A stretch of DNA of 34,792 nt, taken from positions 1 to 34,792 of IMG/VR virus record IMGVR_UViG_3300043399_000364; one strand, 5' to 3'. Within the stretch, counting starts at the first letter, position 1. Each line of letters starts with the position of its first letter. Below the pieces are notes generated by a model. The model worked only from the letters and a program-made list of their open reading frames with translations. It was not told where the DNA came from and did no database searches. This DNA is from a virus. Shown here piece after piece: positions 1 through 34,792 of the stretch. The position numbers were made by a program, and so were the translations under genes.

Positions 1-179
1 TAAGACCCCGCAAGGGGTCTTATATCTTCGGAATCGTTTCCGATACTGTTATTTCCAGCCTTGGGTTATCCTTGTCATCCCCGCGGTACACGTGCAATTC
101 AACCACCTGGTTGTCATTCTTGTATAGCACATCCTGAAGCGCGTCCAGGCATTCCTTCAGCGGTCCGTCAATGTCGCCA
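1..179. repeat. terminal direct repeat, left copy
   Basis: These 179 bases recur at 34614-34792 with one difference (T at 53, C at 34666). The repeat covers a hairpin terminator and the 3' part of the RusA gene. The difference is synonymous (Glu GAA versus GAG on the minus strand). The simplest reading is overlapping ends of a circular or circularly permuted genome assembled from a mixed population. A true short direct terminal repeat cannot be excluded. Confidence 0.9.
2..21. terminator. bidirectional hairpin terminator (repeated at 34615-34634)
   Basis: An 8-bp perfect stem AAGACCCC/GGGGTCTT closes a GCAA tetraloop of the GNRA class. It lies between the convergent ends of the metallophosphoesterase gene (stop at 34610) and the RusA gene (stop at 20-22), with A/T-rich flanks. 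It can serve transcripts from both sides. Confidence 0.75.
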
Positions 180-385
180 GCCTTGCGTGGTCGGTAATAG
201 TTGATCGTCAGGCAGACCGGTCCCTCCAACAGCTCTTGTCGTATCGTGTACTTGACCAACGTCCTGAAGTTGCGGGATTCGCTGGTAAGATACACCCTAC
301 CCCCGCCGTGGTTGTAGTGGCTGTTATTCAACGGCGGGATAGGTAATGTAATGCTAACGGATCTTAAAGCATCGGATGAAGTCAT
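20..385 (-). CDS. rusA: RusA-family Holliday junction resolvase
   Basis: Predicted endonuclease that resolves four-way junctions during phage recombination or before packaging. Counting from the longest possible start at 427, the residues D85, D87, K91 and D105 have exactly the spacing of the E. coli RusA catalytic set D70, D72, K76 and D90. The block around GDIDGPLKECLDAL is characteristic. I prefer the ATG at 385, which gives 121 aa and overlaps the upstream gene by 32 nt with a G-rich Shine-Dalgarno; the ATG at 427 would overlap by 74 nt. It is the last gene of the leftward replication operon and ends inside the shared hairpin terminator. Family assignment is confident; the start is not. 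Confidence 0.88.
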   Translation of the reverse strand: MTSSDALRSVSITLPIPPLNNSHYNHGGGRVYLTSESRNFRTLVKYTIRQELLEGPVCLTINYYRPRKAGDIDGPLKECLDALQDVLYKNDNQVVELHVYRGDDKDNPRLEITVSETIPKI

Positions 386-533
386 CGAAGTATGCCCACC
401 CCCAAGGATTGTCGTCACCGCATACATACGGGCGTTGCTGGCCGGATAACCATCGCTCGAATATGACGCGGTATTCTGTATCTATCGTGATAACGCGGAC
501 TATGACCGTACCGTGCCAGTCACGCAGTTCCAT
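354..533 (-). CDS. hypothetical protein, 59 aa
   Basis: Small unrecognised protein between the MazG-like and RusA genes. The ATG at 533 has an AAGGA Shine-Dalgarno 7 nt upstream and overlaps the MazG gene end by 14 nt. An ATG at 560 exists but gives a longer overlap. The sequence is rich in aromatic and charged residues (several Trp, Tyr and Arg) with no cysteine pair motif or membrane segment. Tight overlaps with both neighbours support translation in the operon. Confidence 0.6.
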   Translation of the reverse strand: MELRDWHGTVIVRVITIDTEYRVIFERWLSGQQRPYVCGDDNPWGWAYFDDFIRCFKIR

Positions 534-852
534 CCCGATTCCTTGAATATTCGGCGTCAAATCCGTCAGGATAGCGTTTTAGCAGCTTGTCTATGTTGTG
601 CTGGGCGACCCGTTCGAGATCTATGTTCAACGATGTGGCAATGCCGGCAAGGTAATAGAACACATCACCCAGTTCTTCAATCATCTTCTTTTTATTCAAA
701 TCGTGACCTTGGAAGCGGTACTTCTTCAGCAGGTCCAGCACCTCGCCGGCCTCCCCCACCAATCCGATGACGTGGTTCAACAACTGCTCGTCATCCGATA
801 AAGCCCTATTCAGCGTTCGTGTGCTTCTGTCCTGAAATTCGTTTATTAGCAT
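520..852 (-). CDS. MazG-like nucleotide pyrophosphohydrolase
   Basis: Predicted all-alpha NTP pyrophosphohydrolase, which would hydrolyse (d)NTPs to (d)NMP and pyrophosphate. The family's metal-binding signature is present: E34 and E37 in EAGE, then E60 and D63 in EELGD, followed by a helix typical of the fold. At 110 aa it is a single-domain phage-type protein. The ATG at 852 starts MLINEFQDRS, which fits the usual N terminus of the family, and overlaps the zinc-ribbon gene by 47 nt. Phage MazG proteins are usually linked to nucleotide-pool housekeeping or to altering host starvation signalling; which applies here is unknown. Confidence 0.85.
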   Translation of the reverse strand: MLINEFQDRSTRTLNRALSDDEQLLNHVIGLVGEAGEVLDLLKKYRFQGHDLNKKKMIEELGDVFYYLAGIATSLNIDLERVAQHNIDKLLKRYPDGFDAEYSRNRDGTA

Positions 853-1162
853 TGGCCACCTCGTAGTTTACGTGATATATCGCTCCGGTCGGAACGTACT
901 TCAATTCCGTTCCTTGCGTGAACACCATCAATTTTAGCATAGCCTTCACTTCGGTATGGTTTATCTTGGCACCTTTATTGAATCCATATTCGTCAGGATC
1001 GCTGACAACCTCCCACAAGGCTTCATCCAGTTGCTTGCGGAACTCCGACTTCCAGTTAGTCTGACGGCGTTCTATCACACGCACTTCCGCGCCGCAATCC
1101 ATACAAAAACGTCCATTGTTGATTATCTTGCCACAGCTGCTGCACTTGTTATAGAACTTCAT
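806..1162 (-). CDS. zinc-ribbon protein, 118 aa
   Basis: The N terminus carries a compact zinc ribbon: CSSC at residues 8-11 and CMDC at residues 20-23. A charged helical middle and a short basic C terminus follow. The start overlaps the helicase stop by 4 nt (ATGA) and has an AGGTGG Shine-Dalgarno. No enzymatic motif is visible. Its position between helicase and MazG suggests a nucleic-acid binding accessory factor, but that is inference from context only. Confidence 0.7.
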   Translation of the reverse strand: MKFYNKCSSCGKIINNGRFCMDCGAEVRVIERRQTNWKSEFRKQLDEALWEVVSDPDEYGFNKGAKINHTEVKAMLKLMVFTQGTELKYVPTGAIYHVNYEVANANKRISGQKHTNAE

Positions 1163-2433
1163 ACGCCCACCTGATTTATGAATTTAGTCTTATCGCCCAG
1201 GTAGGTAAGGTGTATCCCGCCCACCGGTCCATTGCGTTGCTTGGCCACAATCACTTCGGTATCCATCGCGCCATCCTTGCGGTGTAAGAATATGACATTG
1301 TCGGCATCCCGCTCCAACGCGCCTGATTCACCCAAGTCGGTCAGGATAGGCCGCTGGTCATCCTGCGCCCGTTGGTTGGCGGCGCGGGATAGCTGGGCGG
1401 CGCATACAACGGGGATATTGAATTCCTTGGCGATCTGCTTCAACCCGCGGCTGATGCTTGCCACTTCAAGATGCCGTTGCTCCTTGTGTTCATCCGCGCC
1501 AGCCAGTTGGAGGTAATCCACGAACAGAACATCCACCTTGGGCAATCTGCGTATCTCGGAACGGATCTTGTTGGGGGTAATCCTTGGCAGGTCATTCAGG
1601 TATAGCGGGTACTGGTCGGAGGTAAGGCTGCCCATTGACTGGTAGTACTTATCCCAGTCGACTTTACCGATGCGTTGGTCGTGGAAGTTGATACCTGAAT
1701 CCATTGACATAAACCGCATTGCGACCTGGTCCGAACCCATCTCCAAGCTGAAGAACAGCATATGCTTGATCTCCCGCTTCATAATGTTGTACACAAGGGA
1801 GGCAAGGAAGGCCGTCTTGCCAACACCAGGGCGGGCGGCGATGATGGTGAAGTCGGGGGCGGATAATCCCACGATCAGCTTGTCAAGGTTCGTGAATCCC
1901 GTCTTGATATAGCCAATATGACCGCTGGCGGCCTGCTGGGTTTTATCGTGCGCTCGTGACATCGCTTCGGAGAATGTGATGGTGCTTGTATCCACGGATG
2001 CGGAATCAATCGTGCCCAACTTGGAGGTGATGTCGTGGACCACATCGGAGGGGTTTCTACCGCGCGTCACCCAAGTCGCAGCATCATTCAGAATCGCCAT
2101 AATTTGCCGATTTTTGGCGTTTTTATTGATGATGCCGATATAGTTGCCATAATGCTCCGGAATGGCGTCATCCCGCAGGTAAACCAAAGCGGCGCGGCCA
2201 TTGATGGAGGGGGCGTCGTGCAGCGCGATGTCCTTCAGCTCCAGCTTGTCGCCGATGGTAACGGTGTCGATATTGATGGACTCGTTGTGGAGATCCAGCA
2301 TTGCCTGATAAATCGCGCGGTAAGGCTGCCAAGTAAAATCTTCAGGCTTGACACTTGCGGATACGTTTCCGAAGTTCTTGGGCGCTTTTAGTATCGCCCC
2401 CAGCAGGGCTTGCTCTACTTTACGTTCTTCCAT
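1159..2433 (-). CDS. dnaB: DnaB-type replicative DNA helicase
   Basis: Ring helicase that would unwind the phage fork. The N-terminal DnaB domain spans about residues 1-105. The RecA-like core has Walker A RPGVGKTA at 201-208, the SLEM motif near 229-232, Walker B LFVDYLQ at 303-309, a DnaB-type QLSR region near 347-350 and KQRNGP near 398-403. Length 424 aa is close to the usual ~450. AAGGAG lies 9 nt before the ATG. No primase or polymerase gene is visible in the window, so host enzymes probably supply them. Confidence 0.96.
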   Translation of the reverse strand: MEERKVEQALLGAILKAPKNFGNVSASVKPEDFTWQPYRAIYQAMLDLHNESINIDTVTIGDKLELKDIALHDAPSINGRAALVYLRDDAIPEHYGNYIGIINKNAKNRQIMAILNDAATWVTRGRNPSDVVHDITSKLGTIDSASVDTSTITFSEAMSRAHDKTQQAASGHIGYIKTGFTNLDKLIVGLSAPDFTIIAARPGVGKTAFLASLVYNIMKREIKHMLFFSLEMGSDQVAMRFMSMDSGINFHDQRIGKVDWDKYYQSMGSLTSDQYPLYLNDLPRITPNKIRSEIRRLPKVDVLFVDYLQLAGADEHKEQRHLEVASISRGLKQIAKEFNIPVVCAAQLSRAANQRAQDDQRPILTDLGESGALERDADNVIFLHRKDGAMDTEVIVAKQRNGPVGGIHLTYLGDKTKFINQVGV

Positions 2434-2461
2434 TATCGTTGCTCCTTTATCGTTTTAGCCA

Positions 2462-2698
2462 TTATACGTCTTTATCATCATCCGTCAAGCTGTCGAATAT
2501 CTTATCCAATTCTTCGCAGCTCCTACGGTACATTGCTTCCTTGCGATTGGCATCCTTCAGCGCCAATTCGTAGATGTAATTCATCCGGTCCACTTCCTTC
2601 TCCAATTCGTGCATATCCTTGGCGATGGCGCGCCGTACCAATACATCACCCACCGCCATACCGATGCAGAACATAAGGAACGCAAGCAACCAGGTCAT
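2462..2698 (-). CDS. small membrane-anchored coiled-coil protein
   Basis: A 78-aa protein with one hydrophobic segment (about residues 3-22) followed by a highly charged helix likely to form a coiled coil and an acidic tail (DDDKDV). The start overlaps the upstream gene by 4 nt (ATGA) and has AGGCAGGA in front. Unrecognised. The topology suggests an inner-membrane anchor with a cytoplasmic helix; a link between replication and membrane is conceivable but unsupported. Confidence 0.65.
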   Translation of the reverse strand: MTWLLAFLMFCIGMAVGDVLVRRAIAKDMHELEKEVDRMNYIYELALKDANRKEAMYRRSCEELDKIFDSLTDDDKDV

Positions 2699-2889
2699 TC
2701 CTGCCTGCCTATAGAATTGATAAAGCGGAGCATATCGTCCTGGTTGTTGAATTGGAACCGGTGATCCACACCATCCCGTTTTACACCGATAACATACACT
2801 TCCGGCTTGATATTCAGGTTCCGCTCGGCAGCTTCAATCTTGTCCAATTCCTGCAACAGCTGTTCAGCCTTGATAGCAAGTTCTCGCAT
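2695..2889 (-). CDS. hypothetical protein, 64 aa
   Basis: Unrecognised small protein with a helical N-terminal half and a short alpha/beta C-terminal half. Two ATGs in tandem (2892 and 2889) follow AGGAGG; the second has the better 5-nt spacing and is preferred. It overlaps the next gene by 4 nt, as expected for translational coupling in this operon. Confidence 0.6.
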   Translation of the reverse strand: MRELAIKAEQLLQELDKIEAAERNLNIKPEVYVIGVKRDGVDHRFQFNNQDDMLRFINSIGRQE

Positions 2890-2898
2890 CATATCCTC

Positions 2899-3699
2899 CT
2901 AATCCAACCAATTAAAATTCTTGTAGGGGTCGTTATCCACCTTGCGCCGCGCCACGATCCCGTTCAGGGTATTCGTCAACGACATCGGGCTGGTAATGGT
3001 GTAGCCGTTCATCGCCTGAACCGCGGACTTTATGTCATCCACCTTCACACCGAGGTTATTCCAATCCTCGAAGGCGCCAACCCACTTCTTCTGTTGACTG
3101 GTCATATACTGTAATCCCGTTGCTTCGGTAAAGGCTCTTCCGAATTCCTGATATTGCTCCGGTAACAGTGTATCGGTTCTCTTCTTGGCTTTATCGGATA
3201 ATCCGATCATATCCAGTACCTGCTTGTTTACGTTTTCGTAATCGGTTTCGGTCAATGATTTAATGATGGTTAAATGATGGTTTAAGTCAAGTGGCTTGAC
3301 TACCTCTGGTAAAGTGGCTTGACTACCCTGGTCAAGTGGCTTGACTACTCCACCGGAATTCTGGGCCGGATTATTTTTTAACGTTGGTGTAAAAGCGTTC
3401 AAGTTCAGCTGGTACATATTCGTTTTATGCTTATCATTTACACCAACAACTTCAAGGATCCCGTTGTATTTTAGGGCTTCGATGGTATCTATAACGCCCT
3501 GCCTTGATAGCGCTGTTTTTACTTCAAGCCGAGATAACCCAGGGTAGGCGATGCCATCATCATTGCAATGGTCGGCAATAGCCAACAATAAAAGCTTGAC
3601 GGTGGATGCCTTCGCGGTACGCTTCTGGCCGTTCTTTACATATTCGAAGTCGCCTGGGAATTCCGTCTCGAATACGGCTGACATAATCTTGATGCTCAT
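2899..3699 (-). CDS. winged-HTH replication initiator-like protein
   Basis: A 266-aa protein whose residues ~25-90 form a winged helix-turn-helix domain (TAKASTVKLLLLAIADH... LSRQGVIDTIEALKYNGIL). A low-complexity linker (~105-145) and a C-terminal helical domain (~175-260) follow, similar in layout to phage initiator or helicase-loader proteins of the lambda O/DnaD kind. The linker DNA contains three palindromic 15-bp repeats beside A/T-rich direct repeats, a typical place for a phage origin. GGAGGT precedes the ATG, which overlaps the upstream gene by 4 nt. The initiator role is inferred from domain layout and the embedded repeats. Confidence 0.72.
   Translation of the reverse strand: MSIKIMSAVFETEFPGDFEYVKNGQKRTAKASTVKLLLLAIADHCNDDGIAYPGLSRLEVKTALSRQGVIDTIEALKYNGILEVVGVNDKHKTNMYQLNLNAFTPTLKNNPAQNSGGVVKPLDQGSQATLPEVVKPLDLNHHLTIIKSLTETDYENVNKQVLDMIGLSDKAKKRTDTLLPEQYQEFGRAFTEATGLQYMTSQQKKWVGAFEDWNNLGVKVDDIKSAVQAMNGYTITSPMSLTNTLNGIVARRKVDNDPYKNFNWLD
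3262..3345. repeat. candidate replication origin: iterons plus A/T-rich repeats
   Basis: GTCAAGTGGCTTGAC occurs at 3286-3300 and 3331-3345, with a one-mismatch copy (GTAAAGTGGCTTGAC) at 3309-3323. Each is a palindrome of 6-bp arms around TGG, and the copies start 23 and 22 bp apart, about two helical turns. Directly left lie two A/T-rich direct repeats (AATGATGGTTA and AATGATGGTTT, 3262-3283), a plausible unwinding element. The middle copy lies in a different reading frame from the other two, so the repeat is conserved as DNA rather than as peptide. Confidence 0.7.
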
Positions 3700-3983
3700 A
3701 CTACCTCCATAACTTGGTACACATTCCCGAACTCCCGAATCAATCCCGCCTCCACCAGCTCTTTTTTAGCCTGGCTGACCATACCGGTAGACATCTTGCA
3801 TATCATCGCCAATGTCTTCACGGACTGGTAGCACAACCTGTTCTCGCCAGCTACACGGCGGAAGTGGATATATAGCCTGAAGGCGTGCGGGCTTAACATC
3901 ATATCGTCCACAATATTCGGCACCATCGTAAAGTTCGTCCGCGGGCTGGCTTCGTCTATTATCCGGTACTGTTCGTCTGTCAT
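3696..3983 (-). CDS. helix-turn-helix DNA-binding protein, 95 aa
   Basis: Small protein with a clear winged HTH in its second half (about residues 50-90, VKTLAMICKMSTGMVSQAKKELVEAGLI), like the N-terminal domain of phage replication initiators. It sits directly upstream of the larger initiator-like gene and overlaps it by 4 nt, so the two may act together at the origin or as regulators. GGAG lies about 9 nt before the ATG. Alternatives are a transcriptional regulator of this operon. Confidence 0.72.
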   Translation of the reverse strand: MTDEQYRIIDEASPRTNFTMVPNIVDDMMLSPHAFRLYIHFRRVAGENRLCYQSVKTLAMICKMSTGMVSQAKKELVEAGLIREFGNVYQVMEVV

Positions 3984-4003
3984 AATGCGCTCCTTCTATC
4001 CTT

Positions 4004-4501
4004 TCAATTCCAGAATACCGAGGATGAATTCCTTACCGCGTTCATCCTTTCGAATTCTTTTATATGATACGTGAAGAATCCGGTTTTATCGTTATTCTTT
4101 AATAAATACTTGGTTTCGCTGAATAAAGGTTGGGCAGCGTTTATATCCAATAACACCCAGTCCTGAATGGCCGTGCATTGTGGATTCTCCCAGGCATATA
4201 GATACCAGTCGCCGTAACCTTCGCGCAGCTTGTCAATCTCCGTTTTATGGCCGTAGATAAAAGCACGTATGGTGATGTCGCGGTATGAACAATTCCCACG
4301 CCTGATACGGACCGCCACATCGCCAGACGTGATCCGCACCTTCAGATCAGTGGAATGCTTCATATCCTCTTCCGGCGTGGCAACCTCCACATTGACAATG
4401 TGCATAGCGTTGGCTTGGAGGATGGTTTTTATCGCACCGATATACTGCTCGCTGAATGTCCAATTCTGGTTGAAGTTTTTTGCCCATAAGGTTTGTTCCA
4501 T
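4004..4501 (-). CDS. phage protein of unknown function, 165 aa
   Basis: First gene of the leftward operon, preceded by GAGGTG and by the interleaved inverted repeats of the leader. No family is recognised with confidence. The middle has alternating hydrophobic and charged strands (DLKVRITSGDVAVRIRR) and an aromatic stretch (GYGDWYLYAWE), so a mixed alpha/beta fold is likely. A restriction-like nuclease core is possible from the D...VRIRR pattern, but this is weak. Being first after an attenuator-like leader suggests an early, regulated role. Confidence 0.65.
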   Translation of the reverse strand: MEQTLWAKNFNQNWTFSEQYIGAIKTILQANAMHIVNVEVATPEEDMKHSTDLKVRITSGDVAVRIRRGNCSYRDITIRAFIYGHKTEIDKLREGYGDWYLYAWENPQCTAIQDWVLLDINAAQPLFSETKYLLKNNDKTGFFTYHIKEFERMNAVRNSSSVFWN

Positions 4502-4518
4502 AACACCTCGCTTAATAA

Positions 4519-4631
4519 GAAAACCCCGTTGTTGCCATTCAACTTGTCACAATCGAAGGGCGCAACAACGGGGGTTTTCAGCCTGGACCAATTATAAACT
4601 AATAATTGGGTAAATCCCTTCGATTGTGACA
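4519..4631 (-). promoter_or_regulatory. leader with interleaved inverted repeats (attenuator-like)
   Basis: Arm A (4519-4535) pairs with A' (4562-4579, 17 bp with one bulged G). Arm B (4545-4560, TGTCACAATCGAAGGG) pairs perfectly over 16 bp with B' (4616-4631). The order A-B-A'-B' interleaves the arms, so the full stems compete or would have to form a pseudoknot. A third hairpin (4588-4595/4602-4609) lies between. In the leftward transcript the A'/A hairpin is G/C-rich and followed by TTTTCTTATT, terminator-like, ending about 15 nt before the first start codon. B' is at or near the predicted 5' end of the RNA. Confidence 0.65.
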
Positions 4632-4636
4632 TAAAC

Positions 4637-4663
4637 ATTATAGCACAATAAATAAAAAGTCAA
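4637..4663 (-). promoter_or_regulatory. leftward early promoter (replication operon)
   Basis: On the minus strand the sequence reads TTGACT, 15 bp, TATAAT. The -10 box is preceded by TGC, giving an extended -10. The spacing is short, so the extended -10 probably carries the recognition. Initiation is predicted near 4630, at the start of arm B'. Confidence 0.65.
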
Positions 4664-4666
4664 CCC

Positions 4667-4695
4667 TTGACAAGCGTTTTATTGGCGTGTAAGAT
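4667..4695 (+). promoter_or_regulatory. rightward sigma70-type promoter for 4728-5298
   Basis: TTGACA (4667-4672), 17-bp spacer, TAAGAT (4690-4695). AAAGGAG and the first start codon follow at 4728. Its -35 overlaps GTCAACCCTTGAC (4659-4671), a palindrome-like site shared with the leftward promoter, so one regulator could govern both directions. Confidence 0.8.
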
Positions 4696-4727
4696 GGATA
4701 TAACGAACAACGATAAAGGAGATTGAT

Positions 4728-4913
4728 ATGAAGCTTTACCTGACCGCAACGCAAGTGTCCGAATCTGAATGGGTGTTAGTCCTGCCCGATGCCACCGAGA
4801 CCGGTGACGATCCGTTCCCGACCGCTGAAGACGCGCTGAACGCCGCCAGCTGGTTCCTGACCGATGAAGGCCTGTACCACCAGGTCATCGGCAACGAAGT
4901 TTACTTGATGTAA
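4728..4913 (+). CDS. hypothetical protein, 61 aa
   Basis: Unrecognised acidic protein with an alternating beta-strand start (MKLYLTATQVSESEWVLVLP) and a helical second half. First gene behind the rightward promoter, with AAAGGAG 6-7 nt before the ATG. Its stop is followed at once by the Shine-Dalgarno of the next microprotein. Probably an early accessory or host-interaction factor; function unknown. Confidence 0.7.
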   Translation: MKLYLTATQVSESEWVLVLPDATETGDDPFPTAEDALNAASWFLTDEGLYHQVIGNEVYLM

Positions 4914-4924
4914 AGGAGAATAGA

Positions 4925-5005
4925 ATGGAATCCGTTTTTATAAATAGTTTTGCGATATTCTGCTTCATTGGTGTGCTTGTCACGATCTGGGCGATGGGTG
5001 AATAA
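4925..5005 (+). CDS. transmembrane microprotein, 26 aa
   Basis: ATG at 4925 preceded by AAAGGAG. The product is almost entirely one hydrophobic helix (FAIFCFIGVLVTIW) with a short polar end. It lies directly before the Lar-like zinc-ribbon gene, which starts 2 nt after its stop. The same pairing of a membrane microprotein and a Lar-like gene recurs at 8938-9194. Confidence 0.55.
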   Translation: MESVFINSFAIFCFIGVLVTIWAMGE

Positions 5006-5006
5006 G

Positions 5007-5225
5007 ATGGCTATCGCATTCTCCATCACCTCCGCTTTACCCTGTCCTGAATGTGGCCAGCACCCTATTGTGCATTGGACCTACGATGACACCTGCGCCA
5101 TCTTCTGCGCCAATAAAGAATGCAAGTGGTTTATGGTGGAATATGACAACTTCCAAGACACCGCCAGCGCGGTCAACTTCTGGAATAAATGTATGGAAAG
5201 GATCTACAATGAACGCGGAAAATAG
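5007..5225 (+). CDS. Lar-like zinc-ribbon protein, 72 aa
   Basis: The layout matches the Lar restriction-alleviation family: CPEC at residues 12-15, a W-rich middle, CANKEC at about residues 32-37, and a closing aromatic-Asn motif (NFWN). Lar proteins of enterobacterial prophages relieve type I restriction; many small phage homologues have only this zinc-binding pattern and unproven function. The ATG at 5007 is chosen because an upstream start at 4950 would lie inside the preceding microprotein gene. Confidence 0.68.
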   Translation: MAIAFSITSALPCPECGQHPIVHWTYDDTCAIFCANKECKWFMVEYDNFQDTASAVNFWNKCMERIYNERGK

Positions 5226-5298
5226 GCAACGACTGATCGCATTGATGTTCGTGGTGACACTGGTAGTGATGATTATCATCAGCGGATCAACGCAGTAA
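5209..5298 (+). CDS. transmembrane microprotein, 29 aa
   Basis: Begins inside the end of the Lar-like gene with GGAAAGG upstream. It has a polar N terminus (MNAENRQRL) and one strong hydrophobic helix (FVVTLVVMIIISG). Last gene before the bidirectional terminator. Function unknown; the small size lowers confidence. Confidence 0.5.
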   Translation: MNAENRQRLIALMFVVTLVVMIIISGSTQ

Positions 5299-5321
5299 AA
5301 TCGGAAACGTAACCACAATAG

Positions 5322-5349
5322 AAAAGACCACCTCTGCGGGTGGTCTTTT
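5322..5349. terminator. bidirectional terminator between convergent operons
   Basis: An 11-bp perfect stem AAAAGACCACC/GGTGGTCTTTT around a TCTGCG loop, with an A-run on the left and a T-run on the right, works in both directions. It separates the rightward 4728-5298 genes from the leftward 5411-6561 genes. Confidence 0.92.
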
Positions 5350-5378
5350 TGCGCCCTTTATGGCGCTTGGTGCTGGGC

Positions 5379-5392
5379 GCTCCGTACGGAGC
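5379..5392. repeat. 14-bp perfect palindrome
   Basis: GCTCCGTACGGAGC is fully palindromic and sits in the convergent intergenic region beside a second small hairpin (GCGCCCTTTATGGCGC, 5351-5366). It may be a secondary terminator element for the leftward operon or a protein-binding site. Confidence 0.55.
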
Positions 5393-5410
5393 ATAACCAC
5401 AAGCACAATA

Positions 5411-6028
5411 TTATTTTATCACGTCTTTTATCAGGTCCATAGCCTGTCGGAGCTTGGCGCGCTTGGTATCATCCAGTCCGCTGTAATCGGATGCGCCGTA
5501 TATCTTTTCAAGACGTGAAAACAACATCTTTATTTTATTCATTATCCACGGGTATGTCCCCGAATCGCTGTTGGCTTCCTCCAGCTCCGCGGATAACTTC
5601 CTGACCGACCAGTGTTCATCGCTGGCCGTCTGTAAAAAATCCTTCAGCGCTTCGTCTTCCATTCTATCGATGTAATCTGAACAATGATAATAATGGCTGA
5701 TGGATAAATTCGGAAACGCTTCCGTTCTTAATCGGAGATCCCAGGCCTTGCGCCAGTGATAGATGGTGTCACGGTTGATCGCCAGTTCGTGGACCAGCGT
5801 CTCGGTGAAGTGGCGTTCATACAACCCGTGTTCCTCGAACAGCTGCCACGTAAATCTGGCGCAGTCCCATAAGGAACGCGAGCTTGCCTGGTATGACGTG
5901 ATGACATTCTGGACTAATTGCCCAACCACAACAATATCTTGGGGATCACCACTTCGGTCGCCCAGGTTATTGCTATCAATCCGACTGTCGCTAAACTGAT
6001 CTCCGACCATAATTTTATTTTGCTCCAC
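5411..6028 (-). CDS. HTH protein with ParB-like flavour
   Basis: A 205-aa protein starting with GTG at 6028; an ATG at 6010 is an alternative, and both overlap the upstream gene by about 100 nt. Residues ~80-100 form a helix-turn-helix (ETLVHELAINRDTIYHWRKA). The segment SISHYYHCSDYID followed by a W-S-V-R-K-L-S-type helix resembles the DNA-binding part of ParB/KfrA-like proteins. It could be a regulator of the lysis operon or a partition-type factor for a plasmid-like state. No repressor or integrase accompanies it. Confidence 0.6.
   Translation of the reverse strand: MEQNKIMVGDQFSDSRIDSNNLGDRSGDPQDIVVVGQLVQNVITSYQASSRSLWDCARFTWQLFEEHGLYERHFTETLVHELAINRDTIYHWRKAWDLRLRTEAFPNLSISHYYHCSDYIDRMEDEALKDFLQTASDEHWSVRKLSAELEEANSDSGTYPWIMNKIKMLFSRLEKIYGASDYSGLDDTKRAKLRQAMDLIKDVIK
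5712..5723. repeat. dispersed 12-bp near-palindrome GGAAACGNTTCC (one of 11 sites)
   Basis: GGAAACGCTTCC here. The same motif on either strand occurs at 30-41, 2359-2370, 5303-5314 (weaker), 5712-5723, 7884-7895, 10255-10266, 10460-10471, 14013-14024, 24722-24733, 29300-29311 and 34643-34654 (terminal repeat copy). The variants are GGAAACG followed by ATTCC, CTTCC, TATCC or TAACC. Copies fall in unrelated genes and different frames. Function unknown. Confidence 0.6.
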
Positions 6029-6273
6029 TCTTCCACCTTCGGTAATCGTTGTTCCAGCTGGTCAATCTTTAGTTCCAATTCCTTGACGGATTCCTTGTCA
6101 AGCATATTTTTTTCCAACTGATTGACACGTTCCTTGATGCTGGGGACACCATTCCCTACAACAAGCACCTTGTACATTTCGTCCACTTTTTTACCCCGTT
6201 CCTGCTCGGCGGCGATATGAACGTCCAACTTGGATTGTAAATCAGCTAACGAGGAAGAGATGTCCCCATTCAT
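5914..6273 (-). CDS. coiled-coil protein with C-terminal membrane anchor
   Basis: A 119-aa protein. Residues ~1-85 are a charged helix with heptad-like spacing. Inside it is a block (VGNGVPSIKERVNQLEK) common in phage proteins next to holins. Residues ~93-117 form one transmembrane segment. The layout is like the XhlA family of lysis accessory proteins. It follows the holin gene by 3 nt and precedes the HTH gene. A role in lysis timing or anchoring is likely but inferred from architecture and position. Confidence 0.65.
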   Translation of the reverse strand: MNGDISSSLADLQSKLDVHIAAEQERGKKVDEMYKVLVVGNGVPSIKERVNQLEKNMLDKESVKELELKIDQLEQRLPKVEEWSKIKLWSEISLATVGLIAITWATEVVIPKILLWLGN

Positions 6274-6276
6274 AAA

Positions 6277-6561
6277 TTACAACCTTCGTGTCACAAGGTA
6301 TGTCGATTGGTTGGCGATCAGCGCGGCGAAGAACATCTTGCCCAGCTCCAACGCGCCTGCCTGATCGCAGGCTACGGTCACATAAAAACCGGTGCAGGAA
6401 GCCGCGAACAGCCCCACCGCGGTGATAGCCAATACGGCAAGCATCGTGATGGCTTTACCCTGGGAATCCAGATTGCCGTACCAGTCTTTTAGGCTGGGGA
6501 CATAGCTGAATGCCAGGCTTAATACCGTGCCTGATAATGTGCTTAAGAATGTTGCGTCCAT
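6277..6561 (-). CDS. putative holin, 94 aa
   Basis: Small membrane protein with about three hydrophobic segments (around residues 5-22, 37-57 and 68-88) and a basic C-terminal end (TRRL), as in phage holins that permeabilise the membrane for the endolysin. GGAG lies before the ATG at 6561. It heads a leftward operon of its own, 23 kb from the GH25 endolysin, so the lysis genes are split and on opposite strands. A cysteine pair lies in the middle segment region. No family-level match is claimed. Confidence 0.65.
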   Translation of the reverse strand: MDATFLSTLSGTVLSLAFSYVPSLKDWYGNLDSQGKAITMLAVLAITAVGLFAASCTGFYVTVACDQAGALELGKMFFAALIANQSTYLVTRRL

Positions 6562-6597
6562 AAATTCTCCTATATAGGTTGAATGAATTACTTTTAG

Positions 6598-6606
6598 ATT
6601 ATAGCA
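6598..6606 (-). promoter_or_regulatory. leftward extended -10 promoter (holin operon)
   Basis: Minus strand reads TGCTATAAT, an extended -10 element identical to the one before the replication operon. No good -35 is present at 16-18 bp. A short palindrome CCTATATAGG (6569-6578) overlaps the Shine-Dalgarno of the holin gene downstream. Confidence 0.55.
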
Positions 6607-6625
6607 TATTGGTCAAGATTGGTGC

Positions 6626-6653
6626 TTGACAAGCGGGGATGGATGCGTATAAT
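6626..6653 (+). promoter_or_regulatory. rightward consensus sigma70 promoter for 6691 onward
   Basis: TTGACA (6626-6631), 16-bp spacer, TATAAT (6648-6653): both hexamers match the consensus. The -35 lies in GTCAAG-7 bp-CTTGAC (6612-6630), whose half-sites equal the arms of the origin iterons. It resembles the 4667 promoter in the TTGACAAGCG and ATGGATAT stretches and in the AACAACG before the gene. Confidence 0.85.
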
Positions 6654-6690
6654 GGATATTGTAAACAACGCATAACGACAAGGAGACAAT

Positions 6691-6912
6691 ATGAACGAAT
6701 TCAAGCGCATTTACTGTTTTACCGAAAATGATGATCTGAAGGTTGTTGTGGAAGATTGCGATAGCAATAGTAAAATCATTGCCCACCGTAAATATCACAA
6801 CATTACCTGGTCTACCCAATGGCGATTGAAGATGCTTGGCGCAATTCTAAAAACCTACCCGTCATTTTATTCCAACAATATTGAAGTTATTATCGTGGGG
6901 AACCCTAAATGA
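6691..6912 (+). CDS. hypothetical protein, 73 aa
   Basis: First gene behind the strong rightward promoter, with AAGGAGAC upstream of the ATG. The sequence is mixed alpha/beta with no motif recognised. The stop overlaps the next start by ATGA. Probably an early phage protein. Confidence 0.68.
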   Translation: MNEFKRIYCFTENDDLKVVVEDCDSNSKIIAHRKYHNITWSTQWRLKMLGAILKTYPSFYSNNIEVIIVGNPK

Positions 6913-7370
6913 ACGATATGACCGACCTCGAGATGGCGTATTACCAACTGGGCAACGCTGAAGAATACCTCGCCCAGATGCAGATCTCCCATATGCCGAC
7001 CGATTTCTGGGAGCATCGTGTTGCCCAGCTGAAGAAGGCCGCGCACGAATTGGAAGAGAAGTACGCTGACGAATACCTTGGCCTTCTTACCCGATTGGGT
7101 ATGGTTGTCAATAGCGACTTCGCCAACCTGACTGATATGCAATTACGCTCCAAGATATACAGCATAGAACATCGGGTTGATACCCTGCGCAAGTACCTTC
7201 AGCAACTGTGCAAGCACGATAAAGTTACCCATCACACCACCGGCTCGATGTGGTTCAACGGTGACGTGATGGACGACCTGGACGACAAGCTGATCTGCGA
7301 CATCTGTGGTAAGGAGGTAACGATAAACGATGCGGAAGATTTACAAGATAACGAAGAGTCCGAATTTTAG
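6909..7370 (+). CDS. helical protein with C-terminal CxxC motif, 153 aa
   Basis: Residues ~5-100 are strongly helical and probably coiled coil. The C-terminal part contains DDLDDKLICDICGKEVT, with one CxxC, a half zinc ribbon that may need a partner or dimer. It overlaps the previous gene by 4 nt and the next by 41 nt. Function unknown. Confidence 0.68.
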   Translation: MNDMTDLEMAYYQLGNAEEYLAQMQISHMPTDFWEHRVAQLKKAAHELEEKYADEYLGLLTRLGMVVNSDFANLTDMQLRSKIYSIEHRVDTLRKYLQQLCKHDKVTHHTTGSMWFNGDVMDDLDDKLICDICGKEVTINDAEDLQDNEESEF

Positions 7371-7647
7371 CCCCTTGGTTCAGGAATACCAGCCATATAT
7401 GAAGCCTGACCAACAATACTGTGCCAGCTGCGGGCAACCCAACACCTTCGACCTTGTGGAACGCGTACGCTTTAGCACCTACACCGGCAACAAGGTACAC
7501 GTCCTACGGTTAGTGTGTTCCAAGGGCGGCGCGAACCATATGGACATCAAGGTAATGGATGTCTACGAATGGAAGCAGGATGGCAAGTTATACACCGGCG
7601 ACTTCGCCGATCCACAAGAATATGTTTACAGCATAAAGGAGAAGTAA
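7330..7647 (+). CDS. hypothetical protein with zinc-knuckle CxxC, 105 aa
   Basis: GGAGGT about 10 nt before the ATG supports this start, which overlaps the preceding gene by 41 nt. YCASCGQPN near residue 31 is a typical half zinc ribbon; a single cysteine follows at LVCSKGG. The rest is beta-rich. No family recognised. Confidence 0.65.
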   Translation: MRKIYKITKSPNFSPLVQEYQPYMKPDQQYCASCGQPNTFDLVERVRFSTYTGNKVHVLRLVCSKGGANHMDIKVMDVYEWKQDGKLYTGDFADPQEYVYSIKEK

Positions 7648-7649
7648 AG

Positions 7650-8249
7650 ATGGACGATGTACTGAAGCAACTGCAAGATATAAACCAGGCAATGGGTGAA
7701 GCCGGCGGGATAGCCTTCTGCGAACTGTGGGGCATTTCCACCGATGAAGACGGCGTAAAGCACCCCGTCAAGATCAATGTCACCGCCCGCGACCTGACCA
7801 GCATCAGCGCCCTGCGACAACTGATGGAGACCATCAAGATCGCGCGGGAAGAATACAAGCTGAAGCCATACCAGCCGAATTCCGGATACGTTTCCAAACC
7901 TGTTCAGGAAGAAGCCAAGCCCGTCAACCAATCCACCAATCGCCCCAAGGTGGAAGGCCAGATGTTCCATTGCAACAAGATTATGGCCGGTCCCTCCGTC
8001 AAGGACAAGATCAAGCTGGACTGGTACACTGACAGCGTAGCCGGCAAAACCAAGTACCCGTTTATGACCAGCTACATTCCGGTCGAGCAGGCGCTGGCGT
8101 GGTTGCAACCCTTCGGTGAATGGGAAGCTGACGACTTCTACGCCAACAAGGAATACCCCGTCAACCTGAACATCACCTGGGCGCCATCCGACAAGATGAA
8201 CGACAAGGGCAACCCCTACAAGAACATTGTCAAGATCGAGGCGGCATGA
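7650..8249 (+). CDS. hypothetical protein, 199 aa, possibly ssDNA-binding
   Basis: The ATG at 7650 follows AAGGAGAAGTAAAG; upstream in-frame starts lie inside the previous gene and are rejected. The N-terminal half (~1-85) looks like a small alpha/beta domain, a Pro/Lys-rich linker follows (~90-115), and the C-terminal half ends with GNPYKNIVKIEAA, a style of ending seen in phage proteins predicted to bind single-stranded DNA. That role is a guess. The next gene overlaps by 4 nt. Confidence 0.65.
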   Translation: MDDVLKQLQDINQAMGEAGGIAFCELWGISTDEDGVKHPVKINVTARDLTSISALRQLMETIKIAREEYKLKPYQPNSGYVSKPVQEEAKPVNQSTNRPKVEGQMFHCNKIMAGPSVKDKIKLDWYTDSVAGKTKYPFMTSYIPVEQALAWLQPFGEWEADDFYANKEYPVNLNITWAPSDKMNDKGNPYKNIVKIEAA

Positions 8250-8449
8250 AGACTAAAGACAATTCCCCAATGAAGCACGAAGCGGTTCAGGAGTGGGCGG
8301 CAACGCTCCCTCCTGAACAACAGCTTACCCTGCTTTTCTGGCGCAGGAATATGATGAACATCCGCAACCTTGGCGATATGGGCCAGTCCGAATTGATTTA
8401 CGAGATCCTGAACAAGGAACTATCCATCAGGCGGAAGAATGCAAGATAA
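8246..8449 (+). CDS. hypothetical protein, 67 aa
   Basis: Helical, basic at the C terminus, overlapping the previous gene by ATGA and the following microprotein by 11 nt. No motif recognised. Tight packing in the accessory operon supports it as a gene. Confidence 0.6.
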   Translation: MKTKDNSPMKHEAVQEWAATLPPEQQLTLLFWRRNMMNIRNLGDMGQSELIYEILNKELSIRRKNAR

Positions 8450-8522
8450 ATACTTCTTTATCGCCATGTTCGTGTTTTTCGTAATCGTGGCATACGATAA
8501 CCTGCGCAACCCTTGGAGGTAA
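8439..8522 (+). CDS. transmembrane microprotein, 27 aa
   Basis: ATG at 8439 with GCGGAAG upstream. One hydrophobic helix (FFIAMFVFFVIVAY) follows a four-residue polar start, and a polar tail ends in PWR. Its last codons contain the GGAGG Shine-Dalgarno of the next gene. Function unknown. Confidence 0.5.
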   Translation: MQDKYFFIAMFVFFVIVAYDNLRNPWR

Positions 8523-8524
8523 TG

Positions 8525-8729
8525 ATGGCTGAATATTATGACGGTAAGATAATGCGAACGGCAACCCACTACAAGGTCGGGGAGCATACGGTCGGCACCG
8601 ATAGGACTGACGACACCGAACACGTGCTGGAAGTGGTACTTCCGCTCCGTACGTATCAATGGCGAATATACCTACGTGGTAAAGGTCATAGACGACCAAT
8701 ACTCCACCAACAAGCTGGGGATTGTATGA
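8525..8729 (+). pseudogene. small gene split by a frame change near 8633-8636
   Basis: The first part (from ATG 8525, GGAGG 5 nt upstream) reads MAEYYDGKIMRTATHYKVGE... to HVLE in one frame. From about 8634 the plausible coding continues one base later as WYFRSVRINGEYTYVVKVID..., ending at TGA 8727-8729, which overlaps the next ATG in the ATGA pattern used all along this operon. The unshifted frame becomes implausible after 8640. This is a one-base insertion relative to an intact gene, a sequencing indel, or less likely a +1 frameshift. Joined product about 67 aa; function unknown. Confidence 0.55.
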
Positions 8730-8893
8730 ACGACAAGCCGATCTACCTGGGCGATGGCGTATATTTACAACCGCAAGACTACCAGCTGCGCCTGTTCACC
8801 AGCGATGGCATCACCGGCACCAACAACGTCTACCTCGACCCCTACGTTGCCGAAGCATTGTACGAGCAGCTGAAGGTATGGTTGAACAAGTAA
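8726..8893 (+). CDS. hypothetical protein, 55 aa
   Basis: The ATG at 8726 overlaps the preceding TGA. The protein starts MNDKPIYLGDGVYLQPQDYQ and ends in a helix; it matches the common small phage protein layout with a beta-hairpin 'YLGDGVY' start and a surface carbohydrate-free composition. An unshifted frame would fuse it to the upstream gene, but its start and overlap argue it is separate. No function known. Confidence 0.62.
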   Translation: MNDKPIYLGDGVYLQPQDYQLRLFTSDGITGTNNVYLDPYVAEALYEQLKVWLNK

Positions 8894-8937
8894 CCGACTG
8901 CCCGCCGGTGGGCATTGTACGCCGGCAAGGAGATTAA

Positions 8938-9021
8938 ATGGTAACGGTCAATATCGTATTTATCCTGCTTCTTGTATACGCGGTATGCATCCTGGTTGAT
9001 TTATCGCGGGAGCGTAAATAA
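8938..9021 (+). CDS. transmembrane microprotein, 27 aa
   Basis: AAGGAG precedes the ATG at 8938. A single hydrophobic segment (IVFILLLVYAVCILV) is followed by a charged tail (DLSRERK). The stop overlaps the next ATG (TAATG). With the following Lar-like gene it repeats the arrangement of 4925-5225. Confidence 0.55.
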   Translation: MVTVNIVFILLLVYAVCILVDLSRERK

Positions 9022-9194
9022 TGGAATCTTTACTTACCTGTCCGTTCTGTGGCAACAAGCCGACCGTGAAGGAAGTGTTCGGTCGTGGCTGGATCGTGGA
9101 ATGCCCCAACATCCTGTGTGTCCAGCAGCGGTATGGTCATCCAACGAAGGAAGACGCTATTGCGGACTGGAACAAGCGTGTGGAGGTGAAGTAA
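9021..9194 (+). CDS. Lar-like zinc-ribbon protein, 57 aa
   Basis: The CPFC motif at residues 7-10, CPNILC at about 28-33, and the closing A-x-x-D-WNKR stretch at 46-53 are the signature of Lar-type proteins. TAATG coupling to the preceding membrane microprotein and to the next gene. It is the second such protein in the genome; the two share layout more than sequence. An anti-restriction role is possible but unproven. Confidence 0.7.
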   Translation: MESLLTCPFCGNKPTVKEVFGRGWIVECPNILCVQQRYGHPTKEDAIADWNKRVEVK

Positions 9195-9370
9195 TGATTT
9201 GGCTGGCGGTGGATAAGAATGGCAAGGAATACGTGTATAGTAAAAAGCCAATCAGGGATGTAGTAATGTGGTTATCAAGCGAAGATTGTGTTGAATTACC
9301 TGAAGGCTTTATCGAGAAGCTGATCGGTAAAAAGCTGAAGTGGGAAGATGAAGCGGTGGAGGCGAAGTGA
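9194..9370 (+). CDS. hypothetical protein, 58 aa
   Basis: TAATG start overlapping the Lar-like gene, with GGAGG 8 nt upstream. The sequence opens with a beta hairpin (MIWLAVDKNGKEYVYSKKP) and closes with an acidic/basic helix. This layout is common among small phage proteins, but I assign no function. Confidence 0.6.
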   Translation: MIWLAVDKNGKEYVYSKKPIRDVVMWLSSEDCVELPEGFIEKLIGKKLKWEDEAVEAK

Positions 9371-9540
9371 ACCTATCTTACGAATTTACGCAAGGCATTG
9401 GTAAGCGCTGGGGAAGCATTTATCTGTTACCGGCAATAGAGATTGGATATGACTTCGATAAATCTATTGGTTCAAGGGCGATATACATCGGCGTGGAGTT
9501 CTTGTTCTGGTCGTTATACGTGAGCTTGCGTTGGAGGTAA
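9367..9540 (+). CDS. hypothetical protein, 57 aa, GTG start
   Basis: GTG at 9367 overlaps the preceding TGA and has GGAGG just upstream. The product is aromatic-rich with beta-strand character (RAIYIGVEFLFWSLYVSLRWR at its end, written here only in outline) and may fold as a small beta sheet. No recognised family. Confidence 0.5.
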   Translation: MNLSYEFTQGIGKRWGSIYLLPAIEIGYDFDKSIGSRAIYIGVEFLFWSLYVSLRWR

Positions 9541-9544
9541 AGTA

Positions 9545-9673
9545 ATGGCAACGGCAGACTATAAGGGGGTCTGCCAGCCCGCTATGACAAGGTATGTTGC
9601 CTTCCCTTGCGGAGCCGGCTTCATGCACCGCCGTGCACGTAGATTCTCCGCCCGACCTTTTCCACATTGTTAA
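9545..9673 (+). CDS. doubtful 42-aa ORF in a hairpin-rich stretch
   Basis: The ATG at 9545 has GGAGG 7 nt upstream, but the product is Cys/Arg/Pro-rich and unlike its neighbours. The DNA contains a 7-bp hairpin GGCAGAC/GTCTGCC (9553-9559/9569-9575) and a TGCAC/GTGCA hairpin (about 9625-9640). A further GTGTA/TACAC pair lies before the next gene (9683-9707). The stretch 9541-9720 may be a structured untranslated region instead. Confidence 0.3.
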   Translation: MATADYKGVCQPAMTRYVAFPCGAGFMHRRARRFSARPFPHC

Positions 9674-9720
9674 GAGGTGTGCGTGTACTGTCAATATGAT
9701 TATACACTATTGGAGGCGAA

Positions 9721-10272
9721 GTGAATGTAACCAAGTTATCTGAATCAGGATACGAAGAGGCGATGCTTGGCATCTCTTTATCGTGGGCATCCAATCCTGA
9801 ACGGGCGAAGGAGATCGCGCCCAGGTTAGCCCACAAGCAAGGAGGCCATAATAAAGCACTTGAATCCATTATCGTATGGCTGGACATCACCGCCCCCCGT
9901 TATTGGTGGCAGGAGTTCGATACCTACCGCCTCGCCACGAAGCAATCGGGATCCACGATGCACACCCTTGTCAAGAAGCACGTTACCCAGGCCGACTTCG
10001 AGCATCATATCAACGAAGACCACATCGAATACCTGAACCGCCTGATCGACCTGTACAATATGGAGAAGAGCTCCGACCTGTTCCTGCAACTAAAAGCCAA
10101 TCTACCGGAGGGATACTTGCAACGGCGGATTGTGTGCCTATCGTACAAGACGCTGCAGAATATGTACCATCAGCGCAAGAATCATCGGTTACCGGAATGG
10201 CGGACTTTCTTCGCGGTGGAATTGGACCACCCTGAATTTATTGTGGAGAAGATTGGAAACGATTCCGAATAA
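9721..10272 (+). CDS. ThyX-like phage protein lacking the catalytic signature
   Basis: A 183-aa protein starting with GTG at 9721, GGAGG just upstream. The arrangement resembles flavin-dependent thymidylate synthase (ThyX): WWQEFDTYRLATKQSGSTMH in the first half and, near residues 130-165, LPEGYLQRR...SYKTLQNMYHQRKNHRLPEW, like the substrate-binding helices. The defining RHRxxSxNExSxRY motif is absent, so ordinary ThyX activity is doubtful. Phage relatives of this kind are commonly left as hypothetical. Its last codons (KIGNDSE) form the duplicated gene junction described below. Confidence 0.55.
   Translation: MNVTKLSESGYEEAMLGISLSWASNPERAKEIAPRLAHKQGGHNKALESIIVWLDITAPRYWWQEFDTYRLATKQSGSTMHTLVKKHVTQADFEHHINEDHIEYLNRLIDLYNMEKSSDLFLQLKANLPEGYLQRRIVCLSYKTLQNMYHQRKNHRLPEWRTFFAVELDHPEFIVEKIGNDSE
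10249..10268. repeat. gene-junction direct repeat, copy 1
   Basis: AAGATTGGAAACGATTCCGA (20 bp) is repeated exactly at 10454-10473. It encodes the C terminus KIGNDS of the upstream gene and, in another frame, a TTG start with METIP. It contains one copy of the dispersed GGAAACGNTTCC motif. Confidence 0.9.
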
Positions 10273-10480
10273 AGCACCCCGCGCGGTTCAGGAACTATTC
10301 ATCCTTATCGGAATGGCCAACAACCACGCCCGAATACGCAAGCCTAAAATGTGCGCCATCTGCGGGGTGATGAAGGATAACTGGTACTGGCATATGAAGC
10401 TGTATCACGACAAGTGGGACGTGGTACGATTCCAAGAGACAATGTACGGAGACAAGATTGGAAACGATTCCGATTCGTGA
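10253..10480 (+). CDS. degenerate HNH-like zinc protein, 75 aa, TTG start
   Basis: Contains CAICGVMKDNWYWHMKLYHD, a Cys2-His2 arrangement that parallels the first half of the HNH protein encoded next (CEYCRVM... HHCLVHD), but lacks the second Cys pair and the catalytic region. The TTG start at 10253 matches that of the next gene in a duplicated context; an in-frame ATG at 10313 would give 55 aa. It is most simply a partial duplicate of the HNH gene reduced to one zinc-binding module. A C2H2 DNA-binding role is possible. Confidence 0.6.
   Translation: METIPNKAPRAVQELFILIGMANNHARIRKPKMCAICGVMKDNWYWHMKLYHDKWDVVRFQETMYGDKIGNDSDS
10454..10473. repeat. gene-junction direct repeat, copy 2
   Basis: Second exact copy of the 20-bp junction. 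Here it encodes KIGNDSDS of the degenerate HNH-like protein and the TTG start METIP of the true HNH gene. GGAG precedes the TTG by about 6 nt. Confidence 0.9.
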
Positions 10481-10760
10481 ACGGATCCTGAAGAAGCGCG
10501 GCCCGTTGTGTGAATACTGCCGCGTAATGCCTTGGCAAGAGCTCCACCATTGCCTGGTACACGACAGCAAGCGATACCATACCGCCGTCACGGTTCCCGA
10601 GAACCTGATGGCGGTTTGCCGTTCCTGCCATCCATTGTGCAACGGTCACGAGGTCAGGATAACATTCGCGCAAAACCAGCTAAAAAGGGGCTATGATATA
10701 GGCAAATGGTACCGTTCTTTGGGGCTAAAGTCGCCAGAATACTGGCTTTTATCGCTATGA
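10458..10760 (+). CDS. HNH endonuclease next to the terminase
   Basis: A 100-aa HNH nuclease: CEYC near residue 18, the catalytic ELHHCLVHD near 28-36, NLMAVCRSCH near 49-58. The start is TTG at 10458 with GGAG upstream; no better ATG precedes the domain. HNH proteins beside terminase genes are known in HK97-like phages as partners of the terminase for cos cleavage and packaging. That location here (38 nt before TerS) supports the same role. Confidence 0.85.
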   Translation: METIPIRERILKKRGPLCEYCRVMPWQELHHCLVHDSKRYHTAVTVPENLMAVCRSCHPLCNGHEVRITFAQNQLKRGYDIGKWYRSLGLKSPEYWLLSL

Positions 10761-10766
10761 TATAAT
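10758..10766 (+). promoter_or_regulatory. possible extended -10 promoter before the packaging genes
   Basis: TGATATAAT gives a TGn extended -10 at the 3' end of the HNH gene, about 33 nt before the TerS start. No convincing -35 is present. It could be the start of the late transcript. Confidence 0.45.
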
Positions 10767-10798
10767 TTATCAAGAGTAACTATATACAAAGGCTAACA

Positions 10799-11212
10799 AT
10801 GGGCAAATTCACCCGTACCAACATCAAAAGCGCCGAACTTGAGAAGCGTGCCACCGAACTGCGACTTGCCGGATACACCTACCGCAAGATCGCGGAGATC
10901 ATCGGCAATGTCACGCATGTCAGCGTCTACAAGGCCGTCCTCCGTTCGCTGAAGCGCAACCAGGAAGAGACTTTGGAGAACGCCGAGATGCTGCGCGCCA
11001 TTGAACAGGAACGCCTGGAACGACTGATAGCGGCAGCTGATGTGAAGGCGCAAGCAGGCGACATTGCCGCCATCGAAGTGGTCAGGAAGCTGTCCGAGTC
11101 CTTGCGTAAATTGAATGGCATTGACGCCCCCGCAAAACAGGACGTGACCAGCAATGGGCAGACCATCACCTGGCGCGAATTTATATCAACCGACACCGAT
11201 GACAACGCCTAA
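10799..11212 (+). CDS. terS: terminase small subunit
   Basis: A 137-aa protein with an N-terminal helix-turn-helix (about residues 14-50, RATELRLAGYTYRKIAEIIG...) for binding the packaging site. A long charged helix (~55-105) would form the oligomerisation core, and a short C-terminal tail could contact TerL. Its position directly before TerL and after HNH is the standard packaging order. No strong Shine-Dalgarno (AAAGG) but no alternative start. Assignment rests on architecture and synteny. Confidence 0.8.
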   Translation: MGKFTRTNIKSAELEKRATELRLAGYTYRKIAEIIGNVTHVSVYKAVLRSLKRNQEETLENAEMLRAIEQERLERLIAAADVKAQAGDIAAIEVVRKLSESLRKLNGIDAPAKQDVTSNGQTITWREFISTDTDDNA

Positions 11213-12560
11213 CCAAGTCGTCAGCAACGCCGAACTGTTCGCGCAAGCCTTCCTGAAGATACGGGACAAGGAAAAGAAGCTGGTCCCGTTGACATGGAAC
11301 AAAGCGCAACGCGACTTCCACTACAACCGCACAGGGCGCGATCTGATACTGAAGGCCAGACAGCTTGGCTTCTCCACGTATGTCCAGGGCGAGATGTTCC
11401 GCCGTGAAGTCACCGATACCAGGACCACCATCACCTTGGCGCATGACACGGAAACCACCCAAAAACTGCGCAGAATGGCGGATCGCTTTTATAACCATTG
11501 CCGGTTCAACAACATCCAGCCGGCAAGGAAATACGCCAATTCCACCCTTACCACGTATCCTGAATTCGACTCCACCGCCGTCATCGCTACCGCTGGTAAT
11601 GTGGAGGTAGGCCGCGGTGATACGTATACCGATATGCACGGTTCCGAAGTCGCGTTCTGGCCGGATGCTGAACGGATCGTAGCCGGAGCGATGCAAGGCG
11701 GTAATCCTGACGTTGTACTGGAATCCACCCCGAACGGAGCGCAGGGATTCTTCTACGACCGATGTATGGAAGCCTTGCGGGGTGACTCCATCTGGACATT
11801 GCACTTCTACCCTTGGTGGTGGGATGATGAATACCAGATAGCGTTGGAGCCAGGCGAAGGCCTTGACCTGACCGATGAAGAAGCGGCATTGGTACACAAG
11901 CACAACCTGACCAAGGCGCAGATAAAATGGCGCCGTAGCAAGCAACGGGAGCTAAAACGCTTTTTTATTCAGGAATACCCCGAAGACATCAACACCTGCT
12001 TCATCACGTCCGGCAACAGCTACTTCGGCGACATCAGCGGCAACTACATCGCACCGATGGAGCCTGAACGCAATCCCGACCACCGCTATACCGGCGGATT
12101 GGACTTCGGCCAGACCAACGACTATACCGCCCTGGTCATATTGGATCACACCGAACGGAAGATGGTCGACTTCCTCCACATCAACAAGCTGGAATGGGCG
12201 GAGCAACGCCGGCGCATCATTGATATGTGCAAGAAGTGGGACGTGCAGAAGCTGGTGGCTGAATCCAACAGCATCGGTTCCGTGAACATCGAAGCCCTGA
12301 TGAACAACGGCATCAACGTGCAACCGTTCGCCACCACCAACGCAAGCAAGGCGGAGATTATGTCCGACCTGTACGAATCCTTGCATAACGGATTACAACT
12401 GCAGGATATTCCGGTCCTGAAGCACGAATTGCAGACGTTCGTCAGCACCCAGACCAGCAGCGGTGTATGGCGTTTAGCCGCCGAAGGTGACGGGCATGAC
12501 GACTGCGTCATCGCTTTGGCCTTGGCGAATCAGAACTTATCGACACAGGTGTTCTTATGA
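11199..12560 (+). CDS. terL: terminase large subunit
   Basis: Packaging motor and nuclease. From the ATG at 11199 (453 aa, 14-nt overlap with TerS): Walker A-like KARQLGFST at 52-60, Walker B region YTDMHGSEVAF at 143-153, coupling region LESTPNG near 174-180. The RNase H-like nuclease has D302 in GGLDFGQTNDYTAL, E355 in LVAESNSIG and D434/D435 in GDGHDDCVIAL. Starts upstream of 11199 would lie deeper in TerS and are rejected. All motor and nuclease residues appear intact. Confidence 0.96.
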   Translation: MTTPNQVVSNAELFAQAFLKIRDKEKKLVPLTWNKAQRDFHYNRTGRDLILKARQLGFSTYVQGEMFRREVTDTRTTITLAHDTETTQKLRRMADRFYNHCRFNNIQPARKYANSTLTTYPEFDSTAVIATAGNVEVGRGDTYTDMHGSEVAFWPDAERIVAGAMQGGNPDVVLESTPNGAQGFFYDRCMEALRGDSIWTLHFYPWWWDDEYQIALEPGEGLDLTDEEAALVHKHNLTKAQIKWRRSKQRELKRFFIQEYPEDINTCFITSGNSYFGDISGNYIAPMEPERNPDHRYTGGLDFGQTNDYTALVILDHTERKMVDFLHINKLEWAEQRRRIIDMCKKWDVQKLVAESNSIGSVNIEALMNNGINVQPFATTNASKAEIMSDLYESLHNGLQLQDIPVLKHELQTFVSTQTSSGVWRLAAEGDGHDDCVIALALANQNLSTQVFL

Positions 12561-12799
12561 ATGAACTGGGTAAATATTACGGGGTGTGGATACCAGGCAC
12601 CGGCTGGTTGCGCATTGGGAGCGCCGTCTATGCTGATACCCACAGGGAGATCGCGGAGGAGGTAGCCAGGTGCATCGGCAACCGTTCCGTGGTACGCTAT
12701 GTGGACGAATCAATCACCCAGCTTGAATCGGCCTATCTACAACAAGAGAAGGAATCTATATGGCATATTTGGACCAGCTTCAGAACCTCCAAGAAATAG
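12557..12799 (+). CDS. hypothetical protein, 80 aa
   Basis: Lies between TerL and portal, overlapping TerL by 4 nt (ATGA) and the portal gene by 40 nt. The product begins with a beta hairpin (YYGVWIPGTGWLRIG) and continues with an alpha helix. Unrecognised. Tight coupling on both sides supports expression. Confidence 0.6.
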   Translation: MNELGKYYGVWIPGTGWLRIGSAVYADTHREIAEEVARCIGNRSVVRYVDESITQLESAYLQQEKESIWHIWTSFRTSKK

Positions 12800-14274
12800 T
12801 AACCCGCCAACGGGCGCAATTCATCACCCAGTTGGGGATTACGGATCAGAAGCCGTACGCTTCGTTCTATCCCGACTGGGAGACGACCACACCGCAATAT
12901 GTCACGCCCAACCCGTACAGCCTTGCGCAGATGGGTTACCGCACCAACGAGCTGGTGTATACCTGTATCCAGACCCGTTCGCAAGCGGTATCCGAAGCAA
13001 GGCTAAAAGTCTACCGGCTGGAAGACGAAGAGATGACCGCCGTAGACCATCCAATGATGAAGCTGATGAAGTCACCCACGCCTGGCTTATCCGAACAGGA
13101 ATTCTGGCAAGTCGTGGAGACCTACCTGCTTATTGCGGGATTCAGCGCGTGGGAAAAAGAGCGTAACAATAGGGGGGAGGTGATCCGTCTCTGGCCGATG
13201 CGGCCCGATTGGTGTTCCTTTATTCGAGGACAACAGAAGCCTATCGCGGCCATCCGTTACCAGCCTTGGGGTATGCAGTTCGCTGACATCCCGATTGAAG
13301 ATATAGTTCTATTCCAATACTTCGACCCGCTATACCCGTTGCTAAAAGGCTTCAGCCCGACTATGACGGCATTGGACCTGATCGATACCGACAACACGGC
13401 GACACGGGTCATCAGGACCTTCCTGAATAACGGCAACTTCCTTGGCGGCGTACTGACCACCGAACAGGCGTTACAGGATGCTGAAGCGGAACGCATCAAG
13501 ACCAAGTGGCGGCAGGAACACGGGTCGGCGGATTCCGCTGGCGACATCGCCGTACTGGGCAAGGGTGTGCAATTCGAGCCGTATTCGATGACCTTCAAGG
13601 AGGCTACCTTCCCTGAATTGGATAGCCGGTCCGAAGCCCGTATATGTATGGTGTTCCGAGTTCCACCGATGCTGATAGGCGCCAAGATTGGTGTGGATAG
13701 ATCCACCTACTCCAACTACAAGGAGGCCAGGCAGGGATTCTACGAATCCACCATCGCCAGCGAATGGTCATTCCTTGCCGGCCAGCTTCAGGAGCAATTG
13801 TTGCCTGATTACGGTAGCGAAGGGCTTATGTGCGAATTCGATACCTCCAAGGTGAAGGCCTTGCAGGAAGATAGGAACGCAATGGTGGACCGCGCCATCA
13901 AGCTGTACGAATCCGGCGTGGCCAAGCTGAACGAAGCCCGCAAGGAAGCGATGCTGACATCCCTTGACGCAGATGGGGACATCTTCCGCGCCAACAATAC
14001 CCGCCAAGAATCGGAAACGCTTCCACAGAACGGCGTGCTGGGGGCTGACCGTGACGATATGGAAGAGGCCAAGGAAGAGGTGACCGCCTTCCGCAAGTTC
14101 GCCAAGTCACGCATCAAGGAAGGCAAGCGGGAATTACTGGCCACCTTCAACTTCAAGCATCTTACGCTGGATGAACAGTCCAAGCTGCTGAATGAATTCG
14201 GCATCTCCGCCAAGTCTGATTTAGCGTTGTTAGCCGAAGCCATCAATAGGTCGATGAATGCTAAAACCATCTGA
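12760..14274 (+). CDS. portal protein (HK97-type)
   Basis: A 504-aa protein forming the dodecameric DNA channel at one capsid vertex. Typical HK97-type features: NELVYTCIQTRSQAVSEARLKVYR near residue 70, DHPMMKLMKSPTPGLSEQEFW near 105, the I-E-D-I-V-L-F-Q-Y-F-D block near 180, the ALDLIDTDNTATR helix near 208, and RVPPMLIG near 305. The C-terminal ~100 residues are a charged helical extension. It overlaps the next gene by 17 nt. Confidence 0.94.
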   Translation: MAYLDQLQNLQEIVTRQRAQFITQLGITDQKPYASFYPDWETTTPQYVTPNPYSLAQMGYRTNELVYTCIQTRSQAVSEARLKVYRLEDEEMTAVDHPMMKLMKSPTPGLSEQEFWQVVETYLLIAGFSAWEKERNNRGEVIRLWPMRPDWCSFIRGQQKPIAAIRYQPWGMQFADIPIEDIVLFQYFDPLYPLLKGFSPTMTALDLIDTDNTATRVIRTFLNNGNFLGGVLTTEQALQDAEAERIKTKWRQEHGSADSAGDIAVLGKGVQFEPYSMTFKEATFPELDSRSEARICMVFRVPPMLIGAKIGVDRSTYSNYKEARQGFYESTIASEWSFLAGQLQEQLLPDYGSEGLMCEFDTSKVKALQEDRNAMVDRAIKLYESGVAKLNEARKEAMLTSLDADGDIFRANNTRQESETLPQNGVLGADRDDMEEAKEEVTAFRKFAKSRIKEGKRELLATFNFKHLTLDEQSKLLNEFGISAKSDLALLAEAINRSMNAKTI

Positions 14275-15097
14275 AGTCCTGACGGTCATCAAGAACCATC
14301 CCGACATCCTTCCGCACCTATCCGCGGCGTCCAAGATTCACGCCTTCGGGGAAGAAGCCTACTACAAGGCGATTGAACGGGATCCCGCCGAACCACACCG
14401 CAAGGAGAAGATGAAGTTCGAGAAGCGGCTGGCTGAATTGATGCAGCGCATCTTCGACCGCCAGAAGGAGACCATCCGCCCACAGATAGCCGCCGCCCAA
14501 TACACCAAGGCTGACGACTACGACCTCGAATGGACGGAATCGGAGAAGAAGGACTTTATCTCGCTGATACTGGAAGTCTACGGGGACGGATTGGATATGT
14601 TCCGGCAGGAAGTGTTCGATGGCTTCAGCGATGAATTCATCAACGTAAAAGCGCAGGCCGCCGCCCGCAAGTACGCCTATGACCTGATCAAGATAATGGG
14701 CCAGCAGCTGAACCAGACCACCGTTGACGGTATCAGGGACGCTATCTCGATGTTCGCTGAACCAGGCGTTACCATCGGGGATGTTATGGACCGCCTACCG
14801 TTCAATCCTGACCGTTCTTTACGCATCGCCGTAACGGAGATCACCCGCGCGTACGCTACTGCCACGCAGGAAGCCGGAATGGAGATGCAGCGGGAATTCC
14901 CCGACCTTACCGTCATCAAGACGTGGTACACCAACGTGGATGATAGGGTATGCGATATATGCGGTCCATTGCATATGACCAGCGTCAAGATTGACGACAA
15001 CTGGGGCGGCATTGATAACCCGCCGGCGCACGTAAATTGCAGGTGCTGGTCGGATTACGGTACAACCTTGGGGAATGTGGAGATGTATGCCGGTTAG
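14258..15097 (+). CDS. Mu gpF/SPP1 gp7-like minor head protein
   Basis: A 279-aa head morphogenesis protein. The C-terminal third contains the family signature: ITRAYATATQEAG near residue 200, the cysteine pair VCDICGPLHM near 235, and NPPAHVNCRCW near 260, a zinc-binding set. The N-terminal two thirds are helical. Such proteins enter the procapsid with the portal and may accompany DNA during ejection. It overlaps the portal gene by 17 nt. Confidence 0.88.
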   Translation: MLKPSEVLTVIKNHPDILPHLSAASKIHAFGEEAYYKAIERDPAEPHRKEKMKFEKRLAELMQRIFDRQKETIRPQIAAAQYTKADDYDLEWTESEKKDFISLILEVYGDGLDMFRQEVFDGFSDEFINVKAQAAARKYAYDLIKIMGQQLNQTTVDGIRDAISMFAEPGVTIGDVMDRLPFNPDRSLRIAVTEITRAYATATQEAGMEMQREFPDLTVIKTWYTNVDDRVCDICGPLHMTSVKIDDNWGGIDNPPAHVNCRCWSDYGTTLGNVEMYAG

Positions 15098-15569
15098 ATT
15101 GCAGATCCGCGGGCTTGAACAGGTGAAGGCGGCCATGGCGCAATTCCCCGACCAGATTCAGAAGGCTGTTGGGTTTGCGCAGAAGGAGATGGCCAAGAAT
15201 ATCCTTGAAACAAGGGGCTTGCGTAACTACGCCCCGCTATCAAGCGCGAACCAACCACCAGGCAACGCTGGTCGCGGATATTATAGTCGTGGTAAAGGCT
15301 GGATGGCTAAAAGTGGTTCCGGCTATAAACTGGTACCAATTAGTAAGCGTCTTGGAACCAAGTGGTATGCCAATCCCAACGGATTCAGCACCAAGGTAGG
15401 CAACCCCGTAACATACGCGCCTTATATTCACGGCGACGAACAGGTAAGCTGGGCCGCCAAGGTTGGCTGGCGCAAGTTGGCCGAGGTGGCGGAAGAGAAG
15501 ATAGACGAATCGGTCGCCATCTACGAGCGACACATCCAAGCCCTTATAAAAAGATTAGGGTTAGATTAG
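15087..15569 (+). CDS. HK97 gp10-like connector or minor tail protein
   Basis: A 160-aa protein from ATG 15087 (GGAG upstream, 11-nt overlap). The N terminus (RLQIRGLEQVKAAMAQFPDQ) and central KVGNPVTYAPYIHGDEQ look like the gp10/tail-completion family, where a Y-A-P-Y/I-H-x-G stretch is typical. It lies before the protease and capsid genes rather than after them, an unusual position for a tail-completion factor. Family assignment is moderate. Confidence 0.55.
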   Translation: MPVRLQIRGLEQVKAAMAQFPDQIQKAVGFAQKEMAKNILETRGLRNYAPLSSANQPPGNAGRGYYSRGKGWMAKSGSGYKLVPISKRLGTKWYANPNGFSTKVGNPVTYAPYIHGDEQVSWAAKVGWRKLAEVAEEKIDESVAIYERHIQALIKRLGLD

Positions 15570-15577
15570 GAGATCAT

Positions 15578-16057
15578 ATGTTAGATAACGTTATGCTTCA
15601 AGCACTGAATGAACAACTGAATATCGAACGCTACAACCAGGCCGCCTATGATATGCTTGCATCCGCCTTGGATGTAGCCTATTGGCCCAATTCTTCAGCC
15701 TGGATGAAGGCACAGGCCAAGGAGGAATCCGACCACGCCGACAAGATCGCTGAATACATCATTGACCGTGGCAACATCCCCTATTATGCCGACATCGTGC
15801 CTATCCCGATGATTGACGCCGCCGACCTTACCTCCGCGTTCGTTGAAGCGATGAAGGTGGAGAACGCCAATACGGAGAAGATAAAAATGCTTTACTTCCT
15901 TGCCGAAGAACAGGCTGACCCGCAGACCTGCCAGTTCCTTCACTGGTTCCTCGCCGAACAGACCGAAGCGGAAGGCAAGCTGAATGATTACATCACTATG
16001 CTTCAACGATTGGACGCCAACGGCAAGATGGTATTCGATGCCGAATTCGTAAAATAA
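15578..16057 (+). CDS. ferritin-like protein in the head gene cluster
   Basis: A 159-aa four-helix ferritin, close to bacterial FtnA (165 aa). The start LNEQLNIERYNQAAYDML matches the classic helix A; AKEESDHADKIAEYI is helix B; FLHWFLAEQTEAE is helix D. Ferroxidase ligands by FtnA numbering: E17, Y24, E49, E50, H53, E94 (here E95), E126 (E127), Q127 (Q128) and E129 (E130) are present, but E130 is replaced by Ala131. Strong TAGGAG before ATG 15578. It follows the gp10-like gene by 8 nt and precedes the protease by 23 nt, so it is co-transcribed with capsid genes. No encapsulin-type C-terminal targeting peptide is obvious. Confidence 0.87.
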   Translation: MLDNVMLQALNEQLNIERYNQAAYDMLASALDVAYWPNSSAWMKAQAKEESDHADKIAEYIIDRGNIPYYADIVPIPMIDAADLTSAFVEAMKVENANTEKIKMLYFLAEEQADPQTCQFLHWFLAEQTEAEGKLNDYITMLQRLDANGKMVFDAEFVK

Positions 16058-16080
16058 CCGTATGTTATAATGGAGTCAAT

Positions 16081-16950
16081 ATGCCATACCGAATTGATGA
16101 ATCAGAAGGTAAGTTTTTAGTGGTGAACGAGGACACGGGTGATGTCAAGGGGGAACACCCGTCACGCGCCAAGGCTGAAGCCCAGATGCGCGCCTTGTAT
16201 GCCAACGAACCGGACGCCAAGAGTATGAAGGTGGGCCGGCGCAACAGTTCCTCCGACTCCCGCAAGCTGGAACAGATCCGCGACCTGGTCATTGAACTGA
16301 TCGGCGCTGAACTGGAAGAATCCGAAGCGGAAGAGGTCGCCGGCAAGTCCATTGATGTCAGCCACGTCCCTGATAGTGGCAAGAATGAATGGGCGGTAAA
16401 ATCAATCGGTGATGGCGTCATCAAGGGTTATGTGGCTATGTGGGGCAACCCCGACCAGACCGACCTTGAATATGAATACTTCACCAAGGATACCAACTTC
16501 TGGGATGGGCAGCTAAAAGACGCTCCCCGCCCGCTTACGTGGGATCACGCCCAAGATAAAGACTTCAAGGGCAACCCCGTCATCGGCACCATAACAGAGA
16601 TGGGTGATGACGAGATCGGACGCTGGTACGTAGCCAAGCTGGACCGGAGCCACCAATACAACAAGGCTATCGAAGCTCTTGTTAAGGCTGGCAAGCTGGG
16701 AACCAGCAGCGACAGCGCCCCGCAATATGTGGAACGCGTGAAAATGGGAAAGGCTGTGTGGCTGAAAACTTGGCCGCTTTTTGCCGCCGCCTTGACCGAC
16801 ACACCCTGTGAACCACGAATGGTAGGTTCACTTGAATACTTGAAATCCATTGGCGTTGAACTGCCGGATAATCACACTCGTGATTGGCAATGGGCAGCGG
16901 CACGGATGAAGAGAAACCGTTTAGAAACCCAACAAGGAGATTCCAAATGA
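16081..16950 (+). CDS. HK97-type prohead protease (U35-like) with N-terminal extension
   Basis: Serine protease that would trim scaffold and capsid during maturation. The catalytic domain lies at about residues 110-245: GYVAMWGNP near 116, catalytic His156 in PLTWDHAQD, Ser209/Ser210 in GKLGTSSDS, and LFAAALTDTPCEPRM near 236. The first ~100 residues are an extension with a short beta domain (FLVVNEDTGDVKG...) and a Ser/acidic linker, possibly a scaffold or portal-contact module. The stop overlaps the capsid start by ATGA. Confidence 0.88.
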   Translation: MPYRIDESEGKFLVVNEDTGDVKGEHPSRAKAEAQMRALYANEPDAKSMKVGRRNSSSDSRKLEQIRDLVIELIGAELEESEAEEVAGKSIDVSHVPDSGKNEWAVKSIGDGVIKGYVAMWGNPDQTDLEYEYFTKDTNFWDGQLKDAPRPLTWDHAQDKDFKGNPVIGTITEMGDDEIGRWYVAKLDRSHQYNKAIEALVKAGKLGTSSDSAPQYVERVKMGKAVWLKTWPLFAAALTDTPCEPRMVGSLEYLKSIGVELPDNHTRDWQWAAARMKRNRLETQQGDSK

Positions 16951-18350
16951 AAGAACTGCTGCAAAAATCTCTGAAATCGGTTTTGGATCAGGCTGATGCT
17001 ATTGAAGCGGACATTAAAGCCGCTGGCCGCGAACCATCCGATGCCGAGATGAAACAATACAACGATCTGCTTGTCAAGGCCGAAGGCTATCGACAACAGA
17101 TTGACAGCGCCTCCAAGCGCGAAGCCCTGAAGGACTGGGGCGAACAATCCGCCGGTTCAGTGGTAAAGACCGGATTCGACCGTGTTGCTGACGAGCGTGA
17201 AGGCAACATCCCTGGTGTATCCAGCACCCCCGATGGTGAACTGTACGCCGTGGATGGCAGCTTCAAGCACATCGGCGAGCAGAAGCTTGCCGCATTGAAG
17301 TCAGGCCAATACAAGGACGCCTTCGACAGCTATATCCGCAACGTAGGCCTTGGCCGTTCCGTAAAGGGCGATGCGATGAAGGTCCTGAACGAAGGTGCCG
17401 ACAGCTCCGGTGGCTTCTGGATTCCCCCCGACTTCCGCCCCGAGCTGATCAAGAAGATGGCTACAATGACCTCGGTCCGCCCGAACGCTTCCGTGTTCAC
17501 CACCGGTACCGATGCCATCACCTTCCCCGCCGTGAACTACTCCACCGATGACAAGTACACCAGTGGCGTACGCTTCAGCTGGCGCGGTTCCAGCCCCGCT
17601 TCTTCCGACATCGCCGAAGCCACCAATCCGGTAGCCGGCCAGGTCAAGCTGCCCGTGCATCTTGCCACCGCCGCCATCATCCTGACCCGCGAGCAGTTGG
17701 AAGATTCCGCTTTCGATGTCCTTGGCTATCTTACCGGCCTGATGGCTGAAGCCTTCAGCCTTGGCGAGGAAGATGCCTTCACCAACGGTACCGGCAACGG
17801 ACAACCCGTAGGCTTCCTGAACCACCCATCTATGGCGATTGCCAATGGATCCACCAGCACCGTCAACGGCGTGACCTACAGCGGTAACTACATCCTGTCG
17901 GGTTCCACCGGCGCGTTGGCCTGGGGTAGCAAGACCACCGGTATCATCGGTGTGGAAGCTGCCTTGCCTCCGCAATATGAAGGCAACGCCAAGTGGTACG
18001 GCAACAAGGGTACCTACGCTGGTATCCGTGCCATCAATGCCGGCACCGCCACCCTGCCCCAATGGTCACTCGGTGATTCCTGGCCCAACTACGCCAACAA
18101 CTACAACGCCAGCCTGCTGGGATACAACATCGTCAAGAACCAGTTTATGCCCGATGTTGCCGCCAGCGCAGTCCCGTTGGTGTTGGGCGATATGAAGGGT
18201 TACTACATCGCTGACCGCGTTGGTCTGTCCGTTGAAGTCTTCCGCGAGGTCTACGGCCTCCGCGACCAGGTTGTCGTATACGCCCGCAAGCGTACCGGCG
18301 GCCAACTGGTCCACTACTGGAAGATGAAGAACCTGACCATCACCGCGTAA
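16947..18350 (+). CDS. major capsid protein, HK97 fold
   Basis: A 467-aa protein from ATG 16947 (AAGGAG upstream; an in-frame ATG at 16884 lies in the protease gene). Residues ~1-60 form a coiled-coil delta/scaffold domain. From ~145 the mature coat domain begins (EGADSSGGFWIPPDFRPELI), with the E-loop, P-domain helix (EEDAFTNGTGNGQPVGFL) and A-domain (LVLGDMKGYYIADR) in the usual order. The neighbouring protease supports cleavage of the delta domain. The capsid class is the same fold as encapsulins. Confidence 0.95.
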   Translation: MKELLQKSLKSVLDQADAIEADIKAAGREPSDAEMKQYNDLLVKAEGYRQQIDSASKREALKDWGEQSAGSVVKTGFDRVADEREGNIPGVSSTPDGELYAVDGSFKHIGEQKLAALKSGQYKDAFDSYIRNVGLGRSVKGDAMKVLNEGADSSGGFWIPPDFRPELIKKMATMTSVRPNASVFTTGTDAITFPAVNYSTDDKYTSGVRFSWRGSSPASSDIAEATNPVAGQVKLPVHLATAAIILTREQLEDSAFDVLGYLTGLMAEAFSLGEEDAFTNGTGNGQPVGFLNHPSMAIANGSTSTVNGVTYSGNYILSGSTGALAWGSKTTGIIGVEAALPPQYEGNAKWYGNKGTYAGIRAINAGTATLPQWSLGDSWPNYANNYNASLLGYNIVKNQFMPDVAASAVPLVLGDMKGYYIADRVGLSVEVFREVYGLRDQVVVYARKRTGGQLVHYWKMKNLTITA

Positions 18351-18360
18351 GGAGTATAAA

Positions 18361-18756
18361 ATGCGTGAAATTGCCCCCCTCCAGTTAATCTCCGGCTCCA
18401 TTGGTGCCACAGCTTCCGGCACCGAAGTAGCCCTGTATCCGTACTATGTCAGCCCAGGCAAGCGGGAAATGAAGGCCATCCTGATGGCTTACGCAGATAC
18501 CGCCAACGCTGCCTCTGACACGTTCGAGTTGGTCGTGAAATTGCAGGAATCCGCCACCACCGTGGATAGCGACTTCGTTGACATCACCGGCGCGGCTTTT
18601 ACCGCCGTAGACGAAACCGCCACCACCGGCACCCTGCAACAGATCCACTTCCAGACCGCTGCGTCAAGCAAGTTCCTGCGCAACTATTCAACCATCAGCG
18701 GCTCCGGCGCCATCCACGTGAACGCCGCCGCCCTGTTGGTGAAGCGGGACGCCTAA
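18361..18756 (+). CDS. small capsid-associated or decoration-like protein
   Basis: A 131-aa beta-rich protein (Ala/Thr/Ser-rich, no cysteine) with GGAG before the ATG, directly behind the major capsid gene and ahead of a strong stem-loop. Position and composition suggest a decoration or head-stabilising protein. No family is recognised. Confidence 0.6.
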   Translation: MREIAPLQLISGSIGATASGTEVALYPYYVSPGKREMKAILMAYADTANAASDTFELVVKLQESATTVDSDFVDITGAAFTAVDETATTGTLQQIHFQTAASSKFLRNYSTISGSGAIHVNAAALLVKRDA

Positions 18757-18767
18757 TCATCTTGAAC

Positions 18768-18794
18768 GGGGGCTGGTGTAAAAAGCCAGCCCCC
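18768..18794 (+). terminator. stem-loop behind the capsid genes
   Basis: A 9-bp G/C-rich stem GGGGGCTGG/CCAGCCCCC around a TGTAAAAAG loop. The T-run after it is poor, so it is more likely a partial terminator or an mRNA 3'-end stabiliser that raises capsid mRNA relative to downstream genes. Confidence 0.6.
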
Positions 18795-18810
18795 AATCTT
18801 GGGAGCGATG

Positions 18811-19734
18811 ATGAAAGATACCGTCTGCATATGTGGTACGAACCTGATAACCCGTGACCTGATTGATTGGGACAAGGATGCCGATTATTGGTACTTCAAC
18901 GAATCAATCAGCGGATCAGCGAAAGAACGGGATGGCGTCTTCGGTTGGACATACGAAAAGCCGGTACACGGCGTGTTCCAGATGCACGTGCCGGCAATAT
19001 GGCGCAATAAACACAACATTACCGACCCTGGTCATTATGACTGGCTACAGAAGGACCACGGCATCGAAGTCTTCATGCAAGAGAAATATGAAGACGTCCC
19101 GAACAGCGTCAAGTATCCCAAGGACGAGATCGTGGCTAAATACCTGCCGCATCTTATCCGCGAGAACCAAGGCAACCTCCCGCCCGTGCCGGACCCTTTT
19201 ACATCATCGTGCGAATTCGCCATTGCGTTGGCGATTTACCGCGGATATAAGAACATTTATATCTATGGTGTGGAGGCGACCAGCGATACGGAATACCAGC
19301 GCCAGCGTGCCGGTATTTACTTCTGGATCGGCATTGCGTCACAGCACGCCAACGTCATCATTCAGCGCCGTTCGTTATTACTGAACGCGAAAACATACGG
19401 GTATACAGGTGAAGTCGTGATACAAAAACAGGAATTCGAGTTAAGTCTGCACGGATACGCCAAGGAATCGGCGAAGGTCCAAACCGAAGTATTTGAAGCC
19501 CGCGGCAAGGCTATGGCTTACTTACAGGCCGCCGGCAGTGAAAAAGACGTGAAGAAAGCCAAGAAGTTGTACGAGCAGTATTTTGAAACCTTGAACGACC
19601 TGCTGGACAAGACCTACCTATACGGGAATCTTGCCGGCAAGGTTGAAGAGAACGGGCGATACATCGGCGAATGCAACCAGCTGATAGACGCGGCTGGCGG
19701 TGAAAAAGCCCTGAAAGCATTGGTAGGCGAATGA
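18811..19734 (+). CDS. DUF115-like protein of unknown function, 307 aa
   Basis: ATG 18811 (GGGAG upstream; 18808 is a second ATG). The first ~200 residues look like a Rossmann-type alpha/beta fold: a start VCICGTNLITRDLIDWDKDADYW, then GYKNIYIYGVEATSDTEY near 150, similar in style to DUF115/MptE-like or motility-accessory glycosylation proteins. The last ~90 residues are long helices. Phage proteins of this type are found near capsid genes, perhaps modifying virion or host surface, but no catalytic residue set can be claimed. It lies between the capsid and connector genes. Confidence 0.55.
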   Translation: MKDTVCICGTNLITRDLIDWDKDADYWYFNESISGSAKERDGVFGWTYEKPVHGVFQMHVPAIWRNKHNITDPGHYDWLQKDHGIEVFMQEKYEDVPNSVKYPKDEIVAKYLPHLIRENQGNLPPVPDPFTSSCEFAIALAIYRGYKNIYIYGVEATSDTEYQRQRAGIYFWIGIASQHANVIIQRRSLLLNAKTYGYTGEVVIQKQEFELSLHGYAKESAKVQTEVFEARGKAMAYLQAAGSEKDVKKAKKLYEQYFETLNDLLDKTYLYGNLAGKVEENGRYIGECNQLIDAAGGEKALKALVGE

Positions 19735-20315
19735 TAAATAGTTACGCTTCCTTGCAGGATTATAAAGATTATCAGCGTATCACCACGACTGATGTTGTGG
19801 ATGACGCATACATCGAAACAGCGATAGAAGCGGCGTCCAGGTGGATTGACCGCGAATCCGGCACCCGATTTTACTTGGCGACAGAGACTCGACATTATGA
19901 CACGCCCAAGGATAATCTGATTATGCTGGATGCCCATTTTACGGCCATCACGTCCGTTGTAAACGGCGATGGTACCTCCGTGGCGGCAACGAACTATGTG
20001 ACGCTCCCCGCTAACTCGTTGCCGCTTTGGGGGGTTGAAATGAAGTCCGCCAGCGGTGTCAAGTGGCTGGAAGCAAGCGGGAGCCCACAACAAGCCATCG
20101 CCATCACAGGATCAGTGGGATATTCAGCATTACCGCCCAAGGATATTGTCATCGCTTGTCTGGAGATCGCCAAGGCCTTATATTCAAGGCGCTTCGGCGA
20201 GAATATGTCGATAAAAACAATCATCACGCCCGCGGGCGTGGTACAGGTTCCTGAAGGCGTTCCCGATATGGCCGCGATGACCATTATGAACTACAGAAGG
20301 CTGGGGTTCGCGTGA
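19731..20315 (+). CDS. head-tail connector (HK97 gp6-like adaptor)
   Basis: A 194-aa protein that begins SYASLQDYKDYQRITTTDVVDDAYIETAIEAASRWIDRESG, written here only in outline: the gp6/gp15-like helical adaptor pattern. An internal beta domain (~65-135) and C-terminal helices (~135-175) follow. It overlaps both neighbours by 4 nt. The adaptor ring sits beneath the portal and joins neck proteins. Confidence 0.78.
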   Translation: MINSYASLQDYKDYQRITTTDVVDDAYIETAIEAASRWIDRESGTRFYLATETRHYDTPKDNLIMLDAHFTAITSVVNGDGTSVAATNYVTLPANSLPLWGVEMKSASGVKWLEASGSPQQAIAITGSVGYSALPPKDIVIACLEIAKALYSRRFGENMSIKTIITPAGVVQVPEGVPDMAAMTIMNYRRLGFA

Positions 20316-20770
20316 CACTTTCTACCGCCAATATCGCTGCTGGGATAGCCGCCATCAGTATCAGCGGCTTGACCATCAAGAACATAACCGCCATACCCGA
20401 ACAGGTACAACCAAGGGATTGCCCGATCATCTTCCCGCATCCGGTCCAATACATACAAGGTGGAGCGGGTGGGGAGGAAGGGCAGGAGACATTCGGCACA
20501 CCGACCACAAGATTCTGGTTATTCAACCGTACCTTCCGTTATCTGATGCTTTATACACCCGTTGGTTCAACCAGGGGGATGGTGGATATATATGGTGGAT
20601 TCTCGGCTAAAATAGACGCTTTTATGGAGGCTGTGGCCGAGCTGGATGTGACTGACGTGGATGTACGCAATATCACCGTATCAGAGTTGGGCGTGATTGA
20701 AGATCCCGCCGGCTCCAAGTTCTACGGATGCACTATTGATATAATGGTAAGAGAAAAGGTGAACCAATGA
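20312..20770 (+). CDS. neck or tail-terminator-like protein, 152 aa
   Basis: Starts with GTG at 20312, overlapping the adaptor stop. Short N-terminal helix (ANIAAGIAAISISGL), then a beta-rich core (FWLFNRTFRYLMLYTPVGSTRG) with a central helix, and a final strand (YGCTIDIMVREKV). Its place between adaptor and tail-tube genes fits a head-closure or tail-terminator protein; both roles cannot be separated from sequence. Confidence 0.55.
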   Translation: MTLSTANIAAGIAAISISGLTIKNITAIPEQVQPRDCPIIFPHPVQYIQGGAGGEEGQETFGTPTTRFWLFNRTFRYLMLYTPVGSTRGMVDIYGGFSAKIDAFMEAVAELDVTDVDVRNITVSELGVIEDPAGSKFYGCTIDIMVREKVNQ

Positions 20771-21477
20771 AAACATCAGCTAAAAACGCGTCCATTCTTA
20801 TCAATGGCAACTTGTTTTCCACCTACGTCACCAGCTATGAAGCGGAGGCCAGCGTGGAACCGATTGAAGCCACCGGATTCTTGGACGGGTCGAAGAATTA
20901 CGTGCCTGGCCAGAAGACCGCCAAGATCACCGCGGATATGATGTGGGACGCGGATACCGACAAGGTCCACGATGCTATGAACGCCCTACCTTCCGGAATC
21001 GTATCCATAATTCCAGAGCTGGCAGCCGTAGCCGGTCCAAGCATCAGCCTGCCGTATATGCAAGCCAATTACAACCCCAAGGGAGAAACCTCCAGCCTGA
21101 TCACCATTGGTTCAATCGGGTTCGAGTCCTCCGGTTCCAACTTTGGCGTTGAATTCGGCAAGGTGTTATATTCAGGCGTTGTGACCGACACCACCACTGG
21201 AACCACCGTTGATAACGGCGCGGCTACATCCACCCGTTATTCAGCCGTTCTGCACGTCTATACCGCCACCACCGCCGATACCTACGAGGTAAAGGTGGAA
21301 CATTCAACCGATGGCAATACCTGGGCAACCTTGTGTACCTTCACCGCTGACGGGCAGACCGTCACCGCGGAGAGAATCACGGGTACCAGTGTCAACCGTT
21401 ACCGCAGGGCAGTCGCCACCGTCACCGGTACTGATGGTGATGATTTTGGCTTTACCGTTGTATTACACACATTATAA
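20767..21477 (+). CDS. tail tube protein paralogue with C-terminal extension
   Basis: A 236-aa protein. The N-terminal ~135 residues share with the next gene the block SYEAEASVEPIEATGFLDGSK and the exact stretch GSKNYVPGQ, marking the two as tandem paralogues of the tail-tube fold. Residues ~140-236 add a beta-sandwich-like domain (Thr/Val-rich, TADTYEVKVEHSTDGNTWATL style) seen in decorated tail tubes. Either this or the next protein could be the main tube subunit. Confidence 0.7.
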   Translation: MKTSAKNASILINGNLFSTYVTSYEAEASVEPIEATGFLDGSKNYVPGQKTAKITADMMWDADTDKVHDAMNALPSGIVSIIPELAAVAGPSISLPYMQANYNPKGETSSLITIGSIGFESSGSNFGVEFGKVLYSGVVTDTTTGTTVDNGAATSTRYSAVLHVYTATTADTYEVKVEHSTDGNTWATLCTFTADGQTVTAERITGTSVNRYRRAVATVTGTDGDDFGFTVVLHTL

Positions 21478-21487
21478 GGAGTAAAAA

Positions 21488-21904
21488 ATGGCAAAAGTAT
21501 CAGCAAAGGGCGCAGTTATCGCCGTAGACGACAGCGGTGGGTCAGCCCGAACAATATCATCCGATGTCAAGTCCTACGAGATCGAGTACGCTGTGGATCC
21601 GTTGGAAGTAACCGGCTTCGGCGATGGCTCCAAGAACTATGTACCTGGTCAGCGTGTTATCGGCGTTACCTTGGACATCTTCTGGAATTCAGCCGCCACC
21701 ACCGGTGCCTTCACCGTCCTGAACGGTATCATCGGGCAGACCACCAGCGTGACCTTATCAATCACCCCCGAATCGGGTGGACCAGCCTTCAGCGGCGAGT
21801 TTATGTGTGATGGCATTACCCCCAAGGGCGAAGTCAATGGCGTGATCGAACTGGGTTCAGTTCACTTCAGCGTCAGCGGCGCAACCGCCCCTACCTGGGC
21901 ATAA
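21488..21904 (+). CDS. tail tube protein paralogue, single domain
   Basis: A 138-aa protein with AAGGAG upstream. It shares GDGSKNYVPGQ and the preceding SYE-x-E...-P-x-E-x-TGF pattern with the 20767 gene, but lacks its C-terminal extension. Composition and size match a minimal tail-tube subunit. It lies directly before the tail-assembly chaperone, the usual site of the main tube gene. Confidence 0.72.
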   Translation: MAKVSAKGAVIAVDDSGGSARTISSDVKSYEIEYAVDPLEVTGFGDGSKNYVPGQRVIGVTLDIFWNSAATTGAFTVLNGIIGQTTSVTLSITPESGGPAFSGEFMCDGITPKGEVNGVIELGSVHFSVSGATAPTWA

Positions 21905-21927
21905 TATAGGATAACGGGAGCGATATT

Positions 21928-22203
21928 ATGACTATTAAAGTAAAGATGGGACAGGGTGACATCAAGAAGCTGACCCTGCGCCAATTATTCGCCGCGCAAG
22001 AGGGCAATATGGAATCCATGTTGTCCATCCTGTCCCACTTCGTTTATGACGAAGAGAACCAGAAGCTTCCGCCCGACTTGGGTATGGAAGCATTATTGGA
22101 CCTTACACTGGAAGACCTTGAACTGATTATGAAGTCGTTACAGGGCGCCATTCAGGACGGTGCGGTCCCCCCGAAGAACGCGACCTCCTCGAATTCGCAA
22201 TAG
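21928..22203 (+). CDS. tail assembly chaperone, short form (G-like)
   Basis: A 91-aa helical acidic protein from ATG 21928 (GGGAG upstream), located between tail tube and tape measure as in lambda-like G genes. Near its 3' end lies a run of six C (22167-22172) that would allow -1 slippage into the downstream frame. The short form would end at TAG 22201-22203. Confidence 0.8.
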   Translation: MTIKVKMGQGDIKKLTLRQLFAAQEGNMESMLSILSHFVYDEENQKLPPDLGMEALLDLTLEDLELIMKSLQGAIQDGAVPPKNATSSNSQ

Positions 22204-22370
22204 AAAGCGGATCCAACACAGCCCCAAGTTGGACAACCGTATTGGAGGCCGCCAAAGAATGGGGAATCCCACCGTGGCAGATAGCACCCGATGATGGCGA
22301 GGTGGTATGGTTTATCCGCTGGGTAACATACCGCAATGCCATAAACCAAAGGAATAACAATGGCCGCTAA
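21928..22370 (+). CDS. tail assembly chaperone, -1 frameshift product (GT-like)
   Basis: Zero-frame GTC CCC CCG allows tandem -1 slippage on C CCC CCG at 22167-22173. The -1 frame then stays open from GAA at 22173 to TAA at 22368-22370, adding 65 residues (EERDLLEFAIESGSN..., W-rich with PPWQIAPDDGEVVWF) for about 147 aa in total. The extension overlaps the tape-measure start at 22360 and has no start of its own, which matches the conserved frameshift of tailed-phage chaperones. Confidence 0.82.
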
Positions 22371-24315
22371 AGTAGAAGTTGATATTTTCGCCAATGATAG
22401 AACCGGCGGCGTGCTTGGAAATGTGGCAAGCGGGCTGGGCAATATTATGACCACAGCTGCCGGTTTTATAACCGGCACTGTTCTTATGAATGCCGGCCAA
22501 GCTATTGGTGATATGTTCGCATCCACCATTACGGAAGCCACCGAAGCGCAGGCAAGCCTTGCCCAGATGGAAGCTGCGCTAAAATCAACCGGCGGCGCGG
22601 CTGGCTTATCATCGCAGGAATTACAGGACTACGCTACCCAATTACAGAATATAACCGCCTTCGATGATGAAGCCATCCAAGGCGCTGAAAGCTTGTTGCT
22701 TACCTTTACCAATGTAAAAGGGGATATATTCAAGGACGCTACGGCTACCATCTTGGATATGTCGCAGGCAATGGGTCAGGATCTAAAATCATCCTCCATC
22801 CAATTAGGTAAAGCCTTGCAGGACCCGATTGCCGGTGTCGGTACGTTATCCCGTGTCGGTGTGCAATTCAGCGATTCCCAGAAGGAGATGATTAAGACGC
22901 TGGTGGAATCGGGCGATATTATGGGCGCCCAGAAAATCATCCTTGCTGAATTGGACAAGCAATTCGGTGGTTCCGCTGAAGCGTTCGCCAATACTTACGC
23001 CGGCAAGATGCAACAATTCAATAACACAATGGGCAATGTCAAGGAGACCATCGGGTCAGCCTTGTTGCCGATTATGACCGACTTTATGACCGATGTGATT
23101 GTCCCGATGCTACCCGCCGTACAGGCTATGGCCGACCGGTTCTCGGACTGGATGGAAGGGTTACAGGAATCGGCAGGGTTGGAAAAGATTATTAACTTCA
23201 CCAAGTTATTATCCGATGCCTTCGTCAATCTGTTCGGTGAATTGAAACCTGGACAATTCAACGCGCTTGAAGGATTGCAACCGATTGTGGATGGAATCGG
23301 TACGGCATTGGAAACACTTGCCAACTTCGATCTATCCGCTTCACCGCTGGGTGAATTCCTTGCCTTCCTATCCGAATGGGGAGAACAATACGGCCCTGGC
23401 ATTATGGAATCATTCAGCTCCATATTCAACACTGTGTGGTCGATTGTCAGCGATATATTCACCCGTGTCAGCGCCATCTTCGTCAGCGCAATGGGGCAGA
23501 TTACCGCGTGGCTGGCCAAGAATGGTCCGCTGATCCAGCGGTACTTCGCGTTGATAGCCGAACGGCTTGCGTTCCTTGGGGAAGCCTTCAAGGTTGTGTT
23601 GGCCGTTGCCCAGCCTATCCTTGAAGCGTTGATAGCGATGATACTGAACCTCGTCACCTTCGTGATGGCGATGGCTACGGGAGACTGGGCGACTGCGTGG
23701 CAGGCATTCCTGGACTTCTTCACCAATGCCGCATTGGGGATATGGAACGGCATCGTGGCATTGTGGGAAGGCATCCTTGGGTTATTCGGCACCAATTCAG
23801 CGCAGCTGAAGACACAATGGAACGCGTTCTGGCAGGGTATTGTCGCAAGCGTCACAACGTGGGCCAATGGGATCCGCGCCAAGGCTACGGACTTTTTCAA
23901 TGCCGGTAAATACCTGATCCAAGGATTTATCAATGGTGTAAAAAGTATGTTCGGCAATGTGGTGGATACCGTTACCGGTGTCGCTGATGCCGTCATAAAA
24001 GACTGGCGGGACAGGTTCGATATGGAATCACCCTCCAAGTTATTCGAGAAGTTCGGCGGATACGTTATGGAAGGGTTCGCCAATGGTTTACACGATGGCG
24101 CGGCCATCCCCGTCAAGATGATGGGGCAGGTTGTCCCGCAGATCAACAACGCCGCCGCGTTCGGTATGCCGGCAATGGCTGGCGCGGGGAACGGCGGGAT
24201 TGTCATCAACATTGACGCGAGGGATTCCCTGCTGGATGAACGATGGTTCGCCACCAAGTTCAAGACCGGTGTGGTGCAGGTTCTACGCGATACGGGGGTA
24301 GAGTTCCGTGGCTAA
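22360..24315 (+). CDS. tape measure protein
   Basis: A 651-aa protein with a start typical of tape measures (VEVDIFANDRTGGVLGNVASGLG), several hydrophobic helices (about 20-50 and 355-475), a Trp-rich amphipathic region (WNGIVALWEGILGLFGTNSAQLKTQWNAFW, in outline) and a C-terminal glycine-rich end. By the usual ~1.5 A per residue it would set a tail of roughly 100 nm, which with an unsheathed tube indicates a siphovirus. No peptidase motif seen. Confidence 0.92.
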   Translation: MAAKVEVDIFANDRTGGVLGNVASGLGNIMTTAAGFITGTVLMNAGQAIGDMFASTITEATEAQASLAQMEAALKSTGGAAGLSSQELQDYATQLQNITAFDDEAIQGAESLLLTFTNVKGDIFKDATATILDMSQAMGQDLKSSSIQLGKALQDPIAGVGTLSRVGVQFSDSQKEMIKTLVESGDIMGAQKIILAELDKQFGGSAEAFANTYAGKMQQFNNTMGNVKETIGSALLPIMTDFMTDVIVPMLPAVQAMADRFSDWMEGLQESAGLEKIINFTKLLSDAFVNLFGELKPGQFNALEGLQPIVDGIGTALETLANFDLSASPLGEFLAFLSEWGEQYGPGIMESFSSIFNTVWSIVSDIFTRVSAIFVSAMGQITAWLAKNGPLIQRYFALIAERLAFLGEAFKVVLAVAQPILEALIAMILNLVTFVMAMATGDWATAWQAFLDFFTNAALGIWNGIVALWEGILGLFGTNSAQLKTQWNAFWQGIVASVTTWANGIRAKATDFFNAGKYLIQGFINGVKSMFGNVVDTVTGVADAVIKDWRDRFDMESPSKLFEKFGGYVMEGFANGLHDGAAIPVKMMGQVVPQINNAAAFGMPAMAGAGNGGIVINIDARDSLLDERWFATKFKTGVVQVLRDTGVEFRG

Positions 24316-25852
24316 ATATGGCAGCTTCAAGTACAGCGAAGCGAAGTATGGATATACCGACCCTGGCAGACGATTGTCGTGGGGATTGTTGATTGATTGG
24401 TTCGATAACGGGTTCATCAGCGGATACAACGAAGCCTACGGGTATAACCAGAATGAACACAAGCTGTTCGAGCTGAACGCCAAGGCTGGCAGACAATACT
24501 TTATTAATTCATCCGGCAATGGATTCCAATCGGTGGATCCCAGCCGGATGCAGGCGCAGCTTTACGATATGGGAGGAAGGTACGACCCGTACAATATGTC
24601 CGGCCCGTTATACCAGAATATCCTCCCAGGTAAGAAGTTCAAGCTGATTGTGCGTGATGAAGTGAATAGTGTAACTTATCCGATAATGACCGGAAGGATT
24701 GACGACATCCGCCCAAATTACGGAAGCGTTTCCACAGTTACCATCACGGGTATCAATGGCATTGATGACCTTCAGAACGTCACCGTCAATACCACCCAAG
24801 TGTATACCAGCGAGAAGTATTACGATGCCATCGCCAAGGTATTGACACAGGCTGGCTGGACCGGCGGTTCACGCATTGATAGCGACATCTCCGATGAATT
24901 ACCCTATTGGTGGTTATCCGGCAAGACGGCCTATGAAGAGATCACCGACCTGGCTGAAGCATCCCGCGGTTTATTCTTCATATCCCGCAATGGATATGCA
25001 ACCTACTATTCCAACATCAACAGTATGGACAGCGTAGCCAGTTTTATAGACAATGACGCTTTATTGTCCTACGGTATCAGGGTGCCTACCCCTTGGGAGG
25101 CCATCAAGAACTTCGTGCGTGTTTATGCCAAGGCGCGCAGGACATCCACCGGCACCTTGTGGACCTTGCAATCCAAGCCGTTGATATTGGCCGGCACAAG
25201 CATCACCATCTGGGCGCAAGGAGCCAACGTGAACGGGGAGACCACCCCGGCGTTATCCGTCACGACCCCCGTAGCGACCACGGATTACACCGCCAACAGC
25301 GCGGAAGACGGATCCGGTACCAACCTGACCGCTAATATCTCCATCGCGTTGACCAGTTACGCCACCACGCAGAAGCTGGTGATCACCAATACCGGCGGAA
25401 CCAATGCCTACCTGACGCTGATGCAATTACGCGGGACATCAATCGTATCGGATGATTATACCTACTACGAGACCAGCGATACTGATAGCATTGCTTTATA
25501 CAGGCAGCGGGAGTTATCGGTAAAGACGAACTGGCTGCAGTCTATCAATGATGCCGAGGATTACGCCAACACGATCGTATCCTTATTGGCTGAACCGAAG
25601 AAGTTCCCGCGGTTCGTTGTCAGGAACAAGCCGGCCAAGCAATTCGCGCCGGATATATTCGACATCGTATCGGTTGACTTCGAGAGCCGGCAATTGACCG
25701 GAAGCTTCCGTGTGGGATATATTGAACACAACTGGACGATAAAGACGGGTGACATCGTTGACACCACGTTCTATCTTGAACCGAATATTGCTGGTAATAT
25801 TAGTGGTACATGGACATTCCCTGCCGTGTTCAACTTATCAACAATATTTTAG
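24308..25852 (+). CDS. tail hub/minor tail protein
   Basis: A 514-aa protein starting with GTG at 24308 (8-nt overlap with the tape measure). Residues ~60-260 look like the hub (gp27/Tal-like) fold: YPIMTGRIDDIRP..., then SEKYYDAIAKVLTQAGW, and AYEEITDLAEASRGLFFISRNG. The middle (~275-400) is a Thr-rich insertion. No separate distal-tail (Dit) gene lies between tape measure and hub, so the N terminus may cover that role. Confidence 0.75.
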   Translation: MAKYGSFKYSEAKYGYTDPGRRLSWGLLIDWFDNGFISGYNEAYGYNQNEHKLFELNAKAGRQYFINSSGNGFQSVDPSRMQAQLYDMGGRYDPYNMSGPLYQNILPGKKFKLIVRDEVNSVTYPIMTGRIDDIRPNYGSVSTVTITGINGIDDLQNVTVNTTQVYTSEKYYDAIAKVLTQAGWTGGSRIDSDISDELPYWWLSGKTAYEEITDLAEASRGLFFISRNGYATYYSNINSMDSVASFIDNDALLSYGIRVPTPWEAIKNFVRVYAKARRTSTGTLWTLQSKPLILAGTSITIWAQGANVNGETTPALSVTTPVATTDYTANSAEDGSGTNLTANISIALTSYATTQKLVITNTGGTNAYLTLMQLRGTSIVSDDYTYYETSDTDSIALYRQRELSVKTNWLQSINDAEDYANTIVSLLAEPKKFPRFVVRNKPAKQFAPDIFDIVSVDFESRQLTGSFRVGYIEHNWTIKTGDIVDTTFYLEPNIAGNISGTWTFPAVFNLSTIF

Positions 25853-25863
25853 AGGAGCGTAAT

Positions 25864-26316
25864 ATGGAAAAGATTTTTACAGGTTTAGATCGCGCGAAGG
25901 AATTGGGATTCAGCAGTTATCGGGATTACCTTACCGCATTGGGTATAAAATACAACCATCGCTGGAGCGGTAAATCCAACAAGGAACAGGTCACCGCACG
26001 GGTAGACTTCGGTCGTTGGATCGCTGATTGCAAGTGTGGTGCCGCCCAGTATGTAGAACCAGACCAGCCGTTTTATTGCGCCGAATGTGGGATGGCGTGG
26101 AATGATAACCTTGCTTGCGAGGTTGTCTTCCCTCCCGTTGAAAAGATGGCCGAGGTAGAAGCTGAATTATTGGAACGCCCCGTATTGAAGCGTGGACGCA
26201 AGGACCAGAAGACCATCCAGCCGCCTCCTGCCGAGCCTGGCTTATCCCGTTCCTGGACGCCGGAAGAGACCGTTGCCGACCTAAAGGATCAGCGTAAAAA
26301 GAGGGGTAGGCGATGA
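25864..26316 (+). CDS. zinc-ribbon protein in the tail region, 150 aa
   Basis: ATG 25864 (AGGAGCG upstream); an ATG at 25810 falls in the hub gene. Contains CKCGAAQY near residue 58 and YCAECGMAW near 73, a four-Cys zinc ribbon, then a Pro/Glu-rich linker and a basic end (KKRGRR). The N-terminal 45 residues are helical with a short basic patch. No tail-structural family is recognised. Confidence 0.65.
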   Translation: MEKIFTGLDRAKELGFSSYRDYLTALGIKYNHRWSGKSNKEQVTARVDFGRWIADCKCGAAQYVEPDQPFYCAECGMAWNDNLACEVVFPPVEKMAEVEAELLERPVLKRGRKDQKTIQPPPAEPGLSRSWTPEETVADLKDQRKKRGRR

Positions 26317-26930
26317 CCTATCAAGCACTGCCAACGGTCACCACGGGTGAAACATGGACCGCTGCCCAGCATAATACCTATGTTCGGGATAACTTCAGCG
26401 CCTTGTTCCCGTATACGAAGCAGGGCAATATTGCCTATGCCGCCAGCGCATCCGAATTGACCGTTCCCACTAACGCCGCCGGAATCAAGATAATGAAGTC
26501 GGTATCCGGCGTTCCTGCGTGGGTGGACCCTCCTTCCAGAAGCTTCTGCTTTATCACCAAGAACAACCAGAACGTGGAAGACGGGAGCGAAAACATATCC
26601 TTCTCCACCGAAGTGTTCGATAACTTCAATATGTGGTCATCAGGAAGCCCGACCAACATATCCCTGCCATCCGCGGGGATTTATCGGTTCGTTGGTACGA
26701 TGGTATGGGCATCCAACAATGACGGGCGGCGGGCGGTGATCCTGAATGACGGATCGAATATATACATTGATTCCAGGCTGGCCATCAGCGGTTTATATAC
26801 CGTCAATTCCTTCAGCTATGTTTATTACACTTCCACAGCGAAGACCGTCAATATCATCGCTGTGCAGAATTCAGGGGTGACATTGGCCACTGATTGCAGC
26901 CTGATGGTCACTTACCTTGGGGATGTATAA
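26313..26930 (+). CDS. tail fibre/receptor-binding paralogue 1
   Basis: A 205-aa protein. The N-terminal ~75 residues (TWTAAQHNTYVRDNFSALFPY... SVSGVPAWV) are shared with the next two genes and probably attach to the tail. The C-terminal part is a beta jelly-roll-like domain (VFDNFNMWSSGSPTNISLPSAGIYRF). First of three tandem paralogues; overlaps the upstream gene by 4 nt. Confidence 0.75.
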   Translation: MTYQALPTVTTGETWTAAQHNTYVRDNFSALFPYTKQGNIAYAASASELTVPTNAAGIKIMKSVSGVPAWVDPPSRSFCFITKNNQNVEDGSENISFSTEVFDNFNMWSSGSPTNISLPSAGIYRFVGTMVWASNNDGRRAVILNDGSNIYIDSRLAISGLYTVNSFSYVYYTSTAKTVNIIAVQNSGVTLATDCSLMVTYLGDV

Positions 26931-27556
26931 TGGCTTATTCTACCGTTCCTACCGTTGTATCCGGTGACAGCTGGTCGGCGGCGCAGCATAACACCTACAT
27001 CAAGGATAACTTCGCCGCGTTATGGCCGTTCACCACAGCCGGCGATATAGCCTACGCGGCCACATCCACAACATTGGCAAGGCTCCCCATCGGTACGGAA
27101 GGGCAGATATTATCCAGCGTATCGGGAGTACCTGATTGGGTGGATTCAACCGCCGCCGATAAATATTGTCTTCTGCGCAGAACATCGGCGCAATCCATCA
27201 ACAACAACACCCAGACGCTTATATCCTTCAGCGATGAAGTGTTCGATAACAATTCCTACTGGGCGGCGGGCAGTCCTACCGTCATCAATCTTCCCACAAC
27301 GGGATTCTACCGATTGACGGGATCCGTAACGTGGAAGGCGGATGGTACGGGTGACAGGGCGGTTTACATCGGACCGACAGCCATCCTGGTCGCTTATCAG
27401 AACGCCGTTGGTGGGATCACTACCACGCAATCTTTCGATTATGTGATCGAGACGGAATCGAACAGCGTCAGCACTTATATGTGGGTATGGCAAAATTCGG
27501 GTGGAGCGTTGGACGTGAACAGCGCAAGATATAACGTCACTTATCTTGGAGCATAA
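26930..27556 (+). CDS. tail fibre/receptor-binding paralogue 2
   Basis: A 208-aa protein from ATG 26930 (TAATG coupling). It shares the SWSAAQHNTYIKDNFAALWPF module and the linker IGTEGQILSSVSGVPDWV. Its C-terminal domain resembles paralogue 1 (EVFDNNSYWAAGSPTVINLP, TGFYRLTGSVTW) but differs at many loop positions, as expected for varied receptor specificity. Confidence 0.75.
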   Translation: MAYSTVPTVVSGDSWSAAQHNTYIKDNFAALWPFTTAGDIAYAATSTTLARLPIGTEGQILSSVSGVPDWVDSTAADKYCLLRRTSAQSINNNTQTLISFSDEVFDNNSYWAAGSPTVINLPTTGFYRLTGSVTWKADGTGDRAVYIGPTAILVAYQNAVGGITTTQSFDYVIETESNSVSTYMWVWQNSGGALDVNSARYNVTYLGA

Positions 27557-28170
27557 TGGGATATTCGACAGTACCTTACGTAAATTCAGGCGATACTTGG
27601 ACAGCGGCCCAGCACAATACCTATATCCGCGATAATTTTGCCGCTTTATGGCCGTACGCTGACGAAGGCGATATAGTTGTCGCATCCTCCGCTTATTCAG
27701 TCACCAAGCTGGCTATCGGACCGGAGAACAGCATCCTGATCAACAACAACGACAGCGTATCGTGGGGAACCTTGTCGCAGATCTATTGCCAGCTTGATGT
27801 CGAGACCACATCCATCTCCAACGCAAGCTGGGAGGCATTGTCCTACAGCGTTGTCAAGGATGATTACGGGATGATAAACCCGTCCTATTCTTCAAGGATA
27901 TACGCGCCTTGGACCGGCATTTATTATCTATCCGGCGGGGTGTATTGGGCAAGCAATTCCAGCCAGACGCGCGAAGTAAAATACTATAACAGCTTTACCA
28001 ACAAGACATTGTATATTGACACACAGGGTGCTGGCTTGACCAACACCAACAACATATCAATGCCGGTCAGTATGTCCGCAGGCAGTTATATCGAAGTCTC
28101 GGTATATCAGGGTTCAGGTGGAAGCCTGGACGCATCGGCTAAAATCAACCTAACATATTGGGGTTCCTAA
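27556..28170 (+). CDS. tail fibre/receptor-binding paralogue 3
   Basis: A 204-aa protein; ATG overlaps the preceding stop. The N-terminal module (TWTAAQHNTYIRDNFAALWPY) is nearly identical to paralogue 2, but the C-terminal domain is much more diverged (WTGIYYLSGGVYWASNSSQTREV, in outline). The gradient from conserved N terminus to variable C terminus fits modular exchange of binding heads. Confidence 0.72.
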   Translation: MGYSTVPYVNSGDTWTAAQHNTYIRDNFAALWPYADEGDIVVASSAYSVTKLAIGPENSILINNNDSVSWGTLSQIYCQLDVETTSISNASWEALSYSVVKDDYGMINPSYSSRIYAPWTGIYYLSGGVYWASNSSQTREVKYYNSFTNKTLYIDTQGAGLTNTNNISMPVSMSAGSYIEVSVYQGSGGSLDASAKINLTYWGS

Positions 28171-28907
28171 TGGCAGACTTGAATGATTTTTATAAAGTAG
28201 ACGGCGTGGATGACGTGATGGCCGAGGATATGAACCGGCTTATATCGTCCTCCGATTATGCCACCTTCCGCAATGTGGAAACCTTGACGGATAATAAAGC
28301 ATTGACGGACGATGATTGCCCTATCCAGTACCTGACGCCATCCGGAGCGAACCGTGATGTCACTTTACCGGATGAAGCCACGAGCAATCATAAATTCATC
28401 ATTATGAATCCGACAGGAACATCCTATTCCTTGGTGGTGAAGAATTACGCGGGATCCACGTTATCCACCTTGGCGGCTGGCGGTATCGCGGTGTTTTATT
28501 CCACAGGGACCGAATACGCCACCACATCATCGGCGCCGGAAGTAACCTTGACCAATACCGTTACCTTGACCAATAAAAGGATTACGCCAAGGATCACCAC
28601 AATCACATCGGCGGCGGCTCCTACGGTCAATACCGATAATTGCGATTGCGTGACCATTACAGCCCAGGCTGAAGCCATCACCAGTATGACGACTAACTTA
28701 TCAGGCACGCCGACCAACTTCCAGAAGCTGATCTACCGCATCAAGGATAACGGGACGGCAAGGGCTATCACTTGGGGCGCGAGCTTCGCCGCCCGCGGTG
28801 TCGCCTTACCCACAACGACCGTCATCAGTAAAGTGTTGTATGTCGGCTTTTTATACAATACCGTCACATCGACCTGGGACTGCGTAGCTTCCGCGCAGGA
28901 GGCGTAA
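28170..28907 (+). CDS. tail fibre protein, 245 aa
   Basis: ATG 28170 is coupled by TAATG; an upstream TTG at 28158 is in the previous gene. The Thr/Ala-rich sequence includes the fibre motif VTLTNTVTLTNKRITPRIT near residue 130, typical of trimeric fibre shafts, and a beta-rich head (LIYRIKDNGTARAITWGASF) near 190-245. It follows the three paralogues and likely shares the tail tip. Confidence 0.72.
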   Translation: MADLNDFYKVDGVDDVMAEDMNRLISSSDYATFRNVETLTDNKALTDDDCPIQYLTPSGANRDVTLPDEATSNHKFIIMNPTGTSYSLVVKNYAGSTLSTLAAGGIAVFYSTGTEYATTSSAPEVTLTNTVTLTNKRITPRITTITSAAAPTVNTDNCDCVTITAQAEAITSMTTNLSGTPTNFQKLIYRIKDNGTARAITWGASFAARGVALPTTTVISKVLYVGFLYNTVTSTWDCVASAQEA

Positions 28908-29581
28908 TGACCATCACGCAGAGTTCCGCTACCAACAATGACGCTGACGGTTCAACCACCAACAGCTTCACCTATACCATCCCAGCCAATACGGGGACGG
29001 TGGTGGTTTTACTGGCGGCGCGCGATTCCACCAATGGTACGACCGCACCGACCATCAGCAGTCTAACCTTGGGAGGGGTTGCAATGACCCAGTCCGTGAC
29101 GGTTGATGCCCAGAATGGACAGCGGGTGGCGATCTATTACCGTCAGAACGCTACCGTTGGCGATAAAGTCATTACGGCTACATTCGCGGCTGCCGCCAAC
29201 AGCCGACTGACGGTATTAAGCTATACAGGGGCGGTGGCAAGCATCAAGGGTGCCGCGTCCGCAACCGATACCAATACATCCTTATCGGCGACATTCTCCG
29301 GAAGCGTTTCCACAAGTTCAGGGGAATACGGCTTATCCATAGCCACGTTCAGCTCCAACGTGACGGCTACCGCTGGTACCAATCAGACCGCTTTTTACGG
29401 CAGGACCAATGTAGGCACAACCAATGTATTGCGTGTGGCGGCATCCTATACATCCACCGCGGGGTTAACGGCGATGAACTGGACATCCAGCGCCAACAAC
29501 AATGCGGGGATGGTGGATTGTGTTGTCTATGAATCCGGTCCATTGGTATTGAATACTGGCAACTTTTTTATGTTTTTTTAG
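28907..29581 (+). CDS. beta-sandwich tail protein, 224 aa
   Basis: Thr/Ser/Ala/Asn-rich beta-sheet protein (SSATNNDADGSTTNSFTYTI at its start), TAATG-coupled to the fibre gene. It lacks enzymatic motifs. Composition and context suggest another tail-tip or adhesion protein. Confidence 0.65.
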   Translation: MTITQSSATNNDADGSTTNSFTYTIPANTGTVVVLLAARDSTNGTTAPTISSLTLGGVAMTQSVTVDAQNGQRVAIYYRQNATVGDKVITATFAAAANSRLTVLSYTGAVASIKGAASATDTNTSLSATFSGSVSTSSGEYGLSIATFSSNVTATAGTNQTAFYGRTNVGTTNVLRVAASYTSTAGLTAMNWTSSANNNAGMVDCVVYESGPLVLNTGNFFMFF

Positions 29582-29589
29582 GAGGATGA

Positions 29590-30354
29590 ATGCCAATCGG
29601 TGTTGATGTAAGCAAGTGGAATGTGTCTTCGGACGGTAAAACGATGTGGAATCCCAACAGGGCATTAAAACCGATTGACTTCGTCATTCAGCGTGTGTCC
29701 TATGGTGGATCTTCAGGTTCACAGGTCAAGGATGAATTGTTGGAACCGATGTACGCAATGGTGCAACAGGTTCCCGTTCGCGGTGCCTATCATTATTATT
29801 CCTCGCACTCCAACTGGAAGACACAGGCTGACTTCTTCCTGAATATCGTAAAAGCCAAGGATTACCACTTTTATGCCATTGATTACGAGACGGCGTACAA
29901 TACGCTGGATAGACGGACAATAGCCGAGTTCGCCCAATTCGTTGATTACGTAAAAGCACAGACCGGCAAGCGTGTCTTAGCTTACTTCAATTGGAACGTA
30001 TTCGAGACCTTTATCAAGCCATACGGGTATGCAAGTTGGGCTAATGAACAGGATGTGTGGTATGCGTGGTACCCGTATCAGATCACCGAAGAACCAAGGC
30101 CAAGGCCTACGCTTCCAAGTGGATTGACCAGGTGGAGGATCTGGCAGTACGGGGCTGGCGATGTCGCTGGAACGGCTGGTGTCAATGCCGGTGCCAACTA
30201 CGGCGGCGGATCCCGTGGAATCGACCTGAATACCTACAATGGTACGATAGAAGATATGTTGGATTGGTGTCTACTGGATAAACCGGAAGCGATGCCGATT
30301 TCGGATGCGGAAAAACTAAAAAGACTTTGGGATGCACATAAGGAGTTACATTGA
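29590..30354 (+). CDS. GH25 muramidase endolysin
   Basis: A 254-aa lysozyme of glycoside hydrolase family 25: opening GVDVSKWN with D6, the catalytic DxE pair D98 and E100 in FYAIDYETA, then YFNWNVFETF near 147 and WRIWQYG near 182. It would cleave the MurNAc-GlcNAc bond. The C-terminal tail (SDAEKLKRLWDAHKELH) is a short helix seen at the ends of phage lysis proteins, not a typical wall-binding domain. AGGAGG lies before the ATG. The holin is on the other strand at 6277. Confidence 0.93.
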   Translation: MPIGVDVSKWNVSSDGKTMWNPNRALKPIDFVIQRVSYGGSSGSQVKDELLEPMYAMVQQVPVRGAYHYYSSHSNWKTQADFFLNIVKAKDYHFYAIDYETAYNTLDRRTIAEFAQFVDYVKAQTGKRVLAYFNWNVFETFIKPYGYASWANEQDVWYAWYPYQITEEPRPRPTLPSGLTRWRIWQYGAGDVAGTAGVNAGANYGGGSRGIDLNTYNGTIEDMLDWCLLDKPEAMPISDAEKLKRLWDAHKELH

Positions 30355-31583
30355 TAGAAAACTCGGTAGTTTCCTACGATGAACTTGGTCAAGGCAGGTT
30401 TCGCAAAGAGATTAGTCTAAAGCCTATCCATTATTTTAGGGATGGGTTGTGGCGACCCATTACTAACTCTCTCGGAAATTCAGGCGACCCTAACCTTACC
30501 GTTGGCGTGAATGAGTTATTTGATTTCCGAATTAGGAACAAGCTTTCGGGTAACGCACCTGTCGTCCATCTTGGAAAAGGTAATCAGATGGTTCGGTATA
30601 CGCCGCTAAATACAGCCAACACGGATGGTGTTATTAGTGGTAATACAATTACCTACCCTGAAGCGTGGGCAAACGCTGACCTGAAGATTACGCTCGGTGG
30701 TCACATCCTACGTAAAGACATCATTCTGCGTGCAGGTCACCCCCAGTCTTTTGCTTTCAGGATTGATGACAAAGCGAATATGGATGATGACTTGGTGGGG
30801 AGTGAATTTTATATTACCCGACCATATTTATTCAAAGGGGATGGTTTTGTACAATTAGATTGGGTAAAAACTTCGGTAGGCGGAAAGACCGTTTTGACCG
30901 TAAACTTACCCCCCGGCAATTGGGATGGTTGGACATTAGACCCTACCTATACTTCTCAACCGGATGGAACAGCAGGGATAGATACAAAAATAATGAGTAA
31001 TGCGGCAACAACAAACTACGGGACAGCAACAACGCTTGAAGTAGTTGATGCCGATGATACGTATGATGCTTGGAAATATTCATCTCTGCTTAAGTTTGAT
31101 TTAAGCACCATAGCCGCTGGTTCAACTGTTACAAGTGCTTCTCTATATCTACGGCAACAACAGGGAACACATGCTTTTACAATACAATGTTACAGAACAC
31201 TAAGGGATTGGGTGGAGGCACAGGCTACTTGGAATATCTATAAGACGAGCAATAACTGGGGAACGGCTGGTTGTAGAAATTCAACATCAGACTATAACAG
31301 CACGTCTATTGGTTCTTCTAACCTTACAGTTGCGTCCGGTACAGACGTTAATATGACACTATCCAACTCCCTAATTCAGACGATGCTACCAAGTGGAAGT
31401 TTTACTAATAATGGATTCGTGTTACATAGTTTTACAACAGTGGGTGGGTTTGACGATGTACCAGACGCCATATTTACATCATCGGATGGAACTACAGCCT
31501 CGCAACGACCAAAATTGACCATCGAGTATACTGAGAGCGGTGGGGCAACCGTGAAACCTGCGTATTATTATCAACAGCAATAG
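30351..31583 (+). CDS. DNRLRE-domain protein (surface/adhesion-like), TTG start
   Basis: A 410-aa protein starting with TTG at 30351 (AAGGAG upstream; TTGA overlap with the endolysin). Residues ~205-395 match the DNRLRE layout: N-Y-G-x-x-x-x-L-E-V, SSLLKFDLSTI, SASLYLRQQ, WVEAQATWN and NNWGTAGC, the pattern of repeat proteins in bacterial surface and wall-associated proteins. The first ~200 residues are a separate beta-rich region. Base use is more A/T-rich than its neighbours and codon choice differs (TTT, TCT, GGT), a sign of recent acquisition. Confidence 0.78.
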   Translation: MIENSVVSYDELGQGRFRKEISLKPIHYFRDGLWRPITNSLGNSGDPNLTVGVNELFDFRIRNKLSGNAPVVHLGKGNQMVRYTPLNTANTDGVISGNTITYPEAWANADLKITLGGHILRKDIILRAGHPQSFAFRIDDKANMDDDLVGSEFYITRPYLFKGDGFVQLDWVKTSVGGKTVLTVNLPPGNWDGWTLDPTYTSQPDGTAGIDTKIMSNAATTNYGTATTLEVVDADDTYDAWKYSSLLKFDLSTIAAGSTVTSASLYLRQQQGTHAFTIQCYRTLRDWVEAQATWNIYKTSNNWGTAGCRNSTSDYNSTSIGSSNLTVASGTDVNMTLSNSLIQTMLPSGSFTNNGFVLHSFTTVGGFDDVPDAIFTSSDGTTASQRPKLTIEYTESGGATVKPAYYYQQQ

Positions 31584-31591
31584 GAGAAACA

Positions 31592-33418
31592 ATGAACATT
31601 TGGATGGACGTAGATACAGCACTTTCGGAAGTACCAGTCAATGTGATGCCACTCATTGACGATACGGACTTCAAATCCATTGAGGCTTCCGTTGCCTATA
31701 ATGCGACAGGGATGGCACTCAAGTGGAACTTTGTGACCACGGCTGGTGCTTATACACAGACCGCCGTCACGCCGACTACAGGCGGTGTGTATGACTGGAC
31801 GAGTCAGGGTAATGGCATGTACTCCATCGAGATCCCAGCATCGGGCGGTGCATCTATCAACAACAATACTGAGGGCTTCGGATGGTTCTCGGGCGTTGCA
31901 ACCGGGGTACTTCCCTGGCGCGGCCCCGTAATTGGATTCCGAGCAGCTGCCCTGAACAACTCCCTCGTGGATGGGACGACCATTGACGTGAACGTGACCG
32001 CTATGGCGACCGACACGATCACAGCAGCTGCGCTCAAGGCGGATGCCGTGACCGAGATTCAGAATGGTCTTGCCACTCCGACAAACATTACGGCTGGAAC
32101 TATTACCACCGTAACCAATGTAACCAATGATGTCGGTATTACTCAGGCTGGTGCAGATAAGGTATGGGGTTCTACTACAAGGACATTGAGTTCATTCGGA
32201 ACTTTGGTATCTGATATTTGGGCTAATGCGACACGTACTCTAACCGCTGGCGTTGCTACGGCGCAACAGGTGTGGGAATACGCTACCCGTGCATTGACAG
32301 ATAAAGCAGACTTTGCTCTGAGTTCCACCGCTTCCGCCGACTTGGTGGATGCTATTTGGGACGAGGAGCTTACTGGTGCCACCCACAACGTAGCCACATC
32401 ATCCGGTCGAAGGATCAGGACAATGGATAGCAACGTCATCCTATCCGATGTCCTCCCCAGCCAGGCCGGCCTTGCTACCAACGCCATCAAGTTCGATGGT
32501 GGCGCGTCTTCAGCTGACAACGCTTATGATCCGGCGATGATTGTCATCCTTGACGGTGATGGTGCTGGCCAATGCCGACTTATCTACCAATACAACGGGA
32601 CTACAAAGACGGCGTATGTCGACAGAGACTGGAAGGTACAACCGGCGGCGACAGATACCTTTGCCATCATCGCAGATCCTGGTCGTGAACACATCAACGA
32701 GGGTCTTGCCCAAGCAGGTGGGGCAGACACAATTACACTCAACGCGAACGCATCCGACTCTGATGACGCTTATGTTGGGCAGGTCGTTGTTCTAAAGGGC
32801 GGTACTGGTTCTGACCAGGCTTCCCACATCATCGCTTATAACGGAACGACCAAGGTAGCCACCGTCAACAAGAACTGGGCGGTGCAACCTGATAACACTA
32901 CTACCTACGTGATGCTCCCGACCGGTATGCTTTACCTTGCCGGTCTTGTCAGCGATATATGGTCGGCAGGCACAAGGACCTTGACGCAGGCAGCTATCGC
33001 GCCACAGGCGTCTATCAGCGCGGGCAACCTTATCGGAGTGCGCGGGGATACCATCAGCCTGTCGGTTACCGGCCTTGGTTCCCTGGCTAATTATTCCGCG
33101 CTTTACTTTACCGCCAAGACGGGCTTTGGATTACCGGACGCTGAATCCACCCTCCAGATTGTCAAGAAGCCAGGCGGTTCGGACGGGTTGTTGTGGCTGA
33201 ACGCAGCTGCGACTACATCATCGTGGGGATCCATTACAATCACGGACGCCAATGCCGGCGATATTACAATCGCATTGACCGCGGATGCCAGCAAGGAATT
33301 GGCCGTCAATCTTTACAATTACGACATCCAGATTGTCCGCTCCGCCGGTACGCCCGTAAGCACATTGGCCACGGGCAGGTTGTCAATCATTGAAGATGTA
33401 ACCCGTTCCATCTCTTGA
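31592..33418 (+). CDS. large tail fibre/adhesin with internal repeats
   Basis: A 608-aa protein with GGAG before the ATG. Four copies of a W-x-x-x-T/A-R-x-L-T motif occur: VWGSTTRTLS, IWANATRTLT, VWEYATRALT and, later, IWSAGTRTLT. Two copies of a ~55-residue unit follow each other (about 300-360 and 370-430; shared YNGTTK, W-x-VQP). The C-terminal ~120 residues look like an Ig-like domain (GDTISLSVTGLGSLANYSALYFTAK, in outline) of baseplate-upper proteins. Likely the main side or tip fibre. The 5' third has the A/T-richer style of the preceding gene. Confidence 0.72.
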   Translation: MNIWMDVDTALSEVPVNVMPLIDDTDFKSIEASVAYNATGMALKWNFVTTAGAYTQTAVTPTTGGVYDWTSQGNGMYSIEIPASGGASINNNTEGFGWFSGVATGVLPWRGPVIGFRAAALNNSLVDGTTIDVNVTAMATDTITAAALKADAVTEIQNGLATPTNITAGTITTVTNVTNDVGITQAGADKVWGSTTRTLSSFGTLVSDIWANATRTLTAGVATAQQVWEYATRALTDKADFALSSTASADLVDAIWDEELTGATHNVATSSGRRIRTMDSNVILSDVLPSQAGLATNAIKFDGGASSADNAYDPAMIVILDGDGAGQCRLIYQYNGTTKTAYVDRDWKVQPAATDTFAIIADPGREHINEGLAQAGGADTITLNANASDSDDAYVGQVVVLKGGTGSDQASHIIAYNGTTKVATVNKNWAVQPDNTTTYVMLPTGMLYLAGLVSDIWSAGTRTLTQAAIAPQASISAGNLIGVRGDTISLSVTGLGSLANYSALYFTAKTGFGLPDAESTLQIVKKPGGSDGLLWLNAAATTSSWGSITITDANAGDITIALTADASKELAVNLYNYDIQIVRSAGTPVSTLATGRLSIIEDVTRSIS

Positions 33419-33443
33419 CATTGGAACGGATGTTCGCTATACT
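33415..33443 (+). promoter_or_regulatory. strong promoter of the structured RNA locus
   Basis: TTGACA (33415-33420) overlaps the stop of the fibre gene; 17-bp spacer; TATACT (33438-33443). A 16-bp inverted repeat ATACTAT-GT-ATAGTAT (33439-33454) overlaps the -10 and the predicted start near 33450, like an operator. Confidence 0.8.
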
Positions 33444-33449
33444 ATGTAT

Positions 33450-33690
33450 AGTATTAGGTTGTTGTAGACAAGTCACTGCCACAACCTACCCGGAGTCCGG
33501 GAGTAGACAGTTGATCTATACGGCAATTTAGACCAACTAAATACTAAAGGGCGGTGTCGGCAATATTCCGACTCCCCGTAGCTACGGCTGATAGACGTGC
33601 AAGTCGTCTGACCGCCCACTTATCTTCTCCTCCTTCTATACCCTCCTTTCTGTGTCAGGCAAGCCCCGCTGTGATAGCGGGGTTTCGCTT
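33450..33690 (+). ncRNA. putative structured non-coding RNA, about 240 nt
   Basis: No sizeable coding frame is present. From the predicted start, domain 1 (33450-33545) can close by AGTATTAGGTTG with CAACTAAATACT (one mismatch, one G-U); alternatives are AGGTTGT/ACAACCT (33456-33462/33481-33487) and CCCGGAGTCCGGG (33489-33501). Domain 2 (33549-33617) is a four-way junction: GGGCGGT/ACCGCCC closes hairpins GTCGG-7 nt-CCGAC, CCGTAGCTACGG and AGACG-7 nt-CGTCT. A pyrimidine-rich single-stranded part (33618-33655) precedes a terminator. It is cloverleaf-like but has no anticodon arm, so it is not a normal tRNA. I recognise no known RNA family. Confidence 0.68.
33661..33690 (+). terminator. terminator of the RNA locus
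   Basis: Stem AAGCCCCGCT/AGCGGGGTTT (33661-33670/33676-33685, one G-U) with a GTGAT loop, followed by CGCTTT. It ends the transcript started near 33450. Confidence 0.8.
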
Positions 33691-33717
33691 TAATGGCTTT
33701 TACCTATTGACATAATG

Positions 33718-33726
33718 TGCTATGAT
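33718..33726 (+). promoter_or_regulatory. extended -10 promoter for the metallophosphoesterase
   Basis: TGCTATGAT is a TGn extended -10 like those before the leftward operons. A weak -35 (TTTTAC or TTTACC, near 33698-33704) lies 16-17 bp upstream. GGAG and the ATG at 33750 follow. Confidence 0.6.
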
Positions 33727-33749
33727 TATACGAAAGGAGATATTATCTA

Positions 33750-34610
33750 ATGATAAAAGTTGAACAGGTTTCCAATGCGTGCATCAATGTAAAGATTGAT
33801 GAAATTGCCGCCGGATGGGAACAATGGGTGATGCTATCATCAGATCGGCACTTCGACTCCGTAAAATGTGACCGTGCCTTGATGAAGAAGCACCTTGAAC
33901 TGGCTAAACAGCGCAACGCGCTTATCATTGATTGTGGGGACTTCTTCGATGCTATGCAGGGGAGGTTCGATCCACGCCGAAGTTATGGGGAGATGCGTCC
34001 TGAATACAAGGAGGATGTTTACTTGGATGCCATTGTAGCGGACGCCGCTAATTTTATGGCTCCATACGCAAGCAACTTCCTGATGATCGGACACGGTAAT
34101 CACGACACCAGCGTCATAAAAAACAACAGTGTGGATATTGTCAGCAACCTTGTGTATCACCTGAACAGGGACAATGGCACCAGTATCAAGGTAGGCGGGT
34201 ATGGCGGGTGGGTAAAATTCTTATTCGATTCCGGCCATAAATCCAGCATCAATCTAAAATACTTCCACGGCGGCGGTGGTGACAGCCCAGTGACCAGGGG
34301 AATCATTGATACCGCCAGAATGGCCGTGTATCTGCCTGACGCTGATATTGTGGTATCAGGGCATAACCACAATACCTACCACGCGCCATTATCGCGGGAA
34401 CGTCTATCGCAGAAGGGTGTTGTGTATCAGGATATGATCCACTTTATCAGGACGCCATCGTACGCGATTGATTACGGTGATGGTACTGGTGGATGGCACG
34501 TGGAGCGCAGGGGCCAGCCGAAGCCGAGGGGATGCGTCTGGGTGCGCTTCTTCTTCGATGCTTCAATGGCTACGAGGATACGCTACGAATTCATCCTTGA
34601 CGCAATATAA
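33750..34610 (+). CDS. calcineurin-like metallophosphoesterase
   Basis: A 286-aa protein with the full motif set of the superfamily: a variant D-x-H (SDRHFD, residues 31-36), GDFFD near 71-75, GHGNHD near 112-117, YFHGGGG near 168-174 and the closing GHNHNTYH near 206-213. These ligate two metal ions for phosphoester hydrolysis. The substrate cannot be told; phage homologues include SbcD-like nucleases and RNA 2',3'-phosphodiesterases. It has its own promoter directly after the RNA locus and ends at the shared terminator. Confidence 0.85.
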   Translation: MIKVEQVSNACINVKIDEIAAGWEQWVMLSSDRHFDSVKCDRALMKKHLELAKQRNALIIDCGDFFDAMQGRFDPRRSYGEMRPEYKEDVYLDAIVADAANFMAPYASNFLMIGHGNHDTSVIKNNSVDIVSNLVYHLNRDNGTSIKVGGYGGWVKFLFDSGHKSSINLKYFHGGGGDSPVTRGIIDTARMAVYLPDADIVVSGHNHNTYHAPLSRERLSQKGVVYQDMIHFIRTPSYAIDYGDGTGGWHVERRGQPKPRGCVWVRFFFDASMATRIRYEFILDAI

Positions 34611-34613
34611 AAA

Positions 34614-34792
34614 TAAGACCCCGCAAGGGGTCTTATATCTTCGGAATCGTTTCCGATACTGTTATCTCCAGCCTTGGGTTATCCTTGTCATCCCCGCGGT
34701 ACACGTGCAATTCAACCACCTGGTTGTCATTCTTGTATAGCACATCCTGAAGCGCGTCCAGGCATTCCTTCAGCGGTCCGTCAATGTCGCCA
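34614..34792. repeat. terminal direct repeat, right copy
   Basis: Second copy of bases 1-179. It truncates the RusA gene, whose complete copy is at the left end. Joining the ends gives a unique length of 34,613 bp and places the metallophosphoesterase gene tail-to-tail with the RusA gene across a shared terminator. Confidence 0.9.

Follow-up and report, generated by a model that had tools for sequence, protein, structure and literature searches.

The three iterons inside the replication initiator gene of this phage very probably (roughly 0.9) form its lambda/P22-type origin for theta replication, at which iteron binding, DNA melting and DnaB loading would proceed as proposed below. The DNA analysed here, referred to as the window, is the whole 34,792-nt stretch of the IMG/VR virus record IMGVR_UViG_3300043399_000364. 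Its ends share 179-nt direct repeats (1-179 and 34614-34792) with one mismatch; the window is therefore probably a complete phage genome with redundant ends. Sequence evidence supports the array and its conservation at the DNA level, the covariation of the array with the recognition helix, the A/T-rich sequence beside the iterons, the encoded linker and the order of initiator and DnaB. The arrangement itself is already known from lambda and P22, to which the window adds one more such origin.

The array consists of three 15-bp semi-palindromic repeats, two perfect and one with a single mismatch, inside the gene of a 266-aa O-like initiator (2899-3699, minus strand). On the plus strand, GTCAAGTGGCTTGAC is found exactly at 3286-3300 and 3331-3345 and with one mismatch at 3309-3323, and a perfect copy can be seen directly to contain two 6-bp inverted arms flanking 3 bp. 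Read on the minus strand in gene order, iteron 1 (3331-3345) and iteron 3 (3286-3300) are exact copies of GTCAAGCCACTTGAC and encode VKPLD, while iteron 2 (3309-3323, GTCAAGCCACTTTAC) carries the mismatch and lies in another frame, where it is read as SQATL. The start-to-start spacings are 23 and 22 bp. The array begins 354 nt into the gene and occupies its nt 355-414, downstream of the part for the DNA-binding domain. No other site with fewer than two mismatches to the iteron exists in the whole window. Only four 12-mers, which overlap, are present three times within 120 bp of each other; every one comes from the array, and such a 12-mer appeared in 0 of 200 dinucleotide shuffles of the window. 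Three iteron cores were reached by none of 2000 synonymous-codon shuffles of the gene, and two or more by four. Coordinates, spacings and shuffles thus bear out the original observation of three copies, one of them mismatched, at 22-23 bp, as well as the frame change it had noticed in copy 2.

A pattern scan of viral contigs for the iteron pair retrieved six stretches, five inside initiator genes and one (L005) outside. The latter was dismissed as a chance occurrence, with no open reading frame longer than 240 nt across the pair on either strand. L006, L004 and L009 lie on the contigs of L003, L010 and L011, respectively, so that the iteron is present in five contigs besides the window. L003, L010 and L011 were independently retrieved by protein alone, and each contains three iteron copies. 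The window and the five contigs together hold 20 copies, with all three frames in use. These were gathered with the core pattern, and agreement within the core is therefore a product of selection by the scan; at the pattern-free positions, 18, 19 and 19 of the 20 copies agree (A before the core, A and C after it). Recurrence in five other contigs, the differing frames and the synonymous shuffles all argue for the earlier proposal that the array is selected as DNA.

Intragenic repeats at this place are widespread among related initiators. A protein-alignment search yielded 61 viral loci; in 59 of them, all except L045 and L067, the gene contains one or more closely repeated 9-mers. Clustered at 70% identity, these 61 loci plus the window, L007, L008, Vibrio phage 1.036, lambda and seven genome loci amount to 73 genes in 47 clusters. 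In 40 of the 47 clusters, lambda among them, the observed repeats were reached by two or fewer of 200 synonymous shuffles; lambda's annotated iterons are recovered by the same test. Repeats are weak or missing in the other seven: L015, L040 and L044, where 10, 59 and 5 of 200 shuffles reached the observed repeats, and L045, L067, L071 and L078, where they are absent from the gene (L045 and L078 are short, with 77 and 71 aa). The check proposed earlier, whether relatives lack the repeats, therefore did not refute the origin reading. With lambda excluded, distances of 22 and 23 bp between repeats are the most frequent (20 clusters each), followed by 17 (14 clusters) and 45 bp (13 clusters). The 17-bp distance, which recurs beside 22/23 bp in L020, L041, L064 and others, differs from the two-turn spacing by about half a helical turn.

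The initiator matches two replication initiation profiles, PHROG 1032 (E 8.9e-16) and the O-like PHROG 391 (E 1.3e-11), with its N-terminal part only (aa 1-130 and 1-146, respectively). AlphaFold predicts a winged helix-turn-helix (wHTH) domain at aa 1-100 (pLDDT 92-98), a disordered linker at about aa 105-150 (pLDDT 51-55 for most of it) and a helical C-terminal domain at about aa 151-257. In this model, the low-confidence linker coincides with the part encoded by the array and the adjoining tract. All that the DNA-selected stretch thus specifies in the protein is a flexible linker joining the wHTH to the C-terminal domain, which would explain why the protein tolerates this stretch. By Pfam the protein is not a member of Phage_rep_O (PF04492), to which it has no match at E 0.1 or better, whereas lambda O and P22 gp18 do match this family. 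Against HTH_36 (PF13730, curated cut-off 25 bits) the window protein scores 22.8 bits, L003 34.6 and L007 28.9. A RepA_N domain is likewise without a Pfam match at E 0.1 or better, and the DnaD_N profile gives 14.3 bits, under the curated cut-off of 27, so that a DnaD-type helicase loader is not indicated. A profile search of solved-structure sequences produced six weak matches only (E 0.026 or worse), and 2vn2 is a distant match to the profile of A3 (E 0.028). For the whole model, Foldseek returned no match at E 0.001 and the VIA-align rows are mostly generic wHTH proteins. Structure matches of the wHTH include, at Z 7.5-8.0, 5kbj as well as 4pt7 and 4pql, which we take to be RepA_N-type structures; this similarity may reflect a common arrangement, nothing more. 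5kbj is of the RepA_N type (PMC7145576). The C-terminal domain has nothing credible in Pfam and no Foldseek match at E 0.001. Its model was built from a three-row alignment (mean pLDDT 77) and matches nothing clearly; helicase contact by this domain is therefore unsupported.

Covariation between protein and DNA points to the wHTH as the reader of the iterons. The test compared 74 initiators less than 75% identical in the wHTH domain; of their 2701 pairs, 147 have two or more repeated 8-mers in common. Of the 98 genes that entered the test, 54 had been retrieved through AACCATCA, a motif described below. Once identity in the remainder of the domain was regressed out, iteron-sharing pairs had an excess identity of 0.129 in helix 3, 0.058 in helix 2, 0.034 in the wing and 0.021 in helix 1, with segment null s.d. 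of 0.010-0.016. The helix 3 residual (null s.d. 0.016) is the largest of any wHTH segment tested. Among 1000 permutations, the observed value was reached by none for helix 3 and helix 2, by one for the wing and by 96 for helix 1. Since permutations leave some relatedness, a comparison restricted to pairs less than 35% identical elsewhere was added, in which helix 3 identity is 0.353 in sharing pairs (n=34) versus 0.244 in the others (n=1262). Recognition-helix identity thus covaries with iteron sharing, which indicates, as a correlation, that the wHTH reads the iterons. This pairing of iteron and recognition helix across dozens of uncultivated phages could make origins and initiator specificity predictable from sequence.

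On the 3' side of the iterons lies an A/T-rich tract (3246-3285), a candidate DNA-unwinding element and, with 72.5% A+T, the most A/T-rich 40-mer of the gene; elsewhere in the window some 40-mers reach 80%. A tract adjoining the iterons is a feature of lambda/P22-type origins. Within it are direct repeats, AACCATCATT, spaced 11 bp. They contain two minus-strand copies of AACCATCA, a candidate second origin element: copy 1 at 3275-3282, read as N-H, and copy 2, 11 bp further, at 3264-3271, read as T-I. A/T-rich direct repeats beside the iterons inside the initiator-like gene had been noted earlier and are confirmed by this pair. Taken alone, the AACCRTCA pair of the window is not significant, as 141 of 2000 synonymous shuffles contain two or more.

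Across relatives, the motif stands out. When 8-mers were counted in 45 clusters, AACCATCA ranked first with 28 clusters versus 7.6 expected from synonymous shuffles, in which no 8-mer whatsoever was present in more than 20 clusters. Two or more copies are present in 15 clusters versus 1.0 expected. AACCRTCA is found in 35 of 44 clusters (lambda excluded), with 67 copies in sense and one in antisense. All copies lie between 300 and 540 nt into the gene. The motif sits 3' of the iterons with a spacing of 10-13 bp, and its density is 2.0 per kb in the gene versus 0.04 per kb on each strand of the flanks. It is contained in 22 of the 25 iteron-type groups that have protein-retrieved members.

A scan of viral contigs for three copies of AACCRTCA found at least 120 stretches, of which 80 loci were examined. 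In 54 of these the copies lie in sense within an open reading frame matched by the initiator HMM, and all 54 initiator frames have some direct repeat upstream, a count made without shuffle control. The spacings within the 54 loci are 9 bp (1), 10 bp (26), 11 bp (50), 12 bp (22) and 13 bp (17). Control motifs fell within initiators in 0 of 49 stretches (reversed octamer 0/15, scrambled octamer 0/34). The other 26 examined loci are without an initiator HMM match; by eye, L084, L140, L157, L129, L149, L100, L088 and L112 are truncated initiators or initiators of another kind, and many of the rest consist of low-complexity coding sequence. The AACCATCA arrays of L088 (about 7161) and L112 (about 11992; positions on the motif strand) lie in HMM-negative frames that resemble other replication proteins. 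The motif may thus cross initiator families. In bacterial genomes, the three-copy pattern was present in 0 of 299 and 2 of 194; both matches are simple tandem repeats, and the reversed control pattern was found in one of these genomes too. As a universal signal AACCATCA was rejected, because it is absent from lambda, P22 and TP901-1. In or just 3' of the repeat region, these three phages (L070, L200 and L199, respectively) have short ACAAAA-type repeats at intervals of about 13-14 bp within their A/T-rich tracts, as seen partly by eye; these repeats are perhaps an analogous element.

By analogy with plasmids, AACCRTCA may be a strand-capture or unwinding element that helps to open the duplex. 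RK2 oriV has 13-mers in an unwinding tract beside its iterons, a proposed analogue of the candidate AACCATCA repeats of the window; to our knowledge, the RK2 oriV repeats do not lie inside the initiator gene. In iteron plasmids, Rep proteins attach to one strand of the repeats in the unwinding tract, and in RK2 the Rep protein TrfA binds the 13-mers in single-stranded form (PMC4081077); this precedent suggests a possible strand-capture role for AACCRTCA. The odds appear about even that phage initiators of a large class, despite their varied iterons, have an iteron-independent signal of this kind in common: AACCRTCA direct repeats about one helical turn apart, nearly always on the coding strand, 3' of the iterons and kept as DNA in three frames, which would serve as a strand-specific capture or loading site and fix both the opening point and the strand of helicase entry. 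Its reader would perhaps be a shared part of the initiator or a host protein. No description of AACCRTCA was found in the literature searched, with the motif letters included, which is weak evidence of absence since subscription papers were mostly outside this search. Strand opening is called a still open question in the title of PMC5043065. If AACCRTCA is a strand-capture element, duplex opening by such initiators becomes testable via a short defined motif.

Downstream of the initiator gene, with two short open reading frames in between, the window encodes a replicative DnaB-type helicase of 424 aa (1159-2433, minus strand; Pfam DnaB_C, E 4.3e-73). This initiator-then-helicase order recurs in L003, L007 and the L009/L011 contig, which also have a downstream DnaB homologue, and initiator-helicase (IH-type) modules are named as typical in PMC11131426. 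Just upstream, and overlapping the start of the initiator gene, lies an open reading frame for a stand-alone HTH_36 protein of 95 aa (3696-3983, minus strand; E 7.1e-9, 35.8 bits versus the cut-off of 25), a possible regulator or accessory binder. GC skew, suggested earlier as a check, lends the array no support: the cumulative-skew minimum is at 8845, with no turn at 3.3 kb. The minimum away from the array may reflect coding orientation.

From the precedents of lambda, P22 and plasmids, we infer the following course of initiation. The wHTH of the 266-aa initiator would bind the three semi-palindromic iterons, whose near two-turn spacing would stack the complexes along one face of the DNA. The stacked complexes would strain the adjoining A/T-rich tract on the 3' side, and the AACCATCA repeats could help to melt it or hold one of its strands. 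The phage-coded DnaB would then be loaded at the opened tract, where theta replication would start. For lambda and plasmids, these steps are backed by PMC7466680, PMC5703833 and PMC5043065.

Other readings of the array have been weighed. As a peptide repeat, for instance a flexible linker built of VKPLD units, it would be repetitive DNA only as a by-product; two of the three copies do share a frame and the linker is disordered in the AlphaFold model. Yet copy 2 lies in another frame and no synonymous shuffle gives three cores, so peptide repetition is not the sole cause. The repeat distances in the relatives agree: modulo 3 (0:1:2) they are distributed 73:64:77, so that multiples of three are not favoured, as would be expected of sequence retained as DNA rather than as peptide, and a spacing of 22/23 bp places the iterons in changing frames. 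Peptide repetition as the sole cause is thereby refuted, and this reading is left with a very small probability. Equally improbable is a recent, functionless tandem duplication. Such an event could produce copies of this kind, but the identical core is found in diverged initiators, and most related clusters have an array of their own at the same place with a different iteron sequence; its prediction, relatives without arrays at this place, was tested and not seen.

A somewhat better, though still unlikely, candidate is an operator array through which the initiator or the 95-aa HTH protein mainly represses its own operon, replication starting elsewhere. Semi-palindromic sites are what a dimeric repressor would be expected to bind, the neighbouring upstream gene encodes a stand-alone HTH_36 protein, and the array is not marked by GC skew. 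However, an operator would have no need to lie some 350 nt within the gene, where lambda and P22 have their repeats too, or to be flanked on one side by the oriented repeat tract that most relatives have. Autoregulation could coexist with origin function.

The lambda/P22-type origin within the initiator gene, in line with the lambda-type reading proposed originally, is supported by the intragenic position, the 3' A/T-rich tract and the downstream DnaB. In P22 (genes 18/12), an O-like initiator likewise has the origin inside its gene, with the annotated rep_origin 352 nt in versus 354 nt in the window, repeats at 20/24 bp versus 22/23 bp, and a DnaB-type helicase of its own encoded downstream. 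P22 differs from the window in that gp18 belongs to Phage_rep_O and in its 3' tract, which contains 14-bp ACAAAAGACAATA repeats instead of AACCATCA. In lambda, the iterons lie mid-gene in O (annotated 39034-39118, spacings 20, 24 and 23 bp), the first starting 348 nt into the gene, and the A/T-rich tract is on their 3' side as in the window; the iteron sequence is another one and the AACCATC motif is absent. Lambda has no DnaB of its own and recruits that of the host via its P protein. The mid-gene location of iterons and A/T tract in O is described in PMC7466680, and recruitment of DnaB by P is named in a reference title in PMC5043065. Among plasmids, the RepA_N type (pSK41, and pPR9 with an HTH_36 N-terminus) shares with the window a wHTH initiator and an origin within rep; the window protein differs in lacking a RepA_N Pfam match and a clear structural match of its C-terminal domain. 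The pSK41 ori lies inside rep, where the origin-encoded part is the linker between two domains, as stated in PMC5703833.

Follow-up and report, generated by a model that had tools for sequence, protein, structure and literature searches.

The regulation of replication-initiator genes through a terminator in the mRNA leader is described for the pT181/pIP501 systems, in which a terminator-like stem just before the initiator gene is opposed by an upstream leader segment (the pre-emptor). Pairing of the pre-emptor with the terminator's own 5' arm makes the two states exclusive, and an antisense RNA serves as the signal (PMC5703833). In the immunity system of phage P4 (CI RNA), a replication operon is subject to premature termination within an untranslated leader with complementary segments, through an antisense RNA that is processed and has two targets, seqA and seqC (PMC4825925). 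A regulatory pseudoknot occurs in the leader of the replication-initiator mRNA of ColIb-P9 repZ, where it acts on translation together with an antisense RNA (PMC8383071; Rfam PK-repZ). The put RNA of phage HK022 is a structured RNA located just downstream of an early promoter; its two separate stem-loops bind RNA polymerase and favor readthrough at distant terminators (PMC9378689).

The leader described here precedes a replication operon in a window of 34,792 bases, i.e., an entire virus record, which may itself be a fragment. Its features are given below in the direction of the predicted leftward transcript.

4658-4663, minus strand: predicted -35-like hexamer TTGACT, with a 15-nt spacer to the -10
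4637-4645, minus strand: extended -10 TGCTATAAT of the predicted leftward promoter; third-ranked sigma70-like site of the window
4616-4631, minus strand: arm B' TGTCACAATCGAAGGG, predicted to form the 5' end of the RNA; partner of B (16/16)
4588-4609, minus strand: small hairpin CCAATTAT-6-ATAATTGG within the B'/B loop; -7.2 kcal/mol, single copy in the window
4562-4579, minus strand: arm A' GAAAACCCCCGTTGTTGC, 5' side of the terminator-like hairpin, complementary to A over 17 pairs around a single bulged C
4545-4560, minus strand: arm B CCCTTCGATTGTGACA, partner of B', located in the A'/A loop
4519-4535, minus strand: arm A GCAACAACGGGGTTTTC, 3' side of the same hairpin as A'
4514-4523, minus strand: T-rich tail TTTTCTTATT, T-tail score 3.69; the beginning of the tail coincides with the basal A-T pairs of the A'/A stem

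The order in the transcript is B', the small hairpin (4588-4609), A', a single base, B, 9-10 bases, A, TTTTCTTATT, GAGGTG and the ATG at 4501. In a repeat search, B (4545-4560) and B' (4616-4631) were complementary at all 16 positions, and they constitute the longest perfect inverted repeat in the window for partner distances of up to 400 nt. Arms A (4520-4535) and A' (4562-4577) were 94% complementary without a slip; when a slip is allowed, 12 perfect pairs (4524-4535/4562-4573) and five further pairs (4519-4523/4575-4579) flank one bulged C. The 16 perfect base pairs of B'/B, the 17 pairs of A'/A and the interleaving in the order A-B-A'-B', all proposed in the initial annotation, were thus recovered, the 17 pairs (4519-4535/4562-4579) being imperfect owing to the bulged C. 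No second interleaved pair of inverted repeats was present in the window when each arm was required to reach 9. When the window was shuffled 60 times (first-order Markov), the longest arm was 14, and only nine interleaved pairs were observed across all of the shuffles, the best of which had a shorter arm of 10. Similarly, natural DNA from phages and bacteria (346 kb) yielded nine interleaved pairs, with best arms of 10 and 11. The predicted leader RNA folded with a z-score of -4.25, and none of 200 shuffles folded equally well. The arms and their interleaving are therefore real and beyond chance, and the leader is a genuine, unusual element.

The leftward transcript had been proposed to begin at or next to arm B', and this is probably so, judging from the predicted promoter. 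The extended -10 at 4645-4637, followed by a 6-nt discriminator, places the predicted start at G4630 (A4632 is also possible), such that B' would form the 5' end of the RNA. Sites were scored with a general sigma70 matrix, a sigma70-type promoter being assumed, and the start was set by the usual rule for the distance between the -10 and the start. The TATAAT near 4596 was considered as a second, internal start and rejected, as this site ranks only 276. The same perfect TATAAT (4597-4592, minus strand) lies within the first 40 transcribed bases and is of a type able to cause sigma-dependent pausing, which has been proposed for HK022 putL (PMC9378689). A 69-aa ORF (4638-4429, minus strand) spans the whole leader and would be translated only from an RNA that begins at A4632 or further upstream. 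A leader peptide was rejected, because both candidate ATGs (4638 and 4632) precede the predicted start at 4630; the exception would be a start at A4632, in which case the message would be leaderless.

An intrinsic-terminator-like stem with a T tract is present between the promoter and the first gene, in agreement with the T-tailed hairpin of the initial annotation: the 17-bp A'/A stem is followed by TTTTCTTATT, located 12 nt upstream of the gene that starts at the ATG at 4501. The T-tail score of 3.69 compares with 2.62 for an ordinary terminator near 5321-5350, and only 0.05% of the positions in the window match or exceed it. At 26 nt, the A'/A loop is long and unusual among intrinsic terminators, and the hairpin was not called by a standard terminator scan, which is limited to loops of 3-8. 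Part of arm B can form a local stem of 7 bp inside this loop. From the sequence, termination at A'/A appears likely.

The genes downstream encode initiator-like proteins and DnaB, in keeping with the replication operon that had been assigned.

4004-4501, minus strand: first gene of the operon, 165 aa, function not assigned, with the SD GAGGTG; no relatives found
3696-3983, minus strand: HTH_36 protein, replication-initiation-like
2899-3699, minus strand: replication initiation protein, O-like
1159-2433, minus strand: DnaB-like helicase, with its own strong promoter-like site TTGACG-16-TATAAT (2488-2461)

Since the DnaB gene has its own promoter-like site, control by the leader would fall chiefly on the initiator genes. 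Three iterons with the core GTCAAG-N3-CTTGAC (3283-3348), located inside the initiator gene, represent a candidate for a lambda-like origin, and three copies of this core occupy the corresponding position in L014 (5314-5375), one of the kin with the most similar initiator. A palindrome, GTCAACCCTTGAC (4659-4671), is located between two divergent promoters and overlaps both of their -35 regions. Its half-site is similar to that of the iterons, and the initiator might therefore bind this palindrome too.

In classical attenuators, the competing states represent a choice of pairing partner. The two helices of this leader have no bases in common, and their arms follow one another in the order B'-A'-B-A, which is that of an H-type pseudoknot with loops of 36, 1 and 9-10 nt; loop 3, of 9-10 nt, compares with a geometric minimum of about 6 nt estimated from A-form geometry. 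As separate nested folds, A'/A and B'/B were calculated at -40.8 and -37.5 kcal/mol, respectively, and a rough energy sum for both helices together gave about -57 kcal/mol, below the single states of about -41 and -37 kcal/mol. The absence of shared bases, the sufficient loop lengths and the lower energy of the pseudoknot suggest that the helices are not mutually exclusive at equilibrium. As they are compatible in a pseudoknot, B'/B need not prevent termination, and any competition would be kinetic or topological rather than a choice of partner.

The order of folding was followed in co-transcriptional runs with 20 settings, i.e., combinations of start and barrier threshold. In 18 of these, B'/B formed before A was complete and was then kept, consistent with the proposal that B'/B can form first. 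In the other two (start 4632, thresholds of 5 and 6 kcal/mol), the RNA was trapped in a weaker early fold and ended as A'/A. The saddle from B'/B to A'/A was about 31 kcal/mol in the nested model, and an RNA without B' (start 4614) folded into A'/A at thresholds of at least 7 kcal/mol. These runs forbid pseudoknots, which the rough energies favor, and hence cannot decide whether the helices coexist. The initial interpretation is thus supported in part, but the proposal that the two states compete is not supported in its original form and would hold only as a matter of timing or topology: B'/B blocks A'/A in the pseudoknot-free nested kinetic model, yet the helices occupy separate bases and may coexist as an H-type pseudoknot of an estimated -57 kcal/mol or so.

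The best explanation, held tentatively and with confidence just short of evenly balanced, would be a promoter-proximal terminator of the replication-initiator genes that is antagonized kinetically by the RNA's own 5' end. It builds on the arms, their order, the strong promoter-like and T-tail signals and the folding order of the nested model. The leftward RNA would begin at or next to B', and A'/A, with its 26-nt loop and the tail TTTTCTTATT, would act as an intrinsic-terminator-like hairpin directly ahead of the first gene. Once B exits RNA polymerase, B' would pair with it and place A' in a closed loop, leaving 9-10 nt to bridge a duplex of 15-16 bp before A. The closed loop and the short bridge should slow the formation of A'/A during passage of the polymerase over the T tract, and readthrough would be favored. 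If B' were missing, bound or masked, A'/A would form promptly and transcription would stop after about 115 nt. In the longer term, both helices would probably coexist as an H-type pseudoknot. We infer termination at A'/A, antagonism by B'/B and any regulator that might act upon them. The spacer of the leftward promoter, 15 nt, is short and counts against this attenuator reading. A bolder form of the proposal, which we consider rather unlikely, is that an antiterminator and a terminator without shared bases exclude each other solely through topology while the RNA is being made, its 5' end closing a loop round the first arm of the terminator. Readthrough would then be set by the availability of the 5' end, which would make the leader a "knot-timed" switch of phage replication. 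If B'/B does hinder A'/A without shared bases, the timing of termination can be achieved by a pseudoknot layout alone, and a phage can couple the synthesis of its replication initiator to the state of the mRNA 5' end; this leader would be a compact case.

The favorable energy of the combined structure can also be read without any switch. The leader would then be a very stable H-type pseudoknot that shields the mRNA 5' end and/or gives rise to a small terminated RNA, a constant proportion of transcripts reading through. Both helices fit sterically, their summed energy of about -57 kcal/mol surpasses the best nested folds (about -41 and -37 kcal/mol), and B' pairs the extreme 5' end; such pairing is a known way to slow mRNA decay. 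In contrast, the T-rich tail and the location just ahead of a gene suggest a role in termination, and it would be topologically hard to form 17 pairs within a closed loop with the 3' end still retained by RNA polymerase. This explanation is considered rather unlikely. The repeats could instead function in the DNA, whereby B/B' and the dyads at 4588-4609 and 4659-4671 would be binding sites for a repressor or the initiator and the RNA structure would be incidental. Both dyads are perfect and adjoin the promoter, that at 4588-4609 could be an operator, and the interleaved repeats of another sequence, L037, which lie near a tRNA-like sequence and an integrase-like ORF, probably serve as DNA sites. 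B and B', however, lack dyad symmetry of their own and have no copies at other promoters, whereas the T-rich tail of arm A and the order of the arms are typical of RNA hairpins, and the leader RNA folds far better than its shuffles (z = -4.25); a DNA-level element is therefore decidedly unlikely. Multi-copy operators were likewise rejected, as no further copies of the arms were found in the window.

A trans-acting role, of the P4 CI or IsrK kind, would have the terminated leader pair through B or B' with another nascent leader and control its termination, providing feedback on the replication genes. The setting resembles that of P4, i.e., a phage replication operon preceded by an untranslated leader with complementary segments (PMC4825925), and self-complementary arms permit pairing between leaders. 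This role is nevertheless improbable, and is placed below the DNA-level element: B occurs only twice in the window at up to 3 mismatches, with no third complementary copy as in P4 (seqA, CI and seqC), B' would usually meet its own B first within one molecule, and no Rfam match was obtained. A countertranscript-driven attenuator, with a rightward antisense RNA across the leader, would match pT181/pIP501 in its logic and place, namely a pre-emptor arm and a terminator before the rep gene (PMC5703833). Its probability is very low, since no plus-strand promoter-like site of at least 9/12 was detected between 2897 and 4667, and B' touches neither A' nor A, whereas the pre-emptor of pT181 targets one arm of the terminator itself, the 5' arm.

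Searches with the leader DNA and with the first-gene protein, the initiator, DnaB, the large terminase and a neighboring protein revealed no genome carrying the element among the records covered, from which very close ones may be absent, and the covariation check suggested earlier consequently provided no support. An exact search with arm B returned 10 single-copy matches and no double copy, which is about the level of chance by a rough estimate. The layout was absent from the stretches compared in phages sharing the terminase (L038-L041) and in the kin with the most similar initiator (L003/L014), the latter having a short, ordinary leader instead. Two further sets of interleaved repeats were rejected as homologues: that of L027 is a simple repeat, and that of L037 (980-1089; GGGTTACATG and others) is located between a tRNA-like sequence and a long, 442-aa integrase-like ORF, and probably represents the arm sites of an attachment site.

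The same window contains a second apparent structured RNA, a non-coding gene at 33410-33690 (plus strand; fold z = -4.07), which has a strong promoter-like site, TTGACA-17-TATACT, of rank 2 in the window. It comprises two closed multibranch domains, the second of which (33549-33617; GGGCGGT..ACCGCCC) is cloverleaf-like and is followed by a terminator-like hairpin near 33661-33685. This region gave no Rfam match and no tRNA or tmRNA by ARAGORN.

No phage attenuator of exactly this layout was known to the initial annotation, and a literature search, with subscription journals largely outside its reach, found none. Rfam gave no match in the window; the leader matched its families only at chance level, below the gathering threshold. 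As in pT181/pIP501, a terminator-like stem lies just before the replication-initiator genes and would be opposed by an upstream leader segment, but here that segment, B', pairs with the loop segment B, and no rightward promoter-like site of at least 9/12 lies in or just left of the leader that might provide an antisense signal. The replication operon and the untranslated leader with complementary segments recall P4, in contrast to which B has one partner, there being two copies only; the two-target feature of P4 is thus lacking. The candidate pseudoknot in the leader of an initiator mRNA has a counterpart in ColIb-P9 repZ, which differs in acting on translation, and the match of the leader to PK-repZ was at chance level (12 bits versus the 44 required). 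Like the put RNA of HK022, the leader is a structured RNA just downstream of a phage promoter that would favor readthrough, although its structure is interleaved with its own terminator. The leader, with its attenuator-like layout, is a member of none of these families, and each of them shares one aspect with it.

Follow-up and report, generated by a model that had tools for sequence, protein, structure and literature searches.

Ferritins are among the best studied of proteins, and the iron encapsulins are thought to descend from HK97-type phage capsids. What, then, is a ferritin gene doing in the head gene cluster of a tailed phage, directly ahead of the genes for the prohead protease and major capsid protein? 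The question is raised by a 34,792-nt stretch of viral DNA (IMG/VR record IMGVR_UViG_3300043399_000364, positions 1 to 34,792; hereafter the window), for which a sequence-only reading had proposed that the procapsid takes up an iron-storing ferritin, or that the phage uses the protein for oxidative protection or iron capture on host entry.

The ferritin gene and its place in the head operon

The head genes of the window are as follows.

11154..12560, + strand, terminase large subunit (TerL); PF17289 E=4.1e-8, phrog_2 E=2.6e-24
12760..14274, + strand, portal protein; PF04860 E=1.2e-63
14258..15097, + strand, Mu-F-like head morphogenesis protein; PF04233 E=3.1e-11
15075..15569, + strand, small head-module gene preceding ferritin, 'gp10-like' by position only; homologue in the same place in relative L002, 54% identical
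15578..16057, + strand, ferritin gene, 159 codons (159 aa); PF00210 E=1e-25
16081..16950, + strand, prohead protease (Peptidase_S78) with a variable N-terminal region; PF04586 E=1.6e-4, phrog_80 head maturation protease E=2.1e-6
16938..18350, + strand, HK97-fold major capsid protein; PF05065 (Phage_capsid) E=3.4e-45, L002 homologue 86% identical

With its neighbours (terminase, portal, Mu-F, small gene, protease, capsid) forming a standard tailed-phage head cluster, the ferritin open reading frame sits in it just as the sequence-only reading had described, in coordinates, 159-residue length, orientation and the 23 nt that separate its end from the protease ATG at 16081. An AGGAG ribosome-binding site lies immediately 5' of its ATG at 15578, which is 8 nt past the stop codon of the upstream gene, and a search of the entire record with PF00210 returned this single locus. 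The upstream gene had been called a gp10-like protein; a gene does stand at that position, but searches of Pfam and PHROG returned no match to it, and the name is positional. The start of the capsid gene is uncertain, the listed open reading frame beginning at TTG 16884 and an in-frame ATG lying at 16947. Judged from sequence and context, the 159-codon frame is a real ferritin gene and a member of the head operon.

From this arrangement the ferritin is very likely expressed late, together with the head genes; no promoter-like site was found on the ferritin strand in the scanned stretch, which is weak evidence. Operon position by itself is insufficient to show a role in the head. An ordinary auxiliary gene, encoding a host-type ferritin for host iron homeostasis or oxidative stress, could occupy the head operon only for the sake of late expression and with no link to the capsid, much as phage Dps and Mn-catalase have been proposed to protect host cells (PMC8008677, PMC6669764). 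We regard this explanation as possible though on the unlikely side.

Fold and family membership

Both profile search and structure prediction bear out the identification as a ferritin that was made from the sequence alone. The PF00210 match scores 90.7 bits against a cut-off of 24.5, and a profile search of the PDB matches the protein to Thermotoga maritima ferritin with E=1.8e-40. An AlphaFold2 model, computed from an alignment of nine viral-contig sequences, has a pLDDT of 94.6 and consists of five helices, with A at 4-33, B at 37-63, C at 84-111, D at 115-143 and E at 147-156, so that the predicted structure shows the four-helix bundle, long BC loop and short helix E of a ferritin. Its superposition on complete bacterial ferritins takes in helix E and gives Z 24.4 and rmsd 1.2 Å over 158 residues; against the solved T. 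maritima, Escherichia coli and human ferritins, also over 158 residues, Z is about 24 and rmsd 1.1-1.2 Å. Because the superposition covers all five helices, the protein is predicted to be a complete ferritin, neither a Dps nor a two-helix encapsulated type, and it very probably assembles into the usual hollow cage.

Several narrower identities were rejected. Dps proteins are defined by the absence of helix E and a short helix within the BC loop; the window protein is predicted to possess helix E (147-156) and to have no helix between residues 63 and 84. With five predicted helices rather than two main ones it is not an encapsulated ferritin (EncFtn), and, stopping three residues past helix E (156 of 159), it lacks the C-terminal targeting peptide by which encapsulin Family 1 cargo is defined. 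No targeting extension was found at either terminus, the C-terminus being an ordinary helix E, and no fusion of ferritin to the capsid protein exists in the window. The locus is likewise not an encapsulin operon, because the window also has genes for terminase, portal, Mu-F, protease and tape measure. Among named ferritin families, the protein scores 67.6 bits on the NCBIfam FtnA equivalog (PRK10304), far under the cut-off of 178, and 13.2 bits on the bfr equivalog, where bacterioferritin membership begins at 125.55. It also matches PHROG family 16594, of unknown function; a cellular Staphylococcus aureus ferritin scores higher on this family, which is thus simply an unnamed ferritin family.

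The iron site

The window protein carries E17, Y24, E49, E50, H53, E95, E127, Q128 and E130, with alanine (A131) at the Glu130 position; in E. coli FtnA numbering E95 is E94, E127 is E126, Q128 is Q127, E130 is E129 and A131 is E130. The ligands listed in the sequence-only reading, and the replacement of E130 by Ala, are therefore correct, window numbering being offset by one residue after the BC loop. Across eight phage ferritins (the window's and those of seven relatives), 12 of 159 columns are invariant, and these include all five diiron ligands (E17, E50, H53, E95 and Q128; hypergeometric P about 1e-6), Y24 and E127, residues that are equally fixed across 83 other sampled ferritins.

The Glu130 replacement is no isolated change but a hallmark of the phage clade throughout: all eight phage proteins have A or S at position 131, where 83/83 others have E, and position 130 (Glu129) is E in one of the eight, the window's, as against 82/83 others, so that the Glu129/Glu130 pair of FtnA-type ferritins with a third iron site is not retained. 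With Glu130 replaced and Glu129 mostly gone, the third iron site (C) is dismantled and the two-iron site kept, and by its sequence the remaining centre resembles that of the eukaryotic H or mitochondrial type. Human H-chain Ala144 and mitochondrial ferritin Ser144 occupy the same position as Glu130. Human H-chain and mitochondrial ferritins are active ferroxidases, and the Glu130 change thus does not imply a dead enzyme; given the conserved ligands, the window ferritin is very probably ferroxidase-competent. Its comparison with the L002 ferritin (pN 0.24; pS 0.78, synonymous sites being saturated) indicates purifying selection.

This pattern bears on whether the fold has been retained as a scaffold-like or assembly piece, its iron activity gone. 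Three relatives without ferritin (L037, L035 and L048) have other helical stretches in the N-terminal, scaffold region of the protease, as such a structural role might lead one to expect, but the diiron ligands are the best conserved part of a sequence that otherwise drifts to about 32% identity, and we consider a purely structural role very improbable.

Recurrence in related phages

The independent contig L002 has the same gene order, with a ferritin 64% identical and a capsid protein 86% identical to those of the window, and scans with the capsid and protease proteins yielded about twenty further relatives. In all, seven further, divergent uncultured phages (L002, L022, L031, L032, L036, L039 and L041; L023, L029 and L030 are the same virus as L022) have a ferritin in their head module ahead of the protease, in a slot between gp10-like or portal-side genes and that protease. 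Identity to the window ferritin falls to about 32% among these relatives, while capsid identity ranges over about 47-86%, and the gap between ferritin and protease extends from 23 nt in the window up to about 3 kb in L041. In L022 an additional gene (3764-4582), which has no counterpart in the window, separates ferritin from protease. The edge of contig L024 preserves a C-terminal remnant of ferritin, its last 16 residues (RRLDKTGWLVFDNGLK, then stop).

This shared synteny excludes a recent random insertion, which the sequence-only reading had named as an outcome that would undo its proposal, and it refutes the notion that the open reading frame is a chance similarity or a contaminant rather than a phage gene. 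Ferritin matches in the collection of phage records are indeed unconvincing as phage genes: the only matches from tblastn against annotated phage records were S. aureus-like ftnA, in two 'Staphylococcus phage' records that are unannotated, and short gut contigs in which the other genes have a bacterial look (aldolase, phosphoglycerate mutase, heat-shock protein and others). These were rejected as phage ferritins. The window gene, by contrast, is embedded in an uninterrupted head operon and turns up in the same setting in independent contigs, leaving contamination a negligible probability. The records themselves, OR850087.1, OR845001.1, MT838721.1, MT838998.1 and MT839617.1 (L003-L006), are filed as phages with bacterial-looking ferritin regions, and are a probable contamination of the phage collection.

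Eight distinct relatives in which the region is readable (L033, L034/L035, L037, L042/L043, L044, L045, L048 and L049) are without ferritin, L038, L046 and L047 being left out of the count as their contigs end too near the locus; the ferritin is thus not essential for head assembly. Such patchiness across the phage family is what an ordinary auxiliary gene would show, although its occurrence in the same head module of phages with capsid proteins only about 47-86% identical to the window's speaks against that explanation. No ferritin of this type was found in the cultured phages of the collection searched, and none in the region retrieved from Salinibacter ruber phages, which have the same protease type. 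An alignment of the conserved protease against a genome collection, made for host assignment, found no prophage relatives.

Phylogeny and origin

In a maximum-likelihood tree the phage ferritins fall on one side of a branch with SH-aLRT 100, separated from the 83 other rows, which cover many phyla; on these sequences they form a phage-specific clade. Cellular ferritins were sampled by means of patterns derived from the proteins of the window and T. maritima, by which a closer cellular relative may be missed, and in this non-exhaustive sample no close cellular donor was found. Several phage ferritin branches are long, and the tree does not resolve the deeper splits among the ferritins. A distinct clade with a common iron-site change argues against the casual recent pick-up of a host-type auxiliary gene. 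Most of what a DNA pattern of the ferritin core matched in viral contigs was unrelated; a single further ferritin came up, L020, which was rejected as a member of the phage clade because it groups with cellular ferritins.

The capsid-tree topology is weakly rejected by the ferritin data (AU p=0.029, with few resolved nodes), and only the window/L002 pair is firmly common to both trees. Strict co-inheritance of ferritin with capsid is not supported, and some exchange between phages is possible; the distribution on the capsid tree fits either an ancient gain followed by repeated losses or transfer between members of the phage family.

Metal storage and the prohead protease

A second link between metal storage and the head comes from L049, a relative without ferritin that shares 48% capsid-protein identity with the window. 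In this single contig the N-terminal part of the prohead protease (2609-3826) holds a 123-residue domain with 27 cysteines, which AlphaFold2 predicts, from the single sequence, to be a four-helix bundle with a pLDDT of 93.4. Its best structural matches are all copper-storage proteins or their close kin, at up to Z 18.7 (Streptomyces lividans Ccsp), as compared to Z 12.1 for the best clearly unrelated fold. Pfam gave no match to the cysteine-rich protease, and the assignment comes from the fold together with a phmmer match to copper-storage proteins that is weak and of biased composition (E=5e-4). By its best matches, then, the L049 protease would carry a Csp-like copper-storage domain; the domain is like Csp and Ccsp in being a cysteine-rich four-helix domain and differs in that it sits within a prohead protease.

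In HK97-type phages prohead proteases enter the procapsid, and a storage domain fused to the protease would thus be carried inside. On the predicted fold, the L049 fusion ties metal storage to the procapsid independently of ferritin, and it counts against an auxiliary gene with no capsid link, since it points to the head. In BFVD, moreover, the window ferritin has among its structural neighbours chains named 'Prohead protease' and Dps-containing proteins, several hundred residues long, from uncultured phages. Together the fusion and these neighbours lift the idea of packaging above pure speculation; none of them locates the window ferritin in the particle.

The N-terminal region of the protease varies in other ways as well. 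A common helical stretch (GGxEYARxEGWDI...) occurs there in L037 (6001-7113), L035 (5581-6546) and L048 (2079-3245), which are without ferritin, and a zinc-ribbon-like motif, with a weak Pfam match, occurs there in L041 (5653-6618).

Proposed role

The best explanation of the locus, and in our view a probable one, is a ferritin specific to phages and competent as a ferroxidase, which is produced while heads assemble and there binds iron and oxidises it. The ferritin would be translated from the late head operon alongside the portal, protease and capsid proteins, would fold as the complete five-helix type and would form a hollow cage, in which the diiron centre (E17, E50, H53, E95 and Q128, with Y24) would oxidise Fe(II) and the oxidised iron would then be held as ferric mineral. 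Free iron of the dying host would in this way be removed while heads mature and fill with DNA, shielding the DNA and particle, near or inside the procapsid, from iron-driven oxidative damage. The cage and its ferroxidase activity, by analogy with established ferritin biochemistry, can be expected with high confidence; that the protein protects or handles iron in connection with head assembly, taking up iron as heads mature, is slightly more likely than not. The intact core iron-binding residues suggest that these viruses manage metal during head building.

Whether the procapsid takes up the ferritin, beside or through the protease or scaffold, so that the virion carries it, is a further step. 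Packaged ferritin would protect the packaged DNA, or deliver iron or ferroxidase to the next host, and the capsid would then do the work of an iron encapsulin while housing a genome as well. The ferritin gene adjoins that of the protease, which enters the prohead; the L049 protease itself bears an alternative, Csp-like metal-storage domain; protease chains of other phages are structural neighbours of the ferritin; and encapsulins take in ferritin-like proteins, even bacterioferritin, as a shell within a shell (PMC8346489). Against packaging, the window ferritin has no targeting extension at either end, and a 24-mer cage is bulky in a DNA-filled head, although, with each estimated to take up about 1% of a 60-nm head, a few could fit. 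As an explanation of the locus we hold packaged cargo only tentatively, and physical presence of the ferritin in procapsid or virion is rated as doubtful. More speculative still is the idea that this phage family loads its heads with metal stores, iron through ferritin in many members and copper through the protease-fused domain in at least one; if true, the phage capsid would be a metal-handling compartment, the viral counterpart of iron encapsulins.

Relation to known systems

Prokaryotic ferritins of PF00210 (E. coli FtnA, T. maritima, Pyrococcus furiosus) resemble the phage proteins in full-length fold, helix E and common ligands (E17, E50, H53, E94 and Q127, plus Y24 and E126), whereas the phage eight differ in the change of Glu130 to Ala/Ser in all of them, the loss of Glu129 in most, their separate clade and their head-operon setting. 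Eukaryotic H-chain and mitochondrial ferritins share the two-iron centre and Ala or Ser at the Glu130 position, but the phage sequences are closer to prokaryotic ferritins, and the likeness of the sites is probably convergent.

The analogy with encapsulins drawn in the sequence-only reading holds in outline only. Encapsulin cargo (EncFtn, bacterioferritin) likewise oxidises iron and is encoded alongside the gene for an HK97-fold shell (PMC8346489, PMC5012862), but EncFtn has two main helices and requires the shell (PMC5012862) and encapsulin cargo bears a C-terminal targeting peptide (PMC8346489), whereas the window encodes a five-helix ferritin with no such extension, in an operon that makes up a full cluster of phage head and tail genes.

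That a phage putting a ferritin to such use would be new had also been suggested, and this needs qualification. Ferritin-superfamily iron and oxidative-stress proteins are already known from phages, as Dps and Mn-catalase of Gratiaviridae (PMC8008677) and Lactobacillus phages (PMC6669764), although Dps is without helix E and the Lactobacillus example adjoins replication genes rather than the head module (PMC6669764), and BFVD holds a 'putative bacterial non-heme ferritin [uncultured marine phage]'. What stands is the conservation of a full ferritin in the head module of phages, of which a full-text search of open-licence papers found no report. A clade specific to viruses, with an iron site of its own form and a fixed place in the capsid operon, is apparently undescribed, and it raises two testable questions: whether phages manage iron during assembly, and whether metal-storage cargo existed in HK97-fold shells before or alongside encapsulins. 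The finding also bears on the Ferrojan horse hypothesis, which views phages as iron-bearing particles and concerns tails. Iron in phage tails has been discussed (PMC11705849).

Other observations in the window

Two further features of the window lie downstream of the ferritin. Right after the capsid genes, at 18799-19734, is the gene for a 311-aa protein that is 82% identical in L002 and about 45% identical in L022 and L033, and for which no Pfam or PHROG family was found. At 26313-28170, three adjacent genes have alike starts (GETWTAAQHNTYVRDNFAALWP-like) and are probably tandem paralogues of a particle protein.
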